The notes under the pieces were generated by a model, which worked only from the letters and a program-made list of their open reading frames with translations, searched no databases and was not told the origin of the DNA. A stretch of 64,000 bases of DNA from Jannaschia donghaensis (lineage in GTDB: Bacteria > Pseudomonadota > Alphaproteobacteria > Rhodobacterales > Rhodobacteraceae): NCBI RefSeq assembly GCF_001403795.1, contig NZ_CXSU01000012.1:247415-311414 (forward strand), in the 5' to 3' direction. Within the stretch, counting starts at the first letter, position 1. Each line of letters starts with the position of its first letter. Both the position numbers and the translations under genes were made by a program. Below are positions 1-64,000 of the stretch, in pieces.

Positions 1-245
1 GCTTCGACGCGACCTTTGTCGTTGCTCTCGTCGCCATCTTCCAGGACGGACTTGATCGCGGCCAGCTGGCCCAGCGTCAGATCGTCGAGGGTGTCGGTGG
101 GGATGCCCATGCGGTCGAAATCGCTCATCAGGGCGGTCTGCAGCATGTCAAAACCCTGACCCATCGTCGGGGCGTGGGCATCGGCAAATGCCGTGCCGGA
201 CATGGCGATCAGGGCGGCTGCGGCGGTCATCTTAAATGTCATCAT
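1..245 (-). CDS. Secreted hypothetical protein, N-terminal part (3' end outside window)
   Basis: The frame opens with two adjacent ATG codons (the outer one at 245) and runs off the left edge, so about 81 residues are visible. The first 21 residues form a clear Sec signal peptide: a lysine at position 5, an Ala/Leu/Ile core, and a cleavage-like T-A-F-A followed by Asp-Ala-His. The mature part is acidic and helical-looking (TLDDLTLGQLAAIKSVLED). I do not recognise a family. It is transcribed away from rpsJ, so the two genes share the 246-613 spacer. The start is supported by signal-peptide geometry rather than by a strong ribosome site. Confidence 0.7.
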   Translation of the reverse strand, partial: MMTFKMTAAAALIAMSGTAFADAHAPTMGQGFDMLQTALMSDFDRMGIPTDTLDDLTLGQLAAIKSVLEDGDESNDKGRVE

Positions 246-430
246 CGTCTCCAATTGATTGTTCCATCGGGATTGCGACCGTATGGAAAGCGGCTCCCCG
301 GAGCATTAATTTGTCCGAGATCAACCTGCGCGATAGGTGGTAGGAAGTTTTCCCCGCAGCTGTCAAATCACATTGACGCTACGTTCGCCCGGTCGTTTCC
401 GCCTCCCCACCAGGACTGGACACAAGGGGG

Positions 431-459
431 TTGCGGCCTTGTCCGAGTCGGTCTAGTTG
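431..459 (+). promoter_or_regulatory. Candidate sigma70-type promoter of the S10 operon
   Basis: The 368-base spacer 246-613 between the divergent secreted-protein gene and rpsJ has no gene that I trust. Within it TTGCGG (431-436), a 17-base gap and TAGTTG (454-459) form a plausible -35/-10 pair, which would give a leader of roughly 145 bases. TTGACG at 373-378 is an alternative -35 but has no good -10. I saw no recognisable ribosomal-protein autoregulatory leader. This is weak, motif-only evidence. Confidence 0.25.
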
Positions 460-613
460 CGCGCATTCACGGACGGGCCGCCCCTCGATCAGATCAGGTG
501 CGGCTTTCGACCGTCAGGGTTCGACGAGGGGTTCGGGTGGTCCGGTCTCCTCCTCTCAACTTAAGCGACCGTCCCCCCGATCGCGGGGCAGGGCGGCCTT
601 GTCAGGACATGAC

Positions 614-922
614 ATGAAAAGCCAGAATATCCGTATCCGGCTCAAGGCGTTCGACTACCGCGTGCTGGATGCCAGCACCGCGGAGATCGTCGCCACGGCC
701 AAGCGAACCGGCGCGCACGTGCGCGGCCCGATCCCGCTTCCCAACAAGATCGAGCGGTTCACCGTTCTTCGTGGTCCGCACATCGACAAGAAGTCGCGCG
801 ACCAGTGGGAAATCCGCACGCACAAGCGGATGCTCGACATCGTTGACCCGACACCGCAGACCGTGGACGCGCTGATGAAGCTCGACCTGGCCGCCGGCGT
901 CGACGTCCAGATTTCGGTCTGA
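614..922 (+). CDS. rpsJ: 30S ribosomal protein S10
   Basis: Encodes 102 residues, the usual size of S10, a small-subunit head protein that also acts in Nus-dependent antitermination. The opening [19 protein letters not shown] and the later RTHKRMLDI segment are family hallmarks. The longer in-frame extension upstream is rejected because S10 starts at this methionine. It is the first gene of the S10 operon here and is followed 14 bases later by rplC. No elongation-factor Tu gene lies directly upstream, unlike in many alphaproteobacteria. Confidence 0.97.
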
Positions 923-936
923 GGAGGGCACCAGAT

Positions 937-1809
937 ATGTTGCGTTCCGGAGTGATCGCCAAGAAAGTCGGGATGACCCGTCTGTTCATGGAAGACGGGA
1001 AGCAGATCCCCGTCACCGTCCTGCAGCTGGATGGCCTTCAGGTCATCGGACAGCGCACGGACGACAAGCACGGCTATACCGCAGTCCAGCTGGGCGCAGG
1101 TACGGCCAAGGTCAAGCGCACCAGCCAGGCGATGCGCGGCGTGTTCAAGAACGCCGGCGTAGAGCCCAAGCGCAAGATCGTCGAGTTCCGCGTCGATGCG
1201 GATGCGATGATCGAAGTGGGCGAGGAAATCATCGCCGACCATTACTTCGAAGGTCAGTATGTCGACGTCGCCGGCACTTCGATCGGTAAGGGCTTCCAGG
1301 GCGCGATGAAGCGTTGGAACTTCGGCGGCCTGCGCGCCACGCACGGCGTGTCGATCAGCCACCGTTCGCACGGCTCCACCGGTCAGTGTCAGGATCCCGG
1401 CAAGGTGTTCAAGGGCAAGAAGATGGCCGGTCACATGGGCGCTGCCCGTGTCACCACGCAAAATCTTCAGGTCGTGCGCACCGATACCGACCGTGGCCTG
1501 ATCATGGTCAAGGGCGCCGTTCCCGGCTCCAAGGGTGGATGGGTCACGATCAAGGATGCGGTCAAGAAGCCGTTCCCCGAGAGTGCCATCATCCCCGCCG
1601 CGCTGATGTCTTCCAAGAAGGAAGCGCAGAAAGCCGCCGAGGAAGCCGCCGCAGCCGCCGAAGCCGAAGCCAAAGCCGCCGAGGAGGCCTTGGCCGCCGA
1701 GCAGGCCGCAGCCGAGGAAGCCGCGCTGAAGGATGCCGAAGCCCAAATCGCGGAGGAGGGTGCCGATACCGACAACTCCGACGCCGAGAAGAAGGAAGGT
1801 GACGCATGA
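937..1809 (+). CDS. rplC: 50S ribosomal protein L3 with long Ala/Glu-rich C-terminal tail
   Basis: Large-subunit protein L3, an early assembly protein reaching the peptidyl-transferase centre. The core (about residues 1-222) contains the L3 signature region with [26 protein letters not shown] and GKKMAGHMG. The protein is 290 residues, whereas typical bacterial L3 is about 210; residues 225-290 are almost entirely Ala, Glu, Lys and Asp and should form a long charged helix. A GAGGAGG ribosome site sits just upstream at 921-927. The stop overlaps the rplD start in ATGA, indicating translational coupling. Confidence 0.97.
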
Positions 1810-2423
1810 AACTCGATGTCATCACCCTCGACGGCGGCACAGCCGGTTCCGTCGAACTGAGCGACGATATCTTCGGTCAGGAGCCGCGCCGCGACATCCT
1901 GTTCCGGGTCGTCCGCTGGCAGCGCAATAAGGCGCAGCAAGGCACCCATTCGGTCAAGACCCGGACGGAAGTCAGCTACTCGACCAAGAAGATCGTTCGT
2001 CAGAAGGGCTCCGGCGGCGCACGCCACGGCTCCCGCAAGGCGCCGATCTTCCGCGGTGGTGGCGTCTACAAGGGCCCCACGCCCCGCAGCCACGGCCACG
2101 AGTTGACCAAGAAGGTTCGCAAGATGGGCCTGATGCACGCCCTGTCGTCCAAGGCGCAGGCGGGCAAGCTGGTCATCCTCGACGAGCTGGCGGCCGGCGG
2201 CAAGACGTCCGCTCTCGCCAAGCAGATCAAGGACCTGGGCTGGAAGCGCGCGCTGATCATCGACGGGGCCTCCGTGAACGAGGACTTCGCTCAGGCAGCG
2301 CGCAACCTCGAAACCGTCGACGTTCTGCCCTCGATGGGCGCGAACGTCTACGACATCCTCAAGCGTGACACCCTGGTGCTCACGAAGGCGGGTGTCGAAG
2401 CTCTGGAGGCTCGTCTCAAATGA
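1806..2423 (+). CDS. rplD: 50S ribosomal protein L4
   Basis: L4 (205 residues) lines the peptide exit tunnel. Family features include the [12 protein letters not shown] loop, the Gly/Arg-rich [19 protein letters not shown] segment that threads into 23S rRNA, and the C-terminal Rossmann-like half. It overlaps rplC and rplW by four bases (ATGA) on both sides, so S10-L3-L4-L23 form one tightly coupled unit. In enterobacteria L4 autoregulates this operon; I saw no matching leader structure here. Confidence 0.97.
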
Positions 2424-2704
2424 ACACCTACGACGTGATCCGCAAACCGATCATCACCGAGAAAGCGACGATGGCCTCCGAGGCCAACGCCGTCGTCTTC
2501 GAAGTGTCGATCGACGCGAACAAGCCGCAGATCAAATCCGCAGTCGAAGAACTCTTCGGCGTCAAGGTGAAGGCCGTGAACACGTCCATCACCAAGGGCA
2601 AGACCAAGCGTTTCCGGGGCCAGATGGGCCGCCGCAAGGACGTGAAGAAAGCCTATGTGACGCTTGAAGAGGGCAACACGATCGACGTGTCCACCGGGCT
2701 GTAA
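2420..2704 (+). CDS. rplW: 50S ribosomal protein L23
   Basis: L23 (94 residues) sits at the tunnel exit and docks trigger factor and SRP. The sequence has the expected [13 protein letters not shown] start and the [20 protein letters not shown] segment. It begins inside the rplD stop. Instead of rplB, the next feature is a strong terminator and an unrelated gene on the opposite strand, so this is the last gene of the first ribosomal transcription unit. Confidence 0.97.
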
Positions 2705-2714
2705 GCTTCGGTAG

Positions 2715-2735
2715 GGTGGGCCTCGAAGGCCCACC
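2715..2735. repeat. Perfect 9-bp inverted repeat after rplW
   Basis: GGTGGGCCT, a CGA loop and AGGCCCACC form a perfect hairpin 11 bases after the rplW stop, ahead of the main terminator. It may protect the 3' end of the transcript or act as a first-stage terminator. It has no U-tract. Confidence 0.6.
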
Positions 2736-2750
2736 GGTTAAGACAACAAA

Positions 2751-2782
2751 AGGCCCCGCCGGAAACGGCGGGGCTTTTTCAT
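2751..2782. terminator. Bidirectional intrinsic terminator between rplW and the AGCS symporter gene
   Basis: The stem GCCCCGCCG / CGGCGGGGC with a short GAAA-like loop is followed by TTTTTC on the plus strand. On the minus strand the same stem is followed by CTTTTG. It therefore can end both the S10-L23 transcript and the convergent symporter transcript. Confidence 0.85.
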
Positions 2783-2830
2783 TGTGTCATGGCGAACGCC
2801 ACCAGTGCGCACGACCGGTGGCAGTCCCGC

Positions 2831-4318
2831 TCAGGTCGTCGCTGGCGTCTGCGATGTGGCCACCACGGGGCGGTCTGCCGGCAGGTTCGGCGCATCCGCG
2901 GCGTCCGGCCAGGCGGTCGGATCGGTGTCGAGGTCCGGGAACCGCGCCGGGTCGAAGATCGGCTTGGCCACACCCGCCGCCAGTTGCTTCCTGAAGTCGC
3001 CGATCACCCGCATCGCGATCGGGAAGAGCATCATCAGGGCGAGCAGGTTGACCACCGCAAGGATCCCCATCATCGGATCCGAGAACGAGAAGACCGCCGT
3101 GGCGCCCGGCGCGACCGCGCCGAGGAACACGATCCCCATGATGGCCAGGCGCAGCACCAGAACCGCCGCGGGATTATCCGTCATGAACGACAGCGCGTTC
3201 TCGCCCAGGTAATAATTGTACATGATCGACGAGAAGGCGAAGAGCAGGATCGCGACCGTCAGGAAGTATTGCGACCATCCGCCCAGATGCTCCACCAGGC
3301 TCTGCTGGGTCAGGGCCACGCCGTCGATGTCCTCTGCGCCCGGCTGATAGACATCCGCCAACAGGATCACGAAAGCCGTGCAAGAGCAGATCAGGATCGT
3401 GTCGATGAAGACCGAGAAGCTCTGGGTGATGCCCTGGCTCACCGGGTGCTTGACGTAAGCCGTCGCCGCCACGTTCGGTGCGGAGCCGAGGCCCGCTTCG
3501 TTGGAGAACAACCCCCGCCGCAGGCCTTGAGCGATGGCCGCGCCCATGCCCCCCGAGACGGCTTCGCGAAATCCGAACGCGTTGGCCACGATGTCCCAGA
3601 GCACAGCCGGCAGGGAAAAGAGGTTCAGCACGATCACGACGAACGCCATTCCGATGTAGCCGATGGCCATGACCGGGATGATCACATCCGCTGCCTTGGC
3701 GATCCTGTGAATGCCGCCGAAGACGATCAGGCCGGTGACGGCCGACAGGGCGATCCCGGTCCAGAGCCTCGGGATCTCCATCGAGTCGAGCGCCGCTCCG
3801 GCGACGGTGTTGCCCTGGAATGCGTTGAACCCGATGGCGAAGGACGCAATCAGACAGACGGCATAGATCGTCGCCAGCCAGCGGTAGTTCTCGCCCAGAC
3901 CCAGGACGATGGATTGCGCCGGGCCGCCGCGGTAATCGCCGCTTGGCTGCGTGCGCTTGTAGACCTGGGCGAGCGTCGCCTCGACCAGCGCGGTGCACAT
4001 GCCGATAAGGGCGATGACCCACATCCAGAACACGGCGCCGGGGCCGCCCGCCGTGATCGCCACCGCGACACCCGCGATATTGCCGCCGCCCACGCGGCCG
4101 CCCACCGAGATGAAGAGCGCTTCGCGTGCGCTGATCTTGTTGGGGTCGTTATTCTCGTCGTTCCCCCGCAGGACGTTGAACATGCGTTTGAAGAACCGGA
4201 ACTGGACAAAGCCGCTCGCCGCACTGAAAAAGACGCCCAGGACGACCAGGAACGGGATCAAAGCCCACCCCCAGGTCAGATCATTGATCACGCCGAAAAT
4301 CGTGTCCAGAAAGCCCAT
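2831..4318 (-). CDS. AGCS-family sodium:alanine/glycine symporter
   Basis: Inner-membrane carrier of 495 residues predicted to import alanine, glycine or a related small amino acid with sodium. It has about ten hydrophobic segments and the AGCS signature near residues 70-90, here GGRVGGGNIAGVAVAI, followed by MWVIALIGMCTALVEATLAQ. Other typical pieces are GDYRGGPAQ and FSNEAGLGSAPN. It lies on the strand opposite to the ribosomal genes and splits rplW from rplB. Substrate cannot be fixed from sequence. Confidence 0.93.
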   Translation of the reverse strand: MGFLDTIFGVINDLTWGWALIPFLVVLGVFFSAASGFVQFRFFKRMFNVLRGNDENNDPNKISAREALFISVGGRVGGGNIAGVAVAITAGGPGAVFWMWVIALIGMCTALVEATLAQVYKRTQPSGDYRGGPAQSIVLGLGENYRWLATIYAVCLIASFAIGFNAFQGNTVAGAALDSMEIPRLWTGIALSAVTGLIVFGGIHRIAKAADVIIPVMAIGYIGMAFVVIVLNLFSLPAVLWDIVANAFGFREAVSGGMGAAIAQGLRRGLFSNEAGLGSAPNVAATAYVKHPVSQGITQSFSVFIDTILICSCTAFVILLADVYQPGAEDIDGVALTQQSLVEHLGGWSQYFLTVAILLFAFSSIMYNYYLGENALSFMTDNPAAVLVLRLAIMGIVFLGAVAPGATAVFSFSDPMMGILAVVNLLALMMLFPIAMRVIGDFRKQLAAGVAKPIFDPARFPDLDTDPTAWPDAADAPNLPADRPVVATSQTPATT

Positions 4319-4395
4319 CGCACCGTCCTCGCAGTTGGTTCACGAAACCGTGCGGTGCCCGTGACGGCATTTCAACCCCGGAGGACAGATCCGCC

Positions 4396-4991
4396 GTGCC
4401 GCGCCATGCACTGCCCAAGAAAACGGCACATGCTTCGCAAGGGACGTATGCTGCCGCCTCCCTCCTCCTCCCCACCACCCCCTCGCCCTGTCCGATGCCG
4501 CACGTCCCGTCTCCGGGCGCATCGACCGTGGGGACAGCCCCGAAACCTGCGGTGCCGCTCTGCTCGACGCGGACCTGATCCTGACCGCCGCCCATTGCGC
4601 GGACCCCGACCGCAAAGGCATCTCCTTCGGGTCCACCGAAAGCACCGACGGCAGCGCGTTGCCACGGTCCATCGCTACTCCACCCACGGCCTCGGTTCGT
4701 CTCCTTACGAGGGGTTTCACGTCAACATCGCCGTCGCCACTCTCACCGGGCCGATCCGGACGCTCCAATCCTCCCATCGGCGCGCCCGCCATTCCGGGCG
4801 AGATCCTCACTCTCGACTGCACCGTGACCGGCGGCCACAGCGGTGCGCCCGTCCTGCGTCTTGGGGCAGGGGTGCCGGAACTGGTCGCCGTCGTCGTCGC
4901 GACGCTCAACCGCGACTACCGCCCCACCACGCTCGCCCTGAGCGTTGACCGCCACATCGACACGCTCCGTGCCCTCGCCCGGCGGGACTGA
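4396..4991 (+). pseudogene. Frameshifted trypsin-like (S1) serine protease remnant
   Basis: The parts of one protease are spread over three reading frames. A hydrophobic leader-like stretch (AAASLLLP) is in one frame near 4450. GRIDRGDSPETCGAALLDA and LILTAAHCAD, with the catalytic His, are in a second frame at about 4488-4658. VHRYSTHGLGSSPYEG and NIAVATLTGPI are in a third frame at about 4660-4775. Finally CTVTGGHSGAPVL with the catalytic Ser is back in the second frame to a stop at 4991. At least three frameshifts are needed. The position expected for the catalytic Asp reads NIAVA instead of NDIAL-like, so it may be mutated too. True decay is most likely; sequencing error is the alternative. 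No upstream start gives a complete protein. Confidence 0.75.
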
Positions 4992-5167
4992 CCTCCAACA
5001 CCTCCACGCCGAGCGCGGCAACACGCAACACATTTCCCAAACAATCGCGTCGGACGTAGATCACCCACAGATCACCCGTGGATCCCCCCTGAAATCCGCC
5101 CCCCGAAATCTCCCTGCCGCCGACCCTTGACCCCATCCCGTCCCCCCCCTAGACGACCCCATCGGCC

Positions 5168-5192
5168 AGCCCCGGATTCGTCCGGGGCTTTG
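5168..5192 (+). terminator. Hairpin with UUCG loop upstream of rplB
   Basis: AGCCCCGGA, a TTCG tetraloop and TCCGGGGCT form a perfect 9-bp stem followed by a short T run (TTTGTC). It probably ends any transcript leaving the protease remnant before the rplB unit. The rest of 4992-5302 has no gene; TATATT at 5251-5256 is a possible -10 element for the rplB transcript, with no clear -35. Confidence 0.5.
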
Positions 5193-5302
5193 TCGTCGTC
5201 TGCGCGGGATGCGTTCCGAACGGACACCGAACCGGGGACCTTCGGGGCCCTATATTCCGGGCGGCTCAGGCCGCTCGACATGCAAAACGGAAGACAGGTA
5301 AC

Positions 5303-6145
5303 ATGGCACTCAAGTCGTATAAGCCGACGACGCCGGGCCAGCGTGGGCTGGTTCTGATCGACCGTTCGGAGCTGTGGAAAGGCCGTCCCGTCAAAGCCCT
5401 CGTCGAGGGTCTGACGAAGAATGGCGGACGCAACAACACCGGACGGATCACGATGCGCCGCAAAGGCGGGGGCGCCAAGCGTCTCTATCGGATCGTCGAT
5501 TTCAAGCGTAACAAACTGGACGTTCAGGCGAACGTGGAGCGGATCGAGTACGACCCGAACCGGACCGCCTTCATCGCCCTCATCCGCTACACCGACGGGG
5601 AGCAGGCCTACATCCTCGCCCCCCAGCGTCTGGCCGTTGGCGACCGCGTCGTCGCCAGTCAGAAGGCGGACATCAAGCCCGGCAACGCGATGCCGTTCCA
5701 GGGCATGCCGATCGGCACGATCGTCCACAACATCGAACTCAAGCCAGGCAAGGGCGGCCAGATCGCCCGCGCGGCAGGCACTTACGCCCAGTTCGTCGGT
5801 CGCGACGGGGGCTATGCCCAGATCCGTCTGTCCTCGGGCGAACTGCGTCTGGTGCGCCAGGAATGCATGGCGACGGTTGGCGCGGTCTCGAACCCCGACA
5901 ACTCGAACCAGAACCTCGGCAAGGCCGGTCGCAACCGCCACAAGGGCATTCGCCCGTCCGTGCGCGGTGTCGTGATGAACCCGATCGATCACCCGCATGG
6001 TGGTGGTGAAGGTCGGACCTCGGGTGGTCGCCACCCCGTCACGCCATGGGGCAAGCCCACCAAGGGTGCCCGCACTCGCAACAAGAAAAAGGCGTCGCAG
6101 CAGCTGATTATCCGCTCGCGTCACGCCAAGAAGAAAGGCCGCTAA
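5303..6145 (+). CDS. rplB: 50S ribosomal protein L2
   Basis: L2 (280 residues) is needed for subunit joining and peptidyl transfer. It has the [13 protein letters not shown] start, the central [12 protein letters not shown] and the C-terminal [21 protein letters not shown] segment that carries the conserved His at the catalytic centre. It starts a new transcription unit after the 2.6-kb interruption, so it needs its own promoter. The upstream ribosome site is weak (GGAAGACAGG). Confidence 0.97.
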
Positions 6146-6147
6146 GC

Positions 6148-6429
6148 ATGAGCCGTTCCGTCTGGAAAGGTCCCTTCGTCGACGCCCACGTCCTCAAGAA
6201 GGCCGAAGCCGTCCGCGAGTCGGGCCGCCCCAACGACGTGATCAAGATCTGGTCGCGTCGCTCCACCATCCTGCCGCAGTTCGTTGGTCTCACCTTCGGT
6301 GTGTACAACGGGCACAAGCACATCCCCGTCAACATCTCCGAAGATATGATCGGCCAGAAGTTCGGTGAGTATTCGCCGACGCGGACCTACTACGGTCACA
6401 CCGCCGATAAAAAAGCCAAGAGGAAATAA
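6148..6429 (+). CDS. rpsS: 30S ribosomal protein S19
   Basis: S19, 93 residues, binds 16S rRNA with S13 in the subunit head. The start [18 protein letters not shown] is the standard N-terminus, so the longer upstream in-frame extension is not used. The [14 protein letters not shown] and [16 protein letters not shown] motifs are conserved. It follows the rplB stop after two bases. Confidence 0.97.
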
Positions 6430-6432
6430 GTC

Positions 6433-6813
6433 ATGGGCAAGGAAAAAAATCCCCGCCGCGTGGCAGACAACGAAGCCATGGCCAAGCTGCGCTCCCTGCG
6501 CACCAGCCCGCAGAAGCTGAACCTCGTCGCCACCATGATCCGCGGCAAGAAAGTCGAAAAGGCGATCGCCGACCTGACCTTCTCCAAGAAGCGGATCGCG
6601 ATCGACGTGCGCAAGTGCCTGCAGTCGGCCATCGCCAATGCGGAAAACAACCACAACCTGGACGTCGACGCCCTGATCGTCGCCGAGGCCTGGGTCGGCA
6701 AGAACCTCACCATGAAGCGCGGTCGCCCGCGTGCCCGTGGCCGGTTCGGTCGTATCACCAAGCCGTTTTCGGAACTTACGATCAAGGTTCGCCAGGTAGA
6801 GGAGCAAGTCTGA
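6433..6813 (+). CDS. rplV: 50S ribosomal protein L22
   Basis: L22 (126 residues) lines the exit tunnel through its long beta-hairpin, visible here as [17 protein letters not shown] near the C-terminus. The N-terminus has a short KEKNPRR extension before the usual [15 protein letters not shown] core. Its stop shares one base with the rpsC start (TGATG). Confidence 0.97.
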
Positions 6814-7550
6814 TGGGTAACAAGGTCAACCCGATCGGGATGCGGCTGCAGGTCAACCGCACCTGGGACAGCCGCTGGTACGCCGACACCAAAGACTACG
6901 GCAATCTGCTGCTCGAGGACCTGCGCATGCGCGAGTTCATCGAGGAGGAGTGCAAGCAGGCCGGCATCAGCCGCGTCATCATCGAACGTCCGCACCGCAA
7001 GTGCCGCGTCACGATCCACGCCGCCCGCCCCGGTGTCATCATCGGCAAGAAGGGTGCGGACATCGAGGGTCTGCGCAAGAAGCTGGCGTCGATGACGGAC
7101 AGCGAACTGCACCTCAACATCGTCGAGGTCCGCAAGCCCGAGCTGGACGCCGCCCTCGTCGGCGAGAGCATCGCGCAGCAGCTGGAGCGTCGTGTTTCGT
7201 TCCGGCGCGCCATGAAGCGTTCGGTTCAGAATGCCATGCGCATGGGGGCCCTGGGCATCCGTGTGAACCTGGCCGGTCGTCTTGGCGGTGCCGAGATCGC
7301 GCGGACGGAATGGTACCGCGAAGGTCGCGTTCCGCTGCACACGCTGCGTGCGGACATCGACTATGCCCACGTCGAGGCGCTGACCCCTTACGGGATCATC
7401 GGCATCAAGACCTGGATCTTCAAGGGCGAGATCATGGAGCACGATCCCAGTGCGCGTGACCGCAAAGCCCAGGAACTGCAGGACGGTCCTGCCCCCCGTG
7501 GTGCCGGTGGCCGTCGTGACGACCGCGGCCCCCGCGGCCCGCGCCGGTAA
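6813..7550 (+). CDS. rpsC: 30S ribosomal protein S3
   Basis: S3 (245 residues) sits at the mRNA entry channel. The N-terminal KH type-2 domain contains GKKG at about residues 78-81, and the C-terminal half has the S3 core. A basic Arg/Gly-rich tail (about the last 30 residues, [16 protein letters not shown]) extends the protein beyond the E. coli form and is common in alphaproteobacteria. Start chosen at [11 protein letters not shown], coupled to rplV. Confidence 0.97.
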
Positions 7551-7562
7551 GGAGTAGAAGTC

Positions 7563-7976
7563 ATGTTGCAACCGAAACGGACGAAATTCCGCAAGCAGTT
7601 CAAAGGATCCATCAAGGGTCTGGCGAAGGGCGGGTCCGACCTGAACTTCGGCACCTATGGCCTGAAGGCGACGCAGCCCGAGCGTGTTACCGCGCGTCAG
7701 ATCGAAGCCGCCCGTCGGGCCATGACGCGTCACATGAAGCGTCAGGGTCGCGTCTGGATCCGCATCTTCCCGGATGTGCCCGTCACGTCCAAACCCGTCG
7801 AAGTTCGTATGGGTAAGGGTAAGGGCTCGGTCGATTTCTGGGCCTGCAAGGTCAAGCCCGGTCGTGTGATGTTCGAGATCGATGGCGTGGACGAGGCGAC
7901 GGCGCGCGAAGCCCTGCGCCTGGCCGCGATGAAGCTGCCGATCAAGACCCGCACCGTGGTGCGCGAAGACTGGTAG
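7563..7976 (+). CDS. rplP: 50S ribosomal protein L16
   Basis: L16 (137 residues) helps position tRNA in the A site. [15 protein letters not shown] and the KGKGSVDFW segment with the conserved loop are typical. In the canonical order rpmC follows directly. Here a terminator and about 2.1 kb of unrelated DNA intervene before rpmC. Confidence 0.97.
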
Positions 7977-8009
7977 AGGAGCGTCCAACGCTCCGACGAA
8001 ATCCCAAGT

Positions 8010-8040
8010 CCCCGCCGGATCGCTCCGGCGGGGTTTTTCG
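8010..8040. terminator. Strong intrinsic terminator after rplP
   Basis: CCCCGCCGGA, a TCGC loop and TCCGGCGGGG form a perfect 10-bp stem followed by TTTTTC. It ends the rplB-rplP unit 34 bases after the L16 stop and lies between convergent genes. Confidence 0.9.
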
Positions 8041-8041
8041 T

Positions 8042-8407
8042 TCAGACGCACCGCGCTTCGAAGGCATCGACCTGCACGACGTTTCCGTCGGGGAGCGTGA
8101 CTTGGCCATAAAGATTGGGGAGCCTTTCGACGATCACCGCAGCGGTGTAGCTGGTCGACTGGGCGCACAGGGTGCTTGCTCGTTGCAGCGCAGTCGCCTC
8201 GCTGATGATATCGGGCCGGTAGGACAGGGTGAGCCTGCCCGCGGAGACGTCGCCTAAAATAATGTAGAGGCCGCGGCGGTCGGCGGGATCGGAGAATTGC
8301 GACGCGAGACGCGCGTCACGGTTCTGCTCCGCCTGTTCCGGCGTGACGCAGCCTGCGAGCGCGGCAATGGCAATCAGGGGAAAGACCTTCGCGGACACTG
8401 AAATCAT
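8042..8407 (-). CDS. Small putative lipoprotein of unknown function
   Basis: 121 residues starting with a basic-hydrophobic leader and a lipobox LAGC at about residues 17-20, so it is likely lipid-anchored after signal peptidase II cleavage. The mature part contains SDPADRRGLYIILGD and a cysteine in SLCAQ-like context plus a C-terminal Cys, which could form a disulfide. I recognise no family. It is the only minus-strand gene in the second interruption of the ribosomal cluster and its stop abuts the rplP terminator. Confidence 0.75.
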   Translation of the reverse strand: MISVSAKVFPLIAIAALAGCVTPEQAEQNRDARLASQFSDPADRRGLYIILGDVSAGRLTLSYRPDIISEATALQRASTLCAQSTSYTAAVIVERLPNLYGQVTLPDGNVVQVDAFEARCV

Positions 8408-8598
8408 GGGTTTTCTTTCTTTGTGTGTTCGATACCCAGGTGCCTATTTTGCACTTCGGCGAAGGAAAACCCTACTCAAGCAGACCTTTCGTTCCGTTGC
8501 CGGAGGGCCACGCCGCCTCCTCTTGATCAGTTAAGGCCGCACACCGGCGATGGGCCGGGGCATTGCCGCAGTGCGTTGTGACCGCTAGGACGCCCGAC

Positions 8599-9219
8599 AT
8601 GGCTGACATATCCTCCCTCTTCGTGACACGGCTCTACCGGGCACCTGTGTCGGACCGCAAACCAGCCGTCGATTTCGACGAACTTCGGGCGACCTGTCTG
8701 TCGGTAGCTGGCGACGACGACGCCGGGCACGACTGGTGCGAGGCCAATGGCTATCCCGGCTATACTTCCTATGCATCCTTGTCGGATCTGCCGTGGCGGT
8801 TTCCGGTCTTCAAGAAACTGGTGAAGGCGCTGGATCGGCATCTGGCGGCGTTTGCCGAGGATCTGGAATTCGATCTGGGCGACAGGAAGTTGGTCCTCGA
8901 AGACATCTGGATCAACATCCTGCCCGAAGGCGGTGTCCATTCGGGCCACCTGCATCCGCATTCCGTGATCTCCGGAACGACCTATGTCGCGATGCCGCCG
9001 GGAACCAGCGCGATCCGGTTCGAGGACCCGCGCCTGCCGATGATGATGGCCGCCCCGCCGCGAAAGAAGGACGCGCGGGCGAAGATGAAGACCTTCGCCT
9101 ATGTGGCTCCCGAGGTGGGGGAGGTGCTGCTGTGGGAGAGCTGGCTGCGCCACGAGGTGCCGATGAACATGTCGGAGGAGAACCGAGTGTCGGTGAGTTT
9201 TAATTATCGGTGGGGATGA
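8599..9219 (+). CDS. TIGR02466-like putative 2OG-Fe(II) oxygenase
   Basis: 206 residues. The C-terminal half shows the pattern of this family: H-x-H at residues 117-119 within GGVHSGHLHPHSVISG, TTYVAMPPG, FEDPR, then a distal His at 185 in SWLRHEVPMN and Arg196 in ENRVSVSFNYR. These fit the HxD/H...H...R iron and 2-oxoglutarate binding scheme, although the first triad position is H-x-H instead of H-x-D. The start at 8599 is preferred over a TTG at 8563 because MADISSLFVTRLY matches the family opening and AGGACG lies just upstream. Substrate unknown. Confidence 0.8.
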   Translation: MADISSLFVTRLYRAPVSDRKPAVDFDELRATCLSVAGDDDAGHDWCEANGYPGYTSYASLSDLPWRFPVFKKLVKALDRHLAAFAEDLEFDLGDRKLVLEDIWINILPEGGVHSGHLHPHSVISGTTYVAMPPGTSAIRFEDPRLPMMMAAPPRKKDARAKMKTFAYVAPEVGEVLLWESWLRHEVPMNMSEENRVSVSFNYRWG

Positions 9220-9220
9220 G

Positions 9221-9988
9221 ATGAAGTCGATTGTATGTGTTGACCCGGCGCATTCTGCCCCGGCTTCAGCGGATATTGCTAAGTTTCTCTATGATGAGAT
9301 ATTCGGTGCCTCGGCATCATTCGATCATCAATACGTTATGGCAGGCGAGATGCTGGCAGCGTTTTTCGAACGATTTGGTGCAGCCGAATACACGGACGAT
9401 ACTAGCGTCGTTGGGGTAAGGATTGGACGGGCCGAGTTTTCTCGGAGGATTGTAGCAGCCGACACTTCGCGAGAGTTATCTCTGATCGATATCGTCGATC
9501 TGCTATTTGCGTATTTTCGTCAGTACGGCCCGCGCCGTAAGGGCGAAACCGATCCGAAGAAGATTCTCCGCGCCATTGTGCCACCGAGGATGGTCCCAGT
9601 TCTTCAAATGATTGGGCTTCTGAATTCTGACCTAGGGCCTGACCCTTCTGTCCTCCCGATCCTGATCAAAGGGGGTTTCATTGAAGGGGCCGGTCGAAGG
9701 TTGGTGAGGGAAGGGTATACTTGGCCGACAGATTGGGTATCGGATGTGGCAACGAACATTCTTCGAAGGACGCGTGAGCAGTCAGAAATATTTGCTTTCG
9801 AGAAGGAAGACGGAATGGCGTTCATGATGGTCACTGAACAGTCTTCGCATGAAGATTGTGCTCGGTACCGTTGGCGGTATGGTGAATACCTGCCATCGCC
9901 CGGAACCCGACCGTTCGTTCATCCCGTCGACGATCCGTTCCTGCAATATGTAGGGCGCAAATTTCGCGCGGAGCTAGACGGGGACTGA
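9221..9988 (+). CDS. Hypothetical protein with atypical base composition
   Basis: 255 residues, starting one base after the preceding oxygenase stop with GGGGATGAG as the ribosome site, so the two are probably cotranscribed. I recognise no domain. The protein looks soluble and mixed alpha/beta, with no signal peptide or clear membrane segment. The gene is visibly AT-richer than its neighbours and uses codons rare in this window (TTG, AGG, ATA, GTA and A/T-ending codons), which points to recent acquisition. The pairing with the oxygenase could mean it is its substrate or partner, but that is speculation. Confidence 0.75.
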   Translation: MKSIVCVDPAHSAPASADIAKFLYDEIFGASASFDHQYVMAGEMLAAFFERFGAAEYTDDTSVVGVRIGRAEFSRRIVAADTSRELSLIDIVDLLFAYFRQYGPRRKGETDPKKILRAIVPPRMVPVLQMIGLLNSDLGPDPSVLPILIKGGFIEGAGRRLVREGYTWPTDWVSDVATNILRRTREQSEIFAFEKEDGMAFMMVTEQSSHEDCARYRWRYGEYLPSPGTRPFVHPVDDPFLQYVGRKFRAELDGD

Positions 9989-10110
9989 CACCCCCTTGCG
10001 CCCCCGCCGCCCATCGTCTATGCGGCGCTCTCTACCACTGACCTCCACCGGAATCAGGGTAACCCGCCATGCGGCTGGGGCCCTCCGGTGATGTTGCAAA
10101 GGAACATGGC

Positions 10111-10317
10111 ATGGATGCCAGCGACCTCCGGGCGAAGACGCCCGATGAGCTCCGTACGGAGTTGACCAATCTCAAGAAGGAGGCGTTCAACCTGCGCTTC
10201 CAGGCGGCGACCAGCCAGCTTGAAAACACCGCGCGCGTGCGGGTCGTCAAGCGGTCGATTGCCCGTGTGAACACCATTCTGAACGAAAAGGCGCGTGGCG
10301 CCGAAGCGGAGGCGTAA
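10111..10317 (+). CDS. rpmC: 50S ribosomal protein L29
   Basis: L29, 68 residues, a small helical hairpin at the tunnel exit next to L23. [18 protein letters not shown] and [21 protein letters not shown] are typical. The start at 10111 has AAAGGAAC as ribosome site 7 bases upstream; the longer frame from 10069 would add unrelated residues. It resumes the S10 operon order after the second interruption, and rpsQ follows after one base. Confidence 0.96.
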
Positions 10318-10318
10318 G

Positions 10319-10549
10319 ATGCCCAAGCGTATCCTGACCGGCGTCGTCACCTCGAACCAGAACGCCCAGACCGTAACTGTCAGCATCGAGCGTCGCTTCA
10401 AGCACCCGCTGCTGCAGAAGACGATCCGGAAGTCCAAGAAGTACCGTGCGCACGACGAGAACAATTCGTTCAACGTCGGCGACATGGTCAGCATTCAGGA
10501 ATGCCCGCCCAAGTCAAAGACGAAGCGGTGGGAAGTGATCGCCAAGTAA
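10319..10549 (+). CDS. rpsQ: 30S ribosomal protein S17
   Basis: S17 (76 residues), a small OB-fold protein binding the 5' domain of 16S r[24 protein letters not shown] and KYRAHDENN are conserved. It follows rpmC after a single base. A roughly 100-base spacer then separates it from rplN, which marks the usual S10/spc operon boundary. Confidence 0.96.
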
Positions 10550-10652
10550 TCGGCGGCACGACCAGACGACCGGGCGGCATGCGCCCCCCGGACATTAGCG
10601 AAACCCTGGGGAGTAGGCCACGCATCGGTCCCCCAAAGGTCGGGAGAAATCA

Positions 10653-11021
10653 ATGATCCAGATGCAAACCAACCTGGATGTTGCTGACAACAGCGGCGCT
10701 CGTCGCGTTCAGTGCATCAAGGTCCTGGGCGGGTCCAAGCGGAAGTATGCCTCCGTCGGCGACATCATCGTGGTGTCCGTCAAGGAAGCCATTCCGCGGG
10801 GCAAGGTGAAGAAGGGGGACGTCCGCAAGGCCGTCGTCGTTCGCACCGCCAAGGAAGTCCGTCGTGACGACGGCACCGCCATCCGCTTCGACCGCAACGC
10901 GGCCGTCATCCTCAACAACAACAACGAGCCGATCGGCACCCGTATCTTCGGGCCGGTGGTTCGTGAGCTGCGCGCGAAGAACTTCATGAAGATCATCTCG
11001 CTCGCCCCGGAGGTGCTGTAA
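10653..11021 (+). CDS. rplN: 50S ribosomal protein L14
   Basis: L14 (122 residues) is at the subunit interface and forms bridge B8. [22 protein letters not shown] and the [10 protein letters not shown] segment are hallmarks. First gene of the spc unit, with GGGAGAAATCA as ribosome site. Its stop shares a base with the rplX start. Confidence 0.97.
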
Positions 11022-11326
11022 TGGCTGCCAAACTCCGCAAAGGTGACAAGGTCATCGTCCTGTCGGGTCGCGACAAGGGCAAGGAAGGCGAGATCGCATC
11101 GGTCGATCCGCAAGCCGGCAAGGCCGTGGTCGAAGGCGTGAACATGGCGATCCGCCACACGCGCCAGAGCCAGGCCCAGCAGGGCGGCCGCATTCCCAAG
11201 GCGCTGCCGATCGATCTGTCGAACCTCGCCATCCTCGATGCCAACGGCAAGGCCACCCGCGTCGGCTTCCGCATGGAAGACGACAAGAAGGTGCGTTTCG
11301 CCAAGACCACGGGAGACGTGATCTGA
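11021..11326 (+). CDS. rplX: 50S ribosomal protein L24
   Basis: L24, 101 residues, an assembly-initiating protein with an N-terminal KOW motif ([22 protein letters not shown]). Coupled to both neighbours through TAATG and TGATG overlaps. Confidence 0.97.
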
Positions 11327-11889
11327 TGCTCGACCAAGCCAACTACACGCCCCGTCTTCTGTCCGTCTATCGCGACACGATCCGTGCTTCGATGCGGGAA
11401 GAATTCGGCTACAAGAACGACATGATGATCCCCCGGCTGGAAAAGATCGTCCTGAACATCGGGTGCGGTGCCGAAGCCGTTCGCGACTCCAAGAAAGCCA
11501 AATCGGCCCAGGACGATTTGTCGACGATCGCCGGTCAGAAGGCCGTCGTCACGAATGCCAAGAAGTCGATCGCCGGCTTTCGCGTCCGTGAGGGCATGCC
11601 CCTTGGCACCAAGGTGACGCTGCGCGGTGCCCGGATGTACGACTTCCTGGACCGTCTTATCACCGTGGCAATGCCGCGCATCCGCGACTTCCGCGGCGTG
11701 CCCGGCAAGAGCTTCGACGGCCGTGGCAACTATGCCATGGGCCTGAAAGAGCATCTGGTCTTCCCCGAGATCAACTTCGACAAGATCGATGAGAACTGGG
11801 GCATGGACATCATCATCTGCACGACGTCGAAGACGGATGCAGAGGCGAAGGCGCTGCTCAAGGCCTTCAACATGCCGTTCAACAGCTGA
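11326..11889 (+). CDS. rplE: 50S ribosomal protein L5
   Basis: L5 (187 residues) binds 5S rRNA and contacts the P-site tRNA. The [34 protein letters not shown] and [17 protein letters not shown] segments are conserved. Translationally coupled to rplX. Confidence 0.97.
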
Positions 11890-11899
11890 GGAGATAGAC

Positions 11900-12205
11900 A
11901 TGGCAAAAGTATCCATGATCGAACGCCAGAAGAAGCGTGAGCGGCTGGTGAAGAAGTACGCCGGCAAGCGCGCCGCTTTGAAAGAGATCATTCGCGACGA
12001 GAACAAGCCGATGGAGGAGCGCTTCAAGGCGACCCTGCAGCTGGCTGAATTGCCCCGCAATTCCTCGCCCGTCCGTCTCACCAACCGCTGTCAGCTGACG
12101 GGGCGCCCGCGCGCCTATTACCGTAAGCTGAAGTTGTCTCGCATCATGCTGCGCGACCTGGCCAGCCAGGGGAAGATCCCCGGCATGGTCAAGTCGAGCT
12201 GGTAA
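11900..12205 (+). CDS. rpsN: 30S ribosomal protein S14
   Basis: S14, 101 residues, the long form without a zinc-binding Cys4 cluster (only one cysteine, in [20 protein letters not shown]). Start at [16 protein letters not shown] with a GAGGAGATAG ribosome site; a longer frame from 11789 overlaps rplE and is rejected. Confidence 0.97.
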
Positions 12206-12217
12206 GGAGATCAGAGA

Positions 12218-12610
12218 ATGAATGATCCCATCGGCGATATGCTGACCCGAATCCGCAACGCGCAGATGCGTGGCAAGTCCACCGTCATCACGCCTGCGTC
12301 CAAGTTGCGCGCCCGTGTCCTGGATGTTCTGGCCGACGAAGGCTACATCCGCGGCTACGAGAGCAGCTCGGACCGTCAGGGCCACCCGACGATCGAAATT
12401 TCTCTCAAGTACTACGAGGGTATTCCGGTCATTCGCGAAGTGAAGCGGGTCTCCAAGCCCGGTCGCCGCGTGTACCTGGGTGTCAAGGACGTTCCCGCGG
12501 TCCGTCAGGGCCTGGGCGTTTCCATCGTCTCCACCTCGCGTGGCGTCATGTCGGATGCAAATGCACGGGCGGCCAATGTTGGCGGCGAAGTGCTCTGCAC
12601 CGTATTCTGA
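12218..12610 (+). CDS. rpsH: 30S ribosomal protein S8
   Basis: S8 (130 residues) organises the 16S central domain and represses the spc operon in E. coli. [18 protein letters not shown] and the C-terminal [14 protein letters not shown] block are diagnostic. Preceded by AAGGAGATCAGAG. Confidence 0.97.
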
Positions 12611-12620
12611 GGAGGGTATA

Positions 12621-13154
12621 ATGTCTCGTATCGGCAAACGACCCGTCGAAATGCCTTCGGGTGTGGAAGCCTCGGTCTCGGGCCAGACGCTGTCGGTCAA
12701 GGGGCCCAAGGGCACCCGGACCTTCACGGCCACCGACGACGTCGACTTCAAGATCGAAGACGGCGCCATTTCGGTGGAGCCCCGTGGCAAGTCCAAGCGG
12801 GCCCGCCAGCAGTGGGGCATGTCGCGTACCATGGTCGAGAACCTGGTGACCGGCGTGACCACGGGCTTCAAGAAAGAGCTGGAGATTTCCGGCGTTGGTT
12901 ACCGCGCGCAGATGCAGGGCAACACCCTGAAGCTGTCGCTCGGCTATAGTCACGACGTGAACTTCGAAGTGCCGGAGGGGGTCACCGTGACCGCCGCCAA
13001 GCCCACCGAAATTTCCGTCGAAGGGATCGACCAGCAGTTGGTCGGTCAGGTTGCAGCAAACATTCGCGAGTGGCGCGCGCCGGAGCCCTATAAGGGCAAG
13101 GGCATCCGCTACAAAGGCGAGTATATCTTCCGCAAGGAAGGTAAGAAGAAGTAA
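12621..13154 (+). CDS. rplF: 50S ribosomal protein L6
   Basis: L6 (177 residues), two tandem alpha/beta domains near the GTPase centre. [15 protein letters not shown] and the C-terminal [23 protein letters not shown] match the family. Start chosen at 12621 with GAGGAGGGTATA upstream; the longer frame from 12480 overlaps rpsH. Confidence 0.97.
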
Positions 13155-13165
13155 GGACCAGTCAG

Positions 13166-13525
13166 ATGGCAAACAGCAAACGGGATCTGTTCCTCAAGCG
13201 CCGCCTGCGCGTCCGGAACAAGCTTCGCAAGATGTCCGCAGGGCGTCCGCGCCTCTCGGTGCATCGCTCCAACAAGAACATCATGGTCCAGTTGATCGAC
13301 GATGTTCAGGGCAAGACGCTCGCGTCCGCTTCCACCCTCGAGAAATCGCTGGGCATGGTCGGGCAGAATAACGTCGAGGCGGCCACCAAGGTCGGCGCGG
13401 CGATCGCCGAGCGGGCCAAGAAGGCCGGCGTCGAAGAATGCTACTTCGACCGCGGTGGTTTCCTCTTCCACGGGAAGGTGAAGGCCCTGGCCGACGCCGC
13501 CCGCGAAGGTGGCTTGAAGTTCTAA
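13166..13525 (+). CDS. rplR: 50S ribosomal protein L18
   Basis: L18, 119 residues, binds 5S rRNA with L5 and L25. [30 protein letters not shown] and the [23 protein letters not shown] tail are typical. Followed by a 146-base spacer with two hairpins before rpsE, unusual for a tightly packed operon. Confidence 0.97.
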
Positions 13526-13528
13526 GAA

Positions 13529-13587
13529 AATTGGGAAGGGCGCGTGTGTGCCCTTCCTTTCCAATTCTGAAGACGGCGTCGCCGTCT
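13529..13587 (+). terminator. Two hairpins in the rplR-rpsE spacer (attenuator or processing site)
   Basis: GGAAGGGC (13534-13541) pairs with GCCCTTCC (13550-13557), and flanking AATTGG/CCAATT can extend the stem. It is followed by TTTCC. A second perfect hairpin, AGACGGC-GTC-GCCGTCT, lies at 13571-13587. Together they look like a partial terminator or RNase-sensitive site modulating expression of rpsE and downstream genes. Confidence 0.5.
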
Positions 13588-13671
13588 CGATGATCCGGGC
13601 AAGCCGTCGACCGACGGACGCGCACTGGGATCGACCCAAATGGCCCGCGGGCCGAACGCAGGAGATGCCGC

Positions 13672-14262
13672 ATGGCAGGACGTGATGACAACAGGGGCGG
13701 CGGTCGTGGCCGTGGCCGTGACGAAAACCCCGAATTCGCTGATCGCCTTGTCGCGATCAACCGCGTGTCGAAGACCGTCAAGGGTGGTAAGCGCTTCGGC
13801 TTTGCCGCACTCGTCGTCGTGGGCGACCAGAAGGGCCGTGTCGGCTTTGGCAAGGGCAAGGCCAAGGAGGTCCCCGAGGCCATCCGCAAGGCCACCGAGC
13901 AGGCCAAGCGTCAGATGATCCGTGTCGCCCTGAAGGACGGCCGGACGCTGCACCACGACATGACCGGCCGTCACGGTGCCGGCCGCGTCGTCATGCGCAC
14001 CGCGCCGGAAGGCACGGGCATCATCGCCGGTGGCCCGATGCGTGCCGTGTTCGAGATGCTGGGCATCAACGACGTCGTGTCGAAGTCCATTGGGTCGCAG
14101 AACCCCTACAACATGATCCGGGCCACCCTGGACGGGTTGCAGAAGGAATCGTCGCCCCGTTCGGTCGCGCAGCGTCGCGGCAAGAAGGTCGCCGACATCC
14201 TGCGCAAGGAAGACGGCCCCAAGATGGACGGCGAACAAGCGCCCGTCGCAGAGGAGGCCTGA
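13672..14262 (+). CDS. rpsE: 30S ribosomal protein S5
   Basis: S5 (196 residues) acts in mRNA helicase activity and decoding fidelity. An Arg/Gly-rich N-terminal extension ([19 protein letters not shown]) precedes the dsRBD-like core with [22 protein letters not shown]. Ribosome site CAGGAGATGCCGC. The C-terminal tail is short and acidic. Confidence 0.97.
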
Positions 14263-14265
14263 TCC

Positions 14266-14454
14266 ATGGCTAAAACGATTGTCGTCAAGCAGGTGGGTTC
14301 GCCCATTCGCCGCCCCGCCGATCAGCGCGCGACGCTGGTGGGCCTGGGCCTGAACAAGATGCACCGGACCCGCGAGTTGGAGGATACCCCCTCCGTGCGC
14401 GGTATGGTCGCCAAGATTCCGCATATGGTGAAGATCATCGAAGAAAAGGGCTGA
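14266..14454 (+). CDS. rpmD: 50S ribosomal protein L30
   Basis: L30, 62 residues; [20 protein letters not shown] and [22 protein letters not shown] are diagnostic. It is followed by a strong terminator instead of rplO, which lies 1.36 kb downstream after the third interruption. Confidence 0.96.
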
Positions 14455-14495
14455 GGTCCAGGCAGGGAAGACCCTGTCGCCTTGTGTTGAATGAG

Positions 14496-14528
14496 CGCCC
14501 CGGTCAGAGATGGCCGGGGCGGTTTTTC
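14496..14528 (+). terminator. Intrinsic terminator after rpmD
   Basis: A 10-bp stem, CGCCCCGGTC pairing with GGCCGGGGCG around AGAGAT, is followed by GTTTTTC. It ends the spc unit 42 bases after the L30 stop. Confidence 0.9.
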
Positions 14529-14539
14529 TTGTAGTATCA

Positions 14540-14577
14540 GAAAAATAGAAACGCCGACCGGGTAACCCGGTCGGCGT
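14540..14577 (-). terminator. Minus-strand intrinsic terminator
   Basis: Read on the minus strand, CGCCGACCGGG, TTA and CCCGGTCGGCG make a perfect 11-bp stem followed by TTTCTATTTTT. It faces the rpmD terminator tail to tail and ends a transcript coming from the right. Confidence 0.9.
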
Positions 14578-14955
14578 GGTGCGACGAACTGCTCTTGTTG
14601 GCGACAATCTTCACGAGTTACCGTTCTATTGAACGACCCTTGCTGACTGTCGAGGCGTATCAGCATTACGTCTCAGATCTTATCTGCCGCCGGCTTGCGG
14701 CTTAGGAAGTAAGTTGTTCAGCTCAGCTGAGTCTTATCCCCTCGCTCCCAGCGTCACGCTGGTCCGATGCAGACCTGGCTGCTGCTACAACTAGGATTCA
14801 ATTTGATCCTTACCAAATTCCCCTTTCGAAACGCCCTAACAGGATAGCAGTCCTGTTACCTCAAGTCCGGCGAGACCAAAAAAGCTTCCAAAGGAAACTC
14901 CTGTTCTCCCCCGTCTGTGGGGGTGCACCATAGGTGGTGGTGTCGGTGCCCGGTT
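14552..14955 (-). ncRNA. Candidate structured non-coding RNA of unknown class
   Basis: The roughly 400 bases between the VWA gene stop (14965) and the minus-strand terminator carry no convincing reading frame but many perfect short hairpins: CGTTC-TATT-GAACG (14622-14635), CCAGCG-TCA-CGCTGG (14748-14762), AACAGGA-TAGCAG-TCCTGTT (14839-14858), and CCCCC/GGGGG near 14907-14921. The length and terminator fit an independent RNA gene or a very long structured 3' UTR of the VWA gene. I checked by eye for RNase P core motifs, a tmRNA tag with flanking TTCGA, the SRP tetraloop region and a 6S bubble and found none. Boundaries at the 5' end are approximate. Confidence 0.45.
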
Positions 14956-14964
14956 ACAACAGAT

Positions 14965-15654
14965 CTAGCGAAATTTTATTCCAAGCCCCACCAAATCACA
15001 TCCGAGCGTCCCCCGCAGGGCCTCGACCAGCTCCTCCTGCGAGTGGGTTCCGATGTAGCGGCCGCCGGTGGTGTCGGCGAGGCAGCGGGCGACGACGTCC
15101 GTTCCCGGCGCGCCCCCTTCGGGGTTGTTCCAGCCGAAGAAGTCATGGGCGGCCTTATAGCCGATCACGTGGATGGTGAGGTCGGCGGCTTCGGCGGCCA
15201 GGCGCGTGCCCAGGGCGCAGGGACGGCCGCCGCAGGTTTCATTGCCGTCGGTGACCAGAACGATGATGCCGGGGGTCAGGCGATAATCTAGAACGTCGGC
15301 GGCTTGCGCGACGGCGTCTGACAGCGGCGTGAGGCCCGCGGGTTCGAGAGCCTGCAACTCGGACAGCATCAGGGCCGACGCAGCCTCGACGGGCGGAAAG
15401 CGCAACCGAATACCGTCGCAAGACCCTTCGGGTCCGGGGCCGTAGGTGACCAAACCGATGCGGCGGAAATGCTCCACCTGAGGCATGATGCGGGACATCG
15501 CGATCCGGGCGTCGGTGATACGATTGGTTTCGCCGGTGTCGAATCCGATTTCCGCCATGGACGCGGAGCCGTCGAACACGACCATCGCATCGATGGTGCA
15601 GGGCAGGGCGACGCCGGGTAGGCCAAGGGCCATAAGAAGGGGCGCAAAGTTCAT
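14965..15654 (-). CDS. Secreted von Willebrand factor type A (VWA) domain protein
   Basis: 229 residues. A short signal peptide ([18 protein letters not shown]) precedes a single VWA domain with a complete metal-site (MIDAS): D28-G-S30-A-S32, Thr109 in LTPLSDA, and Asp136 in LVTDGNET. Cysteines ([19 protein letters not shown]) suggest disulfides in the periplasm. The start at 15654 is chosen because the signal peptide begins there; a longer frame to 15780 overlaps the rplO promoter. It reads opposite to the ribosomal genes in the third interruption. Likely a protein-binding factor; ligand unknown. Confidence 0.82.
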
Positions 15655-15818
15655 GTTATAACGGTGCCTGTAAGGGCAGAGTGGGGCAAGGGGTCTTGAA
15701 CCGGGCGCGGGTGGGGTGTAGGGCCGCGCGGTGCGACTTCGGTCACATGAAGAATCACGCAAACGCCGCGTTCGTCCCAAATCGCTTCGGGGACGCTTCC
15801 GGCAAGAGGAGAAGCGAT

Positions 15819-16295
15819 ATGACGAGTTACAAGCTCAACGAACTGCGCGACAACCCCGGCGCGGCCCAGAAGCAGAAGCGCAAGGCGCGCGGTCCCGGTT
15901 CGGGCATGGGCAAGATGGCCGGTCGCGGCATCAAGGGTCAAAAATCCCGTTCGGGCGTGGCGATCAATGGCTACGAAGGCGGTCAGATGCCGATCTACCA
16001 GCGTCTGCCCAAGCGCGGCTTCACTAAGCCGAACCGCAAGGAATTCGCCGTTGTGAACCTGTCGAAGCTGCAAGAATTCATCGACAACGGTAAGTTGGAC
16101 GCCGCCAACATCACCGAAGACGCGCTGGTCGCGTCGGGCGTGGTGCGCCGCAAGCTGGACGGTGTGCGTCTGCTGGGCAAGGGCGAGCTTTCGGCCAAGG
16201 CCACGATTACGGTCACCGGCGCGTCCAAGGGCGCGGTCGAAGCGGTCGAAAAAGCTGGCGGTTCGGTCACGCTGCCCACGATCGCGGCCGAGTGA
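15819..16295 (+). CDS. rplO: 50S ribosomal protein L15
   Basis: L15 (158 residues) is a late-assembly protein of the large subunit. [28 protein letters not shown] and [32 protein letters not shown] are hallmarks. AAGAGGAGAAG provides the ribosome site for 15819. It restarts the ribosomal cluster after the third interruption and therefore needs its own promoter within about 160 bases upstream. Confidence 0.97.
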
Positions 16296-16356
16296 TCCGA
16301 CTGGATCGGTTGTAGGCGGGCGCAGGTCCGCATACATGAGATCAAGTTTTCCTTTG

Positions 16357-16390
16357 ACGCCGCCCGCGGGGAAAGCCCGAGGGGCGGCGT
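16357..16390 (+). terminator. Hairpin between rplO and secY (possible attenuator)
   Basis: ACGCCGCCC (16357-16365) pairs with GGGCGGCGT (16382-16390), enclosing a second small GC stem; TTTCAG follows. Without a real U-tract it may only partly stop transcription and set the lower level of secY. Confidence 0.5.
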
Positions 16391-16413
16391 TTCAGCTATA
16401 AAGAGGGGCTCGC

Positions 16414-17772
16414 ATGGCTTCAGCCGCAGAGCAAATGGCCGCCAACATGAGCTGGGGCGCGTTCGGTAAAGCCAAAGAGCTTCGCCAACGCATCCTGTTC
16501 ACGATCGGCCTGCTGATCATCTATCGCGTGGGAACTTATATTCCCGTCCCCGGTATCGACGCCGACCAGTTGCGCCAGTTCGTCGAACAGGCACAGCAGG
16601 GTCTGGGCGGCGTGCTCAACATGTTCACCGGCGGTGCGATCGGGCGGATGGGCATCTTCGCCCTGGGCATCATGCCCTATATTTCCGCGTCGATCATCGT
16701 GCAGCTGATGACCGCGATGGTTCCGCAGTTGGAGCAGTTGAAGAAGGAAGGCGAACCGGGCCGCAAGAAAATCAACCAGTACACGCGTTACGGCACGGTC
16801 GCATTGGCGACGTTGCAGGGGTATGGCCTGGCCGTATCGCTGCAGTCCGGAAACCTGGTCCACACGCCGGGCTGGTTCTTTATCGCATCGTGCGTGATCA
16901 CGCTGGTCGGCGGCACGATGTTCCTGATGTGGTTGGGCGAACAGATCACTGCGCGCGGCATCGGCAACGGCATTTCGCTGATCATCTTCGTGGGTATCGT
17001 GGCCGAGCTTCCGGCGGCGATGGCGCAATTCTTCGCCTCCGGCCAATCCGGTGCCATCTCGACCCCCGTGATCCTGGGCGTGATCGTGATGCTTCTGGCG
17101 ACACTGCTGTTTGTGGTGTTCATGGAGCGGTCGCTGCGCAAGGTGCATATCCAATATCCGCGCCGTCAGGTGGGCATGAAGGTCTATGACGGCGGGTCAT
17201 CGCATCTGCCGATCAAGGTGAACCCGGCGGGCGTGATCCCGGCGATCTTCGCGTCGTCGCTGCTGTTGCTGCCGACGACGATCAGCACGTTCTCGGGTCA
17301 GCAGACGAACCCCATCCTGTCGACGATCACAGCGTATTTCGGGCCCGGTCAGCCGCTCTACCTGCTGTTCTTTACCGCCATGATCGTATTTTTCGCGTAT
17401 TTCTATACCCACAACGTCGCGTTCAAGACCGATGATGTGGCCGATAACCTGAAGAACCAGAACGGCTTCATTCCCGGCATCCGTCCTGGTCAACGGACGG
17501 CGGAATATCTGGAATACGTGGTTAACCGTGTTCTGGTTCTGGGCTCCGGCTACTTGGCGCTGGTCTGTTTGATCCCCGAGATGGTGCGTCAGGAACTGGC
17601 GATCACCGCCTACTTCGGTGGCACGTCGATCCTTATCATCGTTTCGGTCGGTATGGATTTCATCCAGCAGATCCAGTCGCACCTTCTGGCCCACCAATAC
17701 GAGGGCCTGATCGAGAAGAGCCAGCTGCGCGGCAAAAAGCGCGGTCGGAAAAAGGGAGCCGCACGTCGATGA
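16414..17772 (+). CDS. secY: Preprotein translocase subunit SecY
   Basis: Central channel of the Sec translocon, 452 residues with ten predicted membrane segments. Typical elements are the plug/TM2 region [24 protein letters not shown] and the cytoplasmic loop [32 protein letters not shown]. The C-terminus is very basic. RBS AAGAGGGG. The stop overlaps the adk start (ATGA). Confidence 0.97.
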
Positions 17773-18416
17773 ACATAATACTGCTGGGGCCGCCGGGGGC
17801 GGGCAAGGGAACCCAGGCACGAAGGCTGGAAGCGGATCGCGGGATGATCCAGTTGTCCACCGGAGACATGCTGCGGGAGGCACGCACATCCGGAACCGAG
17901 ATGGGGGACAAGGTCGCCGCAATCATGGACTCGGGCCAGCTGGTCACCGACGACATCGTCATCGGGCTGATCGAGGAGAAGCTGGAAGGGGACCGCAACG
18001 GTGGTTTCATCTTCGACGGCTTTCCCCGGACGCTCAAGCAGGCCGACGCCTTGGGTGCGCTTTTGTCCAAGCATGGCGCTACCTTGGATGCGGTAATCGA
18101 AATGCGCGTGGACGACGAGGCGCTTGTCGCCCGGATCACGGCGCGATCGACCTGCGGGGATTGCGGCGAAGTCTATAACGACATCACCAAACCGATCCCG
18201 GCGGATGGTAAATGCGCCAATTGCGGGGGCACCACCTTCAAGCGGCGGGCCGACGACAATGCGGAAAGCCTGCGCACGCGGTTGATGGAATATTACAAGA
18301 AGACGTCACCGCTGATCGGATACTACTACGCCAAGGATGCGTTGACGTCGATCGATGGCCTGGGCGAAATCGATGCGGTCGCTGCCGACATGAATGCGGT
18401 TCTCGACGCGTCATGA
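17769..18416 (+). CDS. adk: Adenylate kinase (zinc-lid type)
   Basis: Interconverts ATP+AMP and 2 ADP, 215 residues. P-loop GPPGAGKGT at residues 7-15, GFPRT motif at 84-88, and a lid with four cysteines (129, 132, 149, 152) in a C-x2-C...C-x2-C arrangement that should bind zinc, unlike the E. coli enzyme. Cotranscribed with secY as in most bacteria. Confidence 0.96.
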
Positions 18417-18596
18417 TAAAAGTTCTTGACAGGCCGGCGTCCATCGCTTGACGCGCCTGTCAAGACCTCCTAGATCGCACGAGTTACCGGGGATCTCTGA
18501 TTCCCGGTTACCCGTTTTTGGCCCTGCGATGTGCGCCGGGCCGTTGTGAAAAAAGGTTCTGGGATTACGGAGCCGCGACGAAGAAGGAATACCCAT

Positions 18597-18965
18597 TTGG
18601 CACGCATTGCAGGCGTCAACATCCCCACGGGGAAGCGCGTTCCCATCGCGCTGACATATATTACGGGCATTGGTCCATCCAAAGCCAAGGAAATCATCGA
18701 AGCCACCGGCATCGACGGCACCCGTCGCGTGAACGAGCTTTCGGACGCCGAAGTCCTTTCGATCCGGGAATTCATCGACGCCAACGTGACGGTCGAAGGC
18801 GACCTGCGGCGTGAGCGTCAGATGAACGTCAAGCGTCTGATGGACCTGGGCTGCTATCGCGGTCTGCGTCATCGTCGGAACCTGCCCGTTCGCGGTCAGC
18901 GCACCCACACCAACGCACGCACGCGCAAGGGCCCCGCAAAGGCCATTGCCGGCAAAAAGAAATAA
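18597..18965 (+). CDS. rpsM: 30S ribosomal protein S13, TTG start
   Basis: S13 (122 residues) contacts tRNA and S19 in the head. [25 protein letters not shown] is the standard N-terminus and begins directly after a TTG codon at 18597, which has AAGAAGG about 10 bases upstream, so TTG is the start. The longer ATG-like frame from 18531 would add 22 unrelated residues. The C-terminal [15 protein letters not shown] is conserved. Confidence 0.95.
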
Positions 18966-18978
18966 GGGAGCGTAGACA

Positions 18979-19371
18979 ATGGCACGTGATACCCGTCGCG
19001 CCCCGAAGCGCAAGGAACGCAAGAACATCGCCGCTGGCGTTGCGCATGTGAACTCCTCGTTCAACAACACCAAGATCCTGATCTCGGACGTCCAGGGAAA
19101 TGCGATTTCCTGGTCGTCGGCAGGCACCTGTGGGTTCAAGGGGTCGCGTAAGTCGACGCCGTATGCCGCGCAGATGGCCGCCGAGGATGCCGGCAAGAAG
19201 GCGCAGGAACACGGCATGAAGACCCTTGAGGTCGAAGTGCAGGGCCCCGGTGGCGGTCGCGAAAGCGCGCTGCGTGCCTTGGCCGCCGTCGGTTTGCAGA
19301 TCACCGCGATCCGCGATGTCACGCCGATGGCGCACAACGGTGTTCGCCCGCCGAAGCGCCGCCGCGTCTGA
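18979..19371 (+). CDS. rpsK: 30S ribosomal protein S11
   Basis: S11 (130 residues), platform protein near the mRNA exit. [27 protein letters not shown] and the C-terminal [18 protein letters not shown] are diagnostic. 13 bases after rpsM, with GGGAG as ribosome site. Confidence 0.97.
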
Positions 19372-19489
19372 CGTCGACCCGAAGTATCGGACAGGGGCCA
19401 TTTCGGTGGTCCCTGTCCAAGCCGTTTAATCACCTCGAGTGTCCGCGCCACCCGCCCCGGCGCGAGACGAGAATGGAGGGACAGGGCAA

Positions 19490-20506
19490 ATGATCCACAA
19501 GAATTGGCAAGAGCTTATCAAGCCGTCGCAGCTTGATGTTCGCCCCGGTAACAACCCGGCCCGTCAGGCCACGGTCGTCGCCGAACCGCTGGAACGTGGC
19601 TTCGGCCTGACGATGGGCAATGCCCTGCGTCGCGTTCTGATGTCGTCGCTGCAAGGCGCCGCGATCACCAGCGTCCAGATTGACAACGTCCTGCATGAGT
19701 TCAGTTCGGTTTCCGGTGTGCGTGAAGACGTCACCGACATCGTCCTGAACCTCAAGGGCGTCAGCCTGAAGATGGAAGTCGAGGGGCCCAAGCGCGTCTC
19801 GATTTCGGCCAAGGGTCCGATGGTCGTCACCGCCGGTGACATCAGCGAGACCAACGGCATCGAGGTTCTCAACCGCGACCACGTGATCTGTCACCTGGAC
19901 GACGGTGCCGACCTTTACATGGAGCTGACCGTCAACACCGGTAAGGGCTATGTCTCGGCTGACAAAAACAAGCCAGAGGACGCACCTATCGGTTTGATCC
20001 CGATCGACGCGATCTACTCGCCGGTCAAGAAGGTGTCGTACGAAGTGCAGCCCACCCGCGAGGGCCAGGTTCTGGACTATGACAAGCTGACGCTGAAGCT
20101 GGAGACCGACGGGTCGCTGGCCCCGGACGATGCGGTGGCCTATGCCGCCCGCATTCTGCAGGACCAGTTGCAGATCTTCGTGAACTTCGACGAGCCGGAG
20201 GCCGCGCGCGGTGCCGAAGCGGCGGACGACCTGGAGTTCAACCCGCTGCTGCTCAAGAAGGTCGATGAGCTGGAGCTTTCGGTGCGGTCCGCCAACTGCC
20301 TGAAGAATGACAATATCGTCTATATCGGCGATCTGATCCAGAAGACCGAAGCCGAGATGTTGCGCACGCCGAACTTCGGCCGCAAATCCTTGAACGAGAT
20401 CAAGGAAGTGCTGTCGGGCATGGGTCTGCACCTTGGAATGGACATCGTCGATTGGCCGCCGGAGAACATCGAAGATCTGGCCAAGAAGTTCGAAAACGAA
20501 TTTTGA
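19490..20506 (+). CDS. rpoA: RNA polymerase alpha subunit
   Basis: 338 residues. N-terminal dimerisation domain with [24 protein letters not shown]-terminal domain with [24 protein letters not shown] that contacts UP elements and activators. Start [17 protein letters not shown] at 19490, with GGAGGGACAGGGCAA upstream; the longer frame from 19439 is not conserved. Confidence 0.97.
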
Positions 20507-20512
20507 GCAATA

Positions 20513-20541
20513 CGCCCCGGCCTTCGGGCCGGGGCGGTTCC
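20513..20541 (+). terminator. Hairpin with UUCG loop between rpoA and rplQ
   Basis: CGCCCCGGCC-TTCG-GGCCGGGGCG is a perfect 10-bp stem 6 bases after the rpoA stop, followed by GTTCC. No U-tract, so it may attenuate or stabilise the rpoA mRNA 3' end rather than fully terminate. Confidence 0.6.
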
Positions 20542-20645
20542 ACAAATGCCCGCATCTGGCGGGGACTACTCGGGCACACGCCCCAAGGTGAGGGATCCGC
20601 CACGCATGGATCCCCGGACAAAGTAAAACATAACGGAGAAGAAAC

Positions 20646-21065
20646 ATGCGCCACGCCCGTGGATACCGCCGCCTGAATCGCACACACGAACACCGCAAGT
20701 CGTTGTTCAAGAACATGGCCGCCTCGCTGATCGAGCACGAGCAGATCAAGACGACCGTGCCCAAAGCCAAAGAACTGCGCCCCATCGTCGAGAAGATGGT
20801 GACGCTGGCCCGTCGCGGCGACCTGCACGCCCGTCGCTTGCTGGCATCGCGCCTGCATGATGACGCCGCCGTCCAGAAACTGATCGACGTTCTGGCCCCG
20901 CGCTACGCTGACCGCACCGGTGGCTATGTCCGCATCATGAAAGCTGGCTTCCGCTACGGCGATATGGCCCCGATGGCGATCATCGAATTCGTCGAGCGTG
21001 ACGTCGATGCGAAAGGTGCCGCAGACCGCGCGCGTCTGGAAGCGGAAGACGCCGCCGAAGCGTAA
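20646..21065 (+). CDS. rplQ: 50S ribosomal protein L17
   Basis: L17 (139 residues) lies at the tunnel exit. [46 protein letters not shown]-type opening is unmistakable. ACGGAGAAGAAAC provides the ribosome site. Last gene of the alpha operon. Confidence 0.97.
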
Positions 21066-21087
21066 GAACGCTTTCCCGATCGATCAG

Positions 21088-21115
21088 GACGCCCTGCCCG
21101 ATCCGGCGGGGCGTC
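21088..21115 (+). terminator. Weak hairpin after rplQ
   Basis: GACGCCC pairs with GGGCGTC over a 14-base loop that can itself form a small stem. There is no U run. Possible end of the alpha operon transcript. The region 21116-21375 holds the luxR promoter area and no gene. Confidence 0.4.
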
Positions 21116-21272
21116 TACCGTTGCGGTCCTAGGGACCCACGGCCCCACGCAGCCCGAGTCCGAAGGTGAGACATCCTGACGCAGGACAGACGGGTCGCGC
21201 GCGATATGTTGTATCGCTGTAGTCAGCGTCGCGAGACGTGGTGAGTGTGTTAAAATCGTTTGTATCTGATGA

Positions 21273-21294
21273 ACCTGACGAATTTCGATCAGGT
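21273..21294 (+). promoter_or_regulatory. Lux-box-like inverted repeat upstream of luxR
   Basis: ACCTGA and TCAGGT form perfect 6-base arms around CGAATTTCGA, itself largely symmetric (CGAA/TTCG). The arms match the ACCTG...CAGGT ends of known LuxR-type operators, but the spacing is two bases longer than the usual 20-bp box. It lies 81 bases ahead of the luxR start in an AT-rich stretch, suitable for autoregulation. A smaller symmetric site CGCTG-TAGT-CAGCG is at 21215-21228. Confidence 0.5.
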
Positions 21295-21375
21295 ATTCAC
21301 GATGTGTTAACCTTTATGGCGGCCAACTGATCTGAACGCGGTTGACGCGAATTTTGCCACTCTGTCTAAAAAGAT

Positions 21376-21990
21376 ATGTCTGAAAGACGCCGCCTCATGG
21401 TCAGGTACCTGCAAAACCTCGAAGCCTTGGCCCCCGGCGGATATTCCGCCGGCGTTCATATACGGTTCGCTTCGCCGCTTTACATGCGCAGCACCTATCC
21501 GGTTGCTTGGCAGGAGCTGTATGCCGCCAACAATTACGCGTTGCGCGACCCGCTTGTCTTCTGGGGCATCAGCAAGACGGGCGTCATCCGCTGGAGCGAA
21601 ATCAACCTGCCCGATCCGTTTGGCGTCATGGCAAAGGCCGCCGATCATGGTCTGACCTACGGGGCCGTTGCATCCTGTGGCAAGATCACCTCGCGGACCA
21701 TCGTCGGCATGTCGCGGGACGATCGGGAATACAACGACGCGGAGATGCAGGAGCTTTCGGCGATTGCCGATGCGCTGCACGAGGTGACGGAGCCGCCGAC
21801 AGATCTGACACCCGCGATGGTCGAGGCATTGCGACTGGTCGGGCGCGGGTTCCGCCACACGGCCGCCGCGGCGGAACTTGGAATTTCGGAAAGCGCGTTC
21901 AAGGCGCGCCTTTCGGCCACCCGGGAACGCCTGGGTGCAAAGACCACGGCCGAGGCACTAAGAATGGCGAGAGAGTTCAGGCTGATATAA
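21376..21990 (+). CDS. luxR: LuxR-family quorum-sensing transcriptional regulator
   Basis: 204 residues with an N-terminal autoinducer-binding domain and a C-terminal LuxR-type helix-turn-helix (about residues 144-200, VGRGFRHTAAAAELGISESAFKARLSATRERLGAKTTAEA). The ligand pocket residues known from TraR/LuxR are present: Trp45, Tyr49, Asp58 (RDP) and Trp73. It should bind an acyl-homoserine lactone and act on the adjacent luxI and other targets. The gene is 77 bases upstream of luxI on the same strand. An internal ATG at codon 8 could be an alternative start. Confidence 0.92.
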   Translation: MSERRRLMVRYLQNLEALAPGGYSAGVHIRFASPLYMRSTYPVAWQELYAANNYALRDPLVFWGISKTGVIRWSEINLPDPFGVMAKAADHGLTYGAVASCGKITSRTIVGMSRDDREYNDAEMQELSAIADALHEVTEPPTDLTPAMVEALRLVGRGFRHTAAAAELGISESAFKARLSATRERLGAKTTAEALRMAREFRLI

Positions 21991-22067
21991 CCCCGGCCCT
22001 CATCCCACATTGCGAGCATTCCACGGTCCCTGGTGTCAATGACAACCGGCAGAGGAAGAATTCCCTA

Positions 22068-22655
22068 ATGCAAGTGACAACACTCTCGTTTCAGAACATC
22101 CACACCCATGGCTCGCTCTTCACGGACCTCTTACGGGCCCGCCATCGGACCTTCATCGAACAGGCCCAGTGGGACCTGCCGCAGGCTGACGGCATGGAGT
22201 TCGATCAATACGACACCCCCGCAAGTCGGTGGGTCGCGGTTCACGAATACGGTCGTATCCTGGCCGGCGTCCGGCTGACGCCGACCACCCATCGTTGTGG
22301 TATCTACAGCTACATGATCCGCGATGCGCAGAAGGGTTTGCTCGACACGATCCCGACAAACCTCCTGAATGAGGAGGCGCCGGTGGCGGCTCATATCTGG
22401 GAATCGAGCCGTGTCTTCGTCTGCGACGACGTGCCGGCCAAGATTCGGATGCGTGTGCAGATGCAGCTGATCGCCGAGATGGTCCGCGCGGGCCGCGAAG
22501 TCGGCGCGACATCGGTTTTGGGTCTGATCCCGGCGACGTCGCCCCGTCTGGCCCGTCGTGTGGGTCTCGACTGTGTCGCGGCCGGTCCCGTCCTCGATAT
22601 CGGCGGTTCGGCCTCGGTCTGCGTGAACATCTCGATGGCGACCAAGATGCACTGA
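22068..22655 (+). CDS. luxI: Acyl-homoserine-lactone synthase
   Basis: 195 residues. Makes an AHL signal from S-adenosylmethionine and an acyl carrier protein substrate. All family-invariant residues are present: Arg25, Phe29, Trp35, Asp46, Asp49, Arg69, Glu112 and Arg115 (ESSRVFV). Ribosome site GAGGAAG. Located downstream of luxR in the same direction, a common LuxR-LuxI arrangement. Acyl chain length cannot be predicted. Confidence 0.95.
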   Translation: MQVTTLSFQNIHTHGSLFTDLLRARHRTFIEQAQWDLPQADGMEFDQYDTPASRWVAVHEYGRILAGVRLTPTTHRCGIYSYMIRDAQKGLLDTIPTNLLNEEAPVAAHIWESSRVFVCDDVPAKIRMRVQMQLIAEMVRAGREVGATSVLGLIPATSPRLARRVGLDCVAAGPVLDIGGSASVCVNISMATKMH

Positions 22656-22726
22656 CGCGGGCACCCGACCTGCAACATCCGAAGGGGCGACTTTATCAAC
22701 CGCCCCTTCGGCCCTACATCTGCCCC

Positions 22727-24052
22727 ATGGCAGACCTCTTCGACAGCGGCACACCCGCATCGCCCCAAACAACCGACGCTGCGGCGCGACCCGGACCCTT
22801 GGCCGACAGGCTGCGTCCCGCGACGTTGCAGGACGTGATCGGGCAAAGGCATCTTCTGGGTCCCGACGGCGCGTTGACGGTCATGTTGTCCGGCGCGATG
22901 CCGAGCCTGATCCTTTGGGGGCCTCCGGGCGTTGGCAAGACGACCATCGCACGCTTGCTGGCCGATCGTACCGGACTGCACTTTGTGCAGATCAGCGCGA
23001 TTTTCACCGGCGTGGCCGATCTGCGCAAGGTGTTCGAGACGGCACGCAATCGCCGCGCCAATGGCAAGGGAACGCTTCTCTTTGTCGATGAGATTCACCG
23101 GTTCAACAAAGCGCAGCAGGACAGCTTCCTGCCGCATATGGAGGATGGAACGATCACCCTTGTGGGGGCGACGACCGAAAATCCGTCATTCGAGTTGAAT
23201 GCCGCCGTGATGAGCCGGGCGCAGGTTCTGACGCTGCAACGCCTGACGCTTCGCGACATGGAGTTGATGACGCAGCGGGCCGAGAAAGAATTGGGCGCGA
23301 AACTGCGCCTTGATGGCGAGGCGCGCGAGGCCTTGCAGGAGATGGCCGATGGCGACGGGCGCGCGCTTTTGAACCTCGTGGAGCAGGTGGCAGCCTGGGG
23401 CGCGACCGAAACGATCGACCGCGATACGCTGGCCAAGCGCCTGCAACGTCGAGCGGCTCAATACGACAAGTCGGGCGATGCGCATTACAACCTGATCTCG
23501 GCGCTGCACAAATCCGTGCGCGGCAGCGATCCTGACGCCGCGCTCTATTGGTTGGGTCGGATGCTGAAGGGCGGAGAGGATCCCCGCTACCTGATGCGGC
23601 GGATCACGCGGATGGCGGTGGAGGACATCGGTCTGGCCGACCCGCAGGCGCAGGCGTTCTGCCTTCAGGCCTGGGAGACCTACGAAAGGCTCGGTTCTCC
23701 CGAAGGGGAACAATCCTTGGGCAACGCGGTGGTCTATCTTGCCCTCGCCCCGAAATCGAATGCGGGCTACGTCGCATTCAAGGCGGCGATGAAACAGGCC
23801 GGGGAAACCGGGTCCGAACCGCCGCCCAAACATATCCTGAACGCCGCCACGTCCTTCATGAAATCGGAAGGCTATGGCGCGGGCTATGCCTACGACCACG
23901 ATCAGGCGGATGGATTTTCTGGCCAGAACTACTTCCCCGACGACATGAAACGTCCCGTCTACTATGTGCCGGTCGACCGTGGGTTCGAGCGGGAGTTGGG
24001 ACGCCGCGTCGACTGGCTGGTAGAGCAGCGGGCAAAGCGCGGCAAAGGTTGA
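22727..24052 (+). CDS. rarA: Replication-associated recombination ATPase RarA (MgsA)
   Basis: AAA+ ATPase, 441 residues, acting at stalled replication forks. Walker A GPPGVGKT at 65-72, Walker B LLFVDEIHRFNKAQQD at about 117-132, then GATTENPSFELN (sensor 1 region). The C-terminal half carries the tetramerisation domain with HYNLISALHKSVRGSDPDAALYWL. Starts at MADLFDSGTP, which resembles other alphaproteobacterial RarA N-termini. Confidence 0.96.
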   Translation: MADLFDSGTPASPQTTDAAARPGPLADRLRPATLQDVIGQRHLLGPDGALTVMLSGAMPSLILWGPPGVGKTTIARLLADRTGLHFVQISAIFTGVADLRKVFETARNRRANGKGTLLFVDEIHRFNKAQQDSFLPHMEDGTITLVGATTENPSFELNAAVMSRAQVLTLQRLTLRDMELMTQRAEKELGAKLRLDGEAREALQEMADGDGRALLNLVEQVAAWGATETIDRDTLAKRLQRRAAQYDKSGDAHYNLISALHKSVRGSDPDAALYWLGRMLKGGEDPRYLMRRITRMAVEDIGLADPQAQAFCLQAWETYERLGSPEGEQSLGNAVVYLALAPKSNAGYVAFKAAMKQAGETGSEPPPKHILNAATSFMKSEGYGAGYAYDHDQADGFSGQNYFPDDMKRPVYYVPVDRGFERELGRRVDWLVEQRAKRGKG

Positions 24053-24083
24053 CTCGGTCGCCAAGGCGGCAGACAGGACCGCG

Positions 24084-24449
24084 ATGACGTTTCCCCTGAT
24101 CTCCGTGGCGCTGGGCGGTGCTTTGGGCGCGGTGTTGCGCTTCGTGCTGGCGTCGGCTTTGATGCGCGACGGATTTCCCGTGGCGATCCTGACGGTAAAT
24201 GTGCTGGGTAGTTTTTCGATGGGTCTGGCGGCGGTTCTGCTGGGCAAGGCCGGTCTTGCCAATGTGCAGCCGTTTTTGTTGACCGGTGTGTTGGGTGGGT
24301 TTACGACCTTCTCTGCATTTTCGCTCGAGACGCTGACCCTGATCGAACGGGGCACGGTCGGGCAGGCGGTATTTTATGTATGTCTTTCGGTCGGCCTGTC
24401 GCTGGTGGCGGTGGCACTCGGCCTTTTCATTGCAAGGAGCCTGCTATGA
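24084..24449 (+). CDS. crcB: Fluoride ion channel CrcB/Fluc
   Basis: 121 residues with four predicted membrane helices; GGALGAVLRF, the NVLGSFSMG motif and GGFTTFSAFSLE are Fluc hallmarks (Asn in helix 2, Phe-box and the central sodium-site TTFS). Dual-topology dimers export fluoride. I saw no fluoride riboswitch in the short gap after rarA. Its stop overlaps the next start. Confidence 0.95.
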   Translation: MTFPLISVALGGALGAVLRFVLASALMRDGFPVAILTVNVLGSFSMGLAAVLLGKAGLANVQPFLLTGVLGGFTTFSAFSLETLTLIERGTVGQAVFYVCLSVGLSLVAVALGLFIARSLL

Positions 24450-25489
24450 GCGGCGTCCAGACCATCACAGTCGCATCCGGTGAGGGCGAGCAGCGGCTCG
24501 ACCGCTGGCTCAAGCGGCGCTTTCCGCAACTCAACCAAGGCAACGTCGAGAAGGCGTGCCGTAAGGGCGACATCCGCGTCGACGGGGGGCGGGTCAAGGC
24601 GAACACGCGCGTGCAGGAAGGGCAGGAGGTGCGCGTTCCGCCGCTGCCCGAAAGCCGTGCGCCGGCCGCCCCTCGACGCGACAAGGTGAGTGCCGCCGAC
24701 GCAGAGATGATCCGGTCGTGCGTGATCTACCGCGACGAGCATCTGATTGCGCTGAACAAACCGCCGGGCCTCGCGTCGCAGGGCGGATCGGGTCAGACGC
24801 GTCACGTCGACGGGTTGGGCGATGCCCTTCGCTTCGACAGCGACGAGCAACCCCGGCTTGTGCACCGTCTGGACAAAGACACGTCTGGCATCATGCTGAT
24901 GGCGCGCAACCGGTTGACGGCTGTGCAATTGTCCGAGGCGTTTCGCGATCACGACACGCGCAAGATATACTGGGCCGCCGTCGCGGGCACCCCGCATCCG
25001 CGCATGGGCACGATCCGCTACGGTCTGGTGAAATCGGGCGGCGGCGGGGACGGGGGCGAGAAGATGCGCGTCGTCCACCCCGATGAGATCGACGAGATCA
25101 AGGGGGCCAAGCGCGCCACGTCCGATTACGCGGTGCTCGACACGCTGGGGTCGCGCGGGGCCTGGGTCGCCTTGGTGCCCGTGACCGGACGCACGCATCA
25201 GCTGCGCGTCCATATGGCCGAGATGGGTCATCCGATCGTCGGCGACGGCAAATATGGTGGATCGAGCCAGGAAAATGCGGGCGACGGCTGGGGGGCCAGC
25301 TTTGGCGGAGAGATCAGCCGCAAGCTGCACCTGCACGCCCGGTCCCTGTCGCTGACCCATCCGATGACGGGCGCGCGGCTGCAGCTGACCGCTCCGTTGC
25401 CCGATCACATGCAGCGGACATGGAAGATGCTGGGCTGGGATGGGCTGGACGTGCCGGTCGATCCTTTCGCGGAGGACGACCTTGGCTGA
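24446..25489 (+). CDS. rluC: RluA-family 23S rRNA pseudouridine synthase (RluC-like)
   Basis: 347 residues: N-terminal S4 RNA-binding domain (about residues 16-65, RLDRWLKRRFPQLNQGNVEKACRKGDIRVDG) and a catalytic domain with HRLDKDTSG at 140-148, Asp143 being the nucleophile. GRTHQLRVHMAEMGHPIVGD is the second family motif. Probably modifies 23S rRNA. Start at 24446 shares ATGA with the crcB stop. Confidence 0.92.
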   Translation: MSGVQTITVASGEGEQRLDRWLKRRFPQLNQGNVEKACRKGDIRVDGGRVKANTRVQEGQEVRVPPLPESRAPAAPRRDKVSAADAEMIRSCVIYRDEHLIALNKPPGLASQGGSGQTRHVDGLGDALRFDSDEQPRLVHRLDKDTSGIMLMARNRLTAVQLSEAFRDHDTRKIYWAAVAGTPHPRMGTIRYGLVKSGGGGDGGEKMRVVHPDEIDEIKGAKRATSDYAVLDTLGSRGAWVALVPVTGRTHQLRVHMAEMGHPIVGDGKYGGSSQENAGDGWGASFGGEISRKLHLHARSLSLTHPMTGARLQLTAPLPDHMQRTWKMLGWDGLDVPVDPFAEDDLG

Positions 25490-26144
25490 TCTGCTCGTCC
25501 TGTTCGACGTCGACGGCACGCTGGTGGATGCCGACGCTCAGATCGCCGAGACGTTGCGGGACGCCTGTCTTGCCGCCGGACACGAAGCGCCGGACGCGTC
25601 TGCGGTCAAGGCGACGATCGGTTTGTCCCTTCCCGAAATGGTCGCGGCCCTGATGCCGATGGTCGACGCAGATGGGCGCGACAGGATCATCAGTGGATAT
25701 CGTCTGCGCTTTGCCGACAGTCTGGAGCGGCTGTCCGAACCGCCCATGTTCGACGGGGCCGAATCCACCCTGCGCCGGCTGGGCCGCGACGGCATCGCTT
25801 TGGGTCTGGCGACGGGGCGGTCGCGGTTGGGCGTGGATCACCTGCTGAACGCGATGGAATGGCGCGATGTTTTCGCCACCGTCCAATGCGCGCAGGACAA
25901 TCCGTCGAAACCCGATCCGACCATGCTGCACAGGGCGATGCAGGCGACGGGCCATCCGCCCGAGCGGACGGTATTCGTCGGCGACACGACATTCGATATG
26001 GAAATGGGGTCGGCCGCCGGGGTGACGACGCTGGGCGTGGCCTGGGGCTATCACCCCGTCGACGCCCTGCGCGGCGCGGGGGCGGGTTTGATCGTGCCGG
26101 ACTTCGCCGCAATGATCACGGAAATCGAGAGGATGCCGCGATGA
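25482..26144 (+). CDS. HAD-family phosphatase (phosphoglycolate phosphatase-like), TTG start
   Basis: 220 residues. HAD motifs: DVDGT at residues 9-13 (nucleophile Asp9), LATGRSR region (motif II), Lys in NPSKPDPTML (motif III) and VGDTTFDMEMG (motif IV). A small alpha-helical cap makes it subfamily IA. The start is a TTG at 25482, with GGAGGACG 4-11 bases upstream; the only other in-frame starts lie further inside rluC. Overlaps rluC by 8 bases and the next gene by 4. Substrate not determined. Confidence 0.88.
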   Translation: MADLLVLFDVDGTLVDADAQIAETLRDACLAAGHEAPDASAVKATIGLSLPEMVAALMPMVDADGRDRIISGYRLRFADSLERLSEPPMFDGAESTLRRLGRDGIALGLATGRSRLGVDHLLNAMEWRDVFATVQCAQDNPSKPDPTMLHRAMQATGHPPERTVFVGDTTFDMEMGSAAGVTTLGVAWGYHPVDALRGAGAGLIVPDFAAMITEIERMPR

Positions 26145-26851
26145 GCGAGTGGAAGGCCAAGCGGTTCTGGAAGGGTGCGTCGGTCGAGGCGCTGGACCAG
26201 GGGTTTACCGTGACGCTTGACGGTCGGCCGGTGCGCACGCCGCTCAAGACGCTGATCGCGATGCCGTCCCGCGCCTTGGCCGATGGCGTCGCGGCGGAGT
26301 GGGACGCACAACCGGAGGTGATCGACCCGATGTCGATGCCCCTGACGCGCGCGGTGAACGCGACGCTCGATAAGGTGGTGCCCCAGCGGGCGGACGTCGC
26401 GGCGAACCTGGCCGAATACGGCGGCACCGACCTTCTGTGTTACCGGGCAACGGATCCCGAAACGCTGATCGCGCGGCAGGCGGCGGCCTGGGATCCGATG
26501 CTTGACTGGGCCGCCACTGCCCTTGGTGCGCCCCTCAAGGTGACGCAAGGTATCATGCATGTGCCGCAGCCGACGGCCTCCATCGTCGCGTTGCGCACGC
26601 GGGTCGACGCGATGACGGCCTGGCAACTGACCGCCCTGTCGGAATTCGTGACGCTCTCGGGCAGTCTGATCCTGGCGCTGGCGGCGATGGAGGGGCGCGA
26701 TCCTGATGATCTTTGGCCGCTGAGCCGGATCGACGAGGACTGGCAGGCCGAGCAATGGGGCGAAGACGAGGAAGAGGCCGCCCGCATCGCCGTCAAACGT
26801 GGTGCTTTCGCACAGGCAGGCCGTTTTCTGGAACTTCTGAGCGCTGATTGA
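26141..26851 (+). CDS. ATP12-family F1-ATPase assembly chaperone
   Basis: 236 residues. The family is known from mitochondria and alphaproteobacteria and binds the F1 alpha subunit during assembly. WKAKRFWKGASVE, FTVTLDGRPVRTPLKTL, EWDAQPEVIDPMSMPLTRAVNATLDKV and YRATDPETLIARQAAAWDP are conserved. ATGA overlap with the HAD gene puts crcB-rluC-HAD-atp12 in one operon. Confidence 0.93.
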   Translation: MSEWKAKRFWKGASVEALDQGFTVTLDGRPVRTPLKTLIAMPSRALADGVAAEWDAQPEVIDPMSMPLTRAVNATLDKVVPQRADVAANLAEYGGTDLLCYRATDPETLIARQAAAWDPMLDWAATALGAPLKVTQGIMHVPQPTASIVALRTRVDAMTAWQLTALSEFVTLSGSLILALAAMEGRDPDDLWPLSRIDEDWQAEQWGEDEEEAARIAVKRGAFAQAGRFLELLSAD

Positions 26852-26973
26852 GACATGCAACGCACGCCGGACAAGCATAACCCCCGAGTCAACTGTTTAA
26901 ACCTTGAGCAGATGCACGGTTTGGCAGCATGCTCCCTTGACCTTCGGCGGTGGTTCTAGTCTCTTTTGGCGCA

Positions 26974-26995
26974 GTGAGGGGGGTATGTTCCTCAC
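26974..26995. promoter_or_regulatory. Inverted repeat in the aapJ promoter region
   Basis: GTGAGG and CCTCAC form 6-base arms around GGGGTATGTT, which contains a possible -10 hexamer TATGTT. The site lies about 90 bases upstream of aapJ and could be an operator for amino-acid or nitrogen control. Motif-only evidence. Confidence 0.35.
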
Positions 26996-27079
26996 GTTAA
27001 AACGAGCCGCACCGATCAACGGGGCGGTACCGCCGGGTCGAACCTGATCCGCGCGGTTACATCAGGAAGAGGTAACTCA

Positions 27080-28099
27080 ATGAAGAATTCCGTACTTCTC
27101 GGCACGCTGGCCTTCGCCGGTCTGGCCGCCGCAGGCGCTTCCGCCGCGACGCTGGACGACGTCAAGGCCCGCGGCACGCTGAACTGCGGCGTCACCACCG
27201 GCGTTCCCGGCTTTGCCGAACCCGACGCCAATGGTGTGTGGCAAGGTTTCGACGTGGCTGTCTGCCGCGCCGTCGCCGCCGCCGTCCTGGGTGATGCAGA
27301 TGCCGTCACCTTCGTGCCCACCACTGGCAAGACGCGCTTCACGGCGCTGGCCTCGGGCGAAATCGACATGCTGGCCCGGAACACGACCTGGACCTTCTCG
27401 CGCGATACGGACCTCAAGTTCGATTTCGTCGGCGTGAACTACTACGACGGTCAGGGCTTCATGGTCCCCGCCGATCTGGGCGTGTCGTCCGCGACCGAAC
27501 TGGATGGTGCGACCGTCTGCATTCAGACCGGCACCACGACCGAGCTGAACCTGGCCGATTACTTCCGCGTCAATGGCATGTCCTACGAGCCCGTGCCGAT
27601 CGAAACCGGTGCCGAAGCCGTTCAGCAGTACCTGGCCGGTGCCTGTGACGTCTACACGACCGACCGTTCGGCCCTGGCCGCACAACGTGCCGGTTTCGAG
27701 AATCCCGATGACAGCATCTTGCTGCCCGAGGTGGTCTCCAAGGAGCCGCTGGGCCCGCTGGTCCGTCATGGCGATTCCGAGTGGGCGGACATCGTTCGCT
27801 GGACGCTCAACGCGCTGATCTCGGCAGAAGAGCTGGGTGTCACGCAGGCCAACGTCGAAGAGATGGGGTCCGCCGCCGGCGACAACCCCGAGGTCAATCG
27901 TCTGCTGGGCACCGAAGGTGAACTGGGCGCGATGATCGGTCTCGACGCCTCCTGGGCCAAAAACGCCATCGCGGCGGTCGGCAACTACGGCGAAGTCTTC
28001 GATACCAACATCGGCGAAGGCACGGCCATCGGTCTGGCCCGTGGTCTGAACGCACAGTACACGGACGGCGGCCTGATCTACTCGCCTCCGTTCCGCTAA
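27080..28099 (+). CDS. aapJ: General L-amino acid ABC transporter, periplasmic binding protein
   Basis: 339 residues. A signal peptide (cleavage after ASA, residue 22) precedes a type II solute-binding fold starting TLDDVKARGTLNCGVTTGVPGFAEP. ARNTTWTFSRD and the C-terminal INGGLIY-like TDGGLIYSPPFR match AapJ/BztA proteins, which bind a broad range of L-amino acids. First gene of aapJQMP, separated from aapQ by an attenuator-like hairpin that should favour extra binding protein. Confidence 0.94.
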   Translation: MKNSVLLGTLAFAGLAAAGASAATLDDVKARGTLNCGVTTGVPGFAEPDANGVWQGFDVAVCRAVAAAVLGDADAVTFVPTTGKTRFTALASGEIDMLARNTTWTFSRDTDLKFDFVGVNYYDGQGFMVPADLGVSSATELDGATVCIQTGTTTELNLADYFRVNGMSYEPVPIETGAEAVQQYLAGACDVYTTDRSALAAQRAGFENPDDSILLPEVVSKEPLGPLVRHGDSEWADIVRWTLNALISAEELGVTQANVEEMGSAAGDNPEVNRLLGTEGELGAMIGLDASWAKNAIAAVGNYGEVFDTNIGEGTAIGLARGLNAQYTDGGLIYSPPFR

Positions 28100-28111
28100 G
28101 ATAAGACGGGC

Positions 28112-28140
28112 AGGGCGCGGAGCAATCCGCGCCCTTCTTG
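28112..28140 (+). terminator. Attenuating hairpin between aapJ and aapQ
   Basis: AGGGCGCGGA-GCAA-TCCGCGCCCT is a perfect 10-bp stem with a tetraloop followed by TCTTG. It lies 12 bases after the aapJ stop, a position where ABC operons often have partial terminators or mRNA-stabilising stems. Confidence 0.7.
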
Positions 28141-28256
28141 CATTACGACCAAACGATAATCCCTTGGACGTAGGGCGGGGCGCCGAATGACCCCGCGAAT
28201 GGCAGAGGCCGGAATGGCCCGCATTCAGGAGCCCGGGGGAAAACGGGGAAAACAAA

Positions 28257-29486
28257 ATGACCACGATGACCGACCCGCCAAAGGCGGAAGGCTTTCGCAT
28301 CGGGCAGCTGATCAACGACAAGCGATATCGGAGCTACACGTTCCAGTTCATCGCGCTCGTCCTGCTGATCCTGTCGTTTGGATGGCTGATCAACAACGCC
28401 ATGAACAATCCGATCCTGCAACGCGTCGGCATCGATTTCGGTTTCCTGTCCGATCCGGCCGGATACGACATCAACCAGCAGCCTATCGAATACACCAGCC
28501 AATCCAGCCATTTGCGGGCCGCGATCATCGGAGCGATCAATACGCTGATCGTCGCGTTCCTGGCTTGTGTAACCGCTACCATCTTCGGCGTCATCGCCGG
28601 TGTCCTACGTCTGTCCAACAACTGGATCATATCCAAGCTGATGGCCGTCTACGTCGAGATGTTCCGCAACATCCCGGTGCTGATCTGGATCATCATCATC
28701 TTCACCGTCGCCGCCAACACCTTCCCGCCGATCGCCGAATTCCGCATCCCGCGTGACGGCAGTGACGCGGAACGGGGCCTCCTGTTTGGCATGTTCGCGG
28801 CCACGAACCAGGGCGTGTTCATTCCGCGCCTCGTCTTCGAATCGGCCGGCTGGCTCGTCATCGGGACATTCCTCGCCTCAATCGTCGGGGTCTTCGGACT
28901 GCGCCGCTATGCGCGCCACAAACTCTATTCCGAAGGCAGGATCGTTCCGGTCCTGTGGCCGTCGATTGCCCTGCTGATCGTGCCGACCGTGCTGATGCAA
29001 TTGCTGCTCGGCAGTCCAGTCGGGGTCGAGAACCCCGAGATGGGTCGCTTCCGGTTCGAGGGCGGGTTCCTGATGCGCCCCTCGCTGATCGCGCTGTGGT
29101 TCGCCCTGTCTATCTATACGGGGGCTTTCATCGCCGAAAACGTCCGCGCCGGCATTCTGGCCGTGTCGAAGGGCCAGACCGAGGCCGCGGCCGCGTTGGG
29201 CCTGCGCCCCGGCCGCGTCATGTCGCTGGTGGTTCTGCCGCAAGCGTTGCGGGTCATCATCCCTCCGTTGATTTCCCAGTATCTCAACATCACCAAGAAC
29301 ACGTCGCTGGCGATTGCCGTTGGTTACATGGATCTGACAGGCACATTGGGGGGCATCACCCTCAACCAAACGGGGCGCGCACTGGAATGCGTGCTGCTGC
29401 TGATGGCCTTTTACCTGACCTTCAGTCTGGCCATTTCGGCGATCATGAACGTCTACAACAATTCCGTCGCATTGAAGGAGCGCTGA
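28257..29486 (+). CDS. aapQ: General L-amino acid ABC transporter permease AapQ
   Basis: Inner-membrane permease, 409 residues, with about eight membrane segments. The C-terminal part carries the EAA loop (EAAAALGLRPGRVMSLVVLPQALRVIIPPLISQYLNITKNTSLA) that docks the ATPase. The N-terminal YRSYTFQFIALVLLI and the long periplasmic loop are typical of AapQ/BztB. One base separates it from aapM. Confidence 0.94.
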   Translation: MTTMTDPPKAEGFRIGQLINDKRYRSYTFQFIALVLLILSFGWLINNAMNNPILQRVGIDFGFLSDPAGYDINQQPIEYTSQSSHLRAAIIGAINTLIVAFLACVTATIFGVIAGVLRLSNNWIISKLMAVYVEMFRNIPVLIWIIIIFTVAANTFPPIAEFRIPRDGSDAERGLLFGMFAATNQGVFIPRLVFESAGWLVIGTFLASIVGVFGLRRYARHKLYSEGRIVPVLWPSIALLIVPTVLMQLLLGSPVGVENPEMGRFRFEGGFLMRPSLIALWFALSIYTGAFIAENVRAGILAVSKGQTEAAAALGLRPGRVMSLVVLPQALRVIIPPLISQYLNITKNTSLAIAVGYMDLTGTLGGITLNQTGRALECVLLLMAFYLTFSLAISAIMNVYNNSVALKER

Positions 29487-29487
29487 C

Positions 29488-30783
29488 ATGAGCGATGCAC
29501 ACGCCCATTCCATCGCCTTCGTGCGCGAAACGGAACTTCCTCCGGCACCGCCGCCGACGGCGGAAACGGGGGCCGTAAAGTGGGTTCGGGAAAACCTGTT
29601 CTCCAGCATCTTCAACACGATCATGACGATCCTCGGGCTGCTGATCGTGCTCTACCTTCTGTCCGGGCTGATCCCTTGGATCGTGAACGGCACTTGGGAG
29701 GGGGCGTCGATCCGCGACTGCCGCGAGACGCTGCAAGGCAGCGGCGGCGGATGCTTCGCCGTTCTGGCCGAACGCTGGCCGCAGCTTCTGTTCGGATTTC
29801 AGTATCCCGACTATCTGCGCTGGCGCCCGTCACTTGCGTTCGCGCTGCTTTTCCTGGCCGTCCCGCCGGTGCTGTTCTTCAAGCTGCCGCGCTGGATGCT
29901 GGTGATTACCGCACTCTATCCCTTCGTGGCCTACTGGCTGATCTGGGGCGGCACGGCGATCACGCCGATCTTCGCGCTGATTGGTGTGATTGCCGGATAT
30001 TTCGCATTCACGCGGGTGGAGCGTCAGGGCTTCGTGCTCGGACTTCTCGCCGGCGTCATCGTGGCGGCGATCATGTGGTGGATCGGGGGCTACATCGCTG
30101 CGGAAGAGCCGGGTTGGCTGCGGATCGAGGCAGTCCCCTCGCGGGAAATGGGGGGCTTTATGCTCAACATGATCCTGGGCATCGTCTGTGTGTCGCTGTC
30201 GATCCCGATTGGAATCGTCCTGGCGCTGGGCCGGCAATCGCGTCTGCCGGTCGTCAAAGGCTTTTGCGTCGTCTTCATCGAATTCGTGCGCGGCGTGCCC
30301 CTCATTACATTGCTGTTCGTGGCGAATGTCGTGCTTGCCTACTTCTTGCCGCCGGGGACGAACTTCGACCTGATCGTGCGGGTTATCATCATGATCACCA
30401 TGTTCTCCTCGGCCTATATCGCGGAGGTGATCCGCGGCGGCCTCGCCGCCCTGCCCAAAGGTCAGTACGAAGCGGGCGACAGCCTGGGCCTCGACTATGC
30501 GCAATCCATGCGCCTGATCGTCCTGCCGCAGGCGCTCAAGATTTCCATTCCGGGCATCGTCAACGTCGCGGTCGGCCTCTTCAAGGATACAACGCTGGTG
30601 TCGGTCATCTCGATGTTCGACCTCGTTGGGATGATCCGCGGCCCGATCCTGTCGTCGACCGCCTGGACGGGCGTCTATTGGGAATTGTGGGCCGCGGCCT
30701 GCGTTCTGTTCTTCGTCGTGTGCTACGGTATTTCGCAATATTCGCAGTGGCTCGAACGCCAACTGCGAACCGATCATCGCTAA
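29488..30783 (+). CDS. aapM: General L-amino acid ABC transporter permease AapM
   Basis: 431 residues, partner permease of AapQ. It has an extended N-terminal part with several extra hydrophobic segments, [20 protein letters not shown]-type opening, and the EAA loop [35 protein letters not shown] near residue 325. Followed after 10 bases by the ATPase gene. Confidence 0.94.
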
Positions 30784-30793
30784 GGAGGCCGAC

Positions 30794-31573
30794 ATGGCTG
30801 CATTGGACACCAACCCGCCGGGCATGATCGTCTCCGACGAGGTGGCGATCGACATAAACAACATGAACAAGTGGTACGGGTCGTTCCACGTGCTGCGCGA
30901 CATCGACCTGACCGTCCAGCGGGGGGAGCGGATCGTGATTTGCGGGCCTTCGGGGTCGGGTAAGTCGACGTTGATCCGCTGCATCAACGCATTGGAGGAG
31001 CATCAGCAGGGCAGCATCGTGGTCGATGGCACGCCGCTGTCTTCGGACCTCAAGGATATCGACAAGATCCGGTCAGAGGTCGGCATGTGCTTTCAGCACT
31101 TCAACCTGTTCCCGCATCTGACGATCATGGAGAATTGCACTTTGGCCCCGATATGGGTGCGCAAGATCCCCAAGAAGGAGGCCGAGGAAACGGCGATGCA
31201 CTTCCTGGAGAAGGTCAAGATCCCCGAACAGGCCGACAAATACCCCGGTCAGCTTTCGGGCGGTCAGCAGCAGCGCGTCGCGATCGCGCGATCACTTTGC
31301 ATGCGTCCGCGCATAATGCTGTTCGACGAACCGACATCCGCGCTGGACCCCGAGATGATTAAGGAAGTTCTCGATACGATGATCCAGCTGGCCGAGGAGG
31401 GCATGACGATGCTCTGCGTGACACACGAGATGGGCTTCGCCCGTCAGGTCGCGAACCGCGTGATCTTCATGGATGCCGGACAGATCGTGGAGCAGAATGC
31501 GCCGGAGCCGTTCTTCACCAACCCGCAGAACGAGCGGACGAAGCTGTTCCTGAGCCAGATCCTGGGTCATTGA
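30794..31573 (+). CDS. aapP: General L-amino acid ABC transporter ATP-binding protein
   Basis: 259 residues. Walker [10 protein letters not shown] at about residue 54-62, Q-loop [12 protein letters not shown], signature [15 protein letters not shown], Walker [15 protein letters not shown] and H-loop VTHEMGFA are all intact. Energises import through AapQ/AapM. Confidence 0.96.
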
Positions 31574-31637
31574 TCGTGCCATGACACGAGAATGAGTCAA
31601 GGCTGATCCCAGTCGGATCTTGATCTGACGTCGAGCC

Positions 31638-31665
31638 CGCCCCGGTTGAAAAGCCGGGGCGTTTC
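31638..31665. terminator. Terminator after aapP
   Basis: CGCCCCGG and CCGGGGCG pair around TTGAAAAG, followed by TTTCG. Lies between convergent aapP and the histidine kinase gene, so it can serve both. Confidence 0.75.
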
Positions 31666-31669
31666 GCGT

Positions 31670-32767
31670 TCAGGCGACGCGCCGCAGCGCATCGCGGGCC
31701 AAGTCCCGCATCAGACGCGTGCCGCGGGGCAGGCGCAGGGTGAAGGTCGTCTCACGCGCGTCCGAATGGACTTCGATGTCACCACCGTGCTGGTCGGCGA
31801 TCTGCTTGGAGATGAAGAGACCGAGTCCAAGACCGTTCTGGCTGCTTCCGGGTTCGACCCGTTTGAATGGCTCGAAAAGGAGGGCCTTGACCGACGCCGG
31901 GATTTGCCCGCCGCGATTGGTGATCGACACGAACAATTCGGTTGCGGTGTCGCGGGCCTCCATCCGCACCGTGCCGTCGGGTTCGCCGTGGAACACGGCG
32001 TTGCCCAACAGATTCGAGACGAGTTGCGCGATGCGGTCGGGGTCGCAGGTGACCGGATCGCTAAAATCGTAGTGTTCTTCGAATGTCACGTCGGAATGGG
32101 CGTATTTCATCTCCTCCACCGTCAACTCCAGAATGGGACGCAGGGCGACGTCCTTTTCCGGATCAATGCCGATGTCTCCACCCATCCGAGCGCGCGCGAA
32201 GTCGAGGACGTCGTCGATCAGCCGGGACATGCGGCGCAGTGATAGATTTGCCGTATGCAGCGCGGTGATGCCGTTGTCCGTCAGCGTCTCCCTGTCCATA
32301 AGATACTCGACCGCGCAGGCCGCCCCGGCAAGCGGATTGCGCAGGTCGTGGCCCAGGATTGCGATGAACTGCTCGCGCAGGTTTGCCTCCGCCTCGCGCA
32401 GGGCCAAGGCGCTTTGGGCTTCCTTGGCGGCGGTCACATCGCGGGCGTTGCACACGAACAGGTCGCCCTCTGGCACGGCATTCCACGACAGCCAGCGATA
32501 GCTGCCGTTCTTGTGACGATAACGATTTTCGAACTGCAAAATGGGTTTGCCCATTTGGATGTCGACGAAGGCCTTTGCCGTATTCGCCAGGTCTTCGGGA
32601 TGCAGAAATTCGAAGAACAGCGTGTTTTCGATCTCCTCGGGGCGATATCCCAATGTCTGGAACCAGGCCGGGTTGGTTTCCTTGAACATGCCGTTGGCGT
32701 CGGTCACACCCAGAAGATCAGGTGTCACGCGCCAGGTCAGGCTCTCCTTATCCATTTTGTCGAACAT
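31670..32767 (-). CDS. PAS-domain sensor histidine kinase
   Basis: 365 residues, no membrane segment, so cytoplasmic. A PAS domain (about residues 12-125, with FLHPEDLANTAKAF and RYRHKNGSYRWLSW) is followed by a HisKA dimerisation domain with the phospho-acceptor His in ILGHDLRNPLAG, then an ATPase domain with N-box SNLLGNAVFHG, a variant G1 box (ITNRGGQIP, Asn in place of the usual Asp) and G2 GLGLGLFISKQIADQHGG. No response regulator is adjacent, so it is an orphan. Start MFDKMDKES is chosen; a longer in-frame start at 32827 is less likely. Confidence 0.85.
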   Translation of the reverse strand: MFDKMDKESLTWRVTPDLLGVTDANGMFKETNPAWFQTLGYRPEEIENTLFFEFLHPEDLANTAKAFVDIQMGKPILQFENRYRHKNGSYRWLSWNAVPEGDLFVCNARDVTAAKEAQSALALREAEANLREQFIAILGHDLRNPLAGAACAVEYLMDRETLTDNGITALHTANLSLRRMSRLIDDVLDFARARMGGDIGIDPEKDVALRPILELTVEEMKYAHSDVTFEEHYDFSDPVTCDPDRIAQLVSNLLGNAVFHGEPDGTVRMEARDTATELFVSITNRGGQIPASVKALLFEPFKRVEPGSSQNGLGLGLFISKQIADQHGGDIEVHSDARETTFTLRLPRGTRLMRDLARDALRRVA

Positions 32768-32928
32768 GGTCGTCTCGATTCTGCAGGGGAAAAGGCTTGC
32801 AGGACTACTTCCCACGTCTGCAGCCACATTGACGCCATATGACTTAAGATGATGCTAACGATCAGATATTTGATGACGCACGGGGCGCAAAATTCGCAAA
32901 AGCTCGAGTCAACTTGTCGCGGTACGCG

Positions 32929-33513
32929 TCAGCTTCGCAGGCCCATCAACGCTGCCGCCCGCTCTTCCCTGCTCAGGACTTGGGGCTTGCGTGTCGGGGC
33001 ACCCTCGTCGTCGAAAAACGGCGTGTCGCGCCATTCGCCGTTCAGGTTCTTGGCCGCCATGCGCGACACCATCCGACCGACCATTCGGGGCAGCCCTTCG
33101 TTGCGGACCTTGCCACCGGGCGACGGCACAAACGCGCGGGCCTTTACCTTGCCGACGGCTTCGGGGCGATCCAACCGGTCGGTGTTCACGCCCACATGCA
33201 CCAGCCTGGCCTTTAGCGGGGTGAAGAACAGCGGTGTGTTGCAGCAGGTTGCGAACCAGCGCAGCGCGCCCTTGGGCGTGTGTCGAAAGACGCGCAGGTT
33301 CTCGCCGCCTTCGGTGATCCTGACCCGGTCTTGCGTGGTCTGCAGGATGCCGACCTTTTCGGGATCGGCCAAGCCAAGGTGCGTGTAGGCCGATCGGCAG
33401 TCTTTGCAGTGACAGACGATGTTCGTGTAGGCTGCGGGAGACACATCGCGGATCTCGCCACGAAGTGCCCCGCAGGTGCAGGCGAAGCCGAGGGTTTCGC
33501 CCCCGCCACCCAT
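32929..33513 (-). CDS. DUF6151/GFA-like zinc-binding protein
   Basis: 194 residues. Cysteine pattern C-x-C (ACTCGALRGE), C-H-C-K-D-C (VCHCKDCRSAY) and CC in FATCCNTPLFF resembles the Mss4-like zinc fold of glutathione-dependent formaldehyde-activating enzyme relatives. Function unknown. Starts one base before the phaZ stop (TGATG overlap), so it is translated from the same mRNA as the PHB depolymerase. Confidence 0.75.
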   Translation of the reverse strand: MGGGGETLGFACTCGALRGEIRDVSPAAYTNIVCHCKDCRSAYTHLGLADPEKVGILQTTQDRVRITEGGENLRVFRHTPKGALRWFATCCNTPLFFTPLKARLVHVGVNTDRLDRPEAVGKVKARAFVPSPGGKVRNEGLPRMVGRMVSRMAAKNLNGEWRDTPFFDDEGAPTRKPQVLSREERAAALMGLRS

Positions 33514-34841
33514 CACACGGCGATCTTGCCGGATTGATCGAGCGGCTTGGGCATGTCGTCTTCGACCGAGCGAAGTTTGGCTTGACCTGTGGCTTTCGCC
33601 GTGGGCTTCCGGCCAGCGTTGGAGTCGATGAAGTCGAGGACGAGCGGACGGATGTTCCGCCGCCAGCTGCCGCCGGCGAAGATGCCGTAATGGCCAGCCT
33701 CGGGTTCGATGTAATTGGCCTTCATGCTGTCGGGCAGGCCGGTCAGCAGACCGTGCGCGGCGACACATTGACCGGGGGCGGAAATGTCGTCCTTGCCCCC
33801 TTCGACGGTCTTGACGGCGACATCCGTGATCTTGCCGATATCGACCTTATGTCCGTCGACGACGAACTCGTTCTTGGCGATCTCAAGACCTTTGAAGATG
33901 CGCTCCACCGTCGAAAGGTAGAATTCGGCGGGCATATCCATGACCGACAGATATTCGTCGTAGAATTTATTGTGCTTGTCGTGGTCCGACGCGGTGCCGT
34001 TGGCCACCGCCAGCACTTGGTTCCACATTGCGGTGGCGTGGGTTTCGCGGTTCATGGAGATGAACGACGACAGTTGAAGCAGGCCCGGATAGACCATCCG
34101 GCCGACGCCGGCGTAGGAGAAGCCGACCCGCTGGATCGCGGATTGCTCTAACTGGCCCATGGTGACACGGGCACCGAAATCGGTGACGTCGGTGGCGGCG
34201 GCATCGGGGTCGATGGGGCCGCCGATCAGCGTCAGGGTCGCGGGCTGCGCCTCCGGCTCCTGCTCGGCCAACAGGGCGGTCGCGGCAAGGGTCAGCGGGG
34301 CGGGCTGACAAACGGCGATGACGTTGATGTCGGGCCCCAGCTCCTTCATGAAATCGACGAGATAGAGGGTATAATCCTCCACGTCGAACTTGCCCTTCGA
34401 TACGGGAATGTCGCGGGCATTGTGCCAGTCGGTTATATAGACGTCAGCGTCGGGCAGCAGCGATACGACCGTGCTGCGCAGCAGCGTGGCGTAGTGGCCG
34501 GACATGGGCGCGATGAGCAGGATTCGCCGCGCCATCGGGTCGCGACCTTGAACGTTGAAGTGAATCAGGTCGCCGAACGGACGCTCCAACACGGTCTCGA
34601 TCTCGACGATACGGTCGGTTCCGTCGGAGCTCGAAACGGGGGCCAGGTTCCAGTCGGGTTTGGCATTCATGCGACCGAAACTGCGTTCCGTCACCTCTCC
34701 CCAGGCAGCCAACATCTTGAAAGCAGGGTTGGGAACCATGGCAGTGGCAGGAAAACTGCCCATCGTGCGCGCGGTCGCGCCGATCCAGGCATTCGCATTC
34801 CGCATCGTTTCCATCATGTCGTAGGCGGCCATGAAGCGCAT
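33513..34841 (-). CDS. phaZ: Intracellular poly(3-hydroxybutyrate) depolymerase
   Basis: 442 residues. Hydrolyses storage PHB granules. The nucleophile is Cys178 in the VCQPAP box of the cysteine-type intracellular depolymerases, with a likely Asp in GGKDDISAPGQ and His in EAGHYGIF completing the triad. Start MRFMAAYDMMETMRNAN has GGGAG 8 bases upstream; upstream in-frame methionines are not family-like. Divergent from phaC. Confidence 0.94.
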   Translation of the reverse strand: MRFMAAYDMMETMRNANAWIGATARTMGSFPATAMVPNPAFKMLAAWGEVTERSFGRMNAKPDWNLAPVSSSDGTDRIVEIETVLERPFGDLIHFNVQGRDPMARRILLIAPMSGHYATLLRSTVVSLLPDADVYITDWHNARDIPVSKGKFDVEDYTLYLVDFMKELGPDINVIAVCQPAPLTLAATALLAEQEPEAQPATLTLIGGPIDPDAAATDVTDFGARVTMGQLEQSAIQRVGFSYAGVGRMVYPGLLQLSSFISMNRETHATAMWNQVLAVANGTASDHDKHNKFYDEYLSVMDMPAEFYLSTVERIFKGLEIAKNEFVVDGHKVDIGKITDVAVKTVEGGKDDISAPGQCVAAHGLLTGLPDSMKANYIEPEAGHYGIFAGGSWRRNIRPLVLDFIDSNAGRKPTAKATGQAKLRSVEDDMPKPLDQSGKIAV

Positions 34842-34933
34842 AAGCGAAACTCCCATCTGGCGAACAGGGGGCGGTTGTGCCAACCCCTGTGAAAACAACG
34901 TCTTTGCGTGTAGAAAAGACGGTAAGTTACTTA

Positions 34934-34956
34934 GCAGTCGCAGCATTGCGGCGGGA
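34934..34956 (+). promoter_or_regulatory. Possible PhaR-type operator upstream of phaC
   Basis: Repeated GCA/TGC elements (GCAGTC-GCAGCA-TTGCGG) lie 10-32 bases upstream of the phaC start in the phaZ-phaC divergent spacer (34842-34965). They resemble the TGC-rich sites bound by PhaR in related bacteria, and the better palindrome ahead of phaP. No strong sigma70 pair was identified. Confidence 0.35.
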
Positions 34957-34965
34957 AGGCAAGAA

Positions 34966-36792
34966 ATGTCGGATGGCGATCACGTGAATGAGGCCAACCG
35001 TGTCGAAGGTGAAACGGATCATGCCGCAGCGGACCGATTGACCACCAATCTTGCCAAGATGGACAGCCTGACCAAGCGGTTGGTCGGTGCACTGGCCGCG
35101 AAACGCACCTCTGACCCCGGACTTCAGGGACCAGGACCCGAGCTTTATGCCAAGGCGATGGCGGCCTACTGGGCCGAGATGGCGTCGAACCCCGGCAAGC
35201 TGATCGAACGGCAGGTGGGATATTGGGGGCAGGCCCTCAAACACGCGGTCGAAGCGCAGGCGGCCCTGACGCAGGGAGTGGCCCATCCAGCCCCGGACAC
35301 GCAGCCAAAGGACCGGCGGTTCGCCAACCCGTTGTGGGACGCGCATCCGTATTACAACTTCCTCAAGCAGCAATATCAGATCAGCGCGAATGCGATCAGC
35401 GATACGGTCAAGGACCTTGACGGGCTGGACCGGGCCGACAAGCGGCGGGTCGAATTCTTCAGCCAGCAGATCGTGGATCTCTTTGCCCCGACGAATTTCT
35501 TGGCGACCAACCCCGAAGCGATGCAACGCGCCGTCGAAACCGAGGGCGACAGCCTGGTAAAGGGTCTGGAAAACCTGGTGCGCGACATCGAGGCCAACCA
35601 GGGCGACTGGCTGGTGACGCTGGCCGACCCGGAGGCGTTTCAGGTGGGAGGCAACATCGCCACCACCCCCGGCAGCGTCGTCTTCCGCAATCGCATGTTC
35701 GAGTTGATCCAGTACGAGCCGACCACCGCGAAGGTGCATGCGACACCGCTGATCCTGTTTCCGCCGTGGATCAATAAGTTCTACATCCTCGACCTGAAGG
35801 AAAAGAATTCGCTTATCAAATGGATCGTGGATCAGGGCTATACCCTGTTCGTGTGCAGTTGGGTGAACCCGGACGAAACCTACGGGGACACCGGCTATGC
35901 CGATTACGTGGACGAAGGCTTCCTGACCGCGATCGACGTCGTCAAGGAGATTACGGGCCAGGAGAAGGTCAACGCGATCGGCTATTGTATTGCCGGCACG
36001 ACGCTTGCGGCGACGCTGGCACTGTTGTCGCGGCGCGGGGACACGTCGATCAAGTCGGCCACGTTCTTCACCACCTTGGCCGATTTCGAGGATCCGGGCG
36101 AGATGGGCGTCTTCCTGGACCACGATTTCATCGAAGGAATCGCACGCGAGGGGAAGGCCAAGGGCTATCTCGACAAGTTTTTCATGGGCCGGACGTTCAG
36201 CTATCTGCGCTCCAACGACCTCGTCTACGGTCCCGCGATCAAGTCGTACATGCTGGGGGAGGCACCGCCTGCCTTCGACCTTCTGTTCTGGAACGGGGAC
36301 GGCACGAACCTGCCCGGTCCGATGGTGACGGAGTACCTGACCAAGCTGTGCCTGAACAACGAATTGGCATCCGGCGAATTCGAATTGCTGGGCGAGACGG
36401 GCCTGGGTCTTGCGGATGTGACGGTGCCGCTGTGTGATATCGCCTGCGAAACCGATCACATCGCTCACTGGCGCGGCGCGTGGGAAACGGCGCGCAAATT
36501 CGGATCGGACGACAAGACCTTCATCCTATCCCAGTCGGGCCATATCGCGGGCATCGTGAACCCGCCCAGCCGCAACAAGTACGGCCATTATGTCAATGGT
36601 GACACCGCCGAGACGGCAGATGCCTGGCTGACCAACGCCGATTTCCACGAAGGCTCCTGGTGGCCGCGGTGGGAGAAGTGGCTGGGCAAGCAGTCGGGCA
36701 AGAAGGTCGCGGCCCGGGCGCCGGGCGGACCCGATCATCCGGTGCTTGCTGCAGCCCCCGGAACCTACGTCCTGCCCAAGGATGCCGCCTGA
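34966..36792 (+). CDS. phaC: Class I poly(3-hydroxyalkanoate) synthase
   Basis: 608 residues. Polymerises 3-hydroxybutyryl-CoA into PHB. The lipase-like box GYCIAG has the catalytic Cys341; the catalytic Asp is in FWNGDGTNLPG and the His in SQSGHIAGIVNPP. The N-terminal domain and NPLWDAHPYYNFLKQQY are class I features. Start MSDGDHVNEANR with GGGAAGG upstream; the longer frame from 34831 runs through the divergent promoter. Confidence 0.96.
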   Translation: MSDGDHVNEANRVEGETDHAAADRLTTNLAKMDSLTKRLVGALAAKRTSDPGLQGPGPELYAKAMAAYWAEMASNPGKLIERQVGYWGQALKHAVEAQAALTQGVAHPAPDTQPKDRRFANPLWDAHPYYNFLKQQYQISANAISDTVKDLDGLDRADKRRVEFFSQQIVDLFAPTNFLATNPEAMQRAVETEGDSLVKGLENLVRDIEANQGDWLVTLADPEAFQVGGNIATTPGSVVFRNRMFELIQYEPTTAKVHATPLILFPPWINKFYILDLKEKNSLIKWIVDQGYTLFVCSWVNPDETYGDTGYADYVDEGFLTAIDVVKEITGQEKVNAIGYCIAGTTLAATLALLSRRGDTSIKSATFFTTLADFEDPGEMGVFLDHDFIEGIAREGKAKGYLDKFFMGRTFSYLRSNDLVYGPAIKSYMLGEAPPAFDLLFWNGDGTNLPGPMVTEYLTKLCLNNELASGEFELLGETGLGLADVTVPLCDIACETDHIAHWRGAWETARKFGSDDKTFILSQSGHIAGIVNPPSRNKYGHYVNGDTAETADAWLTNADFHEGSWWPRWEKWLGKQSGKKVAARAPGGPDHPVLAAAPGTYVLPKDAA

Positions 36793-36904
36793 CGGCCTGA
36801 CCGCGCGAATCGAGACGCGCAAGACGGGTTTCCCTTACTGATGGCAGCGCCCCGAACCGACTAAGTTGACCATGCGTCAATCTGGATCGAAAGGGAGCAA
36901 GACC

Positions 36905-38311
36905 ATGAGTGCATCATCTGGAACAACCCCCCACGGCATGATGAAGGGGACGGCCATGGCGATGAAGGTCGCCTGCGATGGCCATCGCGACGGCAGTCAG
37001 ACGATGGGGCATCGCCCGGTCGCGAAACTGGGCAGTGCCGAAGCCCCACACGTCGCCGCACAGCGCAGTTTCGGGCGGCTGTTCGACCATCAGGCCGATC
37101 AGCCCGACCCAGACGCCATTTCCGAACTTGCGGCCCGCATGGTCGAAGGACCGGACGACGCGGTGGACGGGCCGGCGGATGCGGGCACCGCCTTCTTCGG
37201 TCAGTTCATCGACCACGACCTGACGCTGGACGCGACGACCCAACTGGGCGAGGCCGCCCGGCGGGTAGAGGAGATCGAGAATTTCCGAACTCCGCGTTTC
37301 GACCTCGACTCGGTCTATGGGTCCGGCCCGGAGGTGGATCCCTGGCTCTACGGTCAGCAGGACGAGGGCCGAGGACTGGCTTTCGGACGGGGCTGGGCCG
37401 CCGGCACGCAGGGCAATCCGCTGGACCTCCAGCGCAACTGCAATGACCGCGCCCTGATCGGCGATCCGCGCAACGACGAAAACCTGTTCATCAGCCAGAT
37501 CCACGGCCGCCAGTTCGTGGCCGAGCACAATCGCCTGCTGGGCGAGGCGAGCGGGACGGTCGAACATCGCTACGAAGTCGCGCGTGAAGGGCTGACGCAT
37601 GCGTATCAGCGTCGCATCCTGCACGAATTCCTGCCGGCGGTCGTCGACCAGTCGGTCCTGGATCCACTTGTGCAGGGGGCCATGGACGGAAATCTGCCCG
37701 GTCCGATATCGTGGGATTGCGCGCCCGACATGCCGGTTGAGTTTGCCGCGGCGGCGTTCCGGTTCGGCCACTCGATGATCCGGCAGACCTACGCCCTCAA
37801 CGACGCGCACGAGGAGGAGGATATCTTCTCACCGGTCAACGCGGGATTTTCCCCGGTGGCACGGGCGCACAACCTCGACATGGCGCGGTTCTTTGGGCCA
37901 CAGGCGCAACGATCCCGACCCATCAACACCAAGATCGCCGCGGACCTCATCTCTTTGCCGACGAACATCGTCGGGCGGATGCCCGGCCTGTCGGAGGCCG
38001 AGGACGCCAAGGCGCGCAACCTGGCGGACCGCAACATGCAGCGCGGTCAGCACACCTTCCATCTGCCCACCGGAGAGACCGTGGCGCAGGCCATGGGGGT
38101 TGACGTGCTCGACCCGCATCCCGACGTCGCGGACCTCGGCCTGACCGGAATGACCCCGCTGTGGTTCTACATCCTGTGGGAAGCGGAGAATACCGGCGGG
38201 CGCCTTGGAGCGGTCGGCGGAATGCTTGTCGCGGGGACGATCCTGAACCTGATGCTGCGTGACAAGATGTCGATCCTGCACACCGAGGAGGCCGCGCGCG
38301 CCGTTGCCTGA
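36905..38311 (+). CDS. Animal-type haem peroxidase
   Basis: 468 residues of the peroxidase-cyclooxygenase superfamily, common in animals and patchy in bacteria. Distal His104-Asp105 in GQFIDHDLT (also the haem-linking Asp region) and a likely proximal His289 in FRFGHSMIR. LISQIHGRQFVAEHNRL-like and SLPTNIVGRMPGLSE segments fit the family. No signal peptide is visible, so it would be cytoplasmic or secreted by a type I system; no RTX repeats are present. Start MSASSGTTPHG chosen because GGGAG lies 8 bases upstream. It sits between phaC and phaP but has no known PHB role. Confidence 0.88.
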   Translation: MSASSGTTPHGMMKGTAMAMKVACDGHRDGSQTMGHRPVAKLGSAEAPHVAAQRSFGRLFDHQADQPDPDAISELAARMVEGPDDAVDGPADAGTAFFGQFIDHDLTLDATTQLGEAARRVEEIENFRTPRFDLDSVYGSGPEVDPWLYGQQDEGRGLAFGRGWAAGTQGNPLDLQRNCNDRALIGDPRNDENLFISQIHGRQFVAEHNRLLGEASGTVEHRYEVAREGLTHAYQRRILHEFLPAVVDQSVLDPLVQGAMDGNLPGPISWDCAPDMPVEFAAAAFRFGHSMIRQTYALNDAHEEEDIFSPVNAGFSPVARAHNLDMARFFGPQAQRSRPINTKIAADLISLPTNIVGRMPGLSEAEDAKARNLADRNMQRGQHTFHLPTGETVAQAMGVDVLDPHPDVADLGLTGMTPLWFYILWEAENTGGRLGAVGGMLVAGTILNLMLRDKMSILHTEEAARAVA

Positions 38312-38331
38312 GTGATGAAACCATTGGTAGT

Positions 38332-38360
38332 ATGGCCGCGCGGACGCTCCGTGCGGCCAT
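38332..38360 (+). terminator. Long hairpin after the peroxidase gene
   Basis: ATGGCCGC (38332-38339) pairs with GCGGCCAT (38353-38360) and the inner CGGA-CGC-TCCG continues the stem. Only 20 bases after the peroxidase stop. No U-tract follows; likely a factor-assisted terminator or mRNA end. Confidence 0.5.
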
Positions 38361-38408
38361 TGCGCTTCCGCAAGGGCACCTTTCGCCGCAACTGCGAAAA
38401 AAATGTTA

Positions 38409-38449
38409 TGCCGCAGTGCAGAAACATCTTGATTTGCTGCGGTGCAGCA
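38409..38449 (+). promoter_or_regulatory. PhaR-type operator upstream of phaP
   Basis: TGCTGC-GGT-GCAGCA (38435-38449) is a perfect palindrome, and a related half-site TGCCGCAGTGCAG lies at 38409-38421. PhaR repressors of Rhodobacterales and Paracoccus bind TGC/GCA-rich dyads near phasin promoters, and phaR is encoded about 650 bases downstream. The position about 90 bases upstream of phaP is fitting. Confidence 0.6.
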
Positions 38450-38536
38450 TGTATCTGTTTGTCAGCCGATGAGGAAGTTCGGCCCGATGGTCGGGCAGAC
38501 CTCTCGACACCGACAAAGCGACCAATGGAGAATATC

Positions 38537-38986
38537 ATGACCAACAAGAGCCAAGACTTCACCAAGTACATGACCGACATGATGGGGTCTTTCCCCGTCG
38601 ACACGTCCGCGATGTCCGAAGCCTTCAAGACGCAGGCCGCCTTCGCCGAGAAGATGTCCAAGGTCGCTCTGCAGGCCGCCGAGCAGTCCGCCGAGATTTC
38701 GCACAAGTGGACCCGTGAGACCCTGTCGAAGATGGCACCCGTCACTTCGATCAAGGACGAGCCGGCCGACTACGCCAAGTCCATGACCGATTTCGCCTCG
38801 GCCTCCGCCGAAGTCGCGACCGAGAACATGGCCGCCTTCGCCGAGATCGCCAAGAAGGTTCAGATGGAAACCGTTGAGCTGATGATGGCTGCCGGCAAGG
38901 AAGCCCAGGAAGACGCGACTTCCGCCGTCAAGAAGGCCACTGCCGAAGCCACGACGGCGACGAAGAAAGCCGCTTCCGCCAAGTAA
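38537..38986 (+). CDS. phaP: Phasin, PHB granule-associated protein
   Basis: 149 residues, almost wholly alpha-helical and amphipathic, with repeated AAF/AEM-type heptads and a lysine/alanine-rich tail (VKKATAEATTATKKAASAK) like other alphaproteobacterial phasins. Coats PHB granules and controls their size. Start MTNKSQDFTKYM is preferred over an ATG 12 bases earlier because GGAG lies at the right distance. Expected to be repressed by PhaR when no PHB is present. Confidence 0.92.
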   Translation: MTNKSQDFTKYMTDMMGSFPVDTSAMSEAFKTQAAFAEKMSKVALQAAEQSAEISHKWTRETLSKMAPVTSIKDEPADYAKSMTDFASASAEVATENMAAFAEIAKKVQMETVELMMAAGKEAQEDATSAVKKATAEATTATKKAASAK

Positions 38987-39011
38987 GGCGTCAAGCGATC
39001 GCTGAATTCGA

Positions 39012-39040
39012 GGGGCGGAGCCGCAAGGTTCCGCCCTTTT
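39012..39040 (+). terminator. Terminator after phaP
   Basis: GGGCGGA and TCCGCCC pair around a 10-base loop and are followed by TTTTCG. Ends the abundant phasin mRNA ahead of phaR. Confidence 0.8.
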
Positions 39041-39102
39041 CGTTTGCGCTTTGCGAATGTGTCGCTACGCTTCTCTGCACTGCAACATCGGGGAGGCAGG
39101 AG

Positions 39103-39672
39103 ATGTCGGACGCAACGAAGACGCTGCTGATCAAGCGCTATGCCAGCCGGCGGCTCTACAACACCGAGACCAGCGACTATGTCACGCTGGAGGATATCGC
39201 CGGGTTCATCCGCGCCGGTCGAGAGGTGCAGATCGTCGATCTGAAATCGGGCGATGACCTGACCCGATCCTATCTGCTCCAGATCATTGCGGAACATGAA
39301 TCCAAGGGGGAATCCGTTCTCCCGTTGGGCGTGCTGACCGACCTCGTCCGCAGCTATACCGGGACGGCGCAATCGGTCGTTCCCGAATTCCTGGCCTCCA
39401 GCTTCGAGATGCTACGCTCCGGCCAATCGAAGATGGTCGAGAACATGACGGCCATAAACCCGATGTCGCAAATGCCCGGCTTCAAGGCGATGCAGGAAAG
39501 TCAGGCGGCCTTTTTCAAGGCGATGACCGGCGGCCGCTTCCCCGAAACGATTTTGCCCGAAGGCCAGGAAGCCGAGCAACCCGCCGGCGAAAGCCAGTCT
39601 AAAGAAGAGCTGGACGCGATCCGCAAGCAGTTGGCGGATATGCAGGCCATGCTTGCGAAGATGAACAAGTAG
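39103..39672 (+). CDS. phaR: PHB synthesis repressor PhaR
   Basis: 189 residues. N-terminal PHB/PHA accumulation regulator DNA-binding domain (LIKRYASRRLYNTETSDYVTLEDIAGFIRAGREVQIVD), central helical PHB-binding region and a C-terminal coiled coil. Senses granules: free PhaR represses phaP, granule-bound PhaR releases it. A GGGACGG/CCGTCCC hairpin at 39672-39687 follows the stop. Confidence 0.95.
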   Translation: MSDATKTLLIKRYASRRLYNTETSDYVTLEDIAGFIRAGREVQIVDLKSGDDLTRSYLLQIIAEHESKGESVLPLGVLTDLVRSYTGTAQSVVPEFLASSFEMLRSGQSKMVENMTAINPMSQMPGFKAMQESQAAFFKAMTGGRFPETILPEGQEAEQPAGESQSKEELDAIRKQLADMQAMLAKMNK

Positions 39673-39727
39673 GGACGGTGCCGTCCCGATGGCCGATCGG
39701 CCGCCGGGACGTGGTCGCGACCGGGCC

Positions 39728-40963
39728 CTAGGGTGCCGGAACGTATCGCTCCAGCAGCAGCCGTACGGACCCTTCGCTGTCGTCGATCAGTCGCACGCCC
39801 AGCGTATAGCGCCCCGGCAACAGACGGGTGGCCAGAAAACTGTCCAGCCCGTCCGGCCCGTCGTCGTTTTCCCCGATGCGGCGTCCCACTCGGTCGAACA
39901 GCGTCACTGCCGGGTCCGTCCCGTTTCCGATCGCTTCGGTTAGGACAAGCCCGCCACTCGGCAGATCGAAGCTGAACCAGACGGTATCGCCGCTGGCCGC
40001 GACGTCCCGCAGCATGGCTGTCTCCAGCGCGCCCAGATCGGTCACGGTCACGCTGTCTGCCGCCGTCGGCGCGAATTCCGCGGCGTTCAAGCGGCGCAGC
40101 CGATCCGCCGCAGGATCGAAGGCTTCGACGCCAACGTCCATCGCGTTGCCGGTCCCGTTCAGATCCTCGATCTCGATGCAGTAATCGCCCGGTTGCAGGG
40201 TTTGCGTCATGTCGATCCGCGCATTCAACCCATCGTGATCGTCGTTTTCGCCCAACACGGTCCCGCGCGCGTCCAGAAGCCGGATCAGCGGGTCGCCCGT
40301 TTCGCTGTCGGCGAAGACGGAAATCGGTGACGGTTCGGTGAGGGAGAAGCCAAGGGCGGGCACCTCCTCGACGGTCAGGTTCGCGCTCATGTCGCCGGTC
40401 AGGTCCGACAGGCCCAGCCCGTTGCCCAGCCGTGCCATTCCCGGTTCGAAACACGCGGCCCCGGTGCCTGCCGTTTCGGGCGTGATCGCCGGTGTCGACG
40501 GAGCAGGGGCCGGGGTATCGTCGCCGAAGGCCGCCGCCGTTCCGATGCGGACGGAAACGTCGGTGATGCCGGATTCGTAGCTGCGCGCGGCCAGACAATA
40601 AGTGCCCGCCGGCAACGACGACGTGATGCGGCTGGCAAAATCGTCGCCCGAGTCGTCGTCTGCGGCCACCTCGGTCCCGTCTGCAGCGTAGACCGAGATG
40701 TAGGGGTCACCGGACGGCACGGCAGAGACTTCGATGCGCACATCCGTCTGATCCGACAGGGTGAACATGCGCACCAGATGTCCGGCGATGGGCACTTGGC
40801 CGTCCGCGTCGAACACCTCGTCCGCTGCGGCAAGGTCGGAGGCGGCTTCGTCCCCGCCGACCCAATCGCCAACGACGCTGATGCCGCCGCAGATGGGCGC
40901 CTGTGCATAGGCGGGAGCAGCGGCGGCAAGGGCCAATGCGGTCCCAGTCAAAAACAGCTTCAT
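39728..40963 (-). CDS. Secreted protein with three PPC-like beta-sandwich repeats
   Basis: 411 residues with a signal peptide (MKLFLTGTALALAAAAPAYA-). Three repeats share the pattern DPxIxxxDxxGxxxxxNDD...G(D/R)Y: DPYISVYAADGTEVAADDDSG, DPLIRLLDARGTVLGENDDHDG and DPAVTLFDRVGRRIGENDDGPDG, each ending in LPAGTYCLA, LQPGDYCIE or LLPGRYTLG. This is the bacterial pre-peptidase C-terminal (PPC) style domain, usually attached to exported enzymes, but here no catalytic domain is present. Likely a periplasmic or surface binding protein. Convergent with phaR. Confidence 0.82.
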   Translation of the reverse strand: MKLFLTGTALALAAAAPAYAQAPICGGISVVGDWVGGDEAASDLAAADEVFDADGQVPIAGHLVRMFTLSDQTDVRIEVSAVPSGDPYISVYAADGTEVAADDDSGDDFASRITSSLPAGTYCLAARSYESGITDVSVRIGTAAAFGDDTPAPAPSTPAITPETAGTGAACFEPGMARLGNGLGLSDLTGDMSANLTVEEVPALGFSLTEPSPISVFADSETGDPLIRLLDARGTVLGENDDHDGLNARIDMTQTLQPGDYCIEIEDLNGTGNAMDVGVEAFDPAADRLRRLNAAEFAPTAADSVTVTDLGALETAMLRDVAASGDTVWFSFDLPSGGLVLTEAIGNGTDPAVTLFDRVGRRIGENDDGPDGLDSFLATRLLPGRYTLGVRLIDDSEGSVRLLLERYVPAP

Positions 40964-41047
40964 CGAAATCTCTCCTCGGCACATTCGAACGAAGGGTAGG
41001 CCGGGCCCCGATGCCGGGGCAACGCGAATGCGCACCGGCCCGATCCG

Positions 41048-42418
41048 TCAGCCGACCTCGGCAAAGACCTTGTTCAAGGCGCGGGAGAGTTTGTCGAACA
41101 TCTCCTCCATCTGCGCGTCCGTCATGATGAACGGCGGGCACAGGACGATGGATTGCCCCAAGGGGCGACAGATCAGGCCGTGATCGGTGCAGGTGTTGGC
41201 GATGCGTTCGGACACCGAAAGATGCCCCTCGAACGGCGTCTTCGTGGCCTTGTCACGCACCGCTTCCAATGCGCCCATCAGGCCGCGACCGCGCCATTCG
41301 CCAATATGCTCATGCTGCGCCAGCTTGGCCAGACCGGCCTCGAACGTGGGGATCAGGTGGTTCACGTTGTTCAAAAGCCCGCCGTTCATGACCAGATCGA
41401 TGGATTTGAGCGCGATGGCGCAGCCGACCGGGTGGCCCGATGCTGTGAACCCGTGGGGAAACTCTTCGATCACATCGACGGCGCGTTGCAACCGATCCGA
41501 CAGTTCGGGGCCGAGGATGACGGCCCCCATGGGAAAGAAGCCGGCCGTAAGCGCCTTGGAGGAGATGATGGCGTCGGGCACGAAGCCATAGCTTTCGCAG
41601 CCCCACAGCGCCCCGGTGCGGCCGAAGCCGGTGATGACCTCGTCCGCGATGATCGGAATGCCGTGACGACGCAGCACCGGCAACATCGCGTCGAAGTAAC
41701 CATCGCAGGGCGGGATCACGCCACCCGCGCCCTGAACCGGTTCGGCGAAGAAGCCGGCGATGGTGTCCGCGCCTTCGGTGGCGATCATCTGCTCCAATTC
41801 GTCGACCAGACGGGCCAGGAACTCCGCCTCGCTTTCGCCGTCGCGGCCTTCCCGCCAGTAGTGCGGGCAGGTCAGGTGCAGGAAGCCGGGAAGGGGCAGA
41901 CCGAACACGGCATTGTAGGGTTTGGCCGTCATCGACGCGGAAACGGCGGTGACGCCGTGGTAGGCGTTGCCGCGCGTGATGATCTTGCGGGCCTGCGGGC
42001 GCCCCTCGGCCCCATGCAGGAACCAGAGCATCTTGACCATCGTGTCGTTCGCTTCGGACCCCGAGTTGGTGTAGAACACCTTTCCATCCTCGAACGGCGA
42101 CACCTCGACCAGTTTCTCGGACAACATGACGGCCTGATCGGACATGCGCCCGAAGAACGCGTGATAGCCGGGGAAGGCGGCGTATTGCGCTTGGGCGGCT
42201 GCCGTCAGATCCGGGTGATCGAAGCCCGCGATCATGTTCCAAAGGCCTGAATTCGCGTCGAGATAGCGCGTGCCGTCGGTGTCGACGACATAGGGTCCTT
42301 CGCCATGCGTCAGAACGACCGTGCCCCGCTCCGCGATCGAAGGCAGGTCGGTGAAGCCGAAGAAGCTGTGCGCCTTGGCGCGCGCGTCCCATGAATTCGG
42401 CAGGCTGGTATCGGGCAT
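41048..42418 (-). CDS. Class III aminotransferase (omega-amino acid:pyruvate type)
   Basis: 456 residues, PLP fold type I. Schiff-base Lys288 in ISSKALTAG, Asp259 in IIADEVITGFGRTG, TNSGSEANDTMVKM phosphate-binding segment and the FxxTASGHPVGCA loop. Close to beta-alanine/taurine/omega-amino acid:pyruvate transaminases. Exact substrate not decidable. Divergent from the OtnK-like gene, with a 168-base spacer between them. Confidence 0.9.
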   Translation of the reverse strand: MPDTSLPNSWDARAKAHSFFGFTDLPSIAERGTVVLTHGEGPYVVDTDGTRYLDANSGLWNMIAGFDHPDLTAAAQAQYAAFPGYHAFFGRMSDQAVMLSEKLVEVSPFEDGKVFYTNSGSEANDTMVKMLWFLHGAEGRPQARKIITRGNAYHGVTAVSASMTAKPYNAVFGLPLPGFLHLTCPHYWREGRDGESEAEFLARLVDELEQMIATEGADTIAGFFAEPVQGAGGVIPPCDGYFDAMLPVLRRHGIPIIADEVITGFGRTGALWGCESYGFVPDAIISSKALTAGFFPMGAVILGPELSDRLQRAVDVIEEFPHGFTASGHPVGCAIALKSIDLVMNGGLLNNVNHLIPTFEAGLAKLAQHEHIGEWRGRGLMGALEAVRDKATKTPFEGHLSVSERIANTCTDHGLICRPLGQSIVLCPPFIMTDAQMEEMFDKLSRALNKVFAEVG

Positions 42419-42586
42419 GTTGACCTCGTGAATGGTAGCCGGACGCTACGCCCGCTGCGGTGCGTCGTCCATCGGGATTCGCCATTCCGGGCGCGACCTC
42501 CTTGCATCACTCGGATGGTAAATGATGGTCGAAACCTTTCAAAACCTTCTGACGGCGGCGCAGGGTTGAGCGGGGAGAATTTAACG

Positions 42587-43855
42587 ATGTCGAACACGTT
42601 TTTCGGAGCGATCGCGGACGATTTCACGGGCGCGACCGACCTGGCGGCGATGCTGTCGCGGGCCGGTGTTCCCGTCACCTTGCGCATTGGGTTGCCCGAA
42701 GGCGGCGGCGACACCGCGACGGCCTTCGAGGTGATCGCGTTGAAGATCCGCACCAATCCGGTCGATGACGCCGTTGCCGAGGCGCGCGCCGCCTATCGCT
42801 GGCTGAAGGCGCAGGGGGCCCGGCGCATCTTCTGGAAATATTGCTCCACCTTCGATTCCACTCAACGGGGAAACATCGGGCCGGTCGCCGAGGCGCTGAT
42901 GACCGAGATGGGCCTGGACCTTACGGTGCATTGCCCAGCGTTTCCCGAAAACGGTCGACGCGTGTTCATGGGCAATCTGTTCGTAGGCGACCAGCCCCTG
43001 CACGAAAGCCCGATGAAGGATCATCCGCTGACGCCGATGCGCGACGCGAACCTCCAACGTCTTCTGGGACCGCAGGTTCAACGTCAGACCGGGGCGGTAC
43101 CGTATCCGACCGTGCGGGCGGGGGTGGCTGCCGTGCGAGACGCGTTGGAACGGCTGCAGGGTCATGTCGTGCTGGACGCGGTGGAGGATGCGGACCTTGC
43201 CACGCTGGCGCAGGCCATCCACGACATGCCGCTGATCTGCGGCGGATCGGCCATTGCCCAGCCGCTTCCGGCCCTCTGGCGCGAGGCGGGGGCGATGGGA
43301 TCGCCCGGCAATACGCCCCTTCCGACGGCAGGGGGGGGGCAGATCGTGCTGTCGGGGTCTTGTTCCGCGATGACGCGCGCACAGGTGGGGACTTACCTAA
43401 AGGTCGCTGCAGGCTATCGCCTTGATCCGCTGGAACTGGCGAAGGGCGACGCGCTGAAGGACGCGCGCGCCTGGCTCGCCGCCCAGGACCCGGCCGCGCC
43501 CAAGATCGTCTTTGCGACCGCCGAACCGAAGTCGATCGCCGCCGCGCAGGAAAAGCTGGGTGTCGGGCGAGCCGGTGCGCTGGTGGAGGATGCGCTGGCG
43601 CAACTGGCCCGCGACGCCAGGGCGATGGGCATCGGGCGCATCGTCGTCGCCGGCGGCGAGACGAGCGGGGCCGTCACCCGCGCGCTGGATGTGGATCGTC
43701 TGCGCATCGGCCCGGAAATCGCTCCGGGCGTGCCCTGGTGCTTCGCCGATGGCGGTCTGGCCCTTGCACTCAAGTCGGGAAATTTCGGGGCCGAGAGCTT
43801 TTTTACCGACGCCTTTGAAATGCTGGACCACGGGGCTGCGTCCTCCGCCGCCTGA
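42587..43855 (+). CDS. otnK: 3-oxo-tetronate 4-kinase-like protein (OtnK/DUF1537 family)
   Basis: 422 residues. N-terminal FFGAIADDFTGATDLAAMLSRAGV and C-terminal GRIVVAGGETSGAVTRAL with the glycine-rich nucleotide-binding VPWCFADGGLALALKSGNFG are hallmarks of the four-carbon acid sugar kinases. Phosphorylates 3-oxo-tetronates in the established pathway. Its usual partners (an aldolase-like decarboxylase, an isomerase and a dehydrogenase) are not present here. Start at 42587 with GGGGAGAAT upstream. Confidence 0.88.
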   Translation: MSNTFFGAIADDFTGATDLAAMLSRAGVPVTLRIGLPEGGGDTATAFEVIALKIRTNPVDDAVAEARAAYRWLKAQGARRIFWKYCSTFDSTQRGNIGPVAEALMTEMGLDLTVHCPAFPENGRRVFMGNLFVGDQPLHESPMKDHPLTPMRDANLQRLLGPQVQRQTGAVPYPTVRAGVAAVRDALERLQGHVVLDAVEDADLATLAQAIHDMPLICGGSAIAQPLPALWREAGAMGSPGNTPLPTAGGGQIVLSGSCSAMTRAQVGTYLKVAAGYRLDPLELAKGDALKDARAWLAAQDPAAPKIVFATAEPKSIAAAQEKLGVGRAGALVEDALAQLARDARAMGIGRIVVAGGETSGAVTRALDVDRLRIGPEIAPGVPWCFADGGLALALKSGNFGAESFFTDAFEMLDHGAASSAA

Positions 43856-43870
43856 CGCTAGGGTGCCGAT

Positions 43871-44485
43871 ATGAGCGACCGATCCTGTCCCAACTGCGGC
43901 GCGGCCTTGCCCGAAATTCTGGCCCATGCGCGCATGGTGAACTGCGACTTCTGCGGCACCTCCGTCGTGCTGGAGGATGAGGTTCTTCTGAACGCGGGCA
44001 CGTCCGGAGAAATGGTCACTGCACCAGCCCTGATCGAAATCGGTCGCGCGGTACGACTGCCAGGGGGCGAGTTCATTGCGACGGGCCACGTGCGCTACGA
44101 CTACGGTCGTGGCCATTGGGATGAATATCACGGAGCCTTGGACGGCGACGGGCTGTGGGTCTCCGTGGACGAGGGGGACGTCGTCGCACAACAGGCGATA
44201 GATGCGCCGAAGGGTGCCGACCGGGGGACGTTCAGGCTGGATGCGACCCTTGAGTTCGACGGCGTGACCTATCGCTGCACCGAGGTGTCCAATGCCACCG
44301 CCGTCGCCTTCCGCGGCCAACTGCCGGAGCCGATCGTCCTGGGCGATACACATCTGTACGCGAACTTTTCGGGGCCGGGCGGGATGCTCTTGTCCGGGGA
44401 AAGCTGGGACGGCGGATCCGCCTGGTTCGCGGGTCGGTGGATCGATCCCTTCGATATGAAACCTGCCGACGGGATCGCATCGTGA
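43871..44485 (+). CDS. Zinc-ribbon DUF4178-like protein
   Basis: 204 residues. N-terminal zinc ribbon C6-P-N-C9 ... C25-x2-C28 (SDRSCPNCGAALPE, VNCDFCGTSV) followed by a beta-rich domain with ATGHVRYDYGRGHWDEYHGAL and YRCTEV, features shared with DUF4178. No membrane segment. First gene of the plus-strand unit 43871-47718 and overlaps the next gene by GTGA. Function unknown; see the polyamine/envelope module finding. Confidence 0.75.
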   Translation: MSDRSCPNCGAALPEILAHARMVNCDFCGTSVVLEDEVLLNAGTSGEMVTAPALIEIGRAVRLPGGEFIATGHVRYDYGRGHWDEYHGALDGDGLWVSVDEGDVVAQQAIDAPKGADRGTFRLDATLEFDGVTYRCTEVSNATAVAFRGQLPEPIVLGDTHLYANFSGPGGMLLSGESWDGGSAWFAGRWIDPFDMKPADGIAS

Positions 44486-45753
44486 CGGGAACGACGCGCG
44501 CCATCGATTGCACGAACTGCGGCGCGGGCCTGGCGGTTTTGGGGGGTGGCCGGGTCAACACGCAGGTCTGCGGCTATTGTGGTGCGTCGCTGGATGCCAA
44601 CGATGCTTACCGCGTGCTGAAGGTCTGGGACGGGATGGAGCGGCCAAGCTCACCCTTCGGCCTTGGCATGACCGGCGCGATCGACGGCGTCACCTTCACT
44701 GTGATCGGCACGCTGGGCCAGCGGGAGGTTTGGGGGCGACAGGTGTGGGAATGGGTCGATCACCAGCTGTTTTCGCCCACCCACGGCTATGCCTGGCTGA
44801 CGGTGGAGGACGGCCATTGCGTCCTGACCCGCAAGCTGCGCGACGGGCCGATGCACAGCTTTCTCACGTCGGCAAAGGTCGAACGGGCCGAGACGCCGCC
44901 GCGTCTGTCCTGGAAAGGAACGCGGTATCGCTACTACGCGACGACGAATTGGGAAACGACCTACGTCGAGGGGGAGTTCAACTGGCGGCCCGAACGGGGG
45001 CGCACGGGCACGACCGTCACGGTGATGTCCGACGACCCTGCGGACGGGATGCTGGCCTTCGTGGAGCCGGTGGGCGGCGCGGAGCGGGAGATCGAGCGCA
45101 GCCATCTCTGGCCCGGCGCGCAGGCCGCCTTCGGCGTCGAAGCGCCCGTGCGCGTCCATGGCCAACACCCCCTGCAGGATATCAAGGCCGCCATCGGTCC
45201 GATGATGATCGCCTGGTTCGCCGGGCTGGCGGTGGCCGCCGTGGCGCTGGGGTTTGTGGTGGTGGCGATGCAGCCGGACCCGCAGCGCCTGTTCAGCGGA
45301 TCGCCCCAGGACCTGCCGCCCGAAATCGTATTCGCCGTCAGCGACACCACCCGTCCCGCGCGGGTCGAACTGTTCCACGATCTGCGCAATGCCTTCGCCG
45401 GATACGAGGTGCAACTTACGGCCCCCGACGGCACCGCACTTGCCGATACCTACCGCGAGATCAGCTATTATTCCGGCGGGTCCGGGGAAGACTCCTGGAG
45501 CGAGGGCAGTCGCAGTCAGACCCTGAACTTCGTGCCGCCCATGGCCGGGGACTACACCCTCTCGGTTGCGTCCGAGAGTGGAGGGGCCACCTCGGGTGCG
45601 TTCCGGGTCACGTTCCGCGAGGGGCGACTGAATGCCTTTTGGCTCTGGGCGGCGGCGGGTCTGTTCGGACTTTGCGCCGCGGCGATTCCCTTCTTCGGCC
45701 TTGCCAAGCGCAGTGCCCGGTGGAAGGGCTCGGACTGGTCATCGGAGGGGTAG
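44482..45753 (+). CDS. Zinc-ribbon DUF4178 membrane protein, GTG start
   Basis: 423 residues. Zinc ribbon (DCTNCGAGL ... VCGYCGASL) leads into a DUF4178 domain of about 150 residues with IGTLGQREVWGRQVWEWVDHQLFS and AWLTVEDGHCVL. A membrane helix near residue 250 (WFAGLAVAAVALGFVVVAM), a beta-rich segment and a second helix near the end (FWLWAAAGLFGLCAAAIPFFGLA) follow. Starts at GTG 44482 inside the preceding stop. Likely a paralogue of the upstream protein anchored in the inner membrane. Confidence 0.82.
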   Translation: MTGTTRAIDCTNCGAGLAVLGGGRVNTQVCGYCGASLDANDAYRVLKVWDGMERPSSPFGLGMTGAIDGVTFTVIGTLGQREVWGRQVWEWVDHQLFSPTHGYAWLTVEDGHCVLTRKLRDGPMHSFLTSAKVERAETPPRLSWKGTRYRYYATTNWETTYVEGEFNWRPERGRTGTTVTVMSDDPADGMLAFVEPVGGAEREIERSHLWPGAQAAFGVEAPVRVHGQHPLQDIKAAIGPMMIAWFAGLAVAAVALGFVVVAMQPDPQRLFSGSPQDLPPEIVFAVSDTTRPARVELFHDLRNAFAGYEVQLTAPDGTALADTYREISYYSGGSGEDSWSEGSRSQTLNFVPPMAGDYTLSVASESGGATSGAFRVTFREGRLNAFWLWAAAGLFGLCAAAIPFFGLAKRSARWKGSDWSSEG

Positions 45754-45757
45754 GGAC

Positions 45758-45946
45758 ATGAATTTCGGGCGTCTCGTCATCATGGCCCTGTCGCTTGCGC
45801 TGCTGGGCGGCGCGGCCTGGGCCAGTTTCACCAGCTACGGCCTGTCGATGAGCCGGGATGTGGGTGTCGCGGCCGCGGCCCGCGGGGCCTCGATCCGCAG
45901 CGGATCGATCGGAGTGGGCGGTGTGGGTCGGCTGCGCGTGAAATGA
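45758..45946 (+). CDS. 62-residue membrane peptide
   Basis: One hydrophobic helix (about residues 5-23, RLVIMALSLALLGGAAWA) could be a signal anchor or signal peptide. It is followed by a glycine/serine-rich tail RGASIRSGSIGVGGVGR. Four bases after the preceding stop with GGGG-TAGGGAC upstream, so it belongs to the operon. No family recognised. Confidence 0.65.
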   Translation: MNFGRLVIMALSLALLGGAAWASFTSYGLSMSRDVGVAAAARGASIRSGSIGVGGVGRLRVK

Positions 45947-45976
45947 TGCAGAACATATTGAAATAGGGAGACATCC

Positions 45977-46204
45977 ATGACCGCCTTCGACGGTATCCTC
46001 TTTTCCGAAGTCGTCTCGACGATATTCTACACGTTCTTCGGCCTCTCGCTTTTGCTGGCCTGCTGGTGGCTGATCGAATTGTTCACGCCATTCTCGCTCC
46101 GCAAGGAGTTGGAGGAGGATCAAAATACCGCCATCGCCATCGTGATGGGGGCCATGTTCATTTCCCTGGCCATCATCATCGCGGCCATCCTTCGGACCGC
46201 GTGA
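45977..46204 (+). CDS. DUF350 membrane protein
   Basis: 75 residues with two predicted membrane helices; LLACWWLIELFTPFSLRKELEEDQNTAIAIVMGAMFISLAIIIAAI carries the DUF350 (YjfL-like) hallmark pattern with the conserved acidic-Asn-Ala motif between helices. In E. coli a DUF350 protein is encoded in the yjf operon that also encodes a glutathionylspermidine-synthetase homologue, and here it overlaps an aminopropyltransferase gene, so the polyamine link recurs. The molecular function is unknown. Confidence 0.85.
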   Translation: MTAFDGILFSEVVSTIFYTFFGLSLLLACWWLIELFTPFSLRKELEEDQNTAIAIVMGAMFISLAIIIAAILRTA

Positions 46205-47718
46205 CGCACACGACCGGGGCCCCGCGTCGCGCCCAGATCTGGCTGCTGGCGACCACGCTGGTCGTCGCGGTCGCGGGCCTGATCTACGAGTTGATCGCGG
46301 CGACCGTCTCCTCCTACCTGCTGGGGGATTCCATCCGCCAGTTCAGCTTCGTGATCGGCGTCTTCCTGTCGGCGATGGGGGTGGGGGCCTTCCTGTCACG
46401 CTACGTCGATGATGCCGTCACCGGTTTCGTACGCGCCCAGATCGGGCTGGGCCTGATCGGCGGGTTCGCGGCCCTTTTGACATTCTATACCTACGCGCAG
46501 ACCGAGGCGGTGGCCCTGCCGCTGTATGGCACGCTGTTCGCGGTCGGCGCGCTCTCGGGGATGGAGATCCCGCTGCTGGCGCGCATCCTGAACCAGATCG
46601 GTGCGGGCCGCTTCCGGTTCGAGAATGTGCTGTCGTTCGACTACCTCGGGTCGCTTCTGGCCGCATTGGCCTTTCCGGTGCTGATCGTCCCGAACCTGGG
46701 GCTGATCGCGGCGGGTCTGGCGTTCGGGATGCTGAACCTGGCGGTCGCGGGCGGCACGATCTGGCTTTTCCGCGCGCGTCTTTCACGCGGTACGATGGCC
46801 GCATGGGGCGCGGCGACGGCACTGGTCGCGGCGACGTTGATGTGGTCGGGGCCGATCGCGGCGTCGGTGAACGCGACGCTTTACGACGACACGGTGATCT
46901 TCGATCGGCGCACGGAGTATCAGCAGGTTACTGTTACCCGGTTTCGCGACCGCACGCGGCTGCATCTGGATGGGGCAATCCAGTTCGATACCGCGGACGA
47001 GGCGCGCTACCACGAGTTTCTGGTCCATCCCGCCATGGCCCAGGCCCCCCGCCGCGCCCGCGTTCTGGTGCTGGGCGGGGGCGACGGGATGGCGGTGCGC
47101 GAAGTGCTGCGGTGGGACGATGTGGCGGCGGTGACCTTGGTCGATCTGGACCCGGCGGTTACGGCGCTTTTCCGCGACCGGGACGACCTTGCCGGGCTTA
47201 ACGATCGTGCCTTGCGCGACGCGCGGGTGGAGGTCGTGAATGCCGACGCCTTCGTCTGGGTGCGGAATGCCGAGACGGCGTTCGACGTCGTGATCATGGA
47301 TTTGCCTGACCCCAAGAATATCTCTCTGTCAAAGCTTTACACGGTAGAGTTCATGCGGCTGCTGAAGCGTCGCATGTCGGCGCAGGGCGTGCTGGTCACG
47401 CAGGCCGGATCGCCGATGTTCGCGGGCGATGCCTTCTGGATCGTGGCGCAGACGCTGGCGACCGAATGGTCGGTCACGCCGTACCGGTCTTATGTGCCAA
47501 GTTTCGGTCTGTGGGGGTTCGTGCTGGCGCGGCCCGACGGTATGGTGCCGCGCATGGCCGATTTCCCCGGCGGGCTGACGGTATTGACCCCCGACGCTTT
47601 TGCGGCCGCGCAGGTTTTCGATGGCGGGACCGGGCCGCGCGACGTGCCCGTCAATACGCTGTCCACCCATCCGTTGCCACGCGCCTATCAGGCGGGCTGG
47701 GAGGAATGGTTCCGCTGA
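46201..47718 (+). CDS. speE: Membrane-anchored spermidine synthase-like aminopropyltransferase, GTG start
   Basis: 505 residues. Residues 1-225 hold six or seven membrane helices; residues 230-500 form a spermidine-synthase methyltransferase-like fold with Tyr240-Gln241, LGGGDGMAVRE at 291-301, VDLDP at 314-318 and DLPDPKN at 367-373. It should transfer an aminopropyl group from decarboxylated S-adenosylmethionine to a polyamine or another acceptor at the membrane. The SAM decarboxylase gene faces it and overlaps its last 31 bases. GTG start at 46201 within the DUF350 stop. Confidence 0.88.
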   Translation: MTHTTGAPRRAQIWLLATTLVVAVAGLIYELIAATVSSYLLGDSIRQFSFVIGVFLSAMGVGAFLSRYVDDAVTGFVRAQIGLGLIGGFAALLTFYTYAQTEAVALPLYGTLFAVGALSGMEIPLLARILNQIGAGRFRFENVLSFDYLGSLLAALAFPVLIVPNLGLIAAGLAFGMLNLAVAGGTIWLFRARLSRGTMAAWGAATALVAATLMWSGPIAASVNATLYDDTVIFDRRTEYQQVTVTRFRDRTRLHLDGAIQFDTADEARYHEFLVHPAMAQAPRRARVLVLGGGDGMAVREVLRWDDVAAVTLVDLDPAVTALFRDRDDLAGLNDRALRDARVEVVNADAFVWVRNAETAFDVVIMDLPDPKNISLSKLYTVEFMRLLKRRMSAQGVLVTQAGSPMFAGDAFWIVAQTLATEWSVTPYRSYVPSFGLWGFVLARPDGMVPRMADFPGGLTVLTPDAFAAAQVFDGGTGPRDVPVNTLSTHPLPRAYQAGWEEWFR

Positions 47719-48035
47719 CCACGGGGCAAGATCGTCCGGCTGCTGTCGCGCGGGCAAAGGGCGGCGTCCAGCGCGTCGGCCGCCGCCGTCACATTCGCAT
47801 CGCCACACATGAAGATGTCGAGGGCGGCGTAGCCATGTTCGGGCCACGTGTGGATGGTGATATGACTTTCCGCCAGCAACAGCACGCCGGTGATGCCGCC
47901 ACCGTCGAAGGGGTGAAAATGGGCGGCAAGAACCGTGGCACCCGCGACCCGCGCCGCATCGCGCATCGCCGTCTGCAGCGCTTCCGCATCCAGTGCACCG
48001 CCCCAGTGTTCCAGGATCAGATGCTGGCCGATCAC
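47688..48035 (-). CDS. speD: S-adenosylmethionine decarboxylase proenzyme, GTG start
   Basis: 115 residues, prokaryotic class 1B size. The self-cleavage site is E56-S57 in AESHITIHTWPEHGYAALDIFMCG, where Ser57 becomes the pyruvoyl group; His62 and Cys77 are the conserved catalytic residues. Makes decarboxylated SAM for aminopropyl transfer. The start is GTG 48035, with GGAG 8 bases upstream and the dtd stop just before it. 3' end overlaps speE on the other strand by 31 bases. Confidence 0.92.
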   Translation of the reverse strand: MIGQHLILEHWGGALDAEALQTAMRDAARVAGATVLAAHFHPFDGGGITGVLLLAESHITIHTWPEHGYAALDIFMCGDANVTAAADALDAALCPRDSSRTILPRGQRNHSSQPA

Positions 48036-48036
48036 C

Positions 48037-48474
48037 TCAGCGCTCCATCGGGATGGTGACGGGACCGTCGTTGACCAGATGGACCGACATGTCGGCCCCG
48101 AACCGGCCCGTTCCGACGACGATGCCCGTGCCGCGAAGGCAGGCCACGAAGTGTTCGTAAAGATGTCGCCCGACGTCCGGCGGGGCCGCGGCGGAGAAGC
48201 CCGGTCGGTTCCCGGATGATGTGTCGGCGGCCAGGGTGAACTGGCTGACCACCAGGGCCCCACCGCCGGTGTCTAGAAGCGAGCGGTTCATCCGCCCCGC
48301 GTCATCGCGGAAGATGCGCAGCTTAGAGATGCGCCCGGCCAATGCTTCGGCATTCGCCTCGGCGTCCCCTTGCATCGCACAGATCAGAACAAGGACACCG
48401 GGGCCGGTGCGCCCGACGGTTTCGCCCGCGATTTCGACATGGGCCTGGCTGACGCGTTGGACAAGAGCCTTCAC
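48037..48474 (-). CDS. dtd: D-aminoacyl-tRNA deacylase
   Basis: 145 residues. Removes D-amino acids (and Gly) mischarged on t[26 protein letters not shown] and NDGPVTI are the two motifs that build the chiral pocket (here with the usual cross-subunit Gly-Pro). GTG start ([15 protein letters not shown]) at 48474; the family N-terminus is normally MKA/MRA. Translated just upstream of speD. Confidence 0.95.
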
Positions 48475-48484
48475 CGCGCCGCCG

Positions 48485-49366
48485 TCACAGCTCGCGGGCC
48501 CAGGGCGGGTTTGCCCCAGCACGGCTCACGGTGATCGCGGCTGCCGCCACGCCCAGTTCCAGCGCCGCGCTTAGATCGGTGTCCGACGGTGTGGATTTGG
48601 TCAACGCGCCGGCACGGTGCAGACCGGCCAGAAGGCCCGCGTTGAATGTGTCACCCGCGCCGACCGTGTCGATGACGTCGACCGTGGGGGCGGGGACATG
48701 GATTTCCGCGTCCTCGGTCAGGGCGCGCACGCCCTTGGCCCCTTCGGTCAGGCACAGCACCCTTGCCCCCGCGGCCAGAACGTCATCGGGTTTCATGCCC
48801 AGCCAATCCATGTCCTCGTCCGACAGCTTCACGATGTCGGCCACCGCCAGCAGCCGGTCGAGGCGGGCGCGAAACACGTCTGTGTCCTTGATGAAGCCGG
48901 GGCGGATGTTCGGGTCGATCATGATCGGCAGGTTTGCATGGCCAAGCGCCAATGCCTCGTAGGCCTGCGCGCACGGCTCCACCGCCAGGCTGATGCCGCC
49001 GATGAACAGCGCGTCCACCCCGGTCATGTCGGGCGCATCCCACGGGGCCAGCATCCTGCCTGCGGTGCCTTCGTCGTAGAAGGCATATTCCGCGTGGCCG
49101 TCCGTCAGGGTGACGAAGGCAAGCGTGGTGGGCCGGTCGCTGACGGCGGCGCGGTTTTCCACCCGGCTTTCGACCAGATCCGCGGCCAGACGCTGACCAA
49201 ACAGGTCCGACGACAAACCGGTGTGCAGCGCGACGGGTGCCCCCAGACGTCCCAGGGCGATGGCGGTGTTGAACACGGCCCCACCGGTTGCGGGGTAAAA
49301 TCCGGGCCCGTCCGCCGTGTCGCGGGGCAGCATGTCGATCAGGGCCTCGCCCGCGCAAAGGATCAT
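48485..49366 (-). CDS. PfkB-family carbohydrate kinase (fructokinase-like)
   Basis: 293 residues, ribokinase fold. N-terminal [11 protein letters not shown], the sugar-binding [16 protein letters not shown], and C-terminal [21 protein letters not shown] with the catalytic Asp. Closest in style to fructokinases. GGAGAGACGCCG precedes the start. It is in line with dtd and speD (10-base gap), a position also found in other rhodobacters, but no mechanistic link to polyamines is evident. Confidence 0.88.
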
Positions 49367-49433
49367 CGGCGTCTCTCCTGTTTTGGCGATCTGCTAGCGC
49401 GGAAGGACCCAAAGGGCCAGCGGGGACCGTCGC

Positions 49434-50555
49434 CTATTGCGCACCGTAGAGCGCCAGCGCGATCCCCGCCACGATAAGCGCGGCGATAACGGCCAACGCG
49501 ATCTTGATCTTGGAGTACGGGCGTTCGCCCTGAACCCGGCCCGTCTGACCGTTGACGACGAAGCGATAGCTTTCGCCGCCGTACTTGTAGGCCGCGACCC
49601 AGACCGGCAGCAGGACATGCTTGAAGGTCACGTCCGACATGGCGGTGTCGATCCGGCTGATCCGTTGCTGGTCGCCGCCGATGTCCATGCGCACGTCCCG
49701 CGCGATCACCGCGTCCATTCGCGCCCGTGCCTCGACCAGCCCGGCCTCCAGATCGACGCGGTAGGCCTCGGCCCGGAACCCGGCAAGGTATTGCGGGGTA
49801 TAGGGGGCCAGACCCGACAGATCCCACGGTTCCAACGCGTCGGTATGCGCCTTGGGCAGGGAGGTTGAGGCCAGGATCACCACGTCGTCAAAAAACCGCC
49901 GAACCCGGCCCGACCGGGGCGTCCAGCGGACCTTGGGCACCTGAACGCGCGTGGGTTTGCCGTCGCGCATAACGGTCTGCGTGACGTAGTAGACATCCCC
50001 CCGATGCCCTGAATACCGGCTGTCGGTCTGGGCATCGAAGGTCCAGAACGGGACATAGATGCCGGACATCTTCTGCCCCTTGCGGGCATATTTCTGAAGA
50101 CCGTTGGGTGCGAACCACAGGTTGCCCAGCCAGTCGTCCATCGCCTTGTGCGCCTGTGCCTCCTGCAAATCGAACGGCAGGACGGCGGCGGGTTTGATGT
50201 GGCGGTTGGTGCCGGTTCCCGTGACCACGGGTGTGGCGCAGAACGGGCATTCGGCGGCATGGATTGCCGGGTCGAATTCCACCTGGGCGCCGCAATTCGG
50301 ACAATTGAGGACGCGCGTTTCCTCCTGAACGGCGGCATCGGCGTTCAGGCCTCGGTCGATCGCGATTTCGCGTATCGTGTCGCCACCGCGCGACAGCGGC
50401 GTGACGTTTCCGCAATGGTCGCACAGCATCGCGTCGCGGCCCGGATCGAACCGCATGTCGCCGCCGCAGGCATCGCAGGGAAAGCGGTGTTCCTCGGTCT
50501 TTGGGATTTCGGGCGGACGCTCAGCTTCGGTAAGGGGAACGGTGGGCAGTTTCAC
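49434..50555 (-). CDS. Double zinc-ribbon protein with C-terminal membrane anchor
   Basis: 373 residues. Two zinc ribbons in tandem: Cys27/30/45/48 (PCDACGG...LCDHCGN) and Cys85/88/103/106 (NCPNCGA...ECPFCAT). A beta-rich middle domain with MSGIYVPFWTFDAQTDSRYSG and VPKVRW follows, then HVLLPVWVAAYKYGGESYRFVVNGQTG and a last membrane helix (about 350-370). Databases often label such proteins primosomal N'-like or TFIIB-type zinc ribbon, but no helicase domain is present. Starts inside the cytochrome b561 stop (ATGA). Confidence 0.82.
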   Translation of the reverse strand: MKLPTVPLTEAERPPEIPKTEEHRFPCDACGGDMRFDPGRDAMLCDHCGNVTPLSRGGDTIREIAIDRGLNADAAVQEETRVLNCPNCGAQVEFDPAIHAAECPFCATPVVTGTGTNRHIKPAAVLPFDLQEAQAHKAMDDWLGNLWFAPNGLQKYARKGQKMSGIYVPFWTFDAQTDSRYSGHRGDVYYVTQTVMRDGKPTRVQVPKVRWTPRSGRVRRFFDDVVILASTSLPKAHTDALEPWDLSGLAPYTPQYLAGFRAEAYRVDLEAGLVEARARMDAVIARDVRMDIGGDQQRISRIDTAMSDVTFKHVLLPVWVAAYKYGGESYRFVVNGQTGRVQGERPYSKIKIALAVIAALIVAGIALALYGAQ

Positions 50556-51088
50556 AAGAACCTCTGCAACGCTTTGGGGGCCATGATGCGCAGGGCGTTG
50601 TCACGCAACCGGTAATGTCGCCAGATATGATAGGCCGCGTGGAAGGCAACGATCACACCTAGGCCGTAGAATTCCACTGTGTGCAACGTGCCGACCCATT
50701 GGTTCGCATCCGGCAGGCCCAGCGGCGGGGCAATGGGCAGGATGGTGCCGGCGAACAGGACGCGACTGGCCGTCAGACCCAGCAAGAAACCCGTGACCGC
50801 CACGCCGAACAGCCCCCAGACGATGGTGAGATGCAGGGGCCGGTGAATGGCCCGTGCGACGCCGCGCAGCTTGGGACCGGGGCGCGACGCAAGTCCGAGA
50901 TAGATCAGCGAGACCGTCCAGCCCAGGCACATCGCCACGAAGACGAGCCCGAAGATCGAGTGCAGTTTGACCGCCCAATTGCCCCAGGCGGCGACGTCGC
51001 CGGGCTGCACCAGCAGGAACCAAACGAACAGCGGCAGCATCGACCAATGCAGGGTCTTGAGCCAGGTGCGGCGGGTGGGCAGCTGCAT
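50552..51088 (-). CDS. Cytochrome b561-type membrane protein
   Basis: 178 residues with four predicted membrane helices and histidines placed for two b-type haems: His14 (LHWS), His43 (KLHSIFG), His82/86, His136 (LHTVEF), His150 and His154 (FHAAYHIWRH). Typical of prokaryotic b561/hydrogenase-cytochrome-b-like electron carriers. Start MQLPTRRTWLK chosen at the family-like N-terminus. Would supply or drain electrons at the inner membrane for this operon. Confidence 0.88.
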   Translation of the reverse strand: MQLPTRRTWLKTLHWSMLPLFVWFLLVQPGDVAAWGNWAVKLHSIFGLVFVAMCLGWTVSLIYLGLASRPGPKLRGVARAIHRPLHLTIVWGLFGVAVTGFLLGLTASRVLFAGTILPIAPPLGLPDANQWVGTLHTVEFYGLGVIVAFHAAYHIWRHYRLRDNALRIMAPKALQRFL

Positions 51089-51107
51089 ATGCACGCAAGG
51101 CGGGGGT

Positions 51108-51371
51108 CTAGACCCCCGCACCCCCCAAGGTATGTCCGGCCAGAAGAAAATGGCGTTTCATCGGCCCCCTTTCGTAAAGACCCTCTGCCCAAGCCGTCGC
51201 AGTGGGGCGAACCCCGCGGTCGATGGCCAGCAGACATCCCGAAACCGAAATCGACCCGGCCGTCTTTGCATCGCGTTCGGCGGCGGCCCGGAAGATCGTG
51301 GAAATGGTGTTTCCGGCGACGGCAATTGTACCAGTCCGGACGACGCAATCGAAGGCAGCCACGCGGTGCAT
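51108..51371 (-). CDS. 87-residue orphan protein in the SPFH operon
   Basis: The ATG overlaps the SPFH gene stop in TGATG, and the frame ends 19 bases before the cytochrome b561 start, so it fills the operon neatly. The product (VAAFDCVVRTGTIAVAGNTISTIFRAAAERDAKTAG...) has no signal peptide, long hydrophobic helix or recognised domain. Coupling is the main evidence that it is real; codon use looks ordinary. Confidence 0.5.
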   Translation of the reverse strand: MHRVAAFDCVVRTGTIAVAGNTISTIFRAAAERDAKTAGSISVSGCLLAIDRGVRPTATAWAEGLYERGPMKRHFLLAGHTLGGAGV

Positions 51372-52477
51372 CAGACGCCCGGCGGCGGGGGCGGGGGCAT
51401 CACGGTGAAAAGCTGGGCCAGTTCGTCCACGTCATCGGCTGTTTTCCAGCCATCCTGACCTTGGGTCCAGACGTGGGTTTCGCGCGTGACTTCCCCGTCG
51501 GTGACCATCCGGCCCAGCCGCGCCTTGGAGAATGGACCCTTGGTCTGGCCGCCTTCCGCGATGTGCCAGACATGTTCCACGGGCGGGGGCGGGGGGGCTG
51601 GTGCCTGCTGTTGTGGACGGGCCCCCCAGGGACCGGCCTGCATCATGTTGCCCATCGCCATGCCCATACCGGCCCCCAGACCCATGCCCATGCCACCGCC
51701 CGGTTGCTCTGCGGCGGCCTGCATCGCCTCGGCGGTGGCGTATTGCTGATACTTGTTCAGATCGCCCAGCACGCCCATCGACGTGCGCTTATCCAACGCC
51801 TCCTCCACCGCGGGCGGCAGGGAGATGTTCTCGATGTAGAGCTCCGGCACGGTCAGCCCGTAGTCCTGGATCGTCGCGGAAATCTGATCGGCGACGATCT
51901 TGCCCAGATCATCGGTGTTCGCCGCCATGTCCAGCACGGGGATGCGCGACCCGGCCAATGCGCGGGACGCCGATTGCACGATCATGTTGCGGATCTGGAA
52001 CTGGATCTCGTCGCGGGTAAACTCGCCGTCGGTGCCGACGATCTCGGTCAGGAACTTGCCGGGGTCGCCGACCTTGATCGTGTAGGTGCCGAAGGCGCGC
52101 AGACGAACGGGGCCGAATTCCGGATCGCGCAGGGTGATCGGATTCTTGGTGCCCCATTTCAGGTCCGTCATCCGGGTGGTGGAGACGAAATAGATCTCGG
52201 ATTTGAAAGGCGATTTGAAGCCGTGATCCCAATGCTGCAACGTCGTCATGATGGGCATGTTGTTGGTTTCCAACATGTACAGACCTGGCATGAAAACATC
52301 GGCCAGCTGGCCTTCGTGGATGAAGACCGCCGCCTGTCCTTCGCGGACCGTCAGCTTGGCACCGTATTTGATCTCATGGCCGTGACGCTCGAACCGGTAG
52401 ACCAGCGTGTCGCGGGTGTCGTCGGTCCATTCGATGACGTCGATGAATTGGCCGGAAAGGAAATCGAGGATGGACAT
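51371..52477 (-). CDS. SPFH/Band-7 protein with C-terminal GYF_2-like domain
   Basis: 368 residues. Residues 1-260 form a virion-core/YdjI-type SPFH domain (FERHGHEIKYGAKLTVREGQAAVFIHEGQLADVF..., then FTRDEIQFQIRNMIVQSASRAL). A Gly/Met-rich linker (GGGMGMGLGAGMGMAMGNMM) and a proline run lead to a GYF_2/DUF4339 module (HVWHIAEGGQTKGPF...LGRMVTDGEVTRETHVW). SPFH proteins scaffold membrane microdomains; GYF_2 binds proline-rich or membrane partners. AGGGAGCC precedes the start. Confidence 0.9.
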   Translation of the reverse strand: MSILDFLSGQFIDVIEWTDDTRDTLVYRFERHGHEIKYGAKLTVREGQAAVFIHEGQLADVFMPGLYMLETNNMPIMTTLQHWDHGFKSPFKSEIYFVSTTRMTDLKWGTKNPITLRDPEFGPVRLRAFGTYTIKVGDPGKFLTEIVGTDGEFTRDEIQFQIRNMIVQSASRALAGSRIPVLDMAANTDDLGKIVADQISATIQDYGLTVPELYIENISLPPAVEEALDKRTSMGVLGDLNKYQQYATAEAMQAAAEQPGGGMGMGLGAGMGMAMGNMMQAGPWGARPQQQAPAPPPPPVEHVWHIAEGGQTKGPFSKARLGRMVTDGEVTRETHVWTQGQDGWKTADDVDELAQLFTVMPPPPPPGV

Positions 52478-52583
52478 GGATGGCTCCCTGAGAAATGCCT
52501 GTGCCGTCCTGGGACGGTCGAAATCAATAGAACACCTATGCGCGCGCAGGCGTCAGTTGTAGGGGCGCGGCATCGCCACGCGG

Positions 52584-53543
52584 TCAGACCGGGCCCGATC
52601 CGAGCAGATCAGATGCGATCCGGGCGACGATCGGGCGTGCCTCCTCGGCGGTCATCCCGATACGCAGCCGACTGTCGTAGAGCATCGTCAGGAGAAGCTC
52701 GTCGTGGCGGGTCAGCAAGGCGAATTCCTCGTCGTCATTGAAGATCGAAGGACGCACCGCAGGATTGTCGTTCGCAAGCCCCAGGCCCTGAGCGATTTCC
52801 TCGTGATAGCATGATTGACGGAAAAGATCGGGATGTTCGGCGCGCACGAAGGCGATGGCCGAGACGTAGGCGTTGGGTCGGTCCGACGACGAAGACGCGT
52901 AGACCGCGCAATAGGTGGAGCGGCCGAGCGACGTAATCTCCCGCACGGTCTGTTTGGTCAGACCGGGTTCCGCGGCACGGATCTGGGGGCCGAGGCTGCG
53001 CTGTTCGTCAATGGTCGCCACGAAGATGTGGTAGTTTCCGCCCGATCCTACGACGCTGATGGGATGGCCGGTCGCGCGCCGCAGACGACTGACATAGGCA
53101 AGGATGCGAAGCCGGTCGGCGCGCTGTATTTCCTCGGACACCGAGGGGCTGAAATGGATCTGGACGCGGACGGGTCGATCCCACCGTCGCAACTCCGCCC
53201 GGCTTTGACGTGCGATATAGCGCCCGCCGACCTGCGTGTATTCCGAGAACAGCGCGATCCGCTCGAAGTTCCGGGCCAGATCGGCGGCTGAATATCCGAC
53301 ATTCGTCCCGATATCCTGCCGCAGCAGACCCTCGCCCTGAAGCCGGGTCTGCAGGCGCGCATAGAAAAGCGCCAGAGACCTGCTTTCGTCGGACGCGCTG
53401 CGGCTGGACGTGGCGACAGCGGGGCTGGGCGGTGGGCGGACGGTCGGCACACCGACCGACCCACCTTGTGGCACGGCACCCGTCTGACAGGCTGCGACGG
53501 CAGCCGACAGGACGATCGCCGCAAGGGTCCGAAGCATCCGCAT
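52584..53543 (-). CDS. DUF2927 lipoprotein
   Basis: 319 residues. Lipobox VAAC with Cys19, then a Pro/Ser linker and a DUF2927 domain. The C-terminal region has SCYHEEIAQGLGLANDNP (His247, Glu248/249) and FNDDEEFALLTRHDELLLTMLYD, characteristic of the family and suggestive of a degenerate metalloprotease site. Start overlaps the TelA stop. A 106-base gap separates it from the SPFH gene. Confidence 0.88.
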   Translation of the reverse strand: MRMLRTLAAIVLSAAVAACQTGAVPQGGSVGVPTVRPPPSPAVATSSRSASDESRSLALFYARLQTRLQGEGLLRQDIGTNVGYSAADLARNFERIALFSEYTQVGGRYIARQSRAELRRWDRPVRVQIHFSPSVSEEIQRADRLRILAYVSRLRRATGHPISVVGSGGNYHIFVATIDEQRSLGPQIRAAEPGLTKQTVREITSLGRSTYCAVYASSSSDRPNAYVSAIAFVRAEHPDLFRQSCYHEEIAQGLGLANDNPAVRPSIFNDDEEFALLTRHDELLLTMLYDSRLRIGMTAEEARPIVARIASDLLGSGPV

Positions 53544-54736
53544 CAGGGGGCGGGAACCGACGTGCCGGTCGTGGTGCCGACCCCGTCCTTGCGCGCGGTG
53601 GCCGAGGCCAGCGTTTCGCGCAGTTCCTTTTCCATGATCGTAAGTTCCTTTTCAGCCTCGGCGCGGCGCGCCTTGCCTTCATCGGCGATTTGCAGGCTTT
53701 CGTTGATGGTGGCGACCAGATCCTCGTTGGCCTGACGCACAGCCTCGATGTCGAAGACGCCGCGCTCCATCTCGATGCGTACGACGGAGTTGGCCTCCCG
53801 CAGGTTCTTCGCGTTCGCCTTCAGCAAATCATTGGTCAGGTCGTTTGCATCGCGCACCGCCTCCGCCGCTTCACGTGAACGTTGGATCGTAACGGCCTGT
53901 GCCAGCTGAGTTTCCCAAAGCGGGACGGTGTTGACCAGGGTGGAGTTGATCTTGGTGACCAGGCTCTTGTCGTTTTCCTGAACCAGGCGGATCGACGGCA
54001 GCGATTGCATCGTGACCTGTCGCGTCAGTTTCAGGTCGTGGACCCGGCGCTCCAGATCGTCACGCGCGGCGCGCAGGTCGCGCAGCTCCTGACTGCCGAT
54101 CATCTTGTCGTCGTCGGGCAGGGCCGCGATCTCGGCTTCCTTGGCGGGAATGGCCGTTGCGTCCAGATCGGCGATCTTGGCCTCACCGGCAGCAATATAG
54201 AGGCCCAGTTCCTCGTAGAAATCGAGGGTCTTTTCATAGAGCTTGTCGAGTGACTTGATGTCCTTGAGCAATACATGCTCGTGCTTGAGCAGGTCGTCGG
54301 TCACCTTGTCGATCTGGCCCTGAACGGTCTCGAACTTGGAGATGAAGTTGGAGAAGGGGGCCGCCCGGCCCAGCAGCTTTTCCCACCAGGACCGTTTGCG
54401 CCGCACGTCCAGTTCCGACACCGAAAATCCGCGAATGGTCGATACGATATTGCGCAGACTGTCGCCTGCGGGGCCGACGTCCTTGTTTTTCACATCCGCC
54501 AGCATGGCCTGCGAAATCTGCTGCAATTCGGCCTGCGCGGCGGATCCGAAGCTGATGATCGACTGGGTGTTGATCATGTCCAGCTCGGCCATGCGGGTGC
54601 GAATTTCCTCGGCCACGGGGGCGGGGGCTTTTTCCAGCGGCACGATTGCCGTGCCCGGCTCTGGCAGGGTGACGGCCGCGATCTGGTCGACTTCCGCCGT
54701 GTCCTGGGCGGCCTTCTGGCGGGTGGCGGTATCCAT
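53543..54736 (-). CDS. TelA-family toxic anion resistance protein
   Basis: 397 residues, almost wholly helical/coiled-coil, with DNLLxDIxxLDxLYEKTLDFYEELGLYIAAGE (here KDIKSLDKLYEKT...) and the RDLRAARDDLERRVHDLKLTRQVTMQSLPSIRLVQENDKSLVTKINSTLVNTVPLWE-type block that defines TelA. Implicated in tellurite and envelope-stress resistance. Typically encoded next to XpaC, as here (4-base gap). Confidence 0.92.
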   Translation of the reverse strand: MDTATRQKAAQDTAEVDQIAAVTLPEPGTAIVPLEKAPAPVAEEIRTRMAELDMINTQSIISFGSAAQAELQQISQAMLADVKNKDVGPAGDSLRNIVSTIRGFSVSELDVRRKRSWWEKLLGRAAPFSNFISKFETVQGQIDKVTDDLLKHEHVLLKDIKSLDKLYEKTLDFYEELGLYIAAGEAKIADLDATAIPAKEAEIAALPDDDKMIGSQELRDLRAARDDLERRVHDLKLTRQVTMQSLPSIRLVQENDKSLVTKINSTLVNTVPLWETQLAQAVTIQRSREAAEAVRDANDLTNDLLKANAKNLREANSVVRIEMERGVFDIEAVRQANEDLVATINESLQIADEGKARRAEAEKELTIMEKELRETLASATARKDGVGTTTGTSVPAP

Positions 54737-54739
54737 AAT

Positions 54740-55621
54740 TTACTCTCCCGTTGGCAGGCCGTCTGCTTTGAGACGGTCCCGCAAGACTTCGATTTCGACA
54801 TCCAGATCGGTGCGGTCGGACAGCAGCAGGGTTTCCCGCTTGGCATCGAACCCTCGCTCCAGATCGTCGAGCAGCTTGAAATAATCGGCTTTGGCGGCGG
54901 GGTCGCGGCTGACGGCATAGATATCGGCGAACTTCACCGTCGCGTCGCGGGCCCCCATCAGATAGACGCCCAGGAACTTGCGCGCCGACGTCAGGTCGCG
55001 GGGGTCGTCTTCCACCGTGCGGAACATGGCGCGGGCCTTGCCGGACAGGCGTTCGACGCGGGCCGTCGCCTCCCGGTCCTTGGCACGCAGGACCGCGTCG
55101 TTCATCGCCGTGACATGACGCTCCGCCTCCTCGATCGACCGGGCCACACGCTCGGTCTGGAAGGCATCCACGCCCTCCATTCCCTTGTCGGACATCGGGT
55201 CGATGCCGAAGCTGACGATGTGAAGGGCCGCCGCCACCAGGCCATAGACCGCCCCGGCCGGGCCGATTCCGGCGGCGAACATCACACCGATACCCAGCAC
55301 GACCGCGCCGAATATCTTGCGCGGAAGGGCGGGGCGGCGTGCGATGCGACGCTCGGCCCAGGCCGCTTCTGCCTTGAGCCCCTCGCGCGTCAGAAGCGCC
55401 CCGCAGAAGATCGCGGCACCCGCGGCGATGCTGCCGGCAAGGCCGAGCGCGCCATCGGCGAAAAACGCGGTGATGACCGGCAGGATCGCCAGTGCCATCA
55501 GGATGGTCGTGCGGGCCTGTCCCCTGAGCGGTGATCTGAGATGCGGGGCGGGCGCGGCGATGGTGCCGGGCATCCCCGATTTGCCCTGAGGGCTGTGCTT
55601 GCCGCCATAGCGCTGCGCCAT
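54740..55621 (-). CDS. xpaC: XpaC-family 5-bromo-4-chloroindolyl phosphate hydrolysis protein
   Basis: 293 residues. The N-terminal half has paired membrane helices (about 40-80 and 103-140); the C-terminal half is helical and acidic with ARKFLGVYLMGARDATVKFADIYAVSRD, conserved in XpaC. The family name reflects a phenotype, not a proven enzyme activity. Partner of TelA in many genomes. Confidence 0.88.
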   Translation of the reverse strand: MAQRYGGKHSPQGKSGMPGTIAAPAPHLRSPLRGQARTTILMALAILPVITAFFADGALGLAGSIAAGAAIFCGALLTREGLKAEAAWAERRIARRPALPRKIFGAVVLGIGVMFAAGIGPAGAVYGLVAAALHIVSFGIDPMSDKGMEGVDAFQTERVARSIEEAERHVTAMNDAVLRAKDREATARVERLSGKARAMFRTVEDDPRDLTSARKFLGVYLMGARDATVKFADIYAVSRDPAAKADYFKLLDDLERGFDAKRETLLLSDRTDLDVEIEVLRDRLKADGLPTGE

Positions 55622-55624
55622 TGC

Positions 55625-55720
55625 TCAGAGACCCCCGCCCGAAAGCACGCCGACGCCCGCCAGCGCCACGAGCACGGCCAACGCCGCGAAGGCGGTCTTC
55701 TGCAATCCAGGTGAGCCCAT
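55625..55720 (-). CDS. 31-residue membrane peptide leading the XpaC-TelA operon
   Basis: ATG at 55720, stop at 55625, four bases before the xpaC start. The sequence is a short cytoplasmic MGSPGLQKT followed by one hydrophobic helix (AFAALAVLVALAGVGVLSGGG). GAGGGAAC lies about 10 bases upstream. Its length and position are those of a small regulatory or scaffold membrane peptide. It would be missed by gene callers with a length cutoff. Confidence 0.6.
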   Translation of the reverse strand: MGSPGLQKTAFAALAVLVALAGVGVLSGGGL

Positions 55721-55801
55721 GCTGCCCGTTCCCTCAGTTCCCTATCGTCACCCTATGACAGATGCGCAGTGCACCGCCAGTGTCACCGGCGAAATCCTGC
55801 C

Positions 55802-56509
55802 TTAGCCCTTCGTCTTGAAAAGCTGGTCCTGCGCGGCCTTGTCCTGGCGAAAATCGCCCCGCTTTTCCGCCGCCAGTGCCCGCCCGGCGATAACCCCCGG
55901 CCGCGATCCGACATCGGCGAGCCAGCGCGCCAGGTTCGGTTTGTCGTCCAGCGTCTGCTGCTGCCCTTTCCAGAGCGAGGTCCAGCCCCAAAGGCTCATG
56001 TCCGCGATGGAGAAGAAATCGCCGGCGACATAGCGCGTGGCAGCCAGTTGACGGTCCAACACCCCGTAAAGGCGCGCCACCTCCGAACGGTAACGGTCCT
56101 TGGCATAGGGCAGGTCGTTGGGCGGATCCATCGCCGGGGCGTATTTCAGGAAATGATGCGCCTGACCGGCCATCGGTCCGACGCCGCCCATCTGCCACAT
56201 CAGCCATTGGTCCACGGCGATGCGCTCGCGTTCCGTGCTTCCACCGAACCGACCGGTCTTGCGCGCCAGATACTGCAGGATCGCGCCGCTTTCGAAGATG
56301 GCGATCGGCGCGCCGTCCGGGCCATCGGGGTCGACGATAGCGGGCATGCGATTGTTCGGGCTGATCTTCAGGAAATCGGGTGCGAACTGGTCGCCCGCGC
56401 CGATGTCGATCAGGTGCAGAGTGTAGGGCAAGTCGAATTCATGCAGCGCGATGGACACTTTCCAGCCGTTCGGCGTGGGCCAGAAGTAGAGGTCGATGGG
56501 CTGGGTCAT
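55802..56509 (-). CDS. Glutathione S-transferase family protein (Nu-class/YfcG-like)
   Basis: 235 residues. N-terminal thioredoxin-like domain with IDLYFWPTPNGWKVSIALHEFDLPYTLHLIDI and the glutathione contact ESGAILQYLARKTG; C-terminal helical domain with YGVLDRQLAATRYVAGDFFSIADMS. Resembles YfcG/YghU disulfide-bond oxidoreductases acting on GSSG and hydroperoxides. Start at 56509 is favoured by GGAG 6 bases upstream over an ATG at 56524. Confidence 0.9.
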   Translation of the reverse strand: MTQPIDLYFWPTPNGWKVSIALHEFDLPYTLHLIDIGAGDQFAPDFLKISPNNRMPAIVDPDGPDGAPIAIFESGAILQYLARKTGRFGGSTERERIAVDQWLMWQMGGVGPMAGQAHHFLKYAPAMDPPNDLPYAKDRYRSEVARLYGVLDRQLAATRYVAGDFFSIADMSLWGWTSLWKGQQQTLDDKPNLARWLADVGSRPGVIAGRALAAEKRGDFRQDKAAQDQLFKTKG

Positions 56510-56629
56510 GGGGCGCTCCGTCATTAGGTCGCTTTACCCTTTGCCACGGCGGGGCGCGATGCAAGGCATCACCCTTTCGTGCGCGGCGACACTGCCCACC
56601 TTGACCGGTGCACGCCCGCGCGATACGCC

Positions 56630-56700
56630 GCGAGCCGAGGGGATTTGAACCAGCTTGCGGCCCTCGGAGACGTCCGGTCTCGAATTCCGCTAAAGAGGTC
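56630..56700 (+). promoter_or_regulatory. SAM-II riboswitch upstream of metZ
   Basis: The P1 stem CCGAGGG (56635-56641) pairs with CCCTCGG (56661-56667). The loop carries the conserved GATTTGAACCAGCTTGC, and the 3' segment carries CCGCTAAAGAGGT (56687-56699), which forms the pseudoknot; both blocks match the alphaproteobacterial metA/SAM-II consensus. It lies 65 bases before metZ and should shut off expression when S-adenosylmethionine is abundant. The GATTTGAACC stretch mimics a tRNA T-arm on the other strand, but no tRNA can be folded. Confidence 0.85.
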
Positions 56701-56764
56701 CGGGGCGCCTCGCGCCTTCCTCCGAACATCTGGTGTCACGTCCAAGCCCCCCAAGGAGGCCGCC

Positions 56765-57958
56765 ATGAAAGATACCTCGCCCAAATCCCGCAAACCGCGC
56801 ACCAACGCGGTGCACGCCGGCACCCGCCGCAGCCAGTATGGCGAAGTGTCCGAGGCGATGTTCCTGACCCAAGGCTTCGTCTATCCCACCGCCGAAGCCG
56901 CCGAGGAGCGGTTTTTGAACGCCGGGCGCGATGACTTCATCTACGCCCGGTACGGCAATCCGACCGTCGCGATGTTCGAAGATCGCATTGCGGCGCTGGA
57001 AGCGACCGAAGATGCCTTTGCCTGCGCGTCCGGGATGGCGGCGGTGAACGGCGCGATGATGTCCATCCTGCGCGCCGGCGACCATGTGGTCGCGGCCCGC
57101 GCGTTGTTCGGGTCGTGTCTTTATATTCTGGAAGAGGTGCTGACGCGGTTCGGGGTCGAGGTGACGCTGATCGACGGCACCGACCTGTCGGCCTGGCAGG
57201 CCGCGCTGCGCCCCGACACCAAGGTCGCCTTCTTCGAGACAATCTCAAACCCGACGCTGGAGGTTATCGACATCGCCGGTGTCGCCGACCTGGCCCATGC
57301 CGTCGGCGCGCTGGTCGTGGTGGATAACGTCTTCGCCACGCCCACCTACAGCCGGGCGCTCGAACTGGGGGCCGACGTCATCGTCTATTCGACCACCAAG
57401 CACATCGACGGGCAGGGTCGCTGTTTGGGCGGTGTGATCTGCGGCAAACAGGATTTCATTCGCGGCACGGTCGAGCCCTATCTCAAGCATACGGGCGGAA
57501 GCATGTCGCCTTTCAACGCCTGGGTGATGCTCAAGGGGCTGGAACATCTGGACCTGCGTGTCCATGCCCAGACCGAGACGGCCACGCGCCTTGCCGCGAA
57601 CCTGACCGATCACCCCAAGCTGACCCGCGTTCTCTATCCCCACGATCCGCGTCACCCGCAGCACGACCTTGCCTGTCGCCAGATGGACGCGGGCGGTACG
57701 GTGCTGTCGTTCGAGGTCGCCGGCGGGCGGGAGGGGGCGAACCGCTTCCTCAACGCGCTGGATATCGTCATCATTTCCAACAATCTGGGGGATGCGAAGA
57801 CGATCGCGACCCCCCCCTACAGCACCACGCATCAGCGGTTGTCCGAGGACCGGAAAGCCACCCTTGGCATCACGCCCGGCCTGATCCGGCTGTCGTGCGG
57901 GTTGGAGGATACCGACGATCTGATCGACGACATCCTGACCGCGCTCGACGCCGTCTGA
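56765..57958 (+). CDS. metZ: O-succinylhomoserine (O-acylhomoserine) sulfhydrylase
   Basis: 397 residues, Cys/Met-metabolism PLP family. Lys212 in VYSTTKHIDGQGR binds PLP; YARYGNPTVAMFEDRIAALE, FACASGMAA and GGSMSPFNAWVMLKGLEHL are typical. Makes homocysteine from an acylated homoserine and sulfide. Start at 56765 with AAGGAGG upstream; the longer frame would run through the riboswitch. SAM-responsive control fits its role in methionine synthesis. Confidence 0.93.
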   Translation: MKDTSPKSRKPRTNAVHAGTRRSQYGEVSEAMFLTQGFVYPTAEAAEERFLNAGRDDFIYARYGNPTVAMFEDRIAALEATEDAFACASGMAAVNGAMMSILRAGDHVVAARALFGSCLYILEEVLTRFGVEVTLIDGTDLSAWQAALRPDTKVAFFETISNPTLEVIDIAGVADLAHAVGALVVVDNVFATPTYSRALELGADVIVYSTTKHIDGQGRCLGGVICGKQDFIRGTVEPYLKHTGGSMSPFNAWVMLKGLEHLDLRVHAQTETATRLAANLTDHPKLTRVLYPHDPRHPQHDLACRQMDAGGTVLSFEVAGGREGANRFLNALDIVIISNNLGDAKTIATPPYSTTHQRLSEDRKATLGITPGLIRLSCGLEDTDDLIDDILTALDAV

Positions 57959-57967
57959 GAGGCGACG

Positions 57968-58063
57968 ATGCGCGAAATGCGATCCGCGCGCGACGATGAC
58001 CTGCCCGCGCTGATCGACGACGTCGCACGGGCGGGCCGTTTTGCCCGGCATGTGGTCGTATAG
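57968..58063 (+). pseudogene. Short remnant resembling the N-terminus of a GNAT acetyltransferase
   Basis: A 31-codon frame (MREMRSARDDDLPALIDDVARAGRF...) starts 10 bases after metZ. The R-x-A-x-x-D-D-L-P-A-L-I pattern resembles the start of GNAT N-acetyltransferases, but it ends at a stop after 31 codons and no further GNAT motif follows. Probably a decayed gene; alternatively a chance short frame. Confidence 0.35.
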
Positions 58064-58150
58064 AGGTCTTCTGATGTCGCGGAACGGCCTTGCTATTGTG
58101 AAAAAACATACCATCTTGACGGCCTGAGCGAGAACCGAAGGGAGGGGCGC

Positions 58151-59191
58151 ATGACCGTCCATCAACCGGATATTGAACGCCACCCGACCGAAGCCGAAGC
58201 CAAGGAAGCACTTGCGCTGCTTCAGCGCTATGCCAAGACCGACCCGTCAGCGGCGGTCGCTCTGTACCCCGAAATGTCGAACGTCTATCCCGTCCACGTC
58301 TCGGACGAGGCATATCGCGCGACGCTGCCCGATCTTCAGAACGGACCGGCCAGCCTGATCCGCGGCGCGGACCGCCGGATCGAGCATGTGGGCATCTCCA
58401 ACTTTCGCCTTCCGATGCAAATCGCCACGCGCAGCGGCGTGCAAGCCGTGCAGGTCTCGGTCACCGGTACCGTCAGTCTGGAGGCCGGGAAGAAGGGCAT
58501 CAACATGTCGCGGATCATGCGCAGCTTCTATGCGCATGCCGACGCACACATGGGTTTCGACGTGGCCGAGGCCGCGCTTGACGATTATCTGACCGACCTG
58601 GCGGCGTTCGATGCCCGCCTGCTGCTGTCCTTTTCCCTGCCTCTGCGCGTCGAAAGTCTGCGGTCCGGCCTGACTGGTTGGCAATATTACGATATCTCGA
58701 TGGAAGTCGTGCAATCGTGCGGGGTGCGCCGCCGGGTCCTGCATCTGGACTATGTCTATTCGTCGACATGCCCCTGTTCGCTTGAACTTTCCGAACATGC
58801 CCGGCGGACGCGGGGACAACTGGCGACGCCGCATTCGCAACGCTCGGTCGCCCGCCTGTCGGCCGAGGTGACGGGCGCTGTCGCGTTCGAGGATCTGATC
58901 GACATGTGCCGGCTGGCTGTGCCGACGGAAACGCAGGTCATGGTCAAACGCGAAGACGAACAGGCCTTTGCGGAGTTGAACGCCGCCAATCCGATCTTCG
59001 TGGAGGATGCCGCCCGCCTGTTCGCGCAAGGGTTGGAGGCCATCACCGGCGTCGGCGATTTCCGCGTTGTTGCCAGTCATCAGGAAAGCCTGCACAGCCA
59101 TGATGCTGTCTCGGTCCTGACCCAGGGTGACCTTTTCGCGACCGAAACTCTGGAACCCCGTCTGTTCGGAACACTCGTCCACGCGGGCTAA
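58151..59191 (+). CDS. folE2: GTP cyclohydrolase FolE2 (type IB)
   Basis: 346 residues. First step of folate and deazapurine synthesis from GTP. KKGINMSRIMRSFY (114-127), STCPCSLEL (205-213, with the metal-ligand cysteine) and SAEVTGAVAFEDLIDMCRLAVPTETQVMVKREDEQAF are family signatures. Strong ribosome site AGGGAGGGG. The IB enzyme tolerates metals other than zinc; I saw no clear Zur operator upstream. Confidence 0.95.
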   Translation: MTVHQPDIERHPTEAEAKEALALLQRYAKTDPSAAVALYPEMSNVYPVHVSDEAYRATLPDLQNGPASLIRGADRRIEHVGISNFRLPMQIATRSGVQAVQVSVTGTVSLEAGKKGINMSRIMRSFYAHADAHMGFDVAEAALDDYLTDLAAFDARLLLSFSLPLRVESLRSGLTGWQYYDISMEVVQSCGVRRRVLHLDYVYSSTCPCSLELSEHARRTRGQLATPHSQRSVARLSAEVTGAVAFEDLIDMCRLAVPTETQVMVKREDEQAFAELNAANPIFVEDAARLFAQGLEAITGVGDFRVVASHQESLHSHDAVSVLTQGDLFATETLEPRLFGTLVHAG

Positions 59192-59305
59192 GTCTTGCGT
59201 CACGGCCGGACCTCTGCCACCGTGACGGCAGGGGTCGCGCACACCCCGTCTCAGGCACATTGCCCAAGTCGCGCATCCATGAACCGTTCAATCGGAGGAT
59301 GCCCC

Positions 59306-59968
59306 TTGGCTCATTTGTTCATCACCCCACATGCCCTTGCCGCCTGTCTTCACAAGGCCGACGCGCCGCAGATCATCGACCTGTGCGACGCGGAGGATGC
59401 CGCCGCCGACGCGCGCCGCATTCCGGGTGCCATACCTCTGGCTCTGGCAGACCTCGAAAGGTCCGATCTCGCCGCCGGATCCTTCGTCTGCATTTGTCAA
59501 AAAGGGGGCAAGCTCAGCCAGTTGGGCGCGGCGATCCTCCGGGATCGGGGGGCCACCGCGTCGGCGCTGTTCGGCGGCCACCTGGCCTGGGTTGCGGACG
59601 ATCTGCCATTGACGTCCGCCGACGCCTTGGCGGCGCGGTGGGTCATGCCGACGGATCCAGATTGGGCCGAACTGGCGGCGCTTTGGGTTCTGCGGCGCCT
59701 GATCGATCGCCGGGTGCCAGTCATGCCGGTGACCCGCGATTGGCTGGACAAGGCCGCCGAGGTCTGGGGCGCGCGGGTCGTCCCGTCGAACGTCGGTCAC
59801 CTGACCCGGCTTGCGAACCTGACGTTCCCCATCCCGCCGCATCTGACCGATGGGCCGGATCGCATGGTCGCCGGACGGCTGACGCATGTCACCTCGCCGG
59901 TGCAGGCGCTCGACCTCGTCGACGATTGGCTGGCCGGGCAGGACACCGCCCTGGACGTGTCGGTATGA
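59306..59968 (+). CDS. ChrB-like protein with rhodanese-like N-terminus, TTG start
   Basis: 220 residues. The N-terminal half is rhodanese-like, with DLCDAEDAAADARRIPGAIPL and a candidate active-site Cys in CICQKGGKLSQLG; the C-terminal half (WVMPTDPDWAELAALWVLRRLIDRRV...) resembles the C-terminal domain of ChrB chromate-resistance proteins. GGAGG lies 7 bases before TTG 59306, which is preferred over ATG 59279. It overlaps chrA (ATGA), so it may regulate or assist chromate export. Confidence 0.75.
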   Translation: MAHLFITPHALAACLHKADAPQIIDLCDAEDAAADARRIPGAIPLALADLERSDLAAGSFVCICQKGGKLSQLGAAILRDRGATASALFGGHLAWVADDLPLTSADALAARWVMPTDPDWAELAALWVLRRLIDRRVPVMPVTRDWLDKAAEVWGARVVPSNVGHLTRLANLTFPIPPHLTDGPDRMVAGRLTHVTSPVQALDLVDDWLAGQDTALDVSV

Positions 59969-61212
59969 GGGCGGATCACGCGCGCCTGCCCGACTGGTCT
60001 GCGATGATCCGGGCCTTCGGTCGGATCGGCCTGTTATCTTTTGGGGGACCGGTGGCTCAGATCGCATTGATGCACCGCGAGCTGGTAGAGGAGCGCGCTT
60101 GGCTCGACGAGGAGACGTATCTTCGCGGTTTGGGGTTTTGCACGCTCTTGCCGGGACCGGAGGCGATGCAGCTGGCCACCTTTGCGGGTTGGCGTCTGCG
60201 CGGCACTGCCGGGGGGCTGTTGGCGGGTCTCCTTTTCGTCGTGCCCGGCGCGGTGATCATGGTGGCGCTTGCCGCGCTATACTTGTCCTACGGCCGACTG
60301 CCGTTAGTCGAAGCGGCGTTTTTGGGGATCAAGGCGGCAGCGCTGGCCATCGTGGCGGGGGCGCTGTGGAAACTGCGCGCCAAGGCGCTGCGGGGGCCGC
60401 TTGCCATCGCGGTCGCCATCGCCGCCTTCGCCGCGCTGTTCTTTCTTGCGGTTCCGTTCTGGGCCGTTCTGCTGGCCGCACTTGCGACCGGGGCCCTGCG
60501 CGGCGGGGACGGGGATACAAGTGTCGCCCCCCTCAAACCGGCCAAGACGCTGCGGACGGTTGCGACATGGCTGGCAATCTGGTGGGTGCCGCTGCTGGCG
60601 CTTTTGCTGCTGGCACCCGGGTCGGTCCCGGCACAGGCGGGTCTGTTCTTCAGCTGGCTTGCCACCGTCAGCTTCGGCGGTGCCTACGCCGTCTTGGCCG
60701 CGCTGGCGCAGACGGCCGTGGACATGCATGGCTGGCTCACCCCGGAAGAGATGGTCGACGGTTTGGGCCTGGCCGAAACGACGCCCGGCCCGTTGATCCT
60801 GGTGACCGTTTTCACCGGTTGGCTGGGCGGGGCGCAGGTGGGCATCGGCACGGCGGTCGCCACCGCTCTGGTCACGCTGTGGGCGACGTTCGCGCCTTGC
60901 TTCCTGTGGATTTTCGCCGGGGCCCCGCATCTGGAGCGGTTGACGGCGAACCCCCGTCTGCGCGGCGCGCTCAACATGGTTTCGGCGGCCGTGGCGGGGG
61001 TGATCGCGAACCTGTCGATCTGGTTCGCCGTACATATCCTGTTCATCCGGGTGTCCGACGGCACGCCGCCTTGGCCAGATCCGACATCGCTCGACCCCAA
61101 GGCGCTGGCTTTGGCCATCTTCGCTTTTGGCTGGCTGCTGATCCTGAAGCGCGGCCTGTTTGAGACGCTCGCCCTCGCCGCATGCGGCGGGGCGGCGTTG
61201 CACCTGATCTAG
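59965..61212 (+). CDS. chrA: Chromate transporter ChrA (long form)
   Basis: 415 residues with two homologous CHR halves and about 10-12 membrane helices. [33 protein letters not shown] and [23 protein letters not shown] in the N-half, [17 protein letters not shown] and [23 protein letters not shown] in the C-half are the CHR hallmarks. Exports chromate or related oxyanions. Its stop lies within CTAG that is also the stop of the convergent glmM. Confidence 0.93.
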
Positions 61213-62552
61213 GCCGCGCCGCGCACCGCGTCGGCCACGTCGTCAACGACACGGTTGAGCAGCCCGTCATCTTCGCATTCGGCCATCACCCGGATCAGGG
61301 GTTCCGTCCCCGACGCCCGGATCAGCAGGCGACCGGTCCCGTTCAACTGCGTCTCGGCCTGGGTGATGGCGCGGCGCACGGCCGGCGCGTCCAGCGGCGT
61401 GATCCCATCGGCATAGCGCACGTTTTCCAAGCGTTGCGGCACGGGGGTGAAGCTGTGCATCAGATCGGCGGCGGGTTTGCCGGTGCGCACCATTTCCGCC
61501 AGGAACTGCAACCCCGCGATCAGACCGTCACCGGTGGTCGCGTGATCGGTCATCACGATATGTCCCGATTGTTCGCCGCCCAAGTTGAAGCCGCCGGCGC
61601 GCATCGCCTCTACCACATGGCGATCGCCGACCTTGGTGCGCAGAAGTGTGATGTCGGCCGATGCCAGATACCGCTCCAACCCCAGGTTCGACATGACCGT
61701 CGCCACCAGGGTCGCGCCCTTCAGCCGCCCCTCGGCGGCCCATCGATGCGCGAAGAGCGCCATCAGCTGATCGCCGTCCGCGACGCGGCCTTCGGCGTCC
61801 AGGATCATCACCCGGTCCGCGTCCCCATCGAGTGAAATTCCCACATCCGCGCCATGGGCGACCACGGCCTGCGCGCAGGTGTCGGTATGGGTGGAGCCGC
61901 AGTCGTCGTTGATGTTGCGCCCGTTGGGCGATACCCCGACGGCGAACACGGTCGCGCCAAGCTCCGACAGAACGTCTGGTGCCGCGCGATACGCGGCCCC
62001 GTTGGCGCAGTCGATGACGACCTTCAGCCCCTCGAGAGACATGCCCGGCGGAATCGTCGTTTTCGCATATTCCACGTAGCGCCCGCGTCCGTCGTCGATG
62101 CGCTTGGCCCGCCCGATATTGGGGGCATCCGCAAGGCGCACGCCGTCGGTGACCATGCGTTCGATCTCCGCCTCGGCCTCGTCACTCAACTTGAAGCCGT
62201 CGGGGCCGAAGAACTTGATGCCATTGTCGTCCGCCGGGTTATGACTGGCCGAGATCATCACGCCCAGGTCCGCCCGCATCGACCGCGCCAGCAGGCCCAC
62301 CGCGGGCGTCGGCACCGGGCCCAGCAGCAGCACGTTCATGCCCGTCGACGTCAGCCCCGCCGTTAGCGCGTTTTCCAGCATATAGCCGGACAATCGCGTG
62401 TCCTTGCCGATGACGACGCGGTGCGCGGCCTGTCCCGCGCCCTCGCGCCGGAAATAGCGCCCCGCGGCGGCCCCCAGGCGCAGCGCCATCTCGGCGGTCA
62501 TGTTGCCGGCGTTTGCCCGGCCGCGCACGCCATCAGTTCCAAACAGGCCCAT
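61209..62552 (-). CDS. glmM: Phosphoglucosamine mutase
   Basis: 447 residues. Converts glucosamine-6-P to glucosamine-1-P for peptidoglycan and [14 protein letters not shown] start, catalytic Ser103 in ISASHNP, metal-binding DGDADR and C-terminal phosphate loop [12 protein letters not shown]. Start MGLFGTDGV; its first bases overlap the folP 3' end by 20 bases. Confidence 0.96.
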
Positions 62553-63525
62553 CGGATCCCCCCGTCTCGCGCCAGAGCGCCAATCCCTGTGCCACCATAT
62601 CCACATCATGGACACGGTGCATTTGCACGCCTTGTGCCACAGCGGCCAGCGTCACCGCCAGCGTCCCCGCTGCGCGATCTTCCGCCCGATCTGCGCCGCC
62701 GATTTCACCGATGAAACGTTTGCGCGACGCCCCCAGAAGGAGAGGCAGGCCAAGGCCGTGAAACACGGCGATCCTGCGCAACAGGTCGAGGTTGTGCGCC
62801 TTGGTCTTGCCGAAGCCGATACCGGGGTCGACCACGATACGGTCGCGCGAAATTCCTGCCGCTTCCGCCTTTGCCACCCGGTCCGCCAGCGCGTCGTACA
62901 CGTCCAGCGCCACATCGTCGTAGCTCGGGTCGTTCTGCATCGTTTGGGGCGCGCCTTGGGCATGCATCAGGCAGACCGGCACACCGGACGCCGCCACCAG
63001 TCCGGCCATCGCCGGATCGAACGTCAGGGCCGACACGTCGTTGACCAGCACCGCGCCGGCATCCAGCGCGGCCCGCGCCACGCTGGCCTTGCGGGTATCG
63101 ATCGACAGCGGCGTCCCGACCAGCGCCGCGATGACCGGGGTCACGCGGGCGATCTCCGTCGTCTCGTCCACATCCGCGGCACCGGGGCGCGTGCTCTCAC
63201 CGCCCACATCGACGATATCGGCGCGGGCCATTGCGGCGGCCTGTGATGCGGCCGCGTCTGGGCGCATGAACCGACCGCCGTCGGAAAAGCTGTCGGGCGT
63301 CACGTTCAGGATGCCCATAATCGATGGCCGGGTCATCGGGACACCGGCGATCGAGGCGCGCGACGCGATCAAGGGGGCCAGAGCCGCCTGAGGAACCTCG
63401 GCCACCGGAACCGTCCGGGTCGGGCGTCCGCGTTCCAGAACCTCCACCGCGTCGAACCGCATCCATCCGCCGGCCAGACGCGGCCCGGTGGCATGGGCGT
63501 GGGGCAGGGGCCGCAGGTATTGCAT
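62533..63525 (-). CDS. folP: Dihydropteroate synthase
   Basis: 330 residues. Joins p-aminobenzoate to the pterin in folate synthesis. [53 protein letters not shown] and [10 protein letters not shown] are canonical. An extra N-terminal stretch of about 65 residues before the TIM barrel is usual in rhodobacters. Start shares TGATG with the upstream gene stop. Folate context agrees with folE2 nearby. Confidence 0.95.
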
Positions 63526-64000
63526 CAGATCGACGCAAGATCCGGTGCCAGACGCGCGCCGTCCGCCGGGATCGGCGTGACCAGTTCGACCGCGTCGAAG
63601 GCATCGGCGAACCAATGGGCGAGGTTCAGTGGATCGGCCGCGTCCGGGGCATTCGTCGCATCCAGCACAAGACGCGACGGGGCCCAGACCGACAGGCGGG
63701 CATTGCGCATGGACCAGTCCAATTCCGTCCGCGTGTCGACCACGATGCAGCGGCGGTCCATCGCCGCCAGACGCCAGGCCGCCTGTTCCAGCGCCAGAAG
63801 GGCGATGCGTCGTTCGGCCATCGGATGCTCGGCGGGGGGCGGTGCGAAGTCCGGCGTGGCGATCAGGACGACCGGCCTGGGGTCCGCCGCCAGCCGGTCC
63901 AGCAGCGCGGGCAGCGCGGCATCTGCCTGCGCGCCGGCGGGCAGCAGGATCACGCGGGGCCGGGGTGCGTCGTCATCCACTTGGATCGCGGCCTGCGCCC
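63525..64000 (-). CDS. Probable C-terminal part of dihydroneopterin aldolase-like protein (5' end outside window)
   Basis: The frame is open to the right edge (AQAAIQVDDDAP...), so a GTG at 63980 need not be the start. The visible 158 residues contain MAERRIALLALEQAAWRLAAMDRRCIVVDTRTELDWSMRNARLSVWAPSRLVLDA-type sequence. I recall this as the C-terminal extension found on rhodobacterial FolB-type dihydroneopterin aldolases, encoded directly before folP and glmM. The aldolase domain itself would lie outside the window, so the call rests on context and memory of the family. Confidence 0.5.
   Translation of the reverse strand, partial: AQAAIQVDDDAPRPRVILLPAGAQADAALPALLDRLAADPRPVVLIATPDFAPPPAEHPMAERRIALLALEQAAWRLAAMDRRCIVVDTRTELDWSMRNARLSVWAPSRLVLDATNAPDAADPLNLAHWFADAFDAVELVTPIPADGARLAPDLASI

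Follow-up and report, generated by a model that had tools for sequence, protein, structure and literature searches.

Thousands of bacteria are said to encode a membrane-fused homologue of spermidine synthase together with its own donor enzyme; this set was reportedly described by Li et al. in 2019 as an AdoMetDC with an MFS-SpdSyn fusion and DUF350, its acceptor not being known, and a substrate other than putrescine was reportedly argued for. The locus analysed here resembles that set in combining SpeD, membrane-fused SpeE and DUF350, and differs in that reportedly no acceptor was named there, while a tail ending in lysine is added here. Pederick et al., in 2023, are likewise said to have found that YjfC and YgiC are peptide-spermidine ligases. 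Operons of a 7TM spermine synthase, DUF350 and DUF4178 with PspA-CesT, along with variants of the ligase group that lack PspA, have been described by Ravi et al. (2024, PMC11237479); related variants include an AdoMet decarboxylase, and a band-7 protein bearing SHOCT that replaces the PspA dyad, and the authors suggest that such systems monitor polyamines or aminopropylate other substrates. TelA does not occur in the main text of that article. Within the literature searched, which left most subscription papers outside, DUF4178 was named only there, and no other publication describing the system was evident from titles and the starts of abstracts.

The window, that is the whole stretch of 64,000 nucleotides of Jannaschia donghaensis DNA analysed here, is like those spermine-synthase operons in that membrane SpeE, DUF350 and DUF4178 stand together, but it has no PspA by Pfam search, its cassette is without an SPFH protein of its own, and it adds two zinc-ribbon DUF4178 proteins, a half-size DUF350 and the lysine-ended tail. 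The cassette type is already published, and the tail is the new element. As the earlier note on this DNA had it, two units face each other. We count five genes on the + strand (43871-47718) opposite nine on the - strand (55621-47688); our recount gives 14 genes instead of its sixteen, and its inventory lacked the 62-aa single-TM ORF at 45758-45946 (+). The features are as follows.

43871..44485, + strand: zinc ribbon and DUF4178 protein, ZR4178a (Pfam DUF4178, 7.9e-21)
44482..45753, + strand: protein with zinc ribbon, DUF4178, helix, beta domain and helix, ZR4178b (Pfam DUF4178, 1.7e-12)
45758..45946, + strand: 62-aa single-TM microprotein, C-terminus GRLRVK, candidate aminopropyl acceptor (position and terminal Lys kept in relatives)
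45977..46204, + strand: DUF350, half-size, 75 aa (Pfam DUF350, 1.2e-13)
46201..47718, + strand: SpeE, a membrane aminopropyltransferase whose membrane domain is N-terminal (Pfam Spermine_synth)
47688..48035, - strand: SpeD, S-adenosylmethionine decarboxylase, with the motif ESHITIHTWPE (Pfam AdoMet_dc, 1.8e-30)
48037..48474, - strand: D-Tyr-tRNA deacylase (DTD), end of the core operon, passenger (Pfam, 1e-50)
48485..49366, - strand: PfkB-type sugar kinase, passenger (Pfam, 6.9e-40)
49434..50555, - strand: double zinc-ribbon protein ZnR (P0010), C-terminal hydrophobic stretch (CxxC pairs in the sequence)
50552..51088, - strand: cytochrome b561-like membrane protein (Pfam, 6.2e-10)
51371..52477, - strand: SPFH (Band_7_1) protein with C-terminal GYF_2, P0012 (Pfam, 2.5e-100 and 1.3e-20)
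52584..53543, - strand: DUF2927 protein (Pfam, 1.4e-59)
53543..54736, - strand: TelA (Pfam, 3.6e-104)
54740..55621, - strand: XpaC-like protein, Halogen_Hydrol, PF10112 (Pfam, 2.1e-26)

Pfam matches bore out the gene identities named earlier, with the exception of the double zinc-ribbon protein P0010, whose matches are all sub-threshold; no Pfam family matches an 87-aa ORF at 51371-51108. The GTG start of ZR4178b was picked by us. SpeD starts 1 nt past the DTD stop and is convergent with SpeE, the two 3' ends overlapping by 31 nt.

The cassette, made up of the two zinc-ribbon/DUF4178 proteins, the microprotein, the half-size DUF350, membrane SpeE (PRK03612) and the convergent SpeD, occurs in 16 of the 101 Rhodobacterales genomes, and DUF4178 is confined to exactly those 16. 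Membrane SpeE, DUF350 and DUF4178 occur together in the window and in all 15 other close loci, in each of which ZR4178a adjoins SpeE, and the partners are kept together across several phyla (of 45 relatives matched, 6 were Rhodobacterales already covered, 30 loci were taken and 9 weaker ones left out). In the AlphaFold2 model of ZR4178b (pLDDT 94.2), helices 240-262 and 386-413 flank the beta domain, and comparison with the PDB returned low TM-scores only. The DUF350 match covers profile positions 2-66 of 133; 13 sequences were aligned for this family (A2). Membrane SpeE itself is present in 17 of the 101 genomes, all of which have SpeD, versus 6 of the 84 others; 15 of the 17 lack a soluble SpeE. 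In seven genomes a SpeD without SpeE occupies one conserved site, at which two others hold a soluble SpeD-SpeE pair.

The catalytic motifs of both enzymes are intact. SpeD scores 105.8 bits against a cut-off of 25 (PF02675), and its ESHITIHTWPE fits ESHxTxHTWPE, the processing motif of class 1b S-adenosylmethionine decarboxylase. The active-site residues of an aminopropyltransferase are present in SpeE, and YQ 240-241, Q261, DE 266-267, YHE 270-272, G292, GDG 294-296, D367 and PDP 369-371 are invariant among 53 aligned relatives (alignment A3, the window's protein and 52 of the 71 listed full-length ones; a separate alignment, A5, held 39 of 47 listed sequences and the window's). Neofunctionalised SpeD proteins exist (PMC10407285); for the one here AdoMet, rather than ornithine or arginine, is the predicted substrate. 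The membrane domain that the earlier note had placed at the N-terminus of SpeE is there as helices in the structure model (pLDDT 91.8), of which the PDB matches listed cover the catalytic half and so show nothing on the membrane half. Counts of K+R place the N-terminus inside, and this, with seven predicted crossings, would leave the catalytic domain outside, away from cytosolic dcSAM. In the model, however, residues 140-189 form one unbroken helix, and the crossings might then number six, putting the catalytic domain inside and away from a C-out tail.

The microprotein matches no Pfam and no NCBIfam family, yet its place and terminal lysine are the same in relatives. A Gly/Ser/Arg-rich tail with lysine as its last residue is found in 96 of the 96 loci that have SpeE, DUF4178 and DUF350, a count in which relatives are not independent and several tails were read from frames while a lysine was being sought. 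The tails carry an N-terminal hydrophobic stretch, by which they are predicted to be membrane-anchored, and are otherwise very variable, the final lysine being conserved. Where the gap between DUF4178 and DUF350 held a single candidate ORF, the last residue being unconstrained, it ended in lysine in 60 of 60 loci; a lysine-ended ORF was present in all seven gaps with two candidates, and 12 gaps had none (control with random stretches, 9/77). In the loci that have lost the gap, eight DUF4178 proteins have the tail at their own C-terminus, with HK as the last two residues, an end seen in 1 of 109 DUF4178 proteins from loci with a separate microprotein. In seven loci the tail forms the C-terminus of a larger protein encoded upstream of DUF350, and one of these (L196) has a lipobox-like N-terminus. 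A filter for Gly/Ser-tailed membrane ORFs that left the last residue free gave lysine in 73 of 137 near SpeE, versus no more than 7 of 120 from control loci, where lysine is outside the six commonest ends; since this filter missed many known tails, the window's included, the 77 of 129 loci that it found are not a prevalence. No such tail was seen in 15 of 129 membrane-SpeE loci, some of which have almost no flank and 13 of which were also without a cassette partner.

The scheme that we infer, in its acceptor, its compartment, its use of a scaffold and its effect on charge, would run as follows. SpeD would decarboxylate S-adenosylmethionine to dcSAM, and membrane-anchored SpeE would aminopropylate an acceptor located at the membrane instead of free putrescine, and we regard an acceptor other than putrescine as likely. 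Because the side chain of lysine is an aminobutyl amine like putrescine, we propose that this acceptor might be the C-terminal lysine of the membrane-anchored tail from the same operon (here the microprotein, elsewhere fused to DUF4178 or part of a lipoprotein-like protein), a suggestion read from the tails' sequences that we hold tentatively. The side chain could enter the putrescine pocket from the chain end, yielding aminopropyl-lysine and adding positive charge at the membrane surface. The tasks of keeping the complex together and of sensing its state would fall to DUF350 and the two zinc-ribbon/DUF4178 proteins. The mechanism taken as a whole is possible, somewhat short of an even chance. 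Of what the earlier note had supposed, polyamines or an aminopropyl-modified membrane component at the inner membrane, the latter fits best, with the lysine-ended tail as its plausible but far from assured candidate. Such a tail would provide a concrete, testable acceptor within the same operon. The yjfIJKLMC and ygiBC operons of E. coli are alike in that a protein with a hydrophobic N-terminus and a Gly/Ser/Arg tail (YjfM, YgiB) lies beside a polyamine enzyme, and yjf also has DUF350 and PspA; they differ in that the enzyme, annotated as a peptide-spermidine ligase, is of the ATP-grasp type (PMC11237479), and in that the tails end in GG and not K. These tails suggest that several envelope gene sets so far without explanation share one theme, membrane tails tipped with a polyamine.

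SpeE might instead aminopropylate a small molecule or a lipid headgroup, for polyamine export or in the making of a lipid like aminopropyl-phosphatidylethanolamine, the lysine tail being a docking or topology element. Three acidic residues in the membrane domain (E30, E122, D147), invariant in the same 53-protein alignment, would suit this alternative, as would the presence of thermospermine synthase among the nearest solved enzymes to the catalytic domain and the argument for a non-putrescine acceptor reportedly made in 2019; it gives no reason, however, for a conserved final lysine on tails so variable, and we consider it unlikely. A second alternative starts from Braun's lipoprotein, which also ends in lysine: L,D-transpeptidases could link the amine of the terminal side chain to peptidoglycan, so that the tail would fasten a complex of the inner membrane to the wall; aminopropylation would block the link or concern something else. 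The hydrophobic N-terminal stretch, the larger tail-ended proteins and the lipobox-like N-terminus of L196 agree with such a tether, and so does the predicted side of the membrane, the net flank charge favouring N-in/C-out in 72 of 85 tails (opposite in 3, tied in 10), even though the raw K+R totals of the two flanks are equal (120 to 121) and 23 of the 90 tails in this analysis were chosen by their lysine end or by eye. Lpp is similarly anchored in a membrane, but it is an outer-membrane lipoprotein that is not known to have aminopropyltransferase neighbours. A wall tether leaves unexplained both the pairing of tail and aminopropyltransferase in all 96 loci and the GG ends beside the E. coli ligases, and we judge it decidedly unlikely. 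Ordinary spermidine synthesis by a SpeE that is merely anchored in the membrane, with incidental neighbours, would accord with the intact spermidine synthase motifs and with the NCBIfam model (PRK03612 / NF002956, polyamine aminopropyltransferase), which SpeE matches over residues 7-503 with 596 bits against a curated cut-off of 472. Two genomes keep a soluble SpeE as well as the membrane form, which speaks against this reading, as does the cassette's retention of its partners across phyla; it is improbable.

The unit opposite the cassette consists of a core operon, XpaC-TelA-DUF2927-SPFH/GYF-zinc ribbon, plus passengers. TelA is encoded in 99 of the 101 Rhodobacterales genomes irrespective of SpeE status. 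In 20 TelA loci of this order SPFH, DUF2927 and XpaC each occur 19 times, the double zinc-ribbon protein 14 times (and in 11 of 23 gammaproteobacterial loci), D-Tyr-tRNA deacylase nine times, PfkB seven and cytochrome b561 four; 23 of 24 gammaproteobacterial places were read, the 24th (G511, 100 percent identical) being taken as the genome of L108 itself. The N-terminus of the DUF2927 protein resembles, by eye, a lipoprotein signal, with VAAC at 16-19. The set XpaC-TelA-SPFH/GYF-ZnR is probably an envelope scaffold. In the Bacillus subtilis ydj operon, as described in PMC11237479, an SPFH protein likewise accompanies a double zinc-ribbon TM protein; in the window P0012 and P0010 lie on one strand with b561 between them. 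That operon carries PspA and a TPM-domain protein, whereas Pfam matched neither in the TelA unit of the window, and its description there does not include TelA, XpaC or SpeE.

The window very probably holds two modules with separate histories, face to face, and the analysis parts what belongs together from what merely adjoins. The cassette families co-occur beyond this genome. The TelA unit lies alongside the cassette in 3 of 3 loci of the same genus versus 0 of 12 in other genera, where SPFH was absent beside the cassette as well (15 close loci, viewed over some 12 kb on the downstream side and 3-6 kb on the upstream side). One congener lacks SpeE, and its cassette site is empty; since, among the Rhodobacterales loci read, the two adjoin only in the window's genus, the idea of one system fails as a rule in Rhodobacterales. 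Nor was the cassette found beside the TelA unit in any of 20 further Rhodobacterales loci, or its genes in any of 23 gammaproteobacterial ones. The facing arrangement, considered as a sign of co-regulation, is weakened by L036, L096 and L098, where SpeE and SpeD are convergent without a TelA unit. DUF2927, b561, PfkB and DTD find no support as parts of a joint system.

Outside the order, the joint idea gains ground. In 33 of 110 loci from four phyla an SPFH gene occurs close to the cassette, and the SPFH tree implies at least three separate pairings of GYF-type SPFH with it; since many cassettes elsewhere carry a related SPFH, the cassette in the window's genus lies beside a scaffold that it may use. 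The gammaproteobacterial locus L108 has DUF4178-DUF4178-DUF350-SpeE-XpaC-TelA-SPFH/GYF-zinc ribbon on one strand. A chimeric assembly was considered there and set aside, no GC or GC3 step being seen between SpeE and XpaC; the join looks recent, as in its congener G645 (L221) the TelA unit is present and the cassette is not. It is conceivable, if rather doubtful, that in many phyla a SpeD-fed membrane aminopropyltransferase modifies the C-terminal lysine of a tail in a hypusine-like way, that Yjf/Ygi enzymes ligate spermidine to GG, and that SPFH, in some lineages with XpaC-TelA, organises the tipped tails at the inner membrane.

The first reading, in which all 16 genes make up one PspA-independent system, is very improbable. 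In its favour, the units adjoin in the window, in three congeners and in Jannaschia seohaensis, and one gammaproteobacterium has them in a single run; against it, phyletic patterns are separate, a congener's site is empty, the passengers are not conserved, and PspA is encoded elsewhere in the genome. The absence of PspA holds within the window; a homologue is present on another contig (C11:189747-190412). It was considered as a partner in trans and is unlinked, lying by eye among TetR-like and ABC-F-like genes, and in Rhodobacterales genomes with both, PspA is either on a different contig from SpeE or at a long distance from it. PspA occurs in 12 of the 17 membrane-SpeE genomes versus 26 of the 84 others (Fisher 0.005, a test that ignores kinship).

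The earlier gene calls (43871-55621) stand in that the genes are real and most of their names right; what they overlooked is a 62-aa membrane microprotein. The locus is laid out as follows:

Plus strand, in order: ZR4178a and ZR4178b (two zinc ribbon-DUF4178 proteins), 62-aa membrane microprotein (45758-45946), half-size DUF350, membrane SpeE
Minus strand, in order: XpaC, TelA, DUF2927, SPFH/GYF, cytochrome b561, double zinc-ribbon protein, PfkB, DTD, SpeD

With GTG starts of our own choosing, ZR4178a/ZR4178b and DUF350/SpeE each overlap by 4 bases; 1 nt lies between the DTD stop and the SpeD start, and the ends of SpeD and SpeE overlap by 31 nt. A kinase-like gene (Pfam SBD_N/NBD_C) lies upstream of the plus-strand unit, and the full locus is likewise present in the nearest named relative, Jannaschia seohaensis (SpeE identity 74 percent). 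The model of ZR4178b (44482-45753; pLDDT 94.2) has two helices flanking a beta domain, and its comparison with the PDB gave no convincing match.

A small single-TM ORF with a lysine-ended tail lies next to DUF4178 in most cassettes, usually in the DUF4178-DUF350 gap. Its length ranges between 46 and 100 aa over 85 distinct sequences. In these, the final K is preceded exclusively by G, H, V or I, and their last 12 positions, taken together, contain a single acidic residue. Of the 90 tail loci, 23 were selected by their lysine end or by eye, and the unbiased figure is that of a gap rule, by which candidate ORFs were chosen in the DUF4178-DUF350 gap of 79 gap-bearing loci with the last residue ignored. 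This rule found a candidate in 67 of the 79 loci and none in 12; lysine ended the ORF in 60/60 loci with a single candidate, and 7/7 two-candidate loci include one such ORF, while the control of random stretches under the same rule gave 9/77. All 96 loci with SpeE, DUF4178 and DUF350 (92 listed, four from printed frames) have a lysine-ended tail, some of these being found by frame reading, and where this trio was not found (n=33) the tail was present in 18 loci and absent in 15. In a proteobacterial operon group without a separate ORF, 8 DUF4178 proteins carry the same kind of tail at their own end (SGGSHK or similar). The remaining five DUF4178 proteins listed have a last residue other than K, and a separate tail is present at their loci (L115, L138, L178, L179). 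Where a separate microprotein exists, 1 of 109 DUF4178 proteins ends in K. DUF350 is larger at seven loci, of which five include PspA; there, the protein immediately upstream of it ends RGK, SGK or GGK.

SpeE has the fold of an aminopropyltransferase, with catalytic motifs intact in the alignment; among the solved enzymes closest to it are thermospermine synthase and one from a crenarchaeon. Its acceptor would be the tail's final lysine, the side chain of which mimics putrescine. Predictions of the membrane sides on which SpeE and the tail lie point in different directions. A likeness is offered by two E. coli DUF1190 proteins:

L227 8-646: E. coli YjfM entry
L228 245-916: E. coli YgiB entry

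These adjoin YjfC and YgiC, annotated as peptide-spermidine ligases, but their tails end in GG (SARGHWGG in YjfM, SSRSMGG in YgiB), whereas cassette tails end in K. K ends would fit an aminopropyltransferase and GG ends a ligase joining spermidine to a carboxylate; YjfM and YgiB are possible natural substrates of YjfC and YgiC via the C-terminal carboxylate. As for TelA, PMC12791056 reports that a Listeria homologue affects nisin tolerance and that its Bacillus counterpart responds to poly-lysine, effects which would be compatible with a TelA role in surface charge.

This kind of cassette is reportedly in print in Li et al. 2019. PMC11237479 also describes it, and names in one operon group a novel lipoprotein that might correspond to such a tail. 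In the passages and search listings covered, no mention was found of the conserved terminal lysine or of TelA-XpaC together with the cassette.

Full-length membrane SpeE occurs in 17 of 101 Rhodobacterales genomes. Of these, 16 have the close type, two of them with an additional copy (roughly 40 percent), and the remaining one has only a 42 percent type; DUF4178 is present in all 16 close-type genomes and in no others. SpeD is present in 17/17 membrane-SpeE genomes vs 6/84 others (Fisher 1e-14, relatives being counted as independent); of those six, five have a soluble SpeE and one has a partial match at a contig edge. The membrane type is the sole PF01564 match (E 1e-8) in 15 of the 17. Seven genomes (L067-L073) have SpeD without SpeE near rplM/rpsI-like genes (named by eye), a place that in two other genomes holds a soluble SpeD-SpeE pair; the seven lack soluble speE and carry the membrane SpeE cassette elsewhere. 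Given this distribution, SpeD seems to be retained for the membrane enzyme. In the congener G058, SpeD is absent from the main locus and present next to the second SpeE copy. A spermidine-synthase-like domain is also found in another, divergent membrane protein of the window genome (G000:C12:1649001, L077 6913-8607; 25 bits to PF01564). This protein has DAFSS in place of the DLPDP of SpeE and is probably not an aminopropyltransferase. In Campylobacterota cassettes (L104, L106, L107, L109), a carboxynorspermidine decarboxylase-like gene, recognized by eye, directly follows SpeE.

The cassette and the TelA unit are two modules with separate histories. TelA is found, in single copy, in 99 of the 101 genomes. 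For 15 close SpeE loci beyond the window, the comparison reached 3-6 kb upstream and ~12 kb downstream. DUF350 and the two DUF4178 proteins adjoin SpeE in 15/15; XpaC, TelA, SPFH, the double zinc-ribbon protein, DUF2927 and b561 do so in 3/15, all of the window's genus, and over the same reach TelA-unit genes were found beside SpeE in 0/12 loci of other genera. Conversely, 20 Rhodobacterales TelA loci (one stretch ended by a contig end) have as neighbours XpaC (19), DUF2927 (19), SPFH (19) and the double zinc-ribbon protein (14), with DTD (9), PfkB (7) and b561 (4) as passengers, and cassette genes beside TelA in 0/20. One of these 20 loci is from the congener G060, in whose genome SpeE, SpeD and DUF4178 were looked for and not found; there, an aminotransferase gene directly follows DTD, the same gene sitting beyond the cassette in the window, and the block gained or lost is ~5.6 kb, kinase-like gene included. 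In another Rhodobacterales membrane SpeE lineage (L044-L046, about 40 percent identical), SpeD lies upstream, a protein ending SARTGGPRSGK or alike immediately precedes SpeE, and a DUF4178 match is absent.

The cassette's link with SPFH is broad. Among 110 membrane-SpeE loci (80 + 30, window excluded), 33 have an SPFH gene of the window's family near the cassette. In 31 of these, SPFH and the closest gene of the cassette are on one strand, and in 30 they are within 1.5 kb of each other; chance would place one within 10 kb of a given locus in about 0.6 percent of cases. A tree of 67 SPFH proteins separates (support 100/100 for both) a clade of 29 cassette proteins, with zinc ribbon or SHOCT-like C-terminal tails by eye, from a mostly GYF-tailed clade of 38 that includes all 34 TelA-unit proteins. 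The TelA-unit kind occurs in four cassette loci (Jannaschia; L108, from an uncultured gammaproteobacterium; and the sisters L110 and L147), and, on this tree, the pairing therefore arose at least three times. L108 carries, on a single strand, DUF4178, DUF4178, DUF350, SpeE, XpaC, TelA, SPFH/GYF and the double zinc-ribbon protein. The cassette was found at 0/23 other gammaproteobacterial TelA loci, including one from L108's genus, and TelA lies near SpeE in only 2/110 loci (L092, L108); each association of the cassette with the TelA unit thus appears to be recent. Gammaproteobacterial XpaC-TelA forms a conserved operon by itself: the pair is present in 23/23 loci (L202-L224), of which 14 also have SPFH and 11 the double zinc-ribbon protein. 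The sole PspA homologue of the window genome (L079 8718-9440) lies far from both modules, beside TetR-like and ABC-F-like genes identified by eye.
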